Positions 1-38,823 of a stretch of 38,823 bases of DNA are shown here, piece after piece. This DNA comes from an uncultured bacterium (GTDB lineage: Bacteria; Elusimicrobiota; Elusimicrobia; Elusimicrobiales; Elusimicrobiaceae), in the NCBI GenBank assembly GCA_949297775.1, contig CASFTM010000013.1:1-38823 (forward strand), written 5' to 3'. Each line of letters opens with the position of its first letter. Position 1 is the stretch's first letter. Position numbers and translations under genes: made by a program. The notes under the pieces were generated by a model. It was not told where the DNA came from. It made no database searches and saw only the letters and a list, made by a program, of their open reading frames with translations.

Positions 1-1
1 A

Positions 2-430
2 GAATACCTGGCCGCTGACGGGGAAATCTATTTCCGCCCCGGCGCCAAAGAAGCGGTGGAGTTCTTTTATAACCGTGGGTTGAAAGTGGCGTTGGCGTCA
101 TCCAACATTACGCGTTGGGTAATGTTTTTGCTGGAAAAGAAGCATATCAAAAAATATTTTTCTTCCGTTACCACATCCGACGACGTCTCCCGTCCCAAAC
201 CGGACCCCGAAGTCTATTTAAAAACAGCCCAAAAATTGGGGGTGGACGTAAGCGAGTGTTTGGTGTTTGAAGATTCCGTCGCCGGCGCCACGGCGGCGAT
301 TACCGCCCAAATGCGCACCTGCGTCGTTCCGCAAATCAAACAGCCCACCCAATACATCCGCGAAAACGCCTTTAAAATTTATCATTCTTTGCAGGATATT
401 TATCCGGATATGGACGAACTGCTGGCGTAA
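2..430 (+). CDS. HAD-superfamily hydrolase, beta-phosphoglucomutase-like (5' truncated)
   Basis: C-terminal part of a HAD phosphatase. The reading frame is open from base 2, so the start and the nucleophile Asp motif lie outside the window. Motif II is seen as LASSN, motif III as the lysine in SRPKPDPEVY, and motif IV as VFEDSVAG with acidic Mg2+ ligands. This arrangement is typical of the PGMB/phosphoglycolate phosphatase branch, which acts on small phosphorylated metabolites in the cytoplasm. The substrate cannot be told from this fragment. The gene is followed within 25 bases by a strong hairpin terminator. Confidence 0.85.
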   Translation, partial: EYLAADGEIYFRPGAKEAVEFFYNRGLKVALASSNITRWVMFLLEKKHIKKYFSSVTTSDDVSRPKPDPEVYLKTAQKLGVDVSECLVFEDSVAGATAAITAQMRTCVVPQIKQPTQYIRENAFKIYHSLQDIYPDMDELLA

Positions 431-453
431 GCGTTTTTGTAAAAAAGACATAA

Positions 454-481
454 AAAAGCCCCGGTTTTTGCCGGGGCTTTT
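454..481. terminator. Rho-independent terminator, probably bidirectional
   Basis: An 11-bp stem (454-464 with 471-481) around a short loop is flanked by A-runs on the left and T-runs on the right. It sits between the converging ends of the HAD gene and the secreted-protein gene and could stop both transcripts. Confidence 0.85.
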
Positions 482-495
482 GCTGTAGGAGAATT

Positions 496-1116
496 TTAGT
501 TAAGCGAAAGAATTACATATTTGGAAGACAATTCTTCCACCTCTTTCAGTTTGGACGGGTCCTTATAGTGGAAGGTCAGCATTTTATAGGGCGGGTTAAC
601 CACCAGCCAAAACACTTCGTTTCCGTCATTTAACAGGACGGCCAGGACATCTTCCTTGTATTGGCGCACCTGCACCGGTTTTACCTGCCCGTTAAAAAAG
701 CGTTTTAAAAAGTACAGCTGGTCCAAAGAAAGGGTGCAAAAACTGTTTAAATCCACCGCGGTCAAACCATATCCATTAAACAGCGGGTTTGCATTGGCGG
801 CGGTTTTTAACGCATGGTAATTGGCCTTGCATTGAAAAAGCTTCTTTTTATTTTTGCCCAAGCTTGCATAAAAATTTTTCAAGCGGTTATTTTCTTGGGC
901 GTGACGGGAAATGCGGCGCACTTGTTCGCCTACTGCCGTTCCCAATACGGTAACCGTTCCCCGGTTGTCCACCGCTTTGTTCGCTTTTTGCAGGGCAGTT
1001 TCCCAAAAAACAGCTTTATAAGCCGGTTGGTCGTGGCTCTGGGCTTGCAACGCCATAAAAGGCCCCGCCAATAAAGCCGCTACCGCCGTTGCCGCCATCC
1101 ATTTTTTAAAATACAT
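496..1116 (-). CDS. Secreted protein of unknown function
   Basis: 206 aa. The N-terminus is a clear Sec signal peptide: MYFKKW, then an Ala/Leu-rich core, with likely cleavage after ALQAQ. The mature part is basic in its first half and has only two cysteines (FQCKA and SFCTL). It ends in a beta-rich stretch with the segment NEVFWLVVNPPYKMLTFHY. I recognise no family. The start is supported by a GGAGG ribosome site just upstream (AGGGAGGAATTT before ATG). It stands alone between two terminators, facing recO in tandem. Periplasmic or surface location is inferred from the signal peptide only. Confidence 0.7.
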   Translation of the reverse strand: MYFKKWMAATAVAALLAGPFMALQAQSHDQPAYKAVFWETALQKANKAVDNRGTVTVLGTAVGEQVRRISRHAQENNRLKNFYASLGKNKKKLFQCKANYHALKTAANANPLFNGYGLTAVDLNSFCTLSLDQLYFLKRFFNGQVKPVQVRQYKEDVLAVLLNDGNEVFWLVVNPPYKMLTFHYKDPSKLKEVEELSSKYVILSLN

Positions 1117-1166
1117 AAATTCCTCCCTTTTAAGTTAATCCTATTTATTATCCTAAAAAAGAAAAC

Positions 1167-1181
1167 GGCCCAACAAGGGCC
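1167..1181 (-). terminator. Terminator for recO
   Basis: A 5-bp GGCCC/GGGCC stem with a 5-nt loop is followed on the minus strand by GTTTTCTTTTTT. It lies about 40 bases past the recO stop codon. The stem is short but the T-tract is good. Confidence 0.55.
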
Positions 1182-1219
1182 ATTGGACCTAAAAAACGCA
1201 TAGGACCGGGAACAGCTTA

Positions 1220-1915
1220 TTACACCGCCGGGGCGGAAAGGATGTTAAAGTCTTCCTCTCCAGCTGTTTCCAGGCTGGATTCATCTAAGGAAAAACTTTT
1301 TAGAGTATTTAAAGGATAAGTTAAATATTGGTTTAAAAACCGGCGGCATACGCTGTTGCATTTGGCTAAAGAGAGCATTTCCTCCGGGGATGAAAACGTC
1401 AGCGAGGAAAGTTTCTCTTCGTGCATACGGCGCCAAAATTCGGCGGATATTTTTAAAACGGGGCGGTCCAGCCCAAATCCGGCCAGCGTCATCAGCCGCA
1501 GGGTAAAAGCCGCAGCAAAGGCGGGGTTGGGTTCTCCGTATTCCAGCTCGGTTAACGAAGAAAGCAACAGCTCAAACTTGGCTTCGCTGGGCTGGTGCAG
1601 GGGGGTAAGGCGTTGGAAAAGCTCGCAAAAGTGCATCGCTAAAGCCGTACGCCGCAAGCTTTGGCGTACGGAGGGGAATACCTGGTGCAGTTTCCCGCCC
1701 GTTACTGTACCCACGGTGCCTCCGCGGCGTACATAAATGCGGTAATCGGCATACACAAAGGGTTCGCTGAATGCTTTTAATTTGCCGGCCGGGCGCGCCA
1801 CGCCGGGCAGCCGGACGTTGAGGCGCCCGTGCTCACGGGTATAGAGCGATACAATCCGGTCCGCTTCGCGGAAGGGCTGGCGGTAGAGAAGAATGCCCGA
1901 GTCGGTAAATATCAT
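1220..1915 (-). CDS. recO: DNA repair protein RecO
   Basis: RecO loads RecA onto SSB-coated single-stranded DNA in the RecFOR recombination pathway. The N-terminal OB-fold is recognisable from MIFTDSGILLYRQPFREADR, followed by IVSLYTREHGRLNV, as in the family. The rest is the helical C-terminal domain. The usual zinc cysteines are not evident. The frame stays open upstream to 2074, but the family alignment begins at MIFTD, so I place the start at 1915, giving 231 aa. No Shine-Dalgarno is present there. Instead a TATGCT hexamer ends 6 nt before the ATG, which suggests a leaderless transcript. The gene is divergent from rpmH. Confidence 0.85.
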   Translation of the reverse strand: MIFTDSGILLYRQPFREADRIVSLYTREHGRLNVRLPGVARPAGKLKAFSEPFVYADYRIYVRRGGTVGTVTGGKLHQVFPSVRQSLRRTALAMHFCELFQRLTPLHQPSEAKFELLLSSLTELEYGEPNPAFAAAFTLRLMTLAGFGLDRPVLKISAEFWRRMHEEKLSSLTFSSPEEMLSLAKCNSVCRRFLNQYLTYPLNTLKSFSLDESSLETAGEEDFNILSAPAV

Positions 1916-1921
1916 AGTAAC

Positions 1922-1927
1922 AGCATA
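1922..1927 (-). promoter_or_regulatory. -10-like element of recO, leaderless geometry
   Basis: On the minus strand TATGCT is followed by six bases and then the recO ATG, so transcription would start at or next to the start codon. The same spacing occurs before mnmE, gmk and hydE. No convincing -35 hexamer is seen. Confidence 0.45.
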
Positions 1928-2030
1928 GCAAATTTGGCGCGTTCCGGCACAGCCGCCAGACCTTTTTTTGTACGAAAGGGCCAGAAATTCTATAATATAT
2001 AAATAGAGCGGGAGGGAAAATGCAAATTTG

Positions 2031-2059
2031 TTGGCAAGCCGCTCAAGAAAAGCTATAAT
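2031..2059 (+). promoter_or_regulatory. Sigma-70-type promoter for the rpmH operon
   Basis: TTGGCA (2031-2036), a 17-nt spacer and TATAAT (2054-2059) form a near-consensus promoter. It leaves a 5' leader of roughly 90 nt before rpmH. A second TATAAT (1991-1996) with a weaker upstream TTGTAC may be an additional promoter. Confidence 0.75.
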
Positions 2060-2156
2060 ATCAGTACGTTTCACACAGAAACCATTTTAAATTAATTAAT
2101 AGGAGATACGTTTTTTCCAGTCCGGTTTCCGGGCCAGAATTAACGTTTAAGAGAAT

Positions 2157-2297
2157 ATGTTACCGACCTACAGACCTAACAAAAGAAGACGCGCTAAACA
2201 CATCGGATTCAGAGCCAGAATGGCCACCGCCGGCGGCAGAAAAGTACTCAGCGCCAGAAGAGCCAAAGGCCGCCACGAACTGATCAGAGCCGCCTAA
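2157..2297 (+). CDS. rpmH: 50S ribosomal protein L34
   Basis: 46 aa, which is the normal length for L34. The protein begins [18 protein letters not shown] and ends GRHELIRAA. It is rich in Arg and Lys and matches the family core (TYxPxKxxRxxxHGFRxRM, with G replaced by I in HIGF). L34 is a small rRNA-binding protein of the large subunit. Position is classical: it is followed after 4 bases by rnpA. No strong Shine-Dalgarno precedes it (AAGAGA only). The leader of about 90 nt from the promoter at 2031-2059 also carries an AGGAG further upstream. Confidence 0.95.
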
Positions 2298-2301
2298 GCC
2301 T

Positions 2302-2679
2302 ATGCCGTCCAACGGTCTGCCGCGCAAATGCCGCCTGCACCTGAAAAATGATTTCCAAAGGGTTATCCAGGGCGGCGCAAAACTGCAATATAACGGAATT
2401 ATACTGTGGTGGCGGTCCGGCCCCGGTGCAGGAAAGCCGGCCCGTTTTGCGGTAGTGGTGTCCAGAAAGCTGGGCCCGGCGGTTGTGCGCAACCGCGCCA
2501 AAAGACTTTTAAGAGAAGCTTTTAGACTAAACAGAAAAGACATTCAACCGGGGGTTGACCTTGTTTTCAGCCCCAGACAAAGCGAAACGTTAACCCATGT
2601 GCACGCAGCGCAGGAAGCGCTCAAGTCACTGTGCGGCAAAGCCGCTTTATTAACCGACTCTTCAGAAAACAAGAAGTAA
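2302..2679 (+). CDS. rnpA: Ribonuclease P protein component
   Basis: 125 aa. RnpA is the protein cofactor that helps RNase P RNA bind and cut 5' leaders of pre-tRNA. The family signature is present as [19 protein letters not shown], with the RNR motif followed by LLREAFR, and an N-terminal aromatic-containing segment [12 protein letters not shown] typical of the substrate-binding face. The gene lies 4 bases after rpmH, in the universal rpmH-rnpA-yidD-yidC order. The C-terminal 20 or so residues are not conserved. Confidence 0.95.
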
Positions 2680-2701
2680 CCGCATATTATTGAAGGGACC
2701 C

Positions 2702-2938
2702 ATGAAGAAGATTTCGCTTGTATGCAAGAATTTATTGCTTTTGCTTCTCAACATCTTTATGTTGACGGTGCGCCCTTTTTTGGGGCCGCGCGGCGTGTGC
2801 CGGTTTGAACCGACATGCAGCCAGTACGCCAGGCAAGCAATTACCAAATACGGCGCGTTTAAAGGCGGGTGGCTCGCGCTGGTGCGGGTATTAAAATGCC
2901 ATCCTTTCCATCCGGGCGGATACGACCCGGTGCCTTAA
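2702..2938 (+). CDS. yidD: Membrane protein insertion efficiency factor YidD
   Basis: 78 aa. YidD is a small membrane-associated protein that assists YidC-dependent insertion. The family signature [23 protein letters not shown] is present in parts, including [11 protein letters not shown] and [18 protein letters not shown] choose the ATG at 2702 rather than a TTG at 2690, because GAAGGGA lies at the right distance upstream and the protein then starts [10 protein letters not shown] with a hydrophobic segment. It sits between rnpA and yidC. Confidence 0.93.
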
Positions 2939-3022
2939 GGCTGTTTTTTCTGTTTCAAAAGGCTTCCTCTTACCGCGCCGCGGCAGTTTTGTTGCCGGCG
3001 GCTGTTATATAAGAGGAGTTTT

Positions 3023-4630
3023 ATGAACAACAGACAGTTTTTAATTACGGCCATGTTGTTCCTGCTGCTGATTACGGGGTACAACCAGTTTGTTGCCCTG
3101 CCCAGAGCCCGCGCCGCCAAAGAAGCGGCCGAAGCTCAGCTAAAAAAGCAGGAACAAGCCGTCCAACAGCAGTCCGGCGCGCAAAGCGTGCTGGTTGCTT
3201 CTTCCCCTGTAACCAAAGAAAAACCTTCCGCCCCCAAACCCGAAGAATTGTTTACGCTCAATATGCCGCAGGCAGACGTTACCTTTTCTTCCAAAGGGGC
3301 CGGCATCAAAACCTATTTGTTTAAAGACGTGGTGGAAGACGTCAATTTAACCCCGTACGAAGGCGAGGGGTATTTTGCCACGCTGCCGCAGGTAGACTTT
3401 GCCGAATTTTCCCGTACTAAAGATTCCATTACTTTTGTGGGGGACATTGTCCCGGGTTTCAGCGTATACAAGACCTTCCGTTTCAATGAGGACGGCATTA
3501 ATAACGTAAACGTTACGTTTGAAAACAACACTTCCCGCGCGTTGACCGTGGCCCCCTGGAGCTGGAATTTTGGGCCCGGGCTCTCCACCGTCAAGAGCGA
3601 ACTGAACGACAACGCCCGCGAATCCAAAGCCGTATACTTGGTACAGGAAGAAGGCAAAAAGAAGCCTACCCTGGAAACCTTTAAAAAAGGCGACGACCAG
3701 CCGGAACTTCCCTGGACGTGGGCCGGTATAAACAACCGGTATTTCCTGTCGGTCTTAATTCCGCAAGGGTGGAAACCCGGCGATTTAAGCGCCAAAAGCG
3801 AAGTAATCGGCAAGCAAAAACGCCTGTGGGGATTATTTGGGGAAGGCAACCTGGAAGGGCCGCAGCTTTCCGTTGCCGTACCTGGAACCACGGTAGAAGC
3901 CAAATCCAAAGCGGAATATAAGTCGGACTTTTACTTTGGCCCCAAAGATTACAAAGAATTCTTAAAGCTGCCGTACCATTTGGACCGTTCCATTGCGTTC
4001 GGGTTCTTCGGCGCGCTGGGCAAAATCGCCCGCAATGTGCTGGAAACCTTCTACGGCTGGACAGGAAACTACGGGGTAGCCATTATTATGATGACTGTTC
4101 TGCTGCAGCTGATTTTGTTCAAATTTACGCTGATGCAATTAAAATCAGCCGCCCAAATGCGGAAAATCCAGCCCGAGATGAAACGCATTCAGGAAAAATA
4201 CAAAAACAACCAGGAAGCCCTCAGCCGCGAAACGTTGGCCCTGTACCGCAAGTATGGCGTCAACCCGCTGTCCGGATGTCTTCCGATGCTGATACAGCTG
4301 CCTATTTTCCTGGCGTTGTTTAATGCGCTTCGGACGTCGTGGTCCCTGCACGGGGCGAAGTTTGTGTTTTGGATTACGGACCTCTCGTCCAAAGATCCGT
4401 ATTACCTGCTGCCTATTCTGATGGGGGTCGTGATGTATTTCCAGCAGAAAGGCAACATTCCCGCCGGGACGGACCCGGCCCAAGCCGCTATGTTTAAATA
4501 TATGCCGCTTCTGTTTACCCTGCTGTTTATGAACTTTCCGTCCGGGTTGGTGTTGTACTGGCTGACCAACAGCTTAATTACGTTCGGGATTCAGACGGTT
4601 GTCAATAAAAAACTGGCTAAAGCCAAATAA
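3023..4630 (+). CDS. yidC: Membrane protein insertase YidC/Oxa1
   Basis: 535 aa. YidC inserts and folds inner-membrane proteins, alone or with SecYEG. TM1 is at about residues 5-27 (QFLITAMLFLLLITGY). It is followed by a linker rich in Ala, Gln and Pro and a large beta-sheet periplasmic domain to about residue 330, as in Gram-negative YidC. The conserved insertase core follows, with GNYGVAIIMMTVLLQL, the helical hairpin (KMRKIQPEMKRIQEKYK-like) and NPLSGCLPMLIQLPIF. GAGGAG precedes the ATG. The P1 domain supports a two-membrane cell envelope. It is 17 bases upstream of khpB. Confidence 0.96.
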   Translation: MNNRQFLITAMLFLLLITGYNQFVALPRARAAKEAAEAQLKKQEQAVQQQSGAQSVLVASSPVTKEKPSAPKPEELFTLNMPQADVTFSSKGAGIKTYLFKDVVEDVNLTPYEGEGYFATLPQVDFAEFSRTKDSITFVGDIVPGFSVYKTFRFNEDGINNVNVTFENNTSRALTVAPWSWNFGPGLSTVKSELNDNARESKAVYLVQEEGKKKPTLETFKKGDDQPELPWTWAGINNRYFLSVLIPQGWKPGDLSAKSEVIGKQKRLWGLFGEGNLEGPQLSVAVPGTTVEAKSKAEYKSDFYFGPKDYKEFLKLPYHLDRSIAFGFFGALGKIARNVLETFYGWTGNYGVAIIMMTVLLQLILFKFTLMQLKSAAQMRKIQPEMKRIQEKYKNNQEALSRETLALYRKYGVNPLSGCLPMLIQLPIFLALFNALRTSWSLHGAKFVFWITDLSSKDPYYLLPILMGVVMYFQQKGNIPAGTDPAQAAMFKYMPLLFTLLFMNFPSGLVLYWLTNSLITFGIQTVVNKKLAKAK

Positions 4631-4647
4631 GGAAAGGAGCAAATTTT

Positions 4648-5985
4648 ATGCCAAGCAAAATTAAAGTACAAGCAAAAGAAGTGTCCGAGGCTATTGCCAA
4701 AGGGCTGAAAGAATTAGGTTTAAGACGCGACCAAGTGGAAGTAACCGTGCTGGAAAGCCCCAAAAAAGGCTTTTTGGGGATTGGTTCCCGCCCGGCGGTA
4801 GTGGAACTGCGCCAAAAACGCTGGAGCACGGCGGATTTGGATTCGCAGATCTATATGGACGTGCCGAAAAAACGCTCATCCAAATCTTCCCGCGGCGGGC
4901 GCGGCCGCAAGGACCGCGGCGAAAGCTCCCGCTCCGGCCGCCGGAACAGCCGCCGCTATGAACGCCCGGCCGATGCGGTGCGTGAAATCCGCGAAAAACA
5001 GCCCAAAGCCAACGAACCGCAGCTTTTGCCCAGCGAAGCTATCCAGAACGCAGTCATTCCGGAAAACCTTAAAGCTCCGATGCAGGAAGCCAAAGAGTAT
5101 TTGGAAAAAGTGCTTACCCAAATGGGCGTAAAGGTGGAAAATTTAAACGTATGGTGGGACGAAAAACAACAGCGCATTCTGCTGACGTTTGACTGCGACC
5201 ACCCGGCTATCGTCATCGGCAAAGAAGGCAAAACGCTGGAAGCCATCCAGTATTTAACCACGCTGGCGTTAAGCCGCCATTTTGACAAACCGATTTCCGT
5301 CATTACCGACACGCAAAACTATTGGCGCAAAGCGGAAGACAAAATTGACGCCGAAATCGCCAAAGGGATTGATATGATTAAACGCGGCAACAGCGTATTC
5401 CGCTTCCGCCCGATGAGCGCGCAGCTGCGCCGCTACATTCACCGCGCGGTAGAGGGGAACGAATTTGTCTGCACGTCTTCGGAAGGGGAAGGCAAATGGC
5501 GCAAAGTAACCCTGCGCCCGACCGAAAAAGCCCTGGAAGCGGCCCGCGCCAATACGGCCCCGGCGGATTTTGTGCCCGGCGTAATCGGGGAGGACATCCC
5601 GGAGGAAACGCCCGCCCAGCAGGCTGTAGCCGAAGCGGAAGCGGAAAAAGCGTTAAACGAATACCACGAATCCTGCTCCTGCTGCAGCGGGGAAGCGCCG
5701 GCGGAAAACACTTCCGTAGCGGCTCCCGCCGTGCAAGAAGCGGCTTGCGAAACGCCGGCGGCCCAAGCGTCCGCGACGGAAACCGTAACCGTACAGGAAA
5801 CGGTAACGATCATTCCGGCGCAAGAACAGTCCGCTCCCGCGGAAGAGCAGCCGGCGGCTGAGGCCGTCCAACCGGCGCAAGACGCTCCGGCCCAACAACC
5901 GGCCTCTTCGGAAGAAAAACCGGCCTGTGCCTGCGGCCCGCTGTTTGAAGCTCCGGCGGAAAACAGCCAAAACGAAACGAAATAA
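4648..5985 (+). CDS. khpB: RNA-binding protein KhpB/Jag with long acidic tail
   Basis: 445 aa, about twice the usual length. Jag_N domain at residues 1-52 (KKGFLGIGSRPA). Arg/Ser-rich linker at 70-105. KH domain at about 145-222 with the GxxG loop IGKEGKTLEAIQ. R3H domain at about 225-292 with R261-x3-H265 in RRYIHRAVEG. From about residue 300 to the end there is a low-complexity Ala/Glu/Pro/Gln tail with two cysteine groups, SCSCCSG (about 342-348) and CACG (427-430). Family members bind RNA and affect cell division and elongation. The role of the tail is unknown and its Cys groups could bind metal. The gene sits next to yidC as is typical, with GGAG upstream of the start. Confidence 0.9.
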   Translation: MPSKIKVQAKEVSEAIAKGLKELGLRRDQVEVTVLESPKKGFLGIGSRPAVVELRQKRWSTADLDSQIYMDVPKKRSSKSSRGGRGRKDRGESSRSGRRNSRRYERPADAVREIREKQPKANEPQLLPSEAIQNAVIPENLKAPMQEAKEYLEKVLTQMGVKVENLNVWWDEKQQRILLTFDCDHPAIVIGKEGKTLEAIQYLTTLALSRHFDKPISVITDTQNYWRKAEDKIDAEIAKGIDMIKRGNSVFRFRPMSAQLRRYIHRAVEGNEFVCTSSEGEGKWRKVTLRPTEKALEAARANTAPADFVPGVIGEDIPEETPAQQAVAEAEAEKALNEYHESCSCCSGEAPAENTSVAAPAVQEAACETPAAQASATETVTVQETVTIIPAQEQSAPAEEQPAAEAVQPAQDAPAQQPASSEEKPACACGPLFEAPAENSQNETK

Positions 5986-6002
5986 TTTCGGTTGCTTTTG
6001 AT

Positions 6003-6036
6003 AAGACCCCGGTTCCACATTAGGAACCGGGGTCTT
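6003..6036 (+). terminator. Terminator of the rpmH-khpB operon
   Basis: A perfect 14-bp stem (6003-6016 with 6023-6036) and a 6-nt loop lie 17 bases after the khpB stop, followed by TGTATTGT. Confidence 0.9.
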
Positions 6037-6072
6037 GTATTGTGGCAAAATTTTTACGGAGGGTAATACAAG

Positions 6073-6101
6073 CAAACGCCCCGGAAGAACCGGGGCGTTT
6101 G
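6073..6101. terminator. Terminator between converging genes
   Basis: A 12-bp perfect stem (6073-6084 with 6090-6101) and a 5-nt loop lie just past the end of the minus-strand flavodoxin-like gene. It probably serves that gene and backs up the khpB terminator. Confidence 0.8.
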
Positions 6102-6116
6102 TTTGCGTTGTTTGGC

Positions 6117-6671
6117 TCAAATGGTTTTGCCTAATTCCAGGGCTTCTTTTAATTTGCCGGTTTTGATGATGTCGCCAGCGTCCCAGGTTCCGCCTGCAAG
6201 CAGCATACCGCGGTCGGCCCATTTTAAGTAATCGGCAATGGCTTTATAGGTGGCTTTTAAACCGTCGTAATCGCCGTCGGCCTCGTTTCCTTCCGCCGCC
6301 GCCAGCAGGACGCATTCTTTAATTTTCAGTTTGCGCAGGGCGTTGGGCTTCATATACGCGTACAGCTTGTCCACCGCGGCTTTAAGCTGGGCGGTCATAT
6401 TGAACCAGTATAAAGGCGTGCAAAGCACCAGCACATCGGCTTCTTCCAACATCGGGGCCAGCTTTTCAAACTCGTCCGGGAACACGCACGGCTTGCCGGC
6501 GCTCCAGCATTTGTCGCACGCTTTGCAAGGCAAAATGGGGTGGAAAGCCGTTTCAAACACCTGTACTGTATGCCCGGCGGTCTTAACGCCTTGGATAAAC
6601 GCGTCCGCCAACAGGGCGCTGTTGCCCAGCTGGCGGGGACTGCCAGTTAAAACCAATACTTTTTTAGCCAT
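6117..6671 (-). CDS. Flavodoxin-family NAD(P)H reductase / iron-sulfur flavoprotein
   Basis: 184 aa. Flavodoxin-like fold with the FMN phosphate loop near the N-terminus (VLTGSPRQLGNSALLADAF). A compact cysteine motif CKACDKCWSAGKPC at about residues 49-62 resembles the cluster site of Isf-type iron-sulfur flavoproteins. The isoalloxazine contact region is seen as TPLYWFNMTAQLKAAVDK. Such proteins carry electrons between cytoplasmic redox partners, often in anaerobes. The natural substrate is unknown. AAGGAAG precedes the ATG. It is a single gene inserted on the opposite strand between khpB and mnmE, two genes that are commonly neighbours. Confidence 0.85.
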   Translation of the reverse strand: MAKKVLVLTGSPRQLGNSALLADAFIQGVKTAGHTVQVFETAFHPILPCKACDKCWSAGKPCVFPDEFEKLAPMLEEADVLVLCTPLYWFNMTAQLKAAVDKLYAYMKPNALRKLKIKECVLLAAAEGNEADGDYDGLKATYKAIADYLKWADRGMLLAGGTWDAGDIIKTGKLKEALELGKTI

Positions 6672-6843
6672 AAAATCAATCTTCCTTGGTTGCGCCCGGG
6701 GATTACCCGGACGTATGGAAACGCCAGAAAATGCCGTTTCCGTCTACCCCAGTATAGCTTATTTTTCGCCTTTTTGGCGCGCCGGCTGAAAAGTATGATT
6801 TTACGAGGAGAAAAAACCGTCCAAAAACACCCCCAAAAAGTGA

Positions 6844-6849
6844 TAAAAT
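6844..6849 (+). promoter_or_regulatory. -10-like element of mnmE, leaderless geometry
   Basis: TAAAAT ends exactly 6 nt before the mnmE ATG, and there is no Shine-Dalgarno sequence. No good -35 hexamer is seen at 16-18 nt. The start codon itself is fixed by the family N-terminus. Confidence 0.5.
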
Positions 6850-6855
6850 ATACCT

Positions 6856-8205
6856 ATGCAGCAAACCATCTGTGCCTTGGCTACGGGAACAGGCGGGGCG
6901 GTCGCGTTGGTGCGGCTGTCCGGCCCGGAAGCTTGCCGCATTTTTTGCGAGCTTTCCCGCCGCGCGCACCTGCCCGAACCGCGCAAGCAAATTTTGTGCA
7001 CGCTCTACGACGGAGCCGAAACGCTGGATAAGGCACTTGTCACGTATTTCCAGGCGCCGCATTCCTACACCGGCGAGGACGTGGTGGAATTTGCTATCCA
7101 CGCGTCGCCCTATGTAAAGGGGCGGCTGCTGGAACTGTTGTGTGCGCACGGGGCCGCTATGGCCAAGCGGGGGGAATTTTCCCAACGGGCGTTTTTAAAC
7201 GGGAAAATGGACCTGGTGGAAGCGCAGGGGTTGTGCGATTTGATTGCCTCCGGCAATAAGGCATCACATAAATTGGCGATGGACTCGCTGGACGGCAAAC
7301 TGTCTGCGCGGGTGACGGACATCAAAAAACGCCTGTCTGAACTGTTGGCGCAGATAGAAGTGCGCTTAGATGACGTGGACGAAGAAATGACGCCTCTGCC
7401 CGACGAATTTATAAGCGGCGAAATAAACGCTGTGCTGGCGCACATTAAAGCATTGGCGGATACGTTTTCCGTCGGGAAATATATCAAAGACGGGCTGAAA
7501 ACCGCCCTTGTGGGCGCGCCCAACAGCGGCAAATCCAGCTTGTTAAACGCATTGGTGGGGTTTGACCGGGCCATCGTGTCCGACCAAAGCGGCACCACGC
7601 GCGACACGGTGGAAGAAACGCTGGAAATAAACGGGCAGAAAATCATTTTAACCGACACCGCCGGCATCCGCGAACACGCGCTGGACCCGGCCGAAAAAGA
7701 AGGTATGCGCCGCAGCCGCCGCGCGATGGAAGGGGCGGATTTAATTTTATTTGTGCTGGACTCGTCCCGCCTGCTCACGCCGGAAGAACAGGAACTGTGG
7801 CAGGATATCCGCCGCCAGCAAAAACGCACGGTAATCGTGTGGAACAAAACCGATTTGCAAGCCGTCCACCCTGCGCTGGACGAAGCGGAAAACTATACGC
7901 AGGCCGAAGTGTCGTGCAAAACGGGCGAAGGGCTGGAAAATTTAAAGCAACTTATTACCGCCGACGTAACCGAAGCGCAGACCGCGGACGGGCTGATGAT
8001 TTCCAACCTGCGCCATTACGAAGCCTTGCTGCGCGCACAGACGGAACTGGAAAGCGCACTCATCCGCTTGCAGGCGCAGGCGGGGGGAGAAATCTACGCC
8101 GAGCACTTGCGCGGCGCGCTGACGCAACTGCAGGATTTGATTGGGGAAGTAACGCCCGATGACGTGCTGGGGATTATTTTTTCCAAGTTTTGTATGGGGA
8201 AATAA
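6856..8205 (+). CDS. mnmE: tRNA uridine-5-carboxymethylaminomethyl(34) synthesis GTPase MnmE
   Basis: 449 aa. MnmE works with MnmG to modify U34 of tRNAs that read two-codon boxes, using a formyl-folate donor. N-terminal folate-binding domain (TICALATGTGGAVALVRLSGPEA, with HSYTGEDVVEF). G domain with P-loop GAPNSGKS at 220-227, DTAG at 267-270 and NKTD at 330-333. The C-terminal motif FCMGK with the family's cysteine (C446) is intact. It is the first gene of a long operon, and its stop codon abuts the mnmG ATG. The start shows no Shine-Dalgarno, only a -10-like hexamer 6 nt upstream. Confidence 0.96.
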   Translation: MQQTICALATGTGGAVALVRLSGPEACRIFCELSRRAHLPEPRKQILCTLYDGAETLDKALVTYFQAPHSYTGEDVVEFAIHASPYVKGRLLELLCAHGAAMAKRGEFSQRAFLNGKMDLVEAQGLCDLIASGNKASHKLAMDSLDGKLSARVTDIKKRLSELLAQIEVRLDDVDEEMTPLPDEFISGEINAVLAHIKALADTFSVGKYIKDGLKTALVGAPNSGKSSLLNALVGFDRAIVSDQSGTTRDTVEETLEINGQKIILTDTAGIREHALDPAEKEGMRRSRRAMEGADLILFVLDSSRLLTPEEQELWQDIRRQQKRTVIVWNKTDLQAVHPALDEAENYTQAEVSCKTGEGLENLKQLITADVTEAQTADGLMISNLRHYEALLRAQTELESALIRLQAQAGGEIYAEHLRGALTQLQDLIGEVTPDDVLGIIFSKFCMGK

Positions 8206-9999
8206 ATGTTTGTTTGCGAAGATAAATACGATGTGGTAGTGATTGGTGCGGGGCACGCCGGCTGCGAAGCCGCGCTGGCTGCCGCCAAATTGGGGGCCAA
8301 AACGCTCCTGCTCACCCAAAGCCTGGACACGATTGCCCAAATGTCGTGCAACCCCTCTATAGGTGGTATTGCCAAAGGGCAAATCGTGCGGGAAATTGAC
8401 GCTTTGGGCGGAGCGATGGGCCGCGTAACGGACCACGCCGCCCTGCACTACCATATGCTTAACACCGGCAAAGGCCCGGCGGTGCACTCCCCGCGCGTCC
8501 AGTGCGATAAAAAAGTCTACCAATTTACGTTTAAACATTTTCTGGAACTCCAGCCTAATTTGGACATTATGCAGGACGAAGCCGTCAAAATCTCCGTGTC
8601 GGATAACGGCGTGGACGGCGTGCTGACCCTGCGCAATACGTTTTACCATACAAAAGCCGTCATTTTAACCACGGGAACCTTTTTGGCGGGCACCATCCAC
8701 ATCGGGACGGAAATGTTCCGCGGCGGGCGCTACAACGATATGCCTTCCGACGGCCTTGCCAAAAATTTGCGCGACGACCTGCACTTAAACATCCTGCGTT
8801 TTAAAACGGGTACGCCCATGCGCATTAACGCGCGCGGGCTGGATTTTTCCAAGTTCCGCCTGCAGCCGTCCGACAATCCTTTGCAGGCCATTTCGCACTT
8901 TACCGACGAAAAAGAACAATCCAAACGCACTTTTTTAAGCTGCTATATTACCCGCACCACGCTGGAAACGGACAAAATCCTGCGCGCCAACTTCCAGCGG
9001 TCGGCTATGTACAGCGGCAACATCCACGGCCTGGGGCCGCGCTATTGCCCGTCGGTGGAAGACAAAATTAAAAAATTTCCGGACGTTACCAGCCACCCGC
9101 TTTTCTTGGAGCCGGAAGGATTTCATACGGAAGAATTTTATATCCAGGGGTTTTCCACCAGTATGCCCGAGGACGTCCAGCGCGCGCTGATTAAATCCGT
9201 CCCCGGAATGGAAAACGCTTCCATTACCCGCCCGGGATACGCCATTGAATACGATTTTTCCGACCCGCGCGATTTGTACCCTTCGCTGGAAAGCAAACGC
9301 ATTCCGCGGTTGTTTATGGCGGGGCAAATTAACGGCACCACCGGGTACGAAGAAGCCGGCGGGCAAGGGATTATGGCCGGGATCAACGCCGCGCTGAAAA
9401 CCCAGGGGAAGGAACCGTTTGTCTTGCGCCGCGACGAAGCGTATATTGGCGTACTGATTGACGATTTAATCAACAAAGGCGTAAATGAACCGTACCGGAT
9501 GTTTACGTCTCGCGCGGAATACCGCATTCTCTTGCGTAACGACAATGCGGACCTGCGCCTGACGCCGCACGCATTTAAACTGGGGCTGTTGGACGAAAAA
9601 TACAAAGCCCCGTTTGAAAAATACCAGGCTCTTTGCCAAAAGCTGATTGAACATCCTTCCGCGTCCGTGGACGAAAACGAAACGGAACTTTTGCCCTGGA
9701 CGGTGGAAAAAGCGCGCCGCCACGCCGATATTTACCACAAATACGCGGGGTATTACGACCGCAACAAAAAAGACGCCGAACGCCTGGCGGAAATGGACAG
9801 CGTCAAAATTCCCGAAGGATTTGACCCGTCTTCCGTGCGCGGGCTGTTGTTTGAAAGCGCGCAAAAGCTGGCCTCCGTCAAGCCGCAAACCTTGGGCCAG
9901 GCGGGGCGCATTCCCGGCGTAACGCCGGCAGATTTGCAATTATTGGCTGTACATATTGAACGCTTCCGGAGGCTTAAAAATGCAAAAGCGGCTCATTAA
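8206..9999 (+). CDS. mnmG: tRNA uridine-5-carboxymethylaminomethyl(34) synthesis enzyme MnmG
   Basis: 597 aa. FAD-dependent partner of MnmE. The N-terminal dinucleotide-binding motif VIGAGHAGCEAALAAAKLG is near residues 11-30. Family blocks include CNPSIGGIAKGQIVREIDALGG, GTFLAGTIHIG, and the second FAD segment AGQINGTTGYEEAGGQG. The C-terminal helical part with RAEYRILLRNDNADLRLTP contacts tRNA and MnmE. It starts directly after the mnmE stop and its last 20 bases overlap rsmG, so the three are surely co-transcribed. It is slightly shorter than the typical length of 620-630. Confidence 0.96.
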   Translation: MFVCEDKYDVVVIGAGHAGCEAALAAAKLGAKTLLLTQSLDTIAQMSCNPSIGGIAKGQIVREIDALGGAMGRVTDHAALHYHMLNTGKGPAVHSPRVQCDKKVYQFTFKHFLELQPNLDIMQDEAVKISVSDNGVDGVLTLRNTFYHTKAVILTTGTFLAGTIHIGTEMFRGGRYNDMPSDGLAKNLRDDLHLNILRFKTGTPMRINARGLDFSKFRLQPSDNPLQAISHFTDEKEQSKRTFLSCYITRTTLETDKILRANFQRSAMYSGNIHGLGPRYCPSVEDKIKKFPDVTSHPLFLEPEGFHTEEFYIQGFSTSMPEDVQRALIKSVPGMENASITRPGYAIEYDFSDPRDLYPSLESKRIPRLFMAGQINGTTGYEEAGGQGIMAGINAALKTQGKEPFVLRRDEAYIGVLIDDLINKGVNEPYRMFTSRAEYRILLRNDNADLRLTPHAFKLGLLDEKYKAPFEKYQALCQKLIEHPSASVDENETELLPWTVEKARRHADIYHKYAGYYDRNKKDAERLAEMDSVKIPEGFDPSSVRGLLFESAQKLASVKPQTLGQAGRIPGVTPADLQLLAVHIERFRRLKNAKAAH

Positions 10000-10630
10000 T
10001 TTTGCGGCTGAACGGGGGCTTACGCTTTCCGCCGCGCAGGCGGATACACTGGTGCGTTATGCGCAATTGGTGTGGGAGAAAAAGGACTTTTTAAACCTCA
10101 CCAGCGCAAGCGGCCTGGAGGAAATTATCTCCCGCCATATTTGCGACGGGTTAACCGCCGCCGCCAAAATAAACGCAATGGCGCACATCAAAGGGATACC
10201 AACTCCTCAGGTGGCGGACGCCGGCGCCGGGGCGGGATACATCGGCCTGACTCTTGCGGTTGCCTTGGAGCAGGCACAAGTAACATTGATTGAAAGCATT
10301 GAAAAACGCTGCTCATTTATGAATTGGGCGGTGTTGCAGTTAGGGTTGAAAAACGCCAAAATAAAAAACGTGCGTTTGGGACAGGGTACAAAATTTGCCG
10401 TTGATTTTTTAACCGAACGCGCCATGGGGCAGCTGCCCGATATTTTGGCCATTTGTTTACGCGCAGTCAAGCCGGGGGGCGTGTTTATCGCCTTCCAGGG
10501 GGAATTGCCGCAAACGCACGCGTGCGACGCCGCTTCCGTCGGGGGAACCTTGCTGGGAGTGGAGCCTTATACGCTGCCGTGTGACGACAAAAAACGCCAT
10601 TTGGCTTTGTTTGAAAAAAACGCTTCATGA
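9980..10630 (+). CDS. rsmG: 16S rRNA (guanine527-N7)-methyltransferase RsmG
   Basis: 216 aa. SAM-dependent methylation of G527 in 16S rRNA. The SAM-binding motif I is VADAGAGAGYIGL at about residues 78-90, and a later block reads LRAVKPGGVFIAFQGE, as in RsmG. I start it at 9980 because GGAGG lies 7 nt upstream and the family begins near this Met. A start at 9956 would add eight residues without support. It overlaps the end of mnmG by 20 bases and shares an ATGA with the next gene, so translation is probably coupled on both sides. Confidence 0.93.
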   Translation: MQKRLINFAAERGLTLSAAQADTLVRYAQLVWEKKDFLNLTSASGLEEIISRHICDGLTAAAKINAMAHIKGIPTPQVADAGAGAGYIGLTLAVALEQAQVTLIESIEKRCSFMNWAVLQLGLKNAKIKNVRLGQGTKFAVDFLTERAMGQLPDILAICLRAVKPGGVFIAFQGELPQTHACDAASVGGTLLGVEPYTLPCDDKKRHLALFEKNAS

Positions 10631-12018
10631 ATACGGTTAAGAAACTGGTTTTCTTTTTGTGGTTATTGGCCGCCGTGTTAGTAACGCCGCCGCTGTTGCG
10701 GTCGTTCGGCCTGAACCCCAAAGAAATGGTGAAAGATTTATTTTCCGATACGCCGCGCAAGGATATCATCGCTCCCGTTGCGCCCAAGCCGGCAGAGGCT
10801 CCCAAAACCGTGCCGGTTTTGGCCCCGGCGGAGGATGAAGAACGCGGGCGCGCGCGCGAACTGCGCCCCGATATTTCCGTCCCGCCGGCACCGTCCAAGC
10901 CAGCCGCCGAACCGGCCCCTGTATCCCAAGACGAAAAGGAATTTAAAGAAATGATTTCCGGCCTGGAAAATATTGCCAGCGTGGCTTCCGCCCCGGAAGA
11001 CAAGATAGACGACTTGCCCGTGCAGGCCTACCGCCCGCAGAACGCCGCCCAAAAGGTGCGCTGGCTGCCGCCGCCGCCCGGGTTTTCCACCGCGGATACG
11101 TTTAATTATTTGATCTACCGTGAAAAAAACCCCGTTACTCCAACCATCAAAACCGTTTTGGACAACATCCACGGCAACCTGATGCTGGATTTAACGCCTT
11201 TTACCATCGTCATCAAGCCCAACAAAATTTTAGTGATGCTCTTTGGGCAAAAAGACAGCTATATGAAATATACCAAGCGTCCGGCGTGGTCGGGCGCGTC
11301 GTCTGACTTACGGGCCGATACGATGTATGTGATTGAAAGCAACAGCTTTTATCCGCTGTCCGTGCACGAACTGACGCATTTGTATTTTGACGGGTATTTT
11401 TTGCCCACCATTTCGCCGCTGTGGCTTTCGGAGGGGATGGCGGTGTATATGCAAATTACCACCACTAAGGAAAAACCCAGCTGGGTGGACCGCAGCCTGC
11501 GCCGCATTTTAAAAGGCGATTATATCCCGTTTGAAGAAATGACCGAAACCGAAGATTTAAGCAATTATTCCACCCAACAGGCGGAACTTTGGTACACCCA
11601 GGCCTACAGCGTGGTGGCCTATCTGCTGCAAACGCGCACGCGGGACGAATTTTATAAATTATGCAATGAAATTAAGGAAAAAACGCCTCTTCACCAAGCC
11701 CTTTATCGCGCTTACGGAATGCCGTTTAACAGAATAAGCGTATTGGAAAACGTCTGGCGGCACGATTTGCAGAAGGCCTATCAGGATGGGAAAATTCTGC
11801 AGGCCTCCGCCCAGAAATCCGCCGCCAAAGCAGCCGCGTCCAAGCAAGTTTCTTCCGGCACCGTTTCTGCGGCAAACACCAAACCGGTTTCCGCCAAGCA
11901 GGCCCCGGCTGCCAAAACACCCGCGGCCAAAGCAAACGCCAAACCCGCTCCACAGAAAACGAAAATCAATAAGCTTAAGCTGGTTCCGACCAACGGCTAC
12001 AAAGGGGGATTTAACTGA
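10627..12018 (+). CDS. Membrane-anchored gluzincin-like metallopeptidase (peptidase MA-like), function unknown
   Basis: 463 aa. One N-terminal membrane segment (about 7-25), then a long Pro/Ala/Glu-rich stalk to about residue 150. A peptidase-like domain follows with the zinc motif HELTH at 247-251 and the downstream glutamate in LSEGMAVY (E269), the usual third ligand of gluzincins. The C-terminus is a Lys/Ala/Pro-rich tail. The active site should face the periplasm. The gene overlaps rsmG by ATGA and touches rsmH, so it belongs to this operon, between ribosome-modification and cell-division genes. A role in envelope processing is inference from position. Confidence 0.8.
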   Translation: MNTVKKLVFFLWLLAAVLVTPPLLRSFGLNPKEMVKDLFSDTPRKDIIAPVAPKPAEAPKTVPVLAPAEDEERGRARELRPDISVPPAPSKPAAEPAPVSQDEKEFKEMISGLENIASVASAPEDKIDDLPVQAYRPQNAAQKVRWLPPPPGFSTADTFNYLIYREKNPVTPTIKTVLDNIHGNLMLDLTPFTIVIKPNKILVMLFGQKDSYMKYTKRPAWSGASSDLRADTMYVIESNSFYPLSVHELTHLYFDGYFLPTISPLWLSEGMAVYMQITTTKEKPSWVDRSLRRILKGDYIPFEEMTETEDLSNYSTQQAELWYTQAYSVVAYLLQTRTRDEFYKLCNEIKEKTPLHQALYRAYGMPFNRISVLENVWRHDLQKAYQDGKILQASAQKSAAKAAASKQVSSGTVSAANTKPVSAKQAPAAKTPAAKANAKPAPQKTKINKLKLVPTNGYKGGFN

Positions 12019-12908
12019 TGAGTGAAAATTGGATACACATCCCTATTATGGCGGTGCAGATAGCCGATATGCTTTTAACCAATCCCAACGGCGTGTATGT
12101 GGACGGCACATTAGGGCTGGGTGGGCATACCAAATTTTTTCTAAGCCGCTTAGGCGCGCAAGCGCGCATTTTGGGGTTTGATAAGGACGAAGAAGCCCTG
12201 CGTATGGCGGTGGAACGCGTAAACGACCCGCGGCTAAGCGCATTTCACGCAAGTTACACCCAGGCCCCGCAGGAACTGGAAAAACTGGGCCTGCCAGGAG
12301 CCGACGGAGCTTTGTTTGATTTGGGGCTCAGCTCGTACCAGCTGGATAACCCGGCCCGCGGGTTTAGCATCGTGCACGAAGGCCCCCTGGATATGCGCTT
12401 TGACCGGCAGAACCCGCTGAGCGCGGAAGTAATCGTAAATACGTGGACGATGGACGAATTGGTGCGGATTTTGACCGAATACGGCGAAGAACGCCGGGCC
12501 GTCCAAATCGCCCAGGCTATTATGCAGGCGCGCCGGCAGGGCCGTATCGGCACCACCCAGCAGCTGGCTAAAATAGTGGAAGGCGTTTACGGCGGCAAAC
12601 GCGGCAAAACGCACCCCGCCACACAAACTTTCCAGGCCCTGCGCATTGCGTGCAACCAGGAATTGGAAACGGTGGAAAACGTCTTGGCCTCGTTAGAAAA
12701 AATCGTAAAACCCGGCGGACGCGCCGCGGTGCTGACGTTCCACTCGCTGGAGGACCGCTTGGTCAAAAACCGTTTTAAAGAACTGTCCAAAACAGGCGGC
12801 TGGATACTGGTAAACAAACATGCGCTGGCGCCCCAGTACGAGGAAATCCGACAAAACCGCCGTGCCCGCAGCGCCAAGCTGCGCGTGATTGAAAGGAGCC
12901 GGATATGA
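12018..12908 (+). CDS. rsmH: 16S rRNA (cytosine1402-N4)-methyltransferase RsmH
   Basis: 296 aa. Formerly MraW. It methylates C1402 in the ribosomal P-site and is normally the first or second gene of the dcw cluster. The SAM-binding region YVDGTLGLGGHTKFFLSR, the block FDLGLSSYQLDNPARGFS with DMRFD, and the C-terminal LTFHSLEDRLVKNRF are all present. The start overlaps the stop of the metallopeptidase gene (TGATG) and its end overlaps ftsL (ATGA). No mraZ gene precedes it. Confidence 0.96.
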   Translation: MSENWIHIPIMAVQIADMLLTNPNGVYVDGTLGLGGHTKFFLSRLGAQARILGFDKDEEALRMAVERVNDPRLSAFHASYTQAPQELEKLGLPGADGALFDLGLSSYQLDNPARGFSIVHEGPLDMRFDRQNPLSAEVIVNTWTMDELVRILTEYGEERRAVQIAQAIMQARRQGRIGTTQQLAKIVEGVYGGKRGKTHPATQTFQALRIACNQELETVENVLASLEKIVKPGGRAAVLTFHSLEDRLVKNRFKELSKTGGWILVNKHALAPQYEEIRQNRRARSAKLRVIERSRI

Positions 12909-13162
12909 AATTGTTTGGACTTGTGTTTGTGTTAGCGTTGTTCGGCTTTGGGGTGGTGATGATGCGTATTGAAATCAACCGCTCGGGCCGCAACATCAGC
13001 CAGCTGCAGAATGAAGTGGAAATTAAAGAAGCCCGCAACCAATATTTGCAGCTGGAAATTTCCCGCCTTTCCAGCCCGGGCAATATTACCCGGCTGGCGC
13101 AGGAAAAATTAGGGATGGTGCCGGCGAAACCGCACGAAATCGTTTTATTGGAAGAAAAATAA
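12905..13162 (+). CDS. ftsL: Cell division protein FtsL-like
   Basis: 85 aa bitopic membrane protein. Short cytoplasmic end, membrane helix at about residues 3-20 (LFGLVFVLALFGFGVVM), then a coiled-coil heptad region (ISQLQNEVEIKEARNQYLQLEISRLSS in part) and the sequence ITRLAQEKLGMVP seen in FtsL/FtsB proteins. FtsL forms the FtsQLB complex that activates septal peptidoglycan synthesis. I choose FtsL over FtsB because it lies exactly between rsmH and ftsI, the conserved dcw position. It starts within the rsmH stop codon. Confidence 0.88.
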   Translation: MKLFGLVFVLALFGFGVVMMRIEINRSGRNISQLQNEVEIKEARNQYLQLEISRLSSPGNITRLAQEKLGMVPAKPHEIVLLEEK

Positions 13163-13165
13163 GCT

Positions 13166-14863
13166 ATGTTTAAAAGACCGGCCTCTTCTCCGTTTGTATT
13201 CAACGTCAAAAGCCGTATGCGGGCCGCTGGCATGGTGATTTTGCTGGCGCCGCTGTGCATTTTTGTACGGCTGTTTTATATGCAGACGTTTTTGTACGAG
13301 GAATTTTCGTCCAAAGCGGAGCGCGCTATTTACAACTACCTGGCGGAAGACCGCCTGCGCGGAAAAATTTTGGACGTAAACGGGCGGGAATTGGCCGAAT
13401 CGGTGCGGACGCACTCCTGCGGCGTTAACAAACGCTACGTGCAGGACAAAAACAAAACCGTGCAATTTCTGTCCGAAACGCTGGGAATGCCCAAAAAAAC
13501 CATTTTGGACAAATGGAAACGGGCGTCCAACTTTTTCTTTGTAGCCAAAAAAATAAAACCGGACAAATACATCAAAATTTCTCAAATTCTTCGCACCCGG
13601 CTGGGCCAGGGGCTGGAACTGACGCCGGAATACGAGCGCATCCACCCGTACGGAGAAAGCGCGCTGGATTTGATTGGCGCGTCCAACTCCAAAAATTATG
13701 GTTTGTCCGGTATTGAACAAATGTATAACCGGGAACTCAGCCAGGATATCAGCAAAAAACGCGCCAAACGCGCGCGCCGCGGTGAAATCATTTACGACCG
13801 CAAGCTCAAAGAAGAACTCTCCGTGGCGAATGTTTATTTAACGGTGGACGCCGTCGCCCAGTTCTATGCCGAAAGCGCCCTTAAAAAAGCGGTGGAAGAA
13901 GTCGGCGCCGAGCACGGCGTAGCCGTGGTGCAGGAGCCCAAAACCGGCAAAATTTTGGCGGCGGCCTCGTACCCCGTTAAGGACGGGCAGTCGCTGGCGT
14001 TCCAGTTTACGTACGAACCGGGCTCCACCTTTAAAACGATTGCCGTTTCCTCTGCGCTGGACGCGGGGGTGGTGCGCGTAACCGACAGTATTGATATGGA
14101 CGGACGCAAGTGGGAAATTGCCCGCGGCGTGGTTGTGCGCGACAACCAGCACGAAAAGGATTTCCTGTCTGTTCCCGAAATTATGCAGCTTTCTTCCAAC
14201 ATCGGGGCGGGGAAAATTGCCCTGGAACTAGGGGCCAAAAATTTGTTTTACTACATAAAAGCGTTTGGTTTTGGCACCAAAACGGACATCAATTTTAACG
14301 GGGAATCCAAAGGCAATGTGCCGCCCTACAGCAAATGGACCAAAGTGGATACCGCCACCAAAGGCTATGGGTACGGGGTAGCGGTAACGCCTATCCAGCT
14401 GATTAACGCCTATTCGGCGGTGGCCAACGGCGGTATTTTGATGCAGCCGCATATCATTGACCGGATTGAATACGCCGGCGGAAAAGTGGAAAAGAAATCA
14501 AAGCCCGTTAAAATCCGCCGTGTGCTGAAGCAGGAAACTTCAGACACGATGAAAAAAGTCCTCCAAAGCGTGGTGGAAGCAGGCTCCGGCAAGCGCGCCC
14601 GCATTACCGGCTACCAAGTGGCCGGCAAAACGGGCACCGCCGAAAAACTAAGCAAAGAAGGTGGCTACGCCAAACGCAGCCACGTGGCTTCGTTCTGCGG
14701 CTTTGCCCCCGTGTCCGACCCGCAGTTTACCGTGTTGGTTATTTTGGATAATCCCGCCAAATACAGCTTTGGCGGAACGGCGGCGGCGCCGGTATTTAAA
14801 GAGATTATGGAACGAATGCTTGCGATGAAAGGCATCCAGCCGGACCAATTGGATTTTGAATAG
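13166..14863 (+). CDS. ftsI: Septal peptidoglycan transpeptidase FtsI (PBP3-like)
   Basis: 565 aa class B penicillin-binding protein. Cytoplasmic end and one membrane helix at about 20-40. Dimerisation domain with DRLRGKILDVNGRELAESV. Transpeptidase domain with catalytic Ser287 in GSTFK, SSN at 343-345 and KTGT at 488-491. It cross-links septal peptidoglycan with FtsW as its glycosyltransferase partner, whose gene lies three genes downstream. No PASTA domain is seen at the C-terminus. It starts 3 bases after ftsL without its own ribosome site, so translation is probably coupled. Confidence 0.94.
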   Translation: MFKRPASSPFVFNVKSRMRAAGMVILLAPLCIFVRLFYMQTFLYEEFSSKAERAIYNYLAEDRLRGKILDVNGRELAESVRTHSCGVNKRYVQDKNKTVQFLSETLGMPKKTILDKWKRASNFFFVAKKIKPDKYIKISQILRTRLGQGLELTPEYERIHPYGESALDLIGASNSKNYGLSGIEQMYNRELSQDISKKRAKRARRGEIIYDRKLKEELSVANVYLTVDAVAQFYAESALKKAVEEVGAEHGVAVVQEPKTGKILAAASYPVKDGQSLAFQFTYEPGSTFKTIAVSSALDAGVVRVTDSIDMDGRKWEIARGVVVRDNQHEKDFLSVPEIMQLSSNIGAGKIALELGAKNLFYYIKAFGFGTKTDINFNGESKGNVPPYSKWTKVDTATKGYGYGVAVTPIQLINAYSAVANGGILMQPHIIDRIEYAGGKVEKKSKPVKIRRVLKQETSDTMKKVLQSVVEAGSGKRARITGYQVAGKTGTAEKLSKEGGYAKRSHVASFCGFAPVSDPQFTVLVILDNPAKYSFGGTAAAPVFKEIMERMLAMKGIQPDQLDFE

Positions 14864-14896
14864 TTTAAACCGATTTGATTTTGGTAAGGAGTAAGT

Positions 14897-16240
14897 ATGA
14901 AACTTAATTTAACCCTCAGCAAAATAGCGAAAATTACCGGTGCGGAAGTCATCTCCTCCGCCCCCAAAACGAAAGTCACGTCTTTTGTAACGGATTCCCG
15001 CGTCATCCGCCCCGGCGATGCGTTTATCGCGCTGAAAGGCAAAAACCACGATGCACGGCAATTTATTCCCGAAGTCCTCCAAAAAGGCGCTTCCGTCGTG
15101 CTGGCGGAAAAAGGGTTTGATATTCCCCGAGGTACCGACGCCTCTTTTTTGCTGGTGGACGATTCTTTAAAAGCGCTGCAGGCGCTGGCTAAATACCACC
15201 GCGTAAACAGTACGTTAAAAGTGGCCGCCATTACCGGTTCCAACGGCAAAAGCACCACCAAACAAATGCTGCGCGCCATTTGCGAAACCGCCGGCGAAAC
15301 CATTGCCAATATGGGCAATTTCAACAACCAGTTTGGGGTTCCGTTTTCGCTGTTGGAAATACAGCCCAAGCATAAATACGGCATTTTTGAGCTGGGGGCC
15401 TCCCATCCCGGCGATATTGAAGAAACCGCTTCGCTGGCGGTGCCGGACGTAGCGGTAATTACCAACGTATCGGCGGCACATTTGGAATTTTTCCACGATT
15501 TGGAAACCGTCTACAAAACCAAAACCGAGATTGCCAAATGCTTGAATTTCGGCGGGACGCTGGTGTATAACGCCGACGACGCGATGCTCTGTCGTTTAAA
15601 TACCGAATTTAAGGGCAAACGCATTTCATTCGGCTTCCACCCCGGGGCGGATTTGCAGATTTTGGAAACGGAAAAATTCTCCTTTACCTACAAAGGCGAA
15701 GCGTATATGCTGGATTTGACGCTGGAACGCCACGACAAATTAAACGCCGCCGCCGCGGCCGCCGCCGCGATTGCGCTGGGGCTGTATATGGATAACGTCA
15801 AAAAAGGACTGTTAAATTATACGCCCATGCCGATGCGTTTGGAACGGCTGAAACAAAACGGCGTATCGTTTATTTTGGATTGCTATAACGCCAACCCGGC
15901 CAGTATGCAAAACGCGCTGGAAATTTTAGGGCGCGAAATGTCCAAACCGCGTATTGCGGTACTGGGCGATATGAAAGAACTGGGCGATTCGTCCAAAGAA
16001 TACCACCGGCTGGTAGCGCGCCAGGTGTTAGATAACGGCGTGGAATACGCCTTTTTAGCCGGGCCGGAAATGAAATACGCCTACGAAAAATTGAAAGACG
16101 CGCCGGGCGTGAAGGCTTTTTACGCGCCGACGCCGGAAGGGTGGACGAAGGACTTGTCCAGCGCGCTTAAAAAAGGCGGTACGTGCTTGGTTAAAGCGTC
16201 CCGCTCGATGAATTTTGAAAAAATCCTCAAGGAGATTTAG
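14897..16240 (+). CDS. murF: UDP-N-acetylmuramoyl-tripeptide--D-alanyl-D-alanine ligase MurF
   Basis: 447 aa. Adds D-Ala-D-Ala to the UDP-MurNAc-tripeptide, the last cytoplasmic step. The ATP loop is ITGSNGKSTTK at about 112-122. The MurF-specific blocks MGNFNNQFGVP and DCYNANPASMQNALE separate it from MurE, which normally lies at this place. The N-terminal domain contains VTDSRVIRPGDAFIAL. GGAGTAAGT precedes the ATG. murE is absent between ftsI and this gene. It is followed after 6 bases by mraY. Confidence 0.93.
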   Translation: MKLNLTLSKIAKITGAEVISSAPKTKVTSFVTDSRVIRPGDAFIALKGKNHDARQFIPEVLQKGASVVLAEKGFDIPRGTDASFLLVDDSLKALQALAKYHRVNSTLKVAAITGSNGKSTTKQMLRAICETAGETIANMGNFNNQFGVPFSLLEIQPKHKYGIFELGASHPGDIEETASLAVPDVAVITNVSAAHLEFFHDLETVYKTKTEIAKCLNFGGTLVYNADDAMLCRLNTEFKGKRISFGFHPGADLQILETEKFSFTYKGEAYMLDLTLERHDKLNAAAAAAAAIALGLYMDNVKKGLLNYTPMPMRLERLKQNGVSFILDCYNANPASMQNALEILGREMSKPRIAVLGDMKELGDSSKEYHRLVARQVLDNGVEYAFLAGPEMKYAYEKLKDAPGVKAFYAPTPEGWTKDLSSALKKGGTCLVKASRSMNFEKILKEI

Positions 16241-16246
16241 AAAAAA

Positions 16247-17332
16247 ATGCTATATTACCTCTCGCTGTTTACGGATGACTTTAGTTTTCTAAACATCTTC
16301 AGTTATATTACCTTCCGCACCGGCGCGGCGATTGTTACATCGTTTTTGCTGACGCTTCTTATCGGGCCGAAAGTGGTGGCGAAACTGCGCTCGTATAAGA
16401 TACAGCAGATTGAACGCGAATATGGCCCGGCGTCACACCTGTCCAAAAGCGGCACTCCGACGATGGGGGGACTGCTGATTTTTGTCAGCTTGGTGCTGAG
16501 CGTGCTTTTATGGGCGCGGCTGGACAGCAACTATATTTGGCTGCTTCTCTTTACCACCGTTACGCTGGGTATCGCCGGTGTAATGGACGATTACACCAAA
16601 CTCGTGAAAAAGAACCCGGAAGGAATGAAATCCTCCATCAAATTGGCTATCCAGCTGTTTACGGCAGTAGTGGTGGTGGGATACTTGGCGTTAAATCCGC
16701 CCAACGGGGATTACACCACCTCGCTCATCATTCCGTATATGAGCAAGATGTTTATTGATTTGTCGGTATTCTACTTTGCGTTTGCTATGCTGGTGATTGT
16801 TGGCTCCTCCAACGCCACCAACCTGACGGACGGTTTGGACGGCCTTGCCAGCGGGTGTATGGTGTTTACGGCGGCTACGTATGCGATTGTAGCGTATTTG
16901 GCGGGTAACGTTAATTTTGCCGATTACTTAAAAATCATCTACGTGCCGGGGGCGGGAGAAATTACCGTTTTTATGGGCGCCTTGATTGGCGCGTGCGCGG
17001 GGTTTTTATGGTTTAACGCCTATCCCGCCCAAGTGTTTATGGGGGATACCAGCTCGCTGTTTTTAGGCGGCGTGATTGGCACGGCCGCGCTGTGCGTCAA
17101 GCAAGAGTTGCTGCTGCCGATTGCCGGCGGTATTTTCGTAATGGAAACCCTTTCCGTTATGCTGCAAATGGGATATTTTAAAATGACTCACGGCAAACGG
17201 CTGTTTAAGATGGCGCCCATTCATCACCATTTTGAACTTTTAGGCGTGCCGGAACCGAAAGTTATCGTCCGGTTTTGGATTGTGGGCGCTATGCTGATGC
17301 TGTTGGCGCTGGCGTCCTTAAAAATCAGATAG
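16247..17332 (+). CDS. mraY: Phospho-N-acetylmuramoyl-pentapeptide-transferase MraY
   Basis: 361 aa integral membrane enzyme with about ten helices. It transfers phospho-MurNAc-pentapeptide to undecaprenyl phosphate, forming lipid I. Conserved features: SKSGTPTMGGLL, the aspartate pair in MDDYTKL, NATNLTDGLDGLASG, and the histidine loop PIHHHFELLG near the C-terminus. AAGGAG lies at the end of murF as its ribosome site. murD, commonly next, is missing and the following gene is ftsW. Confidence 0.96.
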   Translation: MLYYLSLFTDDFSFLNIFSYITFRTGAAIVTSFLLTLLIGPKVVAKLRSYKIQQIEREYGPASHLSKSGTPTMGGLLIFVSLVLSVLLWARLDSNYIWLLLFTTVTLGIAGVMDDYTKLVKKNPEGMKSSIKLAIQLFTAVVVVGYLALNPPNGDYTTSLIIPYMSKMFIDLSVFYFAFAMLVIVGSSNATNLTDGLDGLASGCMVFTAATYAIVAYLAGNVNFADYLKIIYVPGAGEITVFMGALIGACAGFLWFNAYPAQVFMGDTSSLFLGGVIGTAALCVKQELLLPIAGGIFVMETLSVMLQMGYFKMTHGKRLFKMAPIHHHFELLGVPEPKVIVRFWIVGAMLMLLALASLKIR

Positions 17333-17335
17333 TGT

Positions 17336-18565
17336 ATGGTCAAACTGTTTAACAAAGCCCCCAAACGGCGCAATAATTTTATCAAACGGCCGGCCCTGTA
17401 TAAAGACCGCAGTGCGGCCTTTGGCGCGCGCCGGCAGGAAGGGTGGAAACCCCTGCGCCTGGACAGACGTTTGGCGTTTATCACGTTTGCGTTTGTATTG
17501 TTTGGGCTTATTTTTACCTATTCGTCCAGCGCGTTTGACTCCACCAGTTTTTTCAAACGCCAGCTTTTGTTTGATATAATGGGCGTGGCGGCGGCGCTGT
17601 TTTTATCGCAAACATACGACAAACTGCAAAAACTGAAAATCTTTTCCCCGATGAATTTAATGTACGCCACCTGGGTTCTGCTGATTATTGTGCTGTTTAC
17701 CCGCACCCAGGCCAACGTGCACCGCTGGATTGATTTCGGCTTTTTTAAACTGCAGCCTTCGGAAATTGCCAAAGTGACGCTTGTCATTTATGTAGCCGAT
17801 TATTTAGACAATGTTTCCGGAAGATTGGCGAAAAATTGGAAACTGCTGATCAAACCGATGGCGGTAGCCGGATTTACGCTGCTGCTGATCCTGGCGGAAA
17901 AAGACATCGGAACCCCCACGTTAATGGGAGCGGTGTTTGTGTTTATGCTGTTGGTGGCGGGAGCCAAGCTGAAACATCTGGCGGTGCCGGCGGTGGCGGT
18001 ATCCCCGCTTATCATACACCAGCTGTTGTTTGTGCCGTACCGCAGGGAGCGCATTTTTTCGTTCTTAAATCCGTTTGAAAAAGCCGGCAGCAGCGGCTAC
18101 CAGCTGGTGCAGTCGTTTTTGGCTGTGGGCTCGGGCGGCTGGTTCGGCAAAGGGCTGGGCAACAGCGAACTGAAACTGGAATACCTGCCCGCCGCGCATA
18201 CGGATTTTATTTTTTCCATTATGTGCGAAGAACTGGGCCTCTTGCGGGTAGTAGTTATTTTAGCGTTCTTTTGCTGGCTGCTCATACGCGGCATCAGCTT
18301 GGCGCGCGTGGCCAAAACCACGTTTCACAGCCTGGTTATTTTCGGGCTGACGATTACGATTTGTATGCAGGCGTTTTTTAATATGGCTATGGCGGTAGGG
18401 CTGCTGCCCACCAAAGGGATTGCCCTGCCGTTTTTCTCGTACGGCGGATCTTCCGTTATTATGACGTTGGTAATGATGGGCATCATCCTGAATATGGCAG
18501 CCGTAGACAACACCCAAAACAACCTGCGCGAAGACATTACCAATTACAAAAATAGGAATAAATAA
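17336..18565 (+). CDS. ftsW: Septal peptidoglycan glycosyltransferase FtsW (SEDS family)
   Basis: 409 aa polytopic membrane protein. It begins with a basic cytoplasmic tail of about 45 residues, longer than usual, then has about ten helices. SEDS signatures: RWIDFGFFKLQPSEIAK, the QSFLAVGSGGWFGKGLGNS loop in pieces, HTDFIFSIMCEELGLL, and PFFSYGGSSVI near the end. It polymerises lipid II with FtsI. I choose FtsW rather than RodA from its place in the dcw cluster beside ftsI, mraY and murG. The start is 3 bases after the mraY stop, with no separate ribosome site. Confidence 0.92.
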   Translation: MVKLFNKAPKRRNNFIKRPALYKDRSAAFGARRQEGWKPLRLDRRLAFITFAFVLFGLIFTYSSSAFDSTSFFKRQLLFDIMGVAAALFLSQTYDKLQKLKIFSPMNLMYATWVLLIIVLFTRTQANVHRWIDFGFFKLQPSEIAKVTLVIYVADYLDNVSGRLAKNWKLLIKPMAVAGFTLLLILAEKDIGTPTLMGAVFVFMLLVAGAKLKHLAVPAVAVSPLIIHQLLFVPYRRERIFSFLNPFEKAGSSGYQLVQSFLAVGSGGWFGKGLGNSELKLEYLPAAHTDFIFSIMCEELGLLRVVVILAFFCWLLIRGISLARVAKTTFHSLVIFGLTITICMQAFFNMAMAVGLLPTKGIALPFFSYGGSSVIMTLVMMGIILNMAAVDNTQNNLREDITNYKNRNK

Positions 18566-18569
18566 CTTT

Positions 18570-19658
18570 ATGAACAAACGTTTCTTAATAGCTTCCGGCG
18601 GAACCGGAGGACACTTTTATCCCGGCTTGGCCTTAGGCAAAGAACTGCGCCGGCAGGGGCTGGCCGTATTATTTATTGTGCGCAAAAACGACCCGGCCGC
18701 CCAAGTGCTGGAAACGCATAAACTGCGCTACCGTGAAATTGATTTTACGGGCCTGCCCCGCTCTATCAATCCCTTGCGGCATTTGCGCTTTTGGGGGAAA
18801 TTTTTTAAATCCCTCTGCGAAACCCGCCGCATTATTAAAGAATTCCGCCCGGATGTGGCTGTTGGCACGGGGGGATATATCTCGTTCCCGCTGGTGTTTA
18901 TGGCGCATTTTGCGGGCGTCAAAACTGCCGTGCACGACTCCAACGCTCGGCTGGGTCTTTCCAACCAAATCTGCGGTAAATTTGCCGATTTGTTTATGCT
19001 GGGGCTGCCCATTAACAAAAAACTTAAAAACGCCGTTCTGACCAGCACGCCTATCCGCCGGGAATTTGCCGACACGCCCGATAAAACCGCCATTTTGGAA
19101 GGATTGGGGCTGGACGCGGACAAACGCACCGTGCTCATTTTTGGCGGCAGCCAGGGGGCCAAAGGGCTTAACACGGCGTGCGCGGAAATAGTGGGGAAAC
19201 TGGCTAAACGCTCCTCCTCGTGGCAATTTATCCATATCACCGGGGAACGCTGGTTTGGCATGATACGGGAAAGCTACGGCGGGTTAACGAATGTGGCGGT
19301 ACTGCCGTATTCCCACGAAATTTACGCCTTGATGCGCGTGGCGGATTTAGCCGTCTGCCGAAGCGGCGCCAGCACATTGGCGGAACTGATGTACTGCCGC
19401 CTGCCGGCTGTTTTGGTGCCGTTCCCGCACGCAGCGGCGGACCACCAATATTATAACGCTAAAATTTTAGCGGACGCCGGCTGTGCGCGGGTAATACGCG
19501 AAGATAAAAATTTAAAAAATAACCTTTGGCGCGTTTTTACGCGCCTGACCAGCCGCAACAAAGAACTATTCCGTATGCGCGGCGCTTATAAACGGCTGCG
19601 TATTCCCAACCCGATGACGGCTGCAAAAGCCATTGTGAACCGGCTGCGTAATTTATAA
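18570..19658 (+). CDS. murG: UDP-GlcNAc:lipid I N-acetylglucosaminyltransferase MurG
   Basis: 362 aa GT-B fold glycosyltransferase. It turns lipid I into lipid II at the inner face of the membrane. The N-terminal GGTGGHFYPGLALGKEL loop, DVAVGTGGYISFP, the second-domain GGSQGAKGLN and the UDP-GlcNAc site RSGASTLAELM are visible. It is the last gene of the operon that begins at mnmE, and a strong terminator follows its stop by 5 bases. murC, murB, ddl, ftsQ, ftsA and ftsZ do not follow here. Confidence 0.95.
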   Translation: MNKRFLIASGGTGGHFYPGLALGKELRRQGLAVLFIVRKNDPAAQVLETHKLRYREIDFTGLPRSINPLRHLRFWGKFFKSLCETRRIIKEFRPDVAVGTGGYISFPLVFMAHFAGVKTAVHDSNARLGLSNQICGKFADLFMLGLPINKKLKNAVLTSTPIRREFADTPDKTAILEGLGLDADKRTVLIFGGSQGAKGLNTACAEIVGKLAKRSSSWQFIHITGERWFGMIRESYGGLTNVAVLPYSHEIYALMRVADLAVCRSGASTLAELMYCRLPAVLVPFPHAAADHQYYNAKILADAGCARVIREDKNLKNNLWRVFTRLTSRNKELFRMRGAYKRLRIPNPMTAAKAIVNRLRNL

Positions 19659-19663
19659 AAAGG

Positions 19664-19690
19664 AAATCCGCTGCTCAGCAGCGGATTTTT
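19664..19690 (+). terminator. Terminator of the mnmE-murG operon
   Basis: A 10-bp perfect stem (19664-19673 with 19679-19688) and a 5-nt loop, running into a T-rich tail. The rest of the gap to 19838 shows nothing I can name. Confidence 0.88.
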
Positions 19691-19838
19691 ATTTCTGCCG
19701 CCGTCAAGATGTTTCTTTCCGCCGGCGGCGTGTGCGGCATTCTTTTTTAATTTAGTAATAATGCGGGGAAGTTTTTAAACATTCTATCGTAACTGCAGGA
19801 TAGGGGGATTTCCACCCGCCAGCTATTTTAGGCATAAA

Positions 19839-19861
19839 AACCCCGGCTTAACGCCGGGGTT
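19839..19861 (-). terminator. Terminator of the prepilin gene
   Basis: A 9-bp stem (19839-19847 with 19853-19861) and a 5-nt loop, followed by TTTTTATG on the minus strand, immediately after the prepilin stop codon. Confidence 0.88.
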
Positions 19862-19864
19862 AAA

Positions 19865-20329
19865 TTAAATACCTGCAAAGAATTTGCACATTTGTTCGGC
19901 GGTTTCCGGATCGCTGGACCCGGGCGTGCAGCCTTTTAACGTGCCGCCGGTGCCATCCAAGTCCGGTTTTTGCCACAAGGTATACAACGTATCGCCGTTG
20001 TCTATGCGCGCTACATTCACCTGTCCGTTTGCACCGCCCAAGGTGTAGGTAAACAATTCCGTCGTATAGACGGTGCCGTCCCCATTCCACTGGCCGCCGC
20101 GCAAGTCCACGTCCGCAATTTGGTTGCGGTTACTAATAACTGATTCATTCGGATTGGCCTGGAAATAGCGTTGGGAAGCGTCCACAATCGCTTTGGCGTT
20201 AATCATCGCTTCCGCCATGCGGGATTTTTCCACCGCCGTTTCAAACTGCGGCAAAGCAATGGCCGTTAAAATACCGATAATCAACACGACCACCATTAAT
20301 TCAATTAACGTAAAGCCCTGTTTATTCAT
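19865..20329 (-). CDS. Type IV prepilin-like protein
   Basis: 154 aa. Class III signal: MNKQG, with cleavage expected after Gly5, then FTLIELMVVVLIIGILTAIA with Glu at mature position +5 and the hydrophobic assembly helix. After the helix comes ETAVEKSRMAEAM, a form I associate with the many pilin-like proteins of Elusimicrobiota. The globular part has two cysteines near the end (GCTPG and EQMCKF), likely a C-terminal disulphide loop. It is a single gene with no pilus machinery nearby, so the assembly system must be encoded elsewhere. AAGGAGA precedes the ATG, and a good promoter lies at 20364-20391. Confidence 0.9.
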   Translation of the reverse strand: MNKQGFTLIELMVVVLIIGILTAIALPQFETAVEKSRMAEAMINAKAIVDASQRYFQANPNESVISNRNQIADVDLRGGQWNGDGTVYTTELFTYTLGGANGQVNVARIDNGDTLYTLWQKPDLDGTGGTLKGCTPGSSDPETAEQMCKFFAGI

Positions 20330-20363
20330 ACATTCTCCTTAAAAATAAATTCCTGATAAAAAT

Positions 20364-20391
20364 AGTATACAATTTTTCTTCTGTTTCTCAA
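20364..20391 (-). promoter_or_regulatory. Promoter of the prepilin gene
   Basis: On the minus strand TTGAGA, a 16-nt spacer and TATACT form a near-consensus sigma-70-type promoter about 35 nt upstream of the ATG. Confidence 0.7.
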
Positions 20392-20431
20392 CGGGTGTTT
20401 TCCCAGTTGTTTTTTTAGAAAAAATATATTA

Positions 20432-20465
20432 AACTAATATATGAACATATGTTCATATATTAGTT
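20432..20465. promoter_or_regulatory. Operator for the ArsR/SmtB-type metal repressor
   Basis: A perfect 34-bp palindrome centred between 20448 and 20449. Its core TATGAACATATGTTCATA has the arrangement of known SmtB/ZiaR/CadC-type sites. It ends 15 bases before the repressor gene, so bound repressor would block the arsR-cadA promoter. It could also affect the divergent prepilin promoter 40 bases away. Confidence 0.88.
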
Positions 20466-20480
20466 ATATAGGATTTAATT

Positions 20481-20822
20481 ATGCCTGCTAAAATAAAAAC
20501 TGCCAAAAGCCATACCTGCAAGCCTTCGCTTAAACTGCCGGAAGAAACCCTCTACGATTTGGCGGACTTGTTTAAAGTGTTTGGCGACAGCACCCGCCTG
20601 CGTATTTTGTGCGCTTTGTTCGGGTGCGAACAATGCGTCCAGCATATTGCCGATGAACTGGGAATGACTCAGTCGGCCATTTCCCACCAATTGCGGTTTT
20701 TAAAACAAAACAAATTGGTCAAAAACCGCCGGGAGGGGAAAACGGTGTTTTATTCCCTGGCGGATGAACACGTCAAACGGATTTTTGACCAAGGGTTGGA
20801 ACACATTCGGGAGGGGTTATGA
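20481..20822 (+). CDS. ArsR/SmtB-family metal-responsive repressor (Zn/Cd type)
   Basis: 113 aa winged-helix repressor. It releases its operator when metal binds. Recognition helix region: QHIADELGMTQSAISHQLRFL. The alpha-5 zinc site is complete: D95-x-H97-x10-H108-x2-E111, the same spacing as in SmtB. Cysteines near the N-terminus (C13) and in GCEQCVQH (C49, C52) suggest part of a CadC-like alpha-3N site, but the second Cys of the CxC pair is Gln. The operator palindrome lies directly upstream, and the stop overlaps the ATG of the metal pump, so repressor and pump form one autoregulated operon. Confidence 0.92.
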   Translation: MPAKIKTAKSHTCKPSLKLPEETLYDLADLFKVFGDSTRLRILCALFGCEQCVQHIADELGMTQSAISHQLRFLKQNKLVKNRREGKTVFYSLADEHVKRIFDQGLEHIREGL

Positions 20823-22738
20823 GCCATTTACATCATACTTCTAAAGCGTGCAGCAGCTGCAGCGCCTGCGCGTGTGCGCACGGCGGGCAGAGCGGGGCTT
20901 CGGGCGGCGAATGGAAAAAGCTGGCGGCTTCCGCCGTTTTATTTGCGGCGGCTTTGCTGGTACCGGGCGGTTTGTGGCTCAAATTGCCGCTGTATGTGCT
21001 TTCGTATTTATTAAGCGGGGCGGAGGTGCTCATTAAATCGGCCCGAAACATCCGGGCCGGAGAAGTGTTTGACGAGAACTTTTTAATGGCACTGGCTACG
21101 TTTGGCGCGTGGGCCATCGGCGAGTATCCGGAAGCCACGGCAGTGATGCTTTTCTACCAAACGGGGGAACTGCTGCAGGAATACGCGGCAGGGAAATCCC
21201 GGCGCAGTATTGTTAAATTAATGGATTTGCGGCCCGAGTTCGCCCGCGTGGTGCGCCAGGGAAAAGAAGCGGAAGAGAACCCCCGCACGGTGTCGGTGGG
21301 GGAGATTACCCGCGTGCGCCCCGGCGAACGAGTGCCGCTGGACGGCGTGATTGTGGGCGGGGAAGGGCATTTAGACGCTTCCGCCCTGACGGGGGAAACG
21401 CGCCCGCTTACGGCAACAAACGGGCAAACGGTGCTGGCAGGATGCATCAGCATAGACGGTACTTTAGATATCCGCACCCAAAAAACATATGAAAACTCCG
21501 CCGTAGCCAAAATTTTAGAGCTGGCGGAAAACGCCGCCAACAAAAAATCCAAGGCCGAAAAATTCATCACCCGCTTTGCCCGCGTCTATACGCCGGCGGT
21601 GGTATTGGTGGCGGTATTGGTGGCGGCGGTGCCGCCGCTGGTATGGGCGGATGCATCGTTTAAAACGTGGTTTTACCGCGCGCTTATTTTCCTGGTTATT
21701 TCGTGCCCGTGTGCGCTGGTGCTTTCGGTCCCGTTGGGATTTTTCGGCGGGATTGGCGGCGCGGCCAAAAACGGTATTTTAATTAAGGGCGGTTCTTACC
21801 TGGAACGCCTGGCCCATATCTACACGCTGGCTTTTGACAAAACCGGCACCCTTACCCAAGGGGTTTTTGAAGTGACTTCCGTCGTTCCTGCCGCCGGCGT
21901 ATCCCCGGAGGAAGTACTGCGGCTGGCAGCCTTGGCGGAGCAACATTCCAACCACCCTATCGCCAAAGCCGTTTTAAAAAACGCCCGGGAAAACATCTTA
22001 GTTCCCGTCAAAGAAATCAGCCTGACGGAACGGGCCGGCGAAGGGGTGGAAGCTTTGTGCGAAAAAACCGCCATACTGGCTGGAAATAAGCGTTTAATGG
22101 AACGTTTTAACATAGCCGGGCTGCAGCCGGGGACGGGAACCTGCGTGTATGTAGCCGCCAATGGTGTATATAAAGGGCGAATAGAAGTGGGTGATAAACC
22201 CAAACCCGGAGCGAAAGACGCGGTGCTGGAACTGAAAAAATGGGTCAAGCAACTGGTTATCTTAAGCGGGGACGCGCCCGAAGCAGTACAGCAAACGGCG
22301 CAGGAATTGGGAATTTCCCACGCATACGGAGGGCTGCTGCCCGGCGGAAAAGTGGAAAAGCTGGAATCTTTCATAAAATCCGCCCCGGCAGGTGCGGTAA
22401 TCGCTTTTGCCGGGGACGGCATTAACGACGCGCCGGTACTGGCGCGGGCCGATTTGGCTATTGCCATGGGGGCCCTAGGTTCCGATGCCGCCATTGAAGC
22501 CGCCGACGTGGTGCTGATGACCGATGAACTAAAAAAAATAGCCGTCGGTATCCGCATTTCCCGCAAGACGCTGTTGGTCGTTAAGCAAAACATTGTGTTT
22601 GCTTTGACGGTAAAAGCGGCGGTGCTGGTGCTGGGCGTAATGGGGCTTGCCAATATGTGGGCGGCGGTATTTGCCGATGTGGGCGTATCGCTTTTGGCGG
22701 TGTGCAATTCCCTTAGGCCGCTGTATTTTAAGGAATAG
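20819..22738 (+). CDS. P1B-type heavy-metal exporting ATPase (Zn2+/Cd2+/Pb2+ type)
   Basis: 639 aa inner-membrane pump. CPC metal motif at 296-298 (SCPCALVLS), phosphorylated Asp340 in DKTGTLT, TGET at 191-194, HP at 379-380, and GDGINDAP at 532-539. Lys599 in the penultimate membrane region and Asp620 in FADVGVSLL match the Zn/Cd/Pb subgroup (P1B-2). No HMA domain is present. Instead the first 22 residues form a Cys/His-rich leader (HLHH, CSSCSACACAH). It is translated from an ATGA overlap with its ArsR-type repressor. Zn or Cd export is inferred from subgroup residues and repressor site. Confidence 0.92.
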   Translation: MSHLHHTSKACSSCSACACAHGGQSGASGGEWKKLAASAVLFAAALLVPGGLWLKLPLYVLSYLLSGAEVLIKSARNIRAGEVFDENFLMALATFGAWAIGEYPEATAVMLFYQTGELLQEYAAGKSRRSIVKLMDLRPEFARVVRQGKEAEENPRTVSVGEITRVRPGERVPLDGVIVGGEGHLDASALTGETRPLTATNGQTVLAGCISIDGTLDIRTQKTYENSAVAKILELAENAANKKSKAEKFITRFARVYTPAVVLVAVLVAAVPPLVWADASFKTWFYRALIFLVISCPCALVLSVPLGFFGGIGGAAKNGILIKGGSYLERLAHIYTLAFDKTGTLTQGVFEVTSVVPAAGVSPEEVLRLAALAEQHSNHPIAKAVLKNARENILVPVKEISLTERAGEGVEALCEKTAILAGNKRLMERFNIAGLQPGTGTCVYVAANGVYKGRIEVGDKPKPGAKDAVLELKKWVKQLVILSGDAPEAVQQTAQELGISHAYGGLLPGGKVEKLESFIKSAPAGAVIAFAGDGINDAPVLARADLAIAMGALGSDAAIEAADVVLMTDELKKIAVGIRISRKTLLVVKQNIVFALTVKAAVLVLGVMGLANMWAAVFADVGVSLLAVCNSLRPLYFKE

Positions 22739-22755
22739 CATCTCCCTGCACGTAA

Positions 22756-22790
22756 TAAGAAATCCCCGGGGTACGCCCGGGGATTTCTTA
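22756..22790 (+). terminator. Terminator of the metal-resistance operon
   Basis: A perfect 15-bp stem (22756-22770 with 22776-22790) with loop GTACG, 17 bases after the pump gene stop. Confidence 0.85.
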
Positions 22791-22836
22791 TAGTATCTTT
22801 CACCTTAGCAAAACTTTGGAGAAATTCAAACACATA

Positions 22837-22864
22837 AAAATCCCGCTCTTGCAAGCGGGATTTT
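22837..22864 (-). terminator. Terminator of the tyrS-mltG operon
   Basis: An 11-bp perfect stem (22837-22847 with 22854-22864) and a 6-nt loop, ending in TTTT on the minus strand, 15 bases past the mltG stop. Confidence 0.88.
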
Positions 22865-22879
22865 CAGCAAATCTACCGT

Positions 22880-23845
22880 TTATCTGCCGCGGATACGGCG
22901 GATGTTGCGGCGGTGTTCGTCGTATGTTTTAGAGAACACGTGCCGCCCGCCCGTATCGGCCACAAAATAAAGGGCGTCAAAATTTTTCTCCGGATTGAGC
23001 ACGCCCAAAACGGACTCCCGGCTGGGGTTGCAAATGGGCCCCGGCGGCAGGCCGGCGTTGCGGTAGGTGTTATACGGGGATTTTACCCGCAAATCTTTAT
23101 AAGTAAGGCCTTTTTTCCAGTAGCGGTTTTCTTTTAAGTTATACCCCAGCGCATATTGCACCGTCGGATCCGCTTCCAAGCGCTTGCCTATGCGGAAGCG
23201 GTTCAAATAAACGGCGGCAATTTTAGGCCGTTCATCGTGGCGAACTGCCTCCCGCTCCACAATAGAAGCTATCGTCAGCACCTGTTTTTCGGTTAAATCC
23301 GTCGGATACTGCCGAAACAGCGGGGCGATGTTTTTGCGGTATTGCAGGAGCATTTCGTCCACTACTTTTTGGGCGGGGGTGTTTTCCGCAAACAAATAGG
23401 TGGAGGGGAACAAATAGCCTTCCAGGTTTTTTTCGCGCACAATATCCAAGAAAGCCTGCGCGTCCGTGATTCCTTTTTCGGCAAGCAAGTCAGCCATTTC
23501 TTCGCTTCGCCAGCCTTCCAAAAAAGTTACTTTTTCATAGTGGGTGCACTTGCCGCTTTTGATGCAGTTAATTACTTCAAAAGACGAAGTGTTTTTACGC
23601 AAATCAAACCGACCGGCTTTTAAATCCTTTGCCGATGAGGTCAGGCGCATAAGTGCTTTAAAGAACCACTCACTGCGGATAATGCCTTTTTCTTTTAGCA
23701 TACGCGCCACGTCGGCGCCGCTTTGGCCCTGTTCAATTTTCACCACCACCAGCGGCCCTTTGCTAAAAAAGCATTCTTTCAGCGTCCAGCAACCGCCGAG
23801 GCATATGCACAGCACCAAGCACAGCAAAAAGATAAATTTTTTCAT
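22880..23845 (-). CDS. mltG: Endolytic murein transglycosylase MltG (YceG-like)
   Basis: 321 aa. MltG cleaves nascent glycan strands next to the membrane and so terminates chain growth. LysM-like N-terminal segment (VVKIEQGQSGADVARMLKEKGII), then the YceG catalytic domain with the Glu in IASIVEREAV, and blocks EADPTVQYALGY, SPYNTYRNAGLPPGPICNP and FDALYFVADTGGRHVFSKTYDEH. The N-terminus MKKFIFLLCLVLCICLGGC reads as a lipoprotein signal (LGGC) rather than a plain membrane anchor, which would be unusual for MltG. It lies 4 bases downstream of tyrS. Confidence 0.92.
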   Translation of the reverse strand: MKKFIFLLCLVLCICLGGCWTLKECFFSKGPLVVVKIEQGQSGADVARMLKEKGIIRSEWFFKALMRLTSSAKDLKAGRFDLRKNTSSFEVINCIKSGKCTHYEKVTFLEGWRSEEMADLLAEKGITDAQAFLDIVREKNLEGYLFPSTYLFAENTPAQKVVDEMLLQYRKNIAPLFRQYPTDLTEKQVLTIASIVEREAVRHDERPKIAAVYLNRFRIGKRLEADPTVQYALGYNLKENRYWKKGLTYKDLRVKSPYNTYRNAGLPPGPICNPSRESVLGVLNPEKNFDALYFVADTGGRHVFSKTYDEHRRNIRRIRGR

Positions 23846-23849
23846 TTCG

Positions 23850-25010
23850 CTACTTCACCAACTTAAAGAAATGACGTTTGCCCACTTGCAACACATCGCC
23901 GTTTTCAAACGCCAGCGGCGCGTCCGCGGTTACTTTTTCGCCTTTTAACCGTACGGCACCCTGGTCAATTAAGCCGCGGGCTTTGTTTTTGCTCTGCGCC
24001 GCGCCCGCCGCAAAAATAACTGCCGACAGCAACGCCCCTTCTTCCGGCTTAAATTCCGGGATATCGGTAGGCAGTTCTTTTTTGGAAAATACTTTTTCAA
24101 AATTTTCCAATGCTGCCGCCGCCGCTTCCGGCCCGTGGAAGCGCGTTACCAAAAGTCCCGCCAGTTTCTTCTTGGCGGCCATCGGGTGGATGGTTTTAAT
24201 ATCGTCCATATTTTCAGACGTCAACAGCTCGTAGTACATCGGCATCAGTTCGTCCGGGATGGACATCAATTTGCCAAACATATCACCCGGCTCGTCGCTT
24301 AGGCCCACATAGTTGCCGTAGGATTTGGACATTTTCTTCGCGCCGTCCAACCCCACCAAAAGCGGTACCGTAATGGCTACCTGCGGCTCCTGCCCGTGGT
24401 TTTTCTGCAGTTGGCGCCCGACCAGCAGGTTAAAAATCTGGTCCGTTCCTCCCAGCTCCACATCCGCTTCCAGGGCTACCGAGTCCTGCCCCTGGAACAA
24501 ACTGTAAAGCACTTCCAGCATACTAATCGGGTTGCCCGCCGCCATACGTTTTTTAAAATCGTCGCGTTCCAAAACCTGCGCCACCGTTACTTTTTGAAGC
24601 GTTTGCAGCAGTTCTTTGCCGGAAACAAACGGGTCCAGCCATTCGCTGTTAAAGCGGACTTCGGTTTTGGCCGGGTCCAACACTTTAAACGCCTGGTCAG
24701 TATAGGTTTTGGCGTTTTCCAAAATTTTCTCGCGCGGAAGAACGGGGCGGGTGGAATCACGCCCGGACGGGTCGCCCACGGCGGCGGTAAAATCCCCAAT
24801 TACCAGCACGGCTTTATGCCCCAAATCCTGAAAGCGGCGCAATAAAGAAAGCGCTACGCTGTGCCCCAGGTGCAAATCGGCGCTGGTCGGGTCGCACCCC
24901 AGTTTTACTTTTAAGGTTTTTCCGCTTTCCAATTTTTTGGCTAAATCGGCTTTAGACACTACATCCACGCAGCCGCGCGTTAAAAAATTGATTTGTTCTT
25001 CCACAGTCAT
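23850..25010 (-). CDS. tyrS: Tyrosyl-tRNA synthetase
   Basis: 386 aa class I aminoacyl-tRNA synthetase. The HIGH-type motif is HLGH at 47-50 within KLGCDPTSADLHLGH, and KMSKS is at 226-230 (KKMSKSYGNYV). Further TyrRS blocks are VIGDFTAAVGDPSGRD and ELGGTDQIFNLLVGR. A C-terminal S4-like RNA-binding domain follows (SKNKARGLIDQGAVRLKGEKV). GGAGATATAAA precedes the ATG, and a TAAAAT hexamer lies about 40 nt upstream of it. mltG follows in the same transcript. Confidence 0.96.
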   Translation of the reverse strand: MTVEEQINFLTRGCVDVVSKADLAKKLESGKTLKVKLGCDPTSADLHLGHSVALSLLRRFQDLGHKAVLVIGDFTAAVGDPSGRDSTRPVLPREKILENAKTYTDQAFKVLDPAKTEVRFNSEWLDPFVSGKELLQTLQKVTVAQVLERDDFKKRMAAGNPISMLEVLYSLFQGQDSVALEADVELGGTDQIFNLLVGRQLQKNHGQEPQVAITVPLLVGLDGAKKMSKSYGNYVGLSDEPGDMFGKLMSIPDELMPMYYELLTSENMDDIKTIHPMAAKKKLAGLLVTRFHGPEAAAAALENFEKVFSKKELPTDIPEFKPEEGALLSAVIFAAGAAQSKNKARGLIDQGAVRLKGEKVTADAPLAFENGDVLQVGKRHFFKLVK

Positions 25011-25065
25011 TTTATATCTCCATCAAAACGGGTATTTTTTATATTTTACCATATACAAACCAAAA

Positions 25066-25090
25066 CCGCCCGCCGGTTTAGGGCGGGCGG
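25066..25090 (-). terminator. Terminator of the gmk-DUF805 operon
   Basis: A 9-bp GC-rich stem (25066-25074 with 25082-25090) followed by TTTTGGTTTG on the minus strand, 17 bases past the last DUF805 gene. Confidence 0.75.
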
Positions 25091-25107
25091 TGCTGTTTGC
25101 AAATTAT

Positions 25108-25434
25108 TTAATATTCAATCGGCGGTCCAAAACGGTTATATGCCCGTACCCCCGGCCATACGCACAACACCAAAACAGCCAGCGGGAAAAAAAGCACCGC
25201 CAAAAACCACCAGCCGGACAAGTCCATATCGTGCAAGCGGCGCACCGACGCAACCCACCACGATGCAAACGCCAAAAGCAAAATGCCGCTTCCTAAAAAC
25301 AAAAATAACAACGCCACCGGGTTCAGGCTTTCGCCTTTTCCGCCCAGCACCCAAAACAGCATTCCCACGCCGTACAGTACCGCCAAAACGCCCAACCGGA
25401 TAATATATCCCAGCCGGCCCAATCTTGTATTCAT
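25108..25434 (-). CDS. DUF805-family membrane protein
   Basis: 108 aa with about three or four membrane helices. The family motif RRLHDMDLSGWWFLA is present. Its function is unknown in all bacteria I know of. It follows a longer DUF805 gene by 90 bases on the same strand, and the two share the RRLHD-LSG motif, so they look like an old tandem duplication. GGGGGG lies 6 bases upstream of the ATG, and a strong terminator follows. Confidence 0.8.
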   Translation of the reverse strand: MNTRLGRLGYIIRLGVLAVLYGVGMLFWVLGGKGESLNPVALLFLFLGSGILLLAFASWWVASVRRLHDMDLSGWWFLAVLFFPLAVLVLCVWPGVRAYNRFGPPIEY

Positions 25435-25524
25435 AATACCCCCCTTATGTGAAGTAGTATAACAAACCCGCAGGAGCCCAACCGCTCTAAAAAAGGGTTA
25501 GTACGGTTGCTGTATAGCCGCCGG

Positions 25525-26067
25525 TTAGAACGGAACCTGCGTATTCCGCATTTGGGAGGACAACGTTACTAACAGGGACAGACACACCGTAACGGCAACT
25601 AACGCCCCCAACGCCCACGGACGAACGGAAAAGAACTGGGGGAAAAACGGCTCTGCCTGCGGGGCAAAACGGTTGGCAGAAGCCGGCGCTTTTTTGAGCG
25701 ATAAGAACAATCCTAAAGCCAGCCCCAGCGCGGTAAACAGCCACCACGCCTGCGGAAGCATCAGCGCAAACAGCATTATAGCTGCGATGTATCCGATAAA
25801 CCACCCGCCGGACAAATTCAAATCGTGCAGCCGACGGAAAAATACCGCACACGAAATCCAAATTAAAAATACAGAAACTACCATCGCCAGCAGCCCCATT
25901 CCCAACAGCAAAAACGCTCTTCCCAGCGTAAACTGGTCTGTACTGGGGGCCAAGAGCCCCATACCCAACACCAGCATAAACGATATCAACTGCGTTAAAA
26001 AGTTGACCGCAGCAAATTCTTCCCGTCCGGCCCGGCCGGAAAAGCTAAACAAATTTCTCCAATTCAT
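25525..26067 (-). CDS. DUF805-family membrane protein, longer form
   Basis: 180 aa. The N-terminus reads NWRNLFSFSGRAGREEF, the usual DUF805 opening (phenylalanine-rich, G-R-x-x-R-x-x-F). Three helices follow, with the motif FRRLHDLNLSGGWFIG. After the family domain come a linker (KKAPASANRFAPQAEPFF) and a further C-terminal helix not typical of the family. AAGGAGA precedes the ATG. It starts 9 bases after priA and so is probably in the gmk-rpoZ-udg-priA transcript. Function unknown. Confidence 0.8.
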   Translation of the reverse strand: MNWRNLFSFSGRAGREEFAAVNFLTQLISFMLVLGMGLLAPSTDQFTLGRAFLLLGMGLLAMVVSVFLIWISCAVFFRRLHDLNLSGGWFIGYIAAIMLFALMLPQAWWLFTALGLALGLFLSLKKAPASANRFAPQAEPFFPQFFSVRPWALGALVAVTVCLSLLVTLSSQMRNTQVPF

Positions 26068-26076
26068 AATTTCTCC

Positions 26077-28047
26077 TTAGTAAAAATCATACGGGTCGGC
26101 CGATATTTTGACCGCCGCCTTTTTGTCCGGCACAAAAGAATCCAGCTCCGCCACCAATTCCAGCCAGCGGGCCTCGTCCGTTTTAAACAGCAAATACTGC
26201 TTTTTAAGCACATCCGTCTTTTTAGCGCACCATACCGGGCCCAGAGTATCCAGTACCAGCGGCGCCGCCAAACGTTTAATGCGCGCCGTTTCGGCGTTTA
26301 GCAAAGCGGTATCTTTGGCTTTAACAAGCACCTTAATCAAATGTATAAAGGGAGGATACAAAAAACTTTCCCGCAAGGCAAGTTCCGTTTCCGCCGCGGC
26401 GGCATAATCGCCCTGCAGAAGGGGGGAATAATCGTATGCTTCCTTATCCGCCGCCTGGATAATTAACCGGCCGTCAGGCACCCCGGATAAGTGGCCCCGC
26501 AGGGCAAAAAGCATCTGCCCATATTTTTCCGACGCGCGGAAATCCGGCCCGTCCAGCTCCAGTTCCGCGTCCAGCACCGCCGCCAGCGTTACTTTGGCCC
26601 CGCGCAGCGCGCCCGAAGCCATCCGCGTGCCGACAATTACATCCGCCCGCCCGCTTTTAAGCGCACTGAGGGCCTCAAACCCCTGCCCGGACTTGGTTTT
26701 AAGCGTATCGGAATCCAACCGCAGCAAATGGGCTTTAGGGAACAGGCGGGTCAGTTCCGTGATAATTTTTTGCGTACCGCTTCCGCGCGATTTAAAAATC
26801 AGGTTATGGCACTGCGGGCACTCCTGTTGTAAGGTTTCCGTATGTCCGCATTTTTTGCAGACCAGCCGATCGCCGTGTTCGGGGGTGTTCTCCCGGGCCA
26901 AAATAGTTCCACATTTTTTGCATTTGGCATAGGCTCCGCAGTTCAAGCAGTAATACGCGTTGGAATAGCCCCGGCGGTTTAAAATCAAAAGGGAGGTTTC
27001 CCTGCGCTTGATATTTTCCGCCAGTTGTTCCAATAAAAAAGCCGAGAAAAAGCGGCTTTTTTCGCTTTTTTTATCCGTCAGTTTGATTTGCGGCGCAAAA
27101 GCGTGGCCCGGCACCGGCTGCACAAACGGAAGGTTCTGCACGCGCCCATTCTGCACCCACTTTAACAACTCCGCACTGGGCGTGGCGGAAGCAAAAAGCA
27201 ACACCGCTCCGTGTGTTTTGGCGCGGAACATCAGCAAATCGCGCAGGTGGTAGTAGGGTTTGTTTTCTTCCTGCTTGTAATTATCGTCCCCTTCGTCCAG
27301 CACCGCCGCCAAACGCAAGTTTTTAAACGGCAAAAGCGCCCCGGAACGGGTGGAAATAACCACGCAGGGAAGCCCGTTGGAAATGGCAGAAAAATATTTT
27401 TTCTTTTTGCTTAAAAGCATCCGGCTGTGCCAGCAGAACACATTGTCTGCGCCAAAGCGGGCTTCGGCTTCTTCAATAAACTGCCGGGCGGCTACAATGT
27501 CCGGCACGGTAATCAGCGCCTGCCCATAGCCGGCCAGCACTTCGCCCGCCAGGCGCAAAACGGTTTCCGTTTTGCCGGTGTACGCCGGGCCGTTTAGCAG
27601 CACCGGGTGAAACTCATACGCCGGGAACGAACGCACCGTTTTAAGGGCGTTTTCCTGCGAAGGAGTCAACTTAAAAGAAGGGGTTTTTACGTCTATGCGG
27701 ACAGAGGTGGGGGCATTTTCCAGCTTGAAATACGGCTGCGGCGGCACCAAGGCAAACAAAATTTGCCCCACCGGGCCGCCCCAGTGGGCTTTCATAAACC
27801 GCATTAAGGGAAACAAATCCGACCCAAACAGCGGGCGTTTATCCACGACGGAAGCAATTTCTTTTAATTTTACTCCCTCCGGCGCGGTGCAAATTTCGCT
27901 TACCGCTGTTACCATTCCGCCCGTAAGAACGCGGCCAAACGGCGCCGTTACGCGCACGCCAGGAATGATTTTATCTTCCAATTCGGCGGGGACGGCATAG
28001 TCAAAATCGCGGTCCAGCGGAACGTCATACACTACTTTGCAGTACAT
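26077..28047 (-). CDS. priA: Primosomal protein PriA homologue with degenerate helicase motifs
   Basis: 656 aa, shorter than typical PriA (about 730). PriA restarts stalled replication forks. N-terminal DNA-binding domain with VPLDRDFDYAVP and GVRVTAPFGRVLTGGMV. Walker A is G153-T160 (GPAYTGKT). All eight zinc cysteines are present: 367, 370, 376, 379, 397, 400, 410 and 413. However, motif II is DEGD (251-254) instead of DEEH. The motif V region reads GTRMASGALRGAKV instead of the usual GTQMIAKGHDFPNV. Motif VI, normally QVAGRAGR, reads FALRGHLSG. It may bind forks and load partners without unwinding DNA. Confidence 0.9.
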   Translation of the reverse strand: MYCKVVYDVPLDRDFDYAVPAELEDKIIPGVRVTAPFGRVLTGGMVTAVSEICTAPEGVKLKEIASVVDKRPLFGSDLFPLMRFMKAHWGGPVGQILFALVPPQPYFKLENAPTSVRIDVKTPSFKLTPSQENALKTVRSFPAYEFHPVLLNGPAYTGKTETVLRLAGEVLAGYGQALITVPDIVAARQFIEEAEARFGADNVFCWHSRMLLSKKKKYFSAISNGLPCVVISTRSGALLPFKNLRLAAVLDEGDDNYKQEENKPYYHLRDLLMFRAKTHGAVLLFASATPSAELLKWVQNGRVQNLPFVQPVPGHAFAPQIKLTDKKSEKSRFFSAFLLEQLAENIKRRETSLLILNRRGYSNAYYCLNCGAYAKCKKCGTILARENTPEHGDRLVCKKCGHTETLQQECPQCHNLIFKSRGSGTQKIITELTRLFPKAHLLRLDSDTLKTKSGQGFEALSALKSGRADVIVGTRMASGALRGAKVTLAAVLDAELELDGPDFRASEKYGQMLFALRGHLSGVPDGRLIIQAADKEAYDYSPLLQGDYAAAAETELALRESFLYPPFIHLIKVLVKAKDTALLNAETARIKRLAAPLVLDTLGPVWCAKKTDVLKKQYLLFKTDEARWLELVAELDSFVPDKKAAVKISADPYDFY

Positions 28048-28059
28048 AGAGGGATAAAA

Positions 28060-29004
28060 TTACTTCCGGGCGCCTTTTAAGCCCAGTTCGTCCATTACCA
28101 TTTGAAGGTCTGTCCAGGCGTCTTTTTTCCAGCCCGGGTTACGTAACAGGGCCGCCGGGTGGAAAGTGGCCAAAATTTTGACCGGGCGCGGCAGGGTAAC
28201 GCTGTCCAAGTGTAAATCGTAAAATTTCCCGCGCAACGCTCCCAAAGATTTGGCATCGGCAATCAACGCTTTTGCCGCTACACCGCCCAAGGCAATGACA
28301 TATTTGGGGCAAATAATGGAAATTTGTTTTTCTATGTATTTGCGGCAGCAGGCAATTTCCTCGGCGTTTGGGGCGCGGTCGTTGCCGTGTTTTTCGGGGT
28401 GGAGGGGGTCCGTCATCGGGTGGCATTTGGCAATGTTGGCGATAAAAACCTGTTCCCGCGTAAGCCCCATGGCAACAATCATTTTATCCAACAATTGCCC
28501 CGCCCGGCCCACAAACGGACGGCCCTGGCGGTCTTCGTCAAAGCCGGGGCCTTCGCCCACGAACATCACGTCGGCGTTTACGTTGCCTTCGCCGGGAACA
28601 GCGTTTAGGCGCGTGGCGCCCAACGGGCAGCGGGTGCAAGCTTTAATGGTTTCTGCCAATTCAGCTAAGGCAGCCGTTTTTTGGGAAATGTTCATCTGAG
28701 GTTCCTCCGAAGGAATAACGCGGGCCGGCTCCGGGGCGGCAACAACCGGAGCAGGCAACGGCGGTTCTGTAAGCTGCGAAGCCGGATTTTTAAAGGCGGA
28801 TTGGGGGGAAACAGCCTTCGGAAATTCCACCGTCAGCGTTTCGCCTTCGGGCATTTTAGGAAGCGGTTTCCCCGTCGGTTCCCCTTTAGAAACAGCACCG
28901 GCTGCGCGCAAAGGCGCAGCCGGTGAAATAAATTCATCCTCGCCCTGGGCGGCTAAAAAAGTTTTCAACTCAGCAATCAGCCGGCGCAGAGAATCGTTTG
29001 CCAT
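28060..29004 (-). CDS. Family 4 uracil-DNA glycosylase (4Fe-4S)
   Basis: 314 aa. Removes uracil from DNA. The first 110 residues are a Pro/Ala-rich, poorly conserved extension. The catalytic domain begins with LAETIKACTRCPLGATR, the first cluster cysteines, followed by VMFVGEGPGFDEDRQGRPFVGRAGQLLDKMI, whose GEGPG-x-DED is the family 4 active-site motif. The other cluster cysteines are expected in KCHPM and ACCRKYI. The C-terminal motif is ATFHPAALLRNP. It follows rpoZ by 2 bases with no own ribosome site, so translation is coupled. Confidence 0.92.
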   Translation of the reverse strand: MANDSLRRLIAELKTFLAAQGEDEFISPAAPLRAAGAVSKGEPTGKPLPKMPEGETLTVEFPKAVSPQSAFKNPASQLTEPPLPAPVVAAPEPARVIPSEEPQMNISQKTAALAELAETIKACTRCPLGATRLNAVPGEGNVNADVMFVGEGPGFDEDRQGRPFVGRAGQLLDKMIVAMGLTREQVFIANIAKCHPMTDPLHPEKHGNDRAPNAEEIACCRKYIEKQISIICPKYVIALGGVAAKALIADAKSLGALRGKFYDLHLDSVTLPRPVKILATFHPAALLRNPGWKKDAWTDLQMVMDELGLKGARK

Positions 29005-29006
29005 AC

Positions 29007-29303
29007 TTACAGTTTCATCGGTTCTTTGGCTTTGCGTTCCGCTTCTTTGCGGGCTTCTTCCTGGGCTTTCAGTTCGGCTTCCAGGTTTTCTTTGCTGATG
29101 CGGAGCACTTCGTCTTTAGAAATGCGGTTGGATAAAATATCATCCAAGGCCACTTTAATCACGACGGCGTTAGGCTGGTTTTTGTATTCGTCTTTTTTCT
29201 TGAGTTCCTTGGCCCAAATGGACGCCAAAACCACCACGTCGTAGCGGTCTCCGTCAAAATTCATCAGTTTGGCGTCAAATTCTTTATCGTTTTTTACGGA
29301 CAT
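29007..29303 (-). CDS. rpoZ: DNA-directed RNA polymerase omega subunit
   Basis: 98 aa. Omega assists RNA polymerase assembly by holding the beta' subunit. The omega pattern is visible in DRYDVVVLASIWAKELKK and in NAVVIKVALDDILSNRIS, with a Lys/Glu-rich helical tail. Sequence identity to other phyla is weak, so the gmk-rpoZ adjacency, conserved in many bacteria, is an important part of the evidence. GGGAG precedes the ATG, 15 bases after the gmk stop. Confidence 0.85.
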   Translation of the reverse strand: MSVKNDKEFDAKLMNFDGDRYDVVVLASIWAKELKKKDEYKNQPNAVVIKVALDDILSNRISKDEVLRISKENLEAELKAQEEARKEAERKAKEPMKL

Positions 29304-29318
29304 ATTCGCTCCCTCGTT

Positions 29319-29912
29319 TTACTTCAGGTTTTTAATTTTCAAATCCTGCCGGCACACCCGGCACTGTTCGGCCGCAATAATTCCGGCCATATGGTCTACG
29401 GCTTCCGCCAAATCGTCGTTGAGCAACGCATAATCGTAGTGGTCCAGTTCCAGCATTTCTTTTTTGGCGGTTTCCAGGCGGATTTCAATATCCTGGGTAT
29501 TGTCGTTACGCCCTAAAATGCGCTTTTTGAGTTCCTTTAAGCTGGGTGGTACGATAAACACGGTGGCTGCGTCTGGGTATTGGGCTTTTACCGTACGTGC
29601 GCCTTGCACGTCAATTACCAAAATAGGGCAAATACCTTTTTTCATCAGCCCGTCCACCGATTTTTTGGGAATGCCGTAGTAATGCGTATGCACTTGGGCC
29701 CATTCCAGCATTTGGCCTTTTTTTATAGCTTGTTCAAATTGCTTAATACTCCAAAACAAATAATCCACGCCGTCTTTTTCCCCGGTGCGGGGGGCACGGG
29801 TGGTGGCGGTAATCACACGGGAAACGGAACGGTCGCGCTTTAGCACGGCGTCCACAATAGTCGTTTTACCGGCGCCAGACGGAGAAGAGACAATAATGGG
29901 AAAGGGCTTCAT
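29319..29912 (-). CDS. gmk: Guanylate kinase
   Basis: 197 aa. Phosphorylates GMP and dGMP with ATP. The P-loop is SSPSGAGKTT at about residues 9-18. The GMP-binding block is TTRAPRTGEKDGVDYLF, and the lid region includes RILGRNDNTQDIEIRLETAK. It ends with two cysteines (QCRVC), a feature seen in some homologues. It is the first gene of gmk-rpoZ-udg-priA-DUF805. No Shine-Dalgarno sequence is seen. A TAAAAT hexamer ends exactly 6 nt before the ATG, with TTTACG 17 nt further up, so the mRNA is probably leaderless. Confidence 0.96.
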   Translation of the reverse strand: MKPFPIIVSSPSGAGKTTIVDAVLKRDRSVSRVITATTRAPRTGEKDGVDYLFWSIKQFEQAIKKGQMLEWAQVHTHYYGIPKKSVDGLMKKGICPILVIDVQGARTVKAQYPDAATVFIVPPSLKELKKRILGRNDNTQDIEIRLETAKKEMLELDHYDYALLNDDLAEAVDHMAGIIAAEQCRVCRQDLKIKNLK

Positions 29913-29918
29913 TGTTAT

Positions 29919-29947
29919 ATTTTAGTAAATAATCCCGGCGGCGTAAA
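29919..29947 (-). promoter_or_regulatory. Promoter of gmk, leaderless geometry
   Basis: On the minus strand TTTACG, a 17-nt spacer and TAAAAT are followed by six bases and the ATG. Transcription should begin at or beside the start codon. This is the best of the four such sites because both hexamers are present. Confidence 0.6.
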
Positions 29948-29988
29948 GCAAAAAAAGGATTTTCCTTCCTTTGGCTTATACCGCTAAA

Positions 29989-30017
29989 AAAGGACCTTCC
30001 TTAGAGGAAGGCCCTTT
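29989..30017 (-). terminator. Terminator of the secreted-protein gene at 30032
   Basis: An 11-bp stem with one internal mismatch (29989-30000 with 30006-30017) and an A/T-rich flank, 15 bases past the gene's stop. Confidence 0.7.
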
Positions 30018-30031
30018 AAAAAGGTGTACGG

Positions 30032-30586
30032 CTATTTGCAAAAAGCAGCGGCGTCCACGGCGGTATTGGCTTCCTGCAAGGCTTGTTTGCACCCCGGCCA
30101 GGCACGAAAGGCCTCTACCACGGAAGAATAGGCTGGATTATAGACCTTTTGAGCGCCATAGAAATACCCTACTAAGCCGTCTTGGCTGGACCAGGAAGCT
30201 TTCCCTTCCAGCGCTTGCTGCAGCGTTTGTTCTCCATTCATCACACGGGCAAACAATAAATCTTCCCGGACATCCGGATACACCGTAAACGGATCCGTTA
30301 AGAACAAGGTAGGTTGGCTGGAAATAGCCGCTTCCACCCGGATTTTATTTTGCTTAGCGTAAGCCAGGGCCTCCTGATGCAGCTGCAAGGCTTTCTCGCA
30401 CGCCTTTACCGCCGCCCCGTATTCGCCGCTTTCCAAGGCTTCGCGACAGGAAACAGTTTGGTCCATAACTTGGTTAAACTGGTTCAGAACCATTTTTTCA
30501 GCTACCGCCTTATCTACCGCTGAAGGCGCCGCCGAAACAGGCCAAGCAAATAATACCCCTACTAATACAAAAAGATATTTTTTCAT
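30032..30586 (-). CDS. Secreted protein of unknown function
   Basis: 184 aa from the ATG at 30586, chosen because GGAG lies 6 bases upstream and the protein then begins with a clean signal peptide (MKKYLFVLVGVLFAWPVSA, cut after SAA). A start at 30625 would bury this signal. The mature protein is mostly helical and has four cysteines in the pattern SCREAL, KACEKAL, GCKQAL and AFCK, probably two disulphides. The first half (ALESGEYGAAVKACEKALQLHQEALAYA) looks like a TPR-type helical pair. I recognise no family. It lies 60 bases downstream of a 30-codon ORF. Confidence 0.7.
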   Translation of the reverse strand: MKKYLFVLVGVLFAWPVSAAPSAVDKAVAEKMVLNQFNQVMDQTVSCREALESGEYGAAVKACEKALQLHQEALAYAKQNKIRVEAAISSQPTLFLTDPFTVYPDVREDLLFARVMNGEQTLQQALEGKASWSSQDGLVGYFYGAQKVYNPAYSSVVEAFRAWPGCKQALQEANTAVDAAAFCK

Positions 30587-30646
30587 CCCATTCTCCAAAC
30601 AAACTATATAATTTATTGTAATCAAATTACCCCAATTTACAAGAGT

Positions 30647-30739
30647 TTACAGAACCGCAAAAGGCCGCTGCCCTCCATTAGAAGAAACAGCAATAAATTC
30701 CATACTCATAATTAAAAATTTGTCTGCGGATAGTTGCAT
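30647..30739 (-). CDS. Possible small ORF, 30 aa
   Basis: 30 codons beginning MQLSADKFLIMSMEF and ending FAVL. The ATG has an excellent ribosome site, GGGAGG, 9 bases upstream, better than many genes in this window, and no other gene covers this stretch. It ends 60 bases before the secreted protein at 30586 and could be a leader peptide or small protein for it. I know of no homologue. It may also be the start of a decayed gene. Confidence 0.4.
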   Translation of the reverse strand: MQLSADKFLIMSMEFIAVSSNGGQRPFAVL

Positions 30740-30826
30740 AGTGGTTTTCCTCCCGTATATGTACAGTATGCCTGTTTTACACAGAGAAAACCAGGGCCTT
30801 TGGACCCATGAAAAACTTGAAAAAGG

Positions 30827-30858
30827 GCCTAGGAGAAAGAGAGCCTTTCGGCCTAGGC
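30827..30858 (-). terminator. Terminator of the ankyrin gene at 30853
   Basis: A 7-bp GCCTAGG/CCTAGGC stem (30827-30833 with 30852-30858) plus an inner 5-bp GAAAG/CTTTC stem overlaps the ankyrin stop codon and is followed by CCTTTTTC on the minus strand. Confidence 0.55.
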
Positions 30859-31362
30859 GCCGCGGAATTTTAAATAAGCGGCGATTTTGTAGTGTTTGTA
30901 TTTTTCGGCCAGGGCGCGCGGGGTCATTCCAGCCGCATCTTTAAGGTGCAGGTCCGCCCCGTGCACCGCCAAGGTTTTGATTACTTTTACGCCGTTTTGG
31001 CAGGCCGCCGCCGCGTGAAGCGGCGTGCCTCCAAAATTATCCAGCGCATTGACGTTGGCACCGCGCTTAAGCAAATAGCGGCACATTGCATCCAAGCCGC
31101 ATTCGGCGGCAATGTGCAGGGGGGTTTGGGCATCGTCGGTTTCCGTTTCCAGAGAGGGGGATTTTTTCAGCAAGCGGCTGACGGTGCGAAAGTCGTTTTG
31201 GAACACGGCTTGGTGTAAGGGAAAGCGGTTTAGTTCCGTAGTTAAAAATTCCACAATCGGAGGATTAACCCCGTGGTATAACCGTTTTTTGCGGACTGGA
31301 CGGACAGCCGCATACAATACACAGGCAGCTAAAATAAGAAGCAAGCAGACAATTCCAAACAT
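30853..31362 (-). CDS. Membrane-anchored ankyrin-repeat protein
   Basis: 169 aa. One N-terminal membrane helix (FGIVCLLLILAACVLYAAV), then a basic stretch and about four ankyrin repeats from residue 50 on. The repeats are clear in TPLHIAAECGLDAMCRYLLKRGANVNALDN and, next, GTPLHAAAACQNGVKVIKTLAVHGADL in pieces. The last reads AGMTPRALAEKYKHYKIAAYLK. Ankyrin repeats bind other proteins, and the partner is unknown. The topology, repeats in cytoplasm or periplasm, is not decided by sequence alone. GGGAGG precedes the ATG. A similar protein is encoded at 32044-32619. Confidence 0.85.
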   Translation of the reverse strand: MFGIVCLLLILAACVLYAAVRPVRKKRLYHGVNPPIVEFLTTELNRFPLHQAVFQNDFRTVSRLLKKSPSLETETDDAQTPLHIAAECGLDAMCRYLLKRGANVNALDNFGGTPLHAAAACQNGVKVIKTLAVHGADLHLKDAAGMTPRALAEKYKHYKIAAYLKFRGA

Positions 31363-31425
31363 AGCAATTCCTCCCTGTGGTTAGAGGTACTTTAGCTTAA
31401 TAAGGGAATGTTGTCAATAAAAAAT

Positions 31426-31451
31426 GAGAGGCCGGACGACTCCGGCCTCTC
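31426..31451 (-). terminator. Terminator of the TRL-like lipoprotein gene
   Basis: A perfect 11-bp stem (31426-31436 with 31441-31451) with a 4-nt loop, followed by ATTTTTTATTG on the minus strand. Confidence 0.92.
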
Positions 31452-31475
31452 GTTGCATCTATCATTGTTTACAAC

Positions 31476-31778
31476 TTAGTAGCCTTTTACGACTGTGCAG
31501 ACTTCCGAATACACCGCATAGCTCTTGATGTCTTTATCTACGGAAGACACTTTGGTAATTCTGCCGTTCTTTTTGGCGGCTTCAATAGACATATCGCCCG
31601 AGATATACAACCCTAAGATGTTCGTAGCACAGGCGCGGCCCGTTTTGGTGCCGGCGGCTTCGGTGGCCGTCATCGGCTGTTGGGTAAAAGCAAACAACGC
31701 CGTACCCACTTCCGTGCTGGGGGTAGCGCACGCGGCCAGCATACCGCAGGCAAAAACCATCAACAACATTTTTTTCAT
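31476..31778 (-). CDS. Small lipoprotein, TRL-like family
   Basis: 100 aa. Lipoprotein signal with lipobox LAAC (Cys17), so it is lipid-anchored in the envelope. The mature part has the pattern GTKTGRACATNILGLYISGDMSIEAAKKNG, then ITKVSSVDKDIKSYAVYSEVCTVVKGY. I recognise this as the TRL-like family of small bacterial lipoproteins, whose function is not established. Two cysteines (RACAT and EVCTV) may form a disulphide. GGAG precedes the ATG. It is a single gene with its own terminator and an AT-rich inverted repeat about 48 bases upstream. Confidence 0.75.
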   Translation of the reverse strand: MKKMLLMVFACGMLAACATPSTEVGTALFAFTQQPMTATEAAGTKTGRACATNILGLYISGDMSIEAAKKNGRITKVSSVDKDIKSYAVYSEVCTVVKGY

Positions 31779-31825
31779 CTGTAATCTCCTAGAAACACCC
31801 TTGCAAACAGGGATTTTAATTTTAA

Positions 31826-31850
31826 ATAATTACCTATTTTGGGTAATTAT
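31826..31850. promoter_or_regulatory. AT-rich inverted repeat upstream of the lipoprotein gene
   Basis: A 9-bp inverted repeat (ATAATTACC at 31826-31834 with GGTAATTAT at 31842-31850). There is no T-run typical of a terminator, and it lies in the promoter region of the gene starting at 31778. An operator is possible. The remainder of 31851-31996 shows nothing I can identify. Confidence 0.35.
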
Positions 31851-31996
31851 CTTAAAAAGTATAACAAAAAGGATTAGACGATACAAGCCGCTTGTGGCTC
31901 AACGCCTCCAAAAGGAGTGTATTGGCCCTTTCCGACAACGCCTAACGCCACGGGCCGTGCGAAAGAACAGTAAGCCTATCCATTATGCAACAAAAA

Positions 31997-32022
31997 GGCC
32001 GCTTGTCGTTTTGACAGCGGCC
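31997..32022 (-). terminator. Terminator of the second ankyrin gene
   Basis: A 10-bp stem with one bulged base (31997-32007 with 32013-32022), followed by TTTTTG on the minus strand, 21 bases past the stop. Confidence 0.85.
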
Positions 32023-32043
32023 CAAAGCTACACACCATGCACT

Positions 32044-32619
32044 TTAACGGCGGTTAGCCGCCTGCGCCTTACGCAACAAAGCTTCCGTTTCCGGCTGTCC
32101 GAAGCGGAGGGCGTAATCCAACGGGGTTTGGCCGGCATTGTCCCGCGCATGAACGTCCGCCCCATAGGCAAGCAGTCTAGCGCAAAACTTTTGGCGCCCC
32201 AGCGCGGCTGCAATATGCAGCGGGGTAACCCCGTTGTGGACGGGCGCATTGACAGCCTGACAGCGGGCTTCTTCCGGCAAGAAGCGCAGATCGTTCAACC
32301 GGTCGTGGCGGTGCTCCAGCACGGCCTTAGCCACCGGGGCTTTGTAAATAAACGGTATAAAATCCGGCGGGAAAATTTGCTCCGCTTGCCGGCGGGTAAT
32401 TTTATGATTAAAGTATGCCCCTATTTTAAATATGCCAAATAAAACCACACAAATTACCACGCCCAGGCCGACTTTAAAATAACCGGCAGATACAAAAGAA
32501 GGACTGTTGGCGTTTAGCCAATTGACCATTGAACCAAAGCCCAAAATACACCCCACAAAAACGGCCCCGGCAAGTGCGCCCCAAAACAACAGCCAAAAAA
32601 TGTCTTTTATTTTGTTCAT
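32044..32619 (-). CDS. Membrane protein with ankyrin repeats
   Basis: 191 aa. Two N-terminal membrane helices (about 8-32 and 45-65), then a basic linker and an ankyrin region from about residue 95. Clear repeats: GVTPLHIAAALGRQKFCARLLAYGADVHARDN in pieces, then AGQTPLDYALRFGQPETEALL. The order of membrane part, a PP-containing spacer, then a degenerate first repeat parallels the protein at 30853. The upstream reading frame (32616) overlaps its ATG by 4 bases, so they form one transcript. Binding partner unknown. Confidence 0.82.
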   Translation of the reverse strand: MNKIKDIFWLLFWGALAGAVFVGCILGFGSMVNWLNANSPSFVSAGYFKVGLGVVICVVLFGIFKIGAYFNHKITRRQAEQIFPPDFIPFIYKAPVAKAVLEHRHDRLNDLRFLPEEARCQAVNAPVHNGVTPLHIAAALGRQKFCARLLAYGADVHARDNAGQTPLDYALRFGQPETEALLRKAQAANRR

Positions 32620-33111
32620 TTGTTTGTTCCTAAAATAGAATATTTTTTTACCGCTTCCAATATGTCCTTTTGTCCCTTGGCGCTATAGGTTGATAAAGCA
32701 AGAGAAAAGGAGGAATGCTTCGCCGGGAAAATATGCAAAATGCGCAGCGGGGCCAAGCAACCTTCTTTCAAGTGGAAAACCAAGATAACCGTACTGTGCA
32801 TCTTATAGCAGTCCACCCGTTTAATCTCCTTCCACAATACGGGGCGGATATTAATCGGCCCCTGGATATATTGCGGGGAGATTTTAACGCGGCAAGGCAG
32901 TACGGCCGCGATACAAGCCCCCAAGCGCACACGCCAAGAAACATCTTTCAGCCGACAGGGGAGAATATTCCCTTTTCCAAACTTAAGGATACCGCCGATT
33001 GGGAAAGGAAATCCGTACCACACAGCCCCATACCCCAACCGCGCCTAGCAAGAAAAACAGCACACGCTTGAAAGAAGACCCGTTGATAATTGTTAGATCC
33101 GGTTTAGACAT
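32616..33111 (-). pseudogene. Probably disrupted gene for a small PH-like membrane protein
   Basis: From the ATG at 33111 the frame reads MSKPDLTIINGSSFKRVLFF and a membrane helix to GCVVRISFPNRRYP, then meets TAA at 32985-32983. The same frame reopens (CFLACALGGLYRGRTALPR, helix-like) and meets TAA at 32886-32884. The downstream frame, shifted by one, reads VKISPQYIQGPINIRPVLWKEIKRVDCY and continues to 32616. Together this resembles a two-helix plus PH-like (STM3941-type) protein broken by a stop and a frameshift. The alternative is an intact gene from a TTG at 33038 (140 aa), which lacks a ribosome site. It overlaps the ankyrin gene by ATGA. Confidence 0.45.
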
Positions 33112-33130
33112 ATTTTCCCAAAAATTTAAA

Positions 33131-33159
33131 ATCCCGCCTTGCTTGTAACAAGGCGGGAT
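33131..33159 (-). terminator. Terminator of ppdK
   Basis: A perfect 11-bp stem (33131-33141 with 33149-33159) with a 7-nt loop, followed by TTTAAATTTTT on the minus strand, 17 bases past the ppdK stop. Confidence 0.85.
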
Positions 33160-33175
33160 GTATCAGAGATAACCT

Positions 33176-35971
33176 CTATTTGCGTTTTTTAGCCAACACG
33201 TCTTTAGCGGCGGCTTGCGCAGCAGCCAAGCGGGCTATCGGCACGCGGAAGGCCGAGCAGGACACGTAAGTGAACCCTTCGCGGTGGCAGAATTCCACGC
33301 TTTCCGGGTCGCCGCCGTGTTCGCCGCAGATACCGACTTTCAAGTTCGGTTTGGCTTCGCGCCCTTCGCAGACGGCGTGTTCAATCAGCATCCCTACGCC
33401 GCGCTGGTCCAACGTTTGGAACGGGTCGGCTTCCAAAATACCCTGTTTTAAGTATTCGGGCAGGAAGGAACCGATATCATCGCGCGAGAAGCCAAAGGTC
33501 ATCTGCGTAAGGTCGTTGGTGCCGAAGGAGAAGAAATCCGCTTCGCCGGCTACTTCGTAGGCCAACACGGCCGCACGCGGGATTTCAATCATCGTCCCTA
33601 CGGAGAAGTTGAGCTTTTTGACTTTCGTCTTGGCCACCACTTCGTCATAAGCGGCGCGGATGAGCTTCTTTTGGCTGATGATTTCGTTGACGTCGCAGGT
33701 CAGCGGGATCATCACTTCCGGCTGGGCTTTTACGCCTTCTTTGATGAGTTCGGCGGCGGACTCAAAAATCGCGCGGGACTGCATCATGGTAATTTCCGGA
33801 TAGGTTACGCCCAAGCGGATACCGCGGTGCCCCATCATCGGGTTGACTTCGTGCAGGCCGGCGGCGCGTTCTTTGAACACGTCCATCGTAATCCCCAGCG
33901 CTTTAGCCAGTTCGGCCTGTTTTTCGGGCAGGGTGGGCACAAATTCGTGCAGCGGCGGGTCCATCAGGCGCACGGTCACGCCGTAACCGGCCATCGCTTT
34001 CATCGTGGCTTTGATTTCCTTTTTCATATACGGGAAGAGTTCTTCCACCGCGGCTTTGCGTTCTTCTTCGCTGCCGGAAAGAATCATTTTGCGCAGGATG
34101 AAAAGCGGCTTGTCGGAATTTTTGCCGTAGAACATATGTTCAATGCGGAACAGCCCGATGCCTTCGGCGCCGAATTTGCGCGCTTTGACGGCGTCGTCTT
34201 CCGTATCGGCGTTGGCGCGGACTTTCAGTACGCGCACTTTGTCGCACAGGGCGAGGAAGGCGGAAAGATTTTTGTTGCCTTCGCCAGCTTCCAACATTTT
34301 CAGCGCGCCTTCGTACACATGGCCTTTCGTGCCGTTCAAGGTCAGCTCATCGCCTTCTTTAAAGGTTTTGCCGCCCATTTTGACGGTTTTAGCGTTTAAA
34401 TTGATTTCCAATTCGCCACAGCCCACAATGCAGCATTTGCCCCAGCCGCGCGCCACCAAGGCCGCGTGGGAGGTCATCCCGCCGCGCTGGGTCAAGATAC
34501 CGGCTGCCGCGCGCATACCTTCAATGTCTTCGGGGTTGGTTTCTTCGCGCACTAAAATGGCGTTTTTGCCCGCTTCCTGCAATTTAATGGCGTCTTGCGA
34601 GTTGAACACAATCGCACCCGCCGCGCCGCCGGGGCCCGCAGGCAGCCCTTTGGCAATCGGCGTTACGCCGGCTTCGGCCTTGGGGTCAATGGCCGGCAGC
34701 AACAGTTCGCCCAACTGCGCAGGCGTTACGCGCAGGACGGCTTCTTCTTTGCTAATCAGTCTTTCTTTTACCATATCCAACGCCATCTGCACCGCCGCGG
34801 TGCCGTTTCTCTTGCCGACGCGGCACTGGAGCATCCAGAGTTTTTGGTCTTCAATGGTAAATTCAATATCCAGCATATCGTGGAAGTGTTTTTCCAGCTT
34901 TTTCTGGATAGCGTCCAATTCCTTATATACTTTGGGCATTACTTTTTCCAGTGTAGGCAAATGTTTGGAATGGGCGTTCGCGGACCATTTGTTCATCGGG
35001 GAGGGGGTGCGGATACCGGCCACGACGTCTTCGCCCTGGGCATTGATTAAATATTCGCCGTAGAAGTGGCTGTCGCCGTTGCCCGGGTTGCGCGTAAAGG
35101 CCACGCCGGTAGCGCTGGTGTCGCCCATATTGCCGAACACCATCGTCTGGACGTTGACGGCGGTTCCCCAGTCGTGGGGGATGTTTTCAATGTTGCGGTA
35201 GGCGATGGCGCGTTTGCCGTTCCAGGAGGCAAACACCGCGCCGATAGCGCCCCAAAGCTGTTCCATCGGGTCGTCCGGGAATTCTTTTTTGAGTACTTTT
35301 TTGACGGTAGTTTTAAATTCGCCGCAGAGTTTTTTGAGCTCTTCTGCCGGGATGTGCGTATCGTCCGACACGCCCAGTTTGTGTTTGACTTCTTCCATCA
35401 TCCCGTCTAAAATTTTGCGGATGCCTTCGCCGTCTTTGGGTTCAATGCCGGCGGCTTTTTCCATTACTACGTCGGAATACATCATAATCAAGCGGCGGTA
35501 CGCGTCGTACACAAAGCGCGGATCGCCGGTTTTGGCAATCATACCGGGAATGGTTTTTTCCGTCAGACCGATGTTTAAAATGGTTTCCATCATACCCGGC
35601 ATAGAAGCACGCGCGCCCGACCGGACGGACACCAATAGCGGGTTCTTTTCGGAACCGAACTGTTTTTTGGTTTCGCGTTCAATTTTTTTGAGATTGGTTT
35701 CTACGTCGGCTTTTAAAGTTTTGGGATAAGTACGTTTGTTGTTCCAGTAGTAGGTGCAAACTTCGGTGGTGATGGTAAATCCGGGAGGGACGGGGAGTTT
35801 TAGCTGGCCGGACATTTCTGCCAGGTTGGCGCCTTTTCCGCCCAACAACTCTTTCATTTTGCCGTTTCCTTCGGCTTTACCCGCTCCAAACGAGTATACG
35901 TATTTAACTGCTTTTTTTACGGCCTTTTTTGCGGCGGGTTTCGCCGCTTTCTTAACGGTTTTTTTTACCAT
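33176..35971 (-). CDS. ppdK: Pyruvate, phosphate dikinase with basic N-terminal tail
   Basis: 931 aa from the ATG at 35971 (GGAG 12 bases upstream). The frame is open to 36052 but that part lacks support. It interconverts pyruvate, ATP and Pi with PEP, AMP and PPi, saving energy in PPi-based glycolysis of anaerobes. The order is the ATP-grasp domain (SFGAGKAEGNGKMKELLGGKG, SVRSGARASMPGMMETILNIG), the phosphohistidine domain (GGMTSHAALVARGWGKCC) and the PEP barrel (FSFGTNDLTQMTFGFSRDD, and ICGEHGGDP with the catalytic Cys). Before the usual start lies about 25 residues rich in Lys and Ala (KKTVKKAAKPAAKKAVKK), unlike the family. Confidence 0.95.
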   Translation of the reverse strand: MVKKTVKKAAKPAAKKAVKKAVKYVYSFGAGKAEGNGKMKELLGGKGANLAEMSGQLKLPVPPGFTITTEVCTYYWNNKRTYPKTLKADVETNLKKIERETKKQFGSEKNPLLVSVRSGARASMPGMMETILNIGLTEKTIPGMIAKTGDPRFVYDAYRRLIMMYSDVVMEKAAGIEPKDGEGIRKILDGMMEEVKHKLGVSDDTHIPAEELKKLCGEFKTTVKKVLKKEFPDDPMEQLWGAIGAVFASWNGKRAIAYRNIENIPHDWGTAVNVQTMVFGNMGDTSATGVAFTRNPGNGDSHFYGEYLINAQGEDVVAGIRTPSPMNKWSANAHSKHLPTLEKVMPKVYKELDAIQKKLEKHFHDMLDIEFTIEDQKLWMLQCRVGKRNGTAAVQMALDMVKERLISKEEAVLRVTPAQLGELLLPAIDPKAEAGVTPIAKGLPAGPGGAAGAIVFNSQDAIKLQEAGKNAILVREETNPEDIEGMRAAAGILTQRGGMTSHAALVARGWGKCCIVGCGELEINLNAKTVKMGGKTFKEGDELTLNGTKGHVYEGALKMLEAGEGNKNLSAFLALCDKVRVLKVRANADTEDDAVKARKFGAEGIGLFRIEHMFYGKNSDKPLFILRKMILSGSEEERKAAVEELFPYMKKEIKATMKAMAGYGVTVRLMDPPLHEFVPTLPEKQAELAKALGITMDVFKERAAGLHEVNPMMGHRGIRLGVTYPEITMMQSRAIFESAAELIKEGVKAQPEVMIPLTCDVNEIISQKKLIRAAYDEVVAKTKVKKLNFSVGTMIEIPRAAVLAYEVAGEADFFSFGTNDLTQMTFGFSRDDIGSFLPEYLKQGILEADPFQTLDQRGVGMLIEHAVCEGREAKPNLKVGICGEHGGDPESVEFCHREGFTYVSCSAFRVPIARLAAAQAAAKDVLAKKRK

Positions 35972-36005
35972 ATACGGTCGTTCTCCAATAAAAAAATAAC
36001 AGCGT

Positions 36006-36023
36006 AACGGACGAAAGTCCGTT
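36006..36023 (-). promoter_or_regulatory. Leader hairpin of ppdK
   Basis: A perfect 7-bp stem with a 4-nt loop in the ppdK leader, followed on the minus strand by ACGCTGTTATTTTTTTATTGG. This is terminator- or attenuator-like. A TACAAT hexamer (36035-36040) upstream could be the -10. Regulatory meaning is not shown. Confidence 0.35.
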
Positions 36024-36113
36024 TGGTCCTCTATATTGTAATACATTTCCAAAAGAAAAGAAAATTTTTCTTGCAGGCAAGCCCGACGCGCCCCAACCGG
36101 CCGGAAAATACGA

Positions 36114-37139
36114 CTATTTCCCTTTTAAATAATCGCCGTGGAAACCGTACCCGTCCGACACCGTCCGCCCGATGGACGCAAGCGGTTCTTTCCAGGCCGA
36201 AACGGCGGACGCACCGGGGTGCGGCTTGCCGGGGTAAAGTTCGTAGTTGCGGCAGAAAGTTTCGGCTGTCACATTAGGCATAATGACGTTCGCCCCACAC
36301 TCAAGCGCCAAAAGACGCCCCTGGGGGTGGAGCGTTTCCATAGCCGTTGTAGCCGGGATGTTAATATCCGGCAGCATCAGGCGCATGACGGCCATCATTT
36401 TTAGGGACAATTCCAAATGTCCCGCAGCGCTTTCTTTGCAAAGCGGCGTATCCGGGTGGGGGATAAACGGGCCAATTCCCGCCATATCCACCGGGAGCGA
36501 TTTAAAAAACAATAAATCATCGGCTAAACTTTCCACCGTTTGCCCGGGCAAGCCGACCAAAGAGCCGGAACCCACTTCGTAACCGAGTTCCTTTAAATCT
36601 TCCAAACAGCGCACGCGGTTATCCCAGCTCATCTGCGGGTCCAATTTTTCGTAGAGGGCTTTGTCGGTGGTTTCAATGCGCAGGAGATACCGGTCCGCCC
36701 CGGCCCGGCGGTAGGCGGCGTATTCTTCGCGCGTTTTTTCGCCCAGGCTAAGCGTTACGGCGGCGCCCAGCTGCTTAATGCGGCGGATGATATCCGCCAT
36801 TTTATCCGCGTCAAACCACACATCTTCGCCAGATTGCAATACCACCGTTTTATACCCATACTGCACCGCTTGCTCCGCCGTCCGCACGATTTCGTCCGGC
36901 GTCAGGCGGTAACGGACCGCTTTGGCGTTAGAACGGCGGATGCCGCAGTACAAACAATCGTTTTTGCAATAATTGGAAAATTCTATCAGCCCGCGCAAAT
37001 ACACGCCGTCACCCACGAATTTTTTGCGCACTTCGTCGGCCGCTCCAAAAAGTGCGCGCGGGTCCGGCGCTGACAGCAAGGCAACTATTTCGCCGCGGGT
37101 ATGCGGAGAATTGGCAAACAGGGCTGATGGACTTGTCAT
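36114..37139 (-). CDS. hydE: [FeFe]-hydrogenase H-cluster radical SAM maturase HydE
   Basis: 341 aa radical SAM enzyme. Cluster motif CX3CX2C at C58, C62 and C65 in EFSNYCKNDCLYCGIRRSN, a form typical of HydE. The block VLQSGEDVWFDADKM and the C-terminal MPNVTAETFCRNYELYPGKP also fit. HydE helps build the dithiomethylamine-bearing 2Fe site of [FeFe] hydrogenase, so H2 metabolism is expected, although hydF, hydG and the hydrogenase are not in the window. PylB and BioB are related alternatives but fit less well. No ribosome site is seen. TATACT ends 6 nt before the ATG. Confidence 0.9.
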   Translation of the reverse strand: MTSPSALFANSPHTRGEIVALLSAPDPRALFGAADEVRKKFVGDGVYLRGLIEFSNYCKNDCLYCGIRRSNAKAVRYRLTPDEIVRTAEQAVQYGYKTVVLQSGEDVWFDADKMADIIRRIKQLGAAVTLSLGEKTREEYAAYRRAGADRYLLRIETTDKALYEKLDPQMSWDNRVRCLEDLKELGYEVGSGSLVGLPGQTVESLADDLLFFKSLPVDMAGIGPFIPHPDTPLCKESAAGHLELSLKMMAVMRLMLPDINIPATTAMETLHPQGRLLALECGANVIMPNVTAETFCRNYELYPGKPHPGASAVSAWKEPLASIGRTVSDGYGFHGDYLKGK

Positions 37140-37145
37140 AATAGA

Positions 37146-37151
37146 AGTATA
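37146..37151 (-). promoter_or_regulatory. -10-like element of hydE, leaderless geometry
   Basis: TATACT on the minus strand is followed by TCTATT and the ATG, the same 6-nt spacing as at recO, mnmE and gmk. A GGCC-rich repeat occupies the -35 area. Confidence 0.5.
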
Positions 37152-37166
37152 TCAAAATTGAGGGAT

Positions 37167-37267
37167 AGGCCCAAAGGCCCAAAGCCTCCTGGGACTTACA
37201 CCCTAACCCAATTAGGCCGTTTGACACAGAAAAACTGGGCCCAAATTATTGACCATGCTGGGCCCAA
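37167..37267. repeat. Cluster of GGCCCAA-type short repeats
   Basis: Two AGGCCCAAA copies at 37167-37183 and two CTGGGCCCAA copies (37235-37244 and 37258-37267), each of the last two preceded by TTGAC. A near-identical 13-mer appears inverted at 30794-30806 (12 of 13 bases). The origin and role are unknown. Short hairpins are possible. They fill the gap between hydE and the 56-aa gene, where no other feature except weak AT-rich promoter-like sequence is seen. Confidence 0.5.
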
Positions 37268-37344
37268 GGACCCTGTTAATTTTTCTTTCAAAAGACTATC
37301 TTATAAATATCAAGCAGGTCAACTTAAATCCAGGAGGCGCTGAT

Positions 37345-37515
37345 ATGAAAACGGCCATAAAAGAAACTCTTTCTACCCAGCTGATTAAAAAGCAGCGCCT
37401 GGACCGTGAGTTTGCGTGGATCAGCCGGGAATTTAAAGATTTCCATACATTATCAGATGTGGAAATCTACAATGCGGAGCGCTATGCCGCCCTGCATTTG
37501 GGGTACAGCTTTTAA
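37345..37515 (+). CDS. Small cytoplasmic protein of unknown function, 56 aa
   Basis: Starts at an ATG with a textbook AGGAGG 8 bases upstream. A longer reading from 37249 lacks any ribosome site. Sequence MKTAIKETLSTQLIKKQRLD, then REFAWISREFKDFHTLSDVE, and an Ala/Tyr-rich end. It is charged and helical, with no signal peptide or cysteine. I recognise no family. It stands alone, with a GC-rich hairpin terminator about 40 bases downstream, so it is probably expressed as its own small transcript. Confidence 0.7.
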   Translation: MKTAIKETLSTQLIKKQRLDREFAWISREFKDFHTLSDVEIYNAERYAALHLGYSF

Positions 37516-37551
37516 CAGTGTGTTTCTAAAACCTCCTACAAGAACACCCTG

Positions 37552-37577
37552 CGCCCGCCCGCCAACCCGGGCGGGCG
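37552..37577 (+). terminator. Terminator of the 56-aa gene
   Basis: A perfect 10-bp GC-only stem (37552-37561 with 37568-37577) and a 6-nt loop, with only a short T-rich tail (TTCTAATTT). Confidence 0.65.
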
Positions 37578-37595
37578 TTCTAATTTAAAAAATAC

Positions 37596-37624
37596 TACAC
37601 AAAACAGATATTTTTTGCTAGTAT
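37596..37624 (+). promoter_or_regulatory. Possible promoter of the secreted-protein gene at 37645
   Basis: TACACA, a 17-nt AT-rich spacer and TAGTAT, about 20 bases before the ATG. Both hexamers are imperfect. Confidence 0.4.
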
Positions 37625-37644
37625 AGGGGCAAGGAGAACTTCGT

Positions 37645-38343
37645 ATGAACACAAACACGCAAACAAGATTACTGCATCATACTTTACTCTGTGTAGGAAT
37701 TCTTCTCGCGGGCACTCCGATTGCCCACGCGCAAGGACAGAGCCTCGTTGCCAAAAGTTTTACCCATTTTGGTAATCCGGCGGTTATTTTCCCCGCCAAC
37801 AAAACAATGCCTTCCGCTTTAAAAGGCGTGATTGTTTCGCCCGAAGTCGGCCGCCGAACCGGGGCCGTCCTGCAGGCCAAATCCAATAAAGAACTAATGG
37901 CCAAACTTCAGCGCAAAATTGCCGCCCAACAGGCCAAGCGGGTGTTCTTCCCGGGGTATTATCATCCGTCCTTAGTAAACATTCATACGGTACCTTATTT
38001 AAATGAAGTCAAAAAAGAACTCCGTGCCATCTACCCAAACACTAAACGGCTGTTTTCGCCTTTTTATGCTACCACCTGGAAAGAAGTGATGAATGTTTGG
38101 AATCACGGTCCGAAAGGGCAGTTTATGTCCGCCTCTTCTGCGGCGGAGGTATTGGTATCCCGCGCGGTTTCCCGCAAAATGGGGTATTATGCCGTAGCCG
38201 TGCAAAGCACGGAAGCTTCGGGCCGCCCCGTGCACGATATTTTGCTGTTGGACGTAAACAACGCCCAGTGGATTTCGCTGCGCAAAAGCTTGGCAGCCGT
38301 ACACCCGGCACGCACGGCCAACAAAACCCAGCGGGGTAAATAA
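37645..38343 (+). CDS. Secreted protein of unknown function
   Basis: 232 aa. Signal peptide at 1-30 (hydrophobic LLCVGILLAGTPIAHA, cut near HAQ). The mature part is basic, with many Lys/Arg near the middle (KLQRKIAAQQAKRVFF) and the C-terminus, and has no cysteine. It includes TTWKEVMNVWNHGPKGQF and a predicted alpha/beta stretch GYYAVAVQSTEASGRPVHDILLLDV. I recognise no family. CAAGGAGA precedes the ATG by 8 bases. It is a single gene with its own terminator. Confidence 0.7.
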   Translation: MNTNTQTRLLHHTLLCVGILLAGTPIAHAQGQSLVAKSFTHFGNPAVIFPANKTMPSALKGVIVSPEVGRRTGAVLQAKSNKELMAKLQRKIAAQQAKRVFFPGYYHPSLVNIHTVPYLNEVKKELRAIYPNTKRLFSPFYATTWKEVMNVWNHGPKGQFMSASSAAEVLVSRAVSRKMGYYAVAVQSTEASGRPVHDILLLDVNNAQWISLRKSLAAVHPARTANKTQRGK

Positions 38344-38361
38344 AAATTGCTTTTTAATCCG

Positions 38362-38393
38362 GCGGCGGAATGAATATATTCCGCCGCTTTTTT
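38362..38393 (+). terminator. Terminator of the secreted-protein gene
   Basis: A 10-bp stem (38362-38371 with 38378-38387) followed by TTTTTTTG, 18 bases after the stop codon. Confidence 0.9.
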
Positions 38394-38497
38394 GTGTATC
38401 TCCGCCCGGTAAAAAACCGGGGATATGCGTGCGCGGGGAGAACCCCCCAAACAGCTGGCTAACGGGCCGCGGATTTGCTATACTATACTAACGAAAG

Positions 38498-38529
38498 AGG
38501 ATAAAGAACGGCCATTTGTTCTTTATCCT
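38498..38529 (+). terminator. Hairpin with T-run upstream of rpsO
   Basis: A perfect 12-bp stem (38498-38509 with 38518-38529) and an 8-nt loop, followed by TTTTTATTT. It has no obvious gene to terminate, since the previous gene already has a terminator at 38362. Overlapping TATACT hexamers (38479-38484 and 38484-38489) lie just before it. Confidence 0.7.
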
Positions 38530-38545
38530 TTTTATTTGGTATAAT
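38516..38545 (+). promoter_or_regulatory. Probable promoter of rpsO
   Basis: TTGTTC (38516-38521), an 18-nt spacer and a perfect TATAAT (38540-38545). Transcription would start near 38552 and leave a leader of about 110 nt before rpsO. Confidence 0.5.
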
Positions 38546-38551
38546 TAATCT

Positions 38552-38662
38552 GTACTTTAAGAAGTATAAAAATTAATAACAGGAGAAGATTGGCCTCCGG
38601 CTCGGTATCCCTTGGGATAAGGAATGCTTGGTCGGCAGATTACAATCTAAGTGTACAATACA
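38552..38662 (+). promoter_or_regulatory. rpsO: Long rpsO leader, possible S15 autoregulatory site
   Basis: About 110 nt without a gene. No Shine-Dalgarno is found next to the rpsO start. The only AGGAG (38581-38585) is about 80 bases away and can pair with CTCC at 38595-38598. Further short complementary segments (ATCCC/GGGAT, AGATT/AATCT) suggest a folded leader. S15 represses its own mRNA through leader structures in several phyla, so such a role is inference here. The rest of 38394-38497 holds small GC-rich inverted repeats with no clear role. Confidence 0.35.
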
Positions 38663-38823
38663 ATGGTACTTTCCATGCAAGACAGAAAAGACATCATCAG
38701 CAAATTCCAAACGAGCGCGAACGACACCGGCTCCGCCGCCGTGCAGATTGCACTCATCACGGAACGCATTCAGTATATTTCCAACCACCTCAAAGCCAAC
38801 CCGAAAGATTTTGCGGGCGAAAG
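38663..38823 (+). CDS. rpsO: 30S ribosomal protein S15 (3' truncated by window end)
   Basis: 53 codons and part of the next are inside the window. S15 binds 16S rRNA early in assembly of the platform. The conserved block GSAAVQIALITERIQYISNHLK is recognisable, followed by ANPKDFAGE. I start at 38663 because MVLSMQDRKDII then aligns without gaps to the family N-terminus (MSxTxExKxEII). The ATG at 38675 is the alternative and would cut four residues. No ribosome site is close to either. Confidence 0.9.
   Translation, partial: MVLSMQDRKDIISKFQTSANDTGSAAVQIALITERIQYISNHLKANPKDFAGE

What the first reader, a model, noticed from the sequence alone, without database searches (positions are those of the whole stretch)
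10627..12018. Unassigned periplasmic gluzincin embedded in the division operon
A membrane-anchored protein with HELTH (247-251) and E269 on a long Pro/Ala stalk overlaps rsmG and rsmH. Its position just before rsmH-ftsL-ftsI suggests work on the envelope or septum. I know of no described division factor of this type at this place.
Basis: partly seen in the sequence, partly recalled or inferred. Interest (0 to 1): 0.5.

Follow-up and report, generated by a model that had tools for sequence, protein, structure and literature searches.

The report
Exported zinc protease beside division genes
A bacterial gene for a probably exported, membrane-tethered zinc protease of unknown target has stayed next to the head of the cell-division gene cluster across part of one class of Elusimicrobiota, which makes it a good but untested candidate for a protease that works on the growing or dividing cell envelope.

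Summary
Window 10627-12018 (+) is a 463-aa ORF with HELTH (247-251) and E269, overlapping rsmG by 4 nt and rsmH by 1 nt. It passes the Pfam cut-off of Peptidase_MA_2. AlphaFold2 gives an N-terminal helix, a disordered stalk and a confident domain; the nearest solved folds are M9 collagenase peptidase domains and M30 lugdulysin. So it is very probably an active zinc endopeptidase. A strong match occurs in 85 of 86 sampled genomes of four families. It lies beside rsmG in 79 of 85 and within 2.5 kb of rsmH in 79 of 85, most misses being contig ends. The zinc motif is intact in 84 of 85. It is absent from 19 rsmH loci of 11 other families: a conserved clade trait, not phylum-wide. A division role is unproven: linkage to mnmG-rsmG is equally tight, and in relatives that keep mraZ the gene lies before mraZ, at the edge of the division cluster. 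Best reading: an envelope protease made together with the septal machinery, substrate unknown.

The parts
10627..12018 (+). Probably exported, inner-membrane-tethered gluzincin (called GLZ here), 463 aa, PF13485 family
10633..10704 (+). N-terminal helix, residues 3-26: membrane anchor (uncleaved signal anchor, inferred)
   Evidence: sequence
10747..11073 (+). Pro/Ala/acidic stalk, residues 41-149, mostly predicted disordered
11074..11796 (+). Catalytic gluzincin domain, residues 150-390
11281..11295 (+). P219-x-W221-S222-G223 just before the predicted strand 224-227; compared with the collagenase double-Gly motif (inference)
11365..11379 (+). HELTH (H247, E248, H251): two zinc ligands and the general base
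11431..11433 (+). E269, third zinc ligand, in WLSEG
11593..11595 (+). Y323, invariant in 70 of 70; proposed transition-state tyrosine, by spacing only
11797..12015 (+). Basic Lys/Ala/Pro tail ending in KTKINKLKLVPTNGYKGGFN; this end was seen only in the window's genus
12001..12009 (+). Ribosome-binding-like sequence of rsmH inside the end of the gene
   Evidence: read
9980..10630 (+). rsmG (gidB), upstream neighbour, 4-nt overlap
12018..12908 (+). rsmH (mraW), downstream neighbour, 1-nt overlap
12905..13162 (+). ftsL-like gene (DivIC family)
13166..14863 (+). ftsI-type class B penicillin-binding protein (PBP_dimer + transpeptidase)

Best explanation
GLZ is an active, exported zinc endopeptidase held at the outer face of the inner membrane by an N-terminal helix. 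A flexible stalk of about 100 residues lets its catalytic domain reach across the periplasm. H247, H251 and E269 bind zinc, E248 is the general base, Y323 probably stabilises the transition state, and the W-S-G stretch before the edge strand probably holds the substrate backbone as the double-Gly motif does in collagenases. Because its gene overlaps rsmG and rsmH-ftsL-ftsI, it is made together with the septal peptidoglycan machinery, and it most likely trims or removes periplasmic parts of envelope or septal proteins during growth and division. Shown by computation: family, fold, intact catalytic residues, strong constraint, conserved and in this family overlapping position. Inferred: export and topology, catalysis, translational coupling, the roles of Y323 and W-S-G, and the link to division. 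Unknown: the substrate.
For: PF13485 above its cut-off (34.1 against 32.4 bits); 23 of 23 diverse orthologues match it at E <= 0.01. Whole-domain fold match to M9 peptidase domains (7wss_A Z 16.9, rmsd 3.2, 221 aligned) and M30 lugdulysin (7bb8_A Z 15.8, rmsd 3.7, 229 aligned). HExxH...SEG in 84 of 85. E248 to Y323 is 75 residues; the lugdulysin mutant entry E242Q Y315F gives 73. Catalytic domain 76% identical within the genus against 37% for the stalk (30 loci). Across 44 loci its mean pairwise identity (0.42) is like that of FtsI (0.41) and above RsmG (0.36). A strong match in 85 of 86 genomes of four families, beside rsmG in 79 and near rsmH in 79 of those 85. In the window's family 47 of 49 loci that can be judged have the GLZ stop within 30 nt of the place homologous to the rsmH start. 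Kept in place while mraZ was not found in 5 of 9 checked genomes and murE lies elsewhere in the family. 24 operon copies form one group against 20 other copies, support 100/99.
Against: No experiment, no localisation, no substrate. The gene is as tightly linked to mnmG-rsmG (not division genes) as to rsmH-ftsL-ftsI. In families with mraZ the order is rsmG-GLZ-mraZ-rsmH, so the gene lies just outside the classical dcw cluster. Two genomes keep GLZ after rsmG without a nearby rsmH (L049: none in 8.9 kb) or with about 5.4 kb inserted (L053). Nineteen loci of 11 other families have rsmH and an ftsI-type gene without it. Weak N-terminal conservation argues against a fixed membrane-embedded partner. 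In one search RsmH and FtsI distances track each other (r 0.89) better than GLZ tracks either (0.86, 0.83), and GLZ tracks RsmG least (0.67), so distance correlation shows shared descent, not interaction.
Confidence: 0.45

Rival explanations
1. A general envelope housekeeping protease (turnover of misfolded periplasmic or membrane proteins) whose place beside rsmH-ftsL-ftsI is only operon inertia at a cluster of housekeeping genes, oxaA-jag-mnmE-mnmG-rsmG.
For: oxaA/yidC (membrane protein insertase), jag, mnmE, mnmG and rsmG keep order with it much as ftsI does. In families that keep mraZ the gene lies on the mnmG-rsmG side of mraZ. Nineteen loci of 11 families lack it at the rsmH locus.
Against: The window genome already has M48, S41 and trypsin-like (DegP-type) families, so no vacancy is evident. 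Close packing against rsmH in the window's family.
Confidence: 0.35
2. A surface or shed peptidase for feeding on host or food proteins in the gut; the stalk and tail hold it at the cell surface or are cut to release it.
For: The fold is nearest to secreted collagenases and lugdulysin. Many records are gut or rumen MAGs (titles). Some N-termini look by eye like cleavable signal peptides.
Against: Close packing against rRNA-methylation and septal genes would be odd for a feeding enzyme. Most N-termini look uncleaved by eye.
Confidence: 0.1
3. A zinc-binding structural or pseudo-enzyme subunit of the division complex that no longer cuts peptides.
For: Position only.
Against: E248, both His, E269, W221, S222 and Y323 are invariant in 70 of 70; a pseudo-enzyme would be expected to lose some of them.
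Confidence: 0.04

Closest known systems
Pfam PF13485 Peptidase_MA_2 (peptidase MA superfamily, gluzincins)
   Same: Sequence match above the curated cut-off; HExxH plus downstream Glu
   Different: The family description gives no specific function; this subfamily has an N-terminal helix, a long stalk and a fixed place before (mraZ-)rsmH
M9 bacterial collagenases, peptidase domain (ColG, ColH, ColT; Vibrio and Grimontia enzymes)
   Same: Best fold match over the whole domain (Z 14.4-16.9 in the rows shown); gluzincin helices; a Gly-containing turn before an edge strand
   Different: In M9 the third ligand lies 28-30 residues downstream (PMC3711286, passages read); here 17-18 residues intervene. 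Only 1 of 23 members reaches the M9 Pfam model, at E 0.007. No activator domain here. M9 enzymes are secreted (recalled)
M30 hyicolysin family (lugdulysin, 7bb8)
   Same: Z 15.8, rmsd 3.7 over 229 residues; similar spacing of catalytic Glu and Tyr (73 against 75)
   Different: 12-14% identity; no sequence match by phmmer or profile in PDB sequences
M1 aminopeptidases
   Same: Gluzincin fold (Z about 11.5-13), HExxH-x17/18-E
   Different: GAMEN exopeptidase motif (recalled) in 0 of 85; Pfam M1 below its cut-off
Other Elusimicrobiota PF13485 proteins
   Same: Same catalytic domain; 1-5 PF13485 matches per genome, operon copy included, in 12 of 13 genomes checked
   Different: By eye signal-peptide, lipoprotein or helix-anchored short forms, and open frames over 900 aa, at other places; 20 of the weaker copies separate from the operon group with 100/99 support

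Membership tests
PF13485 Peptidase_MA_2 | Score over the curated cut-off | tested here: met
   34.1 against 32.4 bits; 2 of 4 orthologues scanned singly fall just below it (31.5 and 31.9), but 23 of 23 match at E <= 0.01
Gluzincins, clan MA(E) | HExxH plus a Glu on the next helix as third ligand, in the gluzincin fold | tested here: met
   84 of 85 sequences; helices 241-256 and 265-280 in the model; fold matches
M9 collagenases | Third ligand Glu 28-30 residues downstream | tested here: not met
   17 residues between second His and Glu in 52, 18 in 32, of 84; M9 spacing from PMC3711286 passages
M9 collagenases | Match to PF01752 Peptidase_M9 | tested here: not met
   1 of 23 members at E 0.007; not the window protein
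M1 aminopeptidases | GAMEN exopeptidase motif and PF01433 over its cut-off | tested here: not met
   No GAMEN-like motif in 85; 15.1 against 27.7 bits
M30 hyicolysin | Sequence relationship to hyicolysin/lugdulysin | tested here: inconclusive
   Fold match only, Z 15.8; no sequence hit in PDB sequences
Divisome component | Gene in or at the division cluster, conserved | tested here: met
   79 of 85 loci have rsmH within 2.5 kb downstream and 78 of 85 an ftsL/ftsI match within 6 kb; the misses are mostly contig ends
Divisome component | Present in dividing relatives generally | tested here: not met
   Absent from the rsmH locus in 19 loci of 11 families
Divisome component | Septal localisation, interaction or division phenotype | not testable with these tools
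   needs experiments
Inner-membrane-tethered protease | Uncleaved N-terminal helix, catalytic domain outside | tested here: inconclusive
   Helix 3-26 predicted; N-termini vary in the genus

The most novel reading that the evidence does not exclude
GLZ is a dedicated, clade-specific divisome protease: a stalked, membrane-tethered gluzincin that cuts the periplasmic parts of FtsL, FtsI or a partner to time septal wall synthesis, a kind of periplasmic proteolytic control of the septum by a gluzincin that my nine named searches of an open-access library did not show in print.
Probability: 0.17. Interest if true: 0.75.

Novelty: new variant of a known kind. Interest (0 to 1): 0.42.

Why it matters
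Few proteases are known to act on the septal machinery from the periplasmic side, and I know of little work on division in Elusimicrobiota (both from my own knowledge). A protease gene kept at the head of the division cluster in four families, packed against rsmH in one of them and about as constrained as FtsI, is a concrete candidate. One genome that carries it is a single contig of 1,643,562 bases (G034), a size that I recall for the cultured Elusimicrobium minutum, so a direct test may be possible. It also puts a testable member of the PF13485 family in a defined gene context.

Tried and rejected
M9 or M1 membership: rejected on ligand spacing, missing GAMEN and weak Pfam scores. Phage origin: PHROGs gave only one hit at E 0.43, to the tail. 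Sequence relatives in the PDB: none convincing. A regulatory RNA fold at the GLZ/rsmH junction: none beyond chance (z 0.09). Promoters and terminators: no clear excess over shuffles (4 against a mean of 2.8, and 3 against 6.8), so an internal promoter is neither shown nor excluded. The conserved end NGYKGGF as a docking motif: the YKGGF codons carry the rsmH ribosome-binding-like sequence, so part of the conservation may serve rsmH; the last 23 residues occur once in the genome, and the core I[NP][KQ]LxxV is in 30 of 37 genus loci. A loss of GLZ in G132: not concluded, because its contig starts about 530 bp before mraZ and mnmG is not found either. GLZ as a stand-in for missing proteases: M48, S41 and trypsin-like families are present in G000. 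The 170-aa membrane neighbour: no Pfam hit; its model's best fold match is ImcA at Z 11.5 (rmsd 4.1, 162 aligned), under the level of about 13 that the tool asks for in helical bundles, and Foldseek has nothing at E <= 0.001.

Slips and limits. My first pattern count used a wrong spacing and gave 0; one search replaces it. One search's stricter motif WYxx[AS][YF]S misses 7 of 85; one search counts Y323 in 70 of 70. In one search the MnmG comparison failed (not a number) and was dropped; 44 of 85 loci entered that call (all five genes found, locus over 6 kb), and only columns filled in over 80% of rows were used. One search counted only loci where a start codon lay within 60 nt and took the nearest one, so its '47 of 47' is partly by construction; one search recounts all 51 loci of the family: 49 can be judged, 47 lie within 30 nt, L046 has mraZ between, L177 is a broken reading, and L020 and L176 end at a contig edge. 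The GLZ profile had no positive control there; supplies it (85 of 85 operon loci found, 0 of 34 negative loci). The tree used 24 of the 70 operon copies then held, and 20 others. That none of the 79 genomes left unlisted belongs to f1, f2, f7 or f8 is read from the order of the list.

Papers: PMC8871954 and PMC3711286, passages seen; the others only as search listings. 'Not found in print' rests on those nine searches of the open-access library only.

Full report
What is there. The window carries oxaA/yidC-jag-mnmE-mnmG-rsmG-GLZ-rsmH-ftsL-ftsI-murF-mraY-ftsW-murG on the + strand. Pfam confirms eight neighbours. NCBIfam adds yidC and mraY over the cut-off; ftsW (329.3 against 337.5 bits) and murG (248.4 against 250.25) come just under theirs. 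GLZ (10627-12018) codes for 463 aa with HELTH at 247-251 and E269. It overlaps rsmG by 4 nt and rsmH by 1 nt (read). PF13485 Peptidase_MA_2 matches at 34.1 bits against a cut-off of 32.4.

Structure. AlphaFold2 on 23 orthologues gives a helix at 3-26, disorder through most of 48-136 and a domain with pLDDT mostly over 90 from about 150 to 390. Foldseek's best matches are M9 collagenase peptidase domains (E 1.2e-5), with M30 lugdulysin and M1 enzymes behind. VIA-align gives Z 16.9 for 7wss_A (rmsd 3.2, 221 aligned), 15.8 for 7bb8_A (rmsd 3.7, 229 aligned) and about 11.5-13 for M1 enzymes. M9 and M30 enzymes cut inside proteins (own knowledge), and GAMEN, the M1 exopeptidase motif (recalled), is in 0 of 85 sequences. 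An endopeptidase is thus the likelier reading.

Catalytic residues. In 70 orthologues H247, E248, H251, E269, P219, W221, S222, D255 and Y323 are invariant. In 85, HExxH...SEG is intact in 84, the exception being the broken copy L177; 17 residues (52) or 18 (32) lie between the second His and the Glu. Y323 stands 75 residues after E248 in the window; in the 78 sequences with the full motif the distance is 74-77. The title of PDB 7bb9 names E242 and Y315 in lugdulysin, 73 apart. In ColG a Gly-Gly motif before the edge strand holds the substrate (PMC3711286, passages). GLZ has W-S-G in most rows, just before strand 224-227. These two functional equivalences are inferences from spacing and topology.

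Distribution. Of 198 genomes drawn from the phylum, 99 match the window protein at E <= 0.001. I fetched all 85 strong matches, from families f1, f2, f7 and f8 as the tool numbers them; f7 and f8 are labelled same class but not same order as the window. By tblastn, rsmG lies just upstream in 79 of 85: five of the six misses end at a contig edge, and L067 has a diverged rsmG-like ORF at the place. rsmH lies within 2.5 kb downstream in 79 of 85: four misses are contig edges, L049 has none in 8.9 kb, and L053 has about 5.4 kb inserted before mraZ-rsmH. G132, the one listed genome of these families without a strong match, has a contig that starts about 530 bp before mraZ, and its mnmG is not found either. 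The other 13 matching genomes (99 less 85 and G132) have weaker matches only. Nineteen rsmH loci of 11 other families (f3-f6, f9-f12, f14-f16), and 14 mnmG loci from 14 of 16 searched genomes, have no GLZ by profile at E <= 1, while the same profile finds 85 of 85 operon loci. In one search, 180 relatives were found and the best 80 kept: 74 bear Elusimicrobi- or Avelusimicrobium names and 6 are titled 'uncultured bacterium'.

History. In the f2, f7 and f8 loci that I read, the usual order is rsmG-(170-aa membrane protein)-GLZ-mraZ-rsmH-ftsL-ftsI-murE (murE of L050 confirmed by NCBIfam). The membrane protein is found by profile in 22 of 31 such loci that have upstream sequence, and in none of the 51 loci of the window's family. 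mraZ is not found in 5 of 9 whole genomes checked, all five of the window's family (G000, G040, G034, G013, G126), but is present in G128, G132, G045 and G110. The best murE match lies elsewhere in the four genomes of this family that I checked (G000, G034, G128, G132). GLZ stayed: of 51 loci of the family, 49 can be judged and in 47 the GLZ stop lies within 30 nt of the place homologous to the rsmH start; L046 has mraZ between and L177 is broken (nearest start codons). A tree of 24 operon copies and 20 others puts all operon copies on one side of a branch with 100/99 support: one origin at this place, then vertical descent, is the simplest account.

Constraint. Over 44 loci the mean pairwise identity is 0.48 for RsmH, 0.42 for GLZ, 0.41 for FtsI and 0.36 for RsmG. 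Within the genus (30 loci) the catalytic domain keeps 76%, the stalk 37%, the N-terminus 30% and the tail 22%, but the last 23 residues keep 63% (the last two over 351 of 435 pairs). The C-terminal motif occurs in 30 of 37 genus loci and its full end once in the genome; its YKGGF codons hold the rsmH ribosome-binding-like sequence, so its conservation has two possible causes.

Reading. A zinc endopeptidase outside the inner membrane is well supported (my estimate 0.85). That it serves the envelope during growth and division is the best single account of a constrained and persistent place before rsmH-ftsL-ftsI (0.45). The main rival is a general envelope protease kept there by inertia (0.35): oxaA, jag, mnmE, mnmG and rsmG keep order with it about as well, the gene lies on the far side of mraZ where mraZ is kept, and relatives have rsmH-ftsI loci without it. 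The genome also holds M48, S41 and trypsin-like families, so GLZ is not an obvious stand-in for a missing protease. I found no paper on such a protein in nine searches of an open-access library, which is weak evidence of absence.

Noticed in passing
L045:8318-8830 (found by profile in 22 operon loci in all): A 170-aa six-helix membrane protein without Pfam match sits between rsmG and GLZ outside the window's family. Its model's best fold match is the diguanylate cyclase ImcA (Z 11.5, below a safe level); it may be a sensor-like partner of GLZ.
   Followed up: partly
window 12018-16240; genome G000: mraZ was not found in the whole genome and the best murE match lies on another contig (G000:C16), so the division cluster of this family has been reshuffled.
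   Followed up: partly
window 11947-12015: Conserved C-terminal end KTKINKLKLVPTNGYKGGFN after a basic variable tail; its core is in 30 of 37 genus loci, and it doubles in part as the rsmH ribosome-binding-like sequence.
   Followed up: partly
L076, L077, L079: In family f11 a different helix-anchored PF13485-like protein lies a few kb from oxaA and on the other strand, so two separate branches of the family lie near this gene cluster.
   Followed up: no
genome G000:C14:48573-49004: A second PF13485 match with an open frame of 549 aa in the window's genome.
   Followed up: no
window 6117-6671 (-): A gene weakly like NAD(P)H oxidoreductases (NF007280, 44 bits, under its cut-off) on the opposite strand lies between jag and mnmE.
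   Followed up: no
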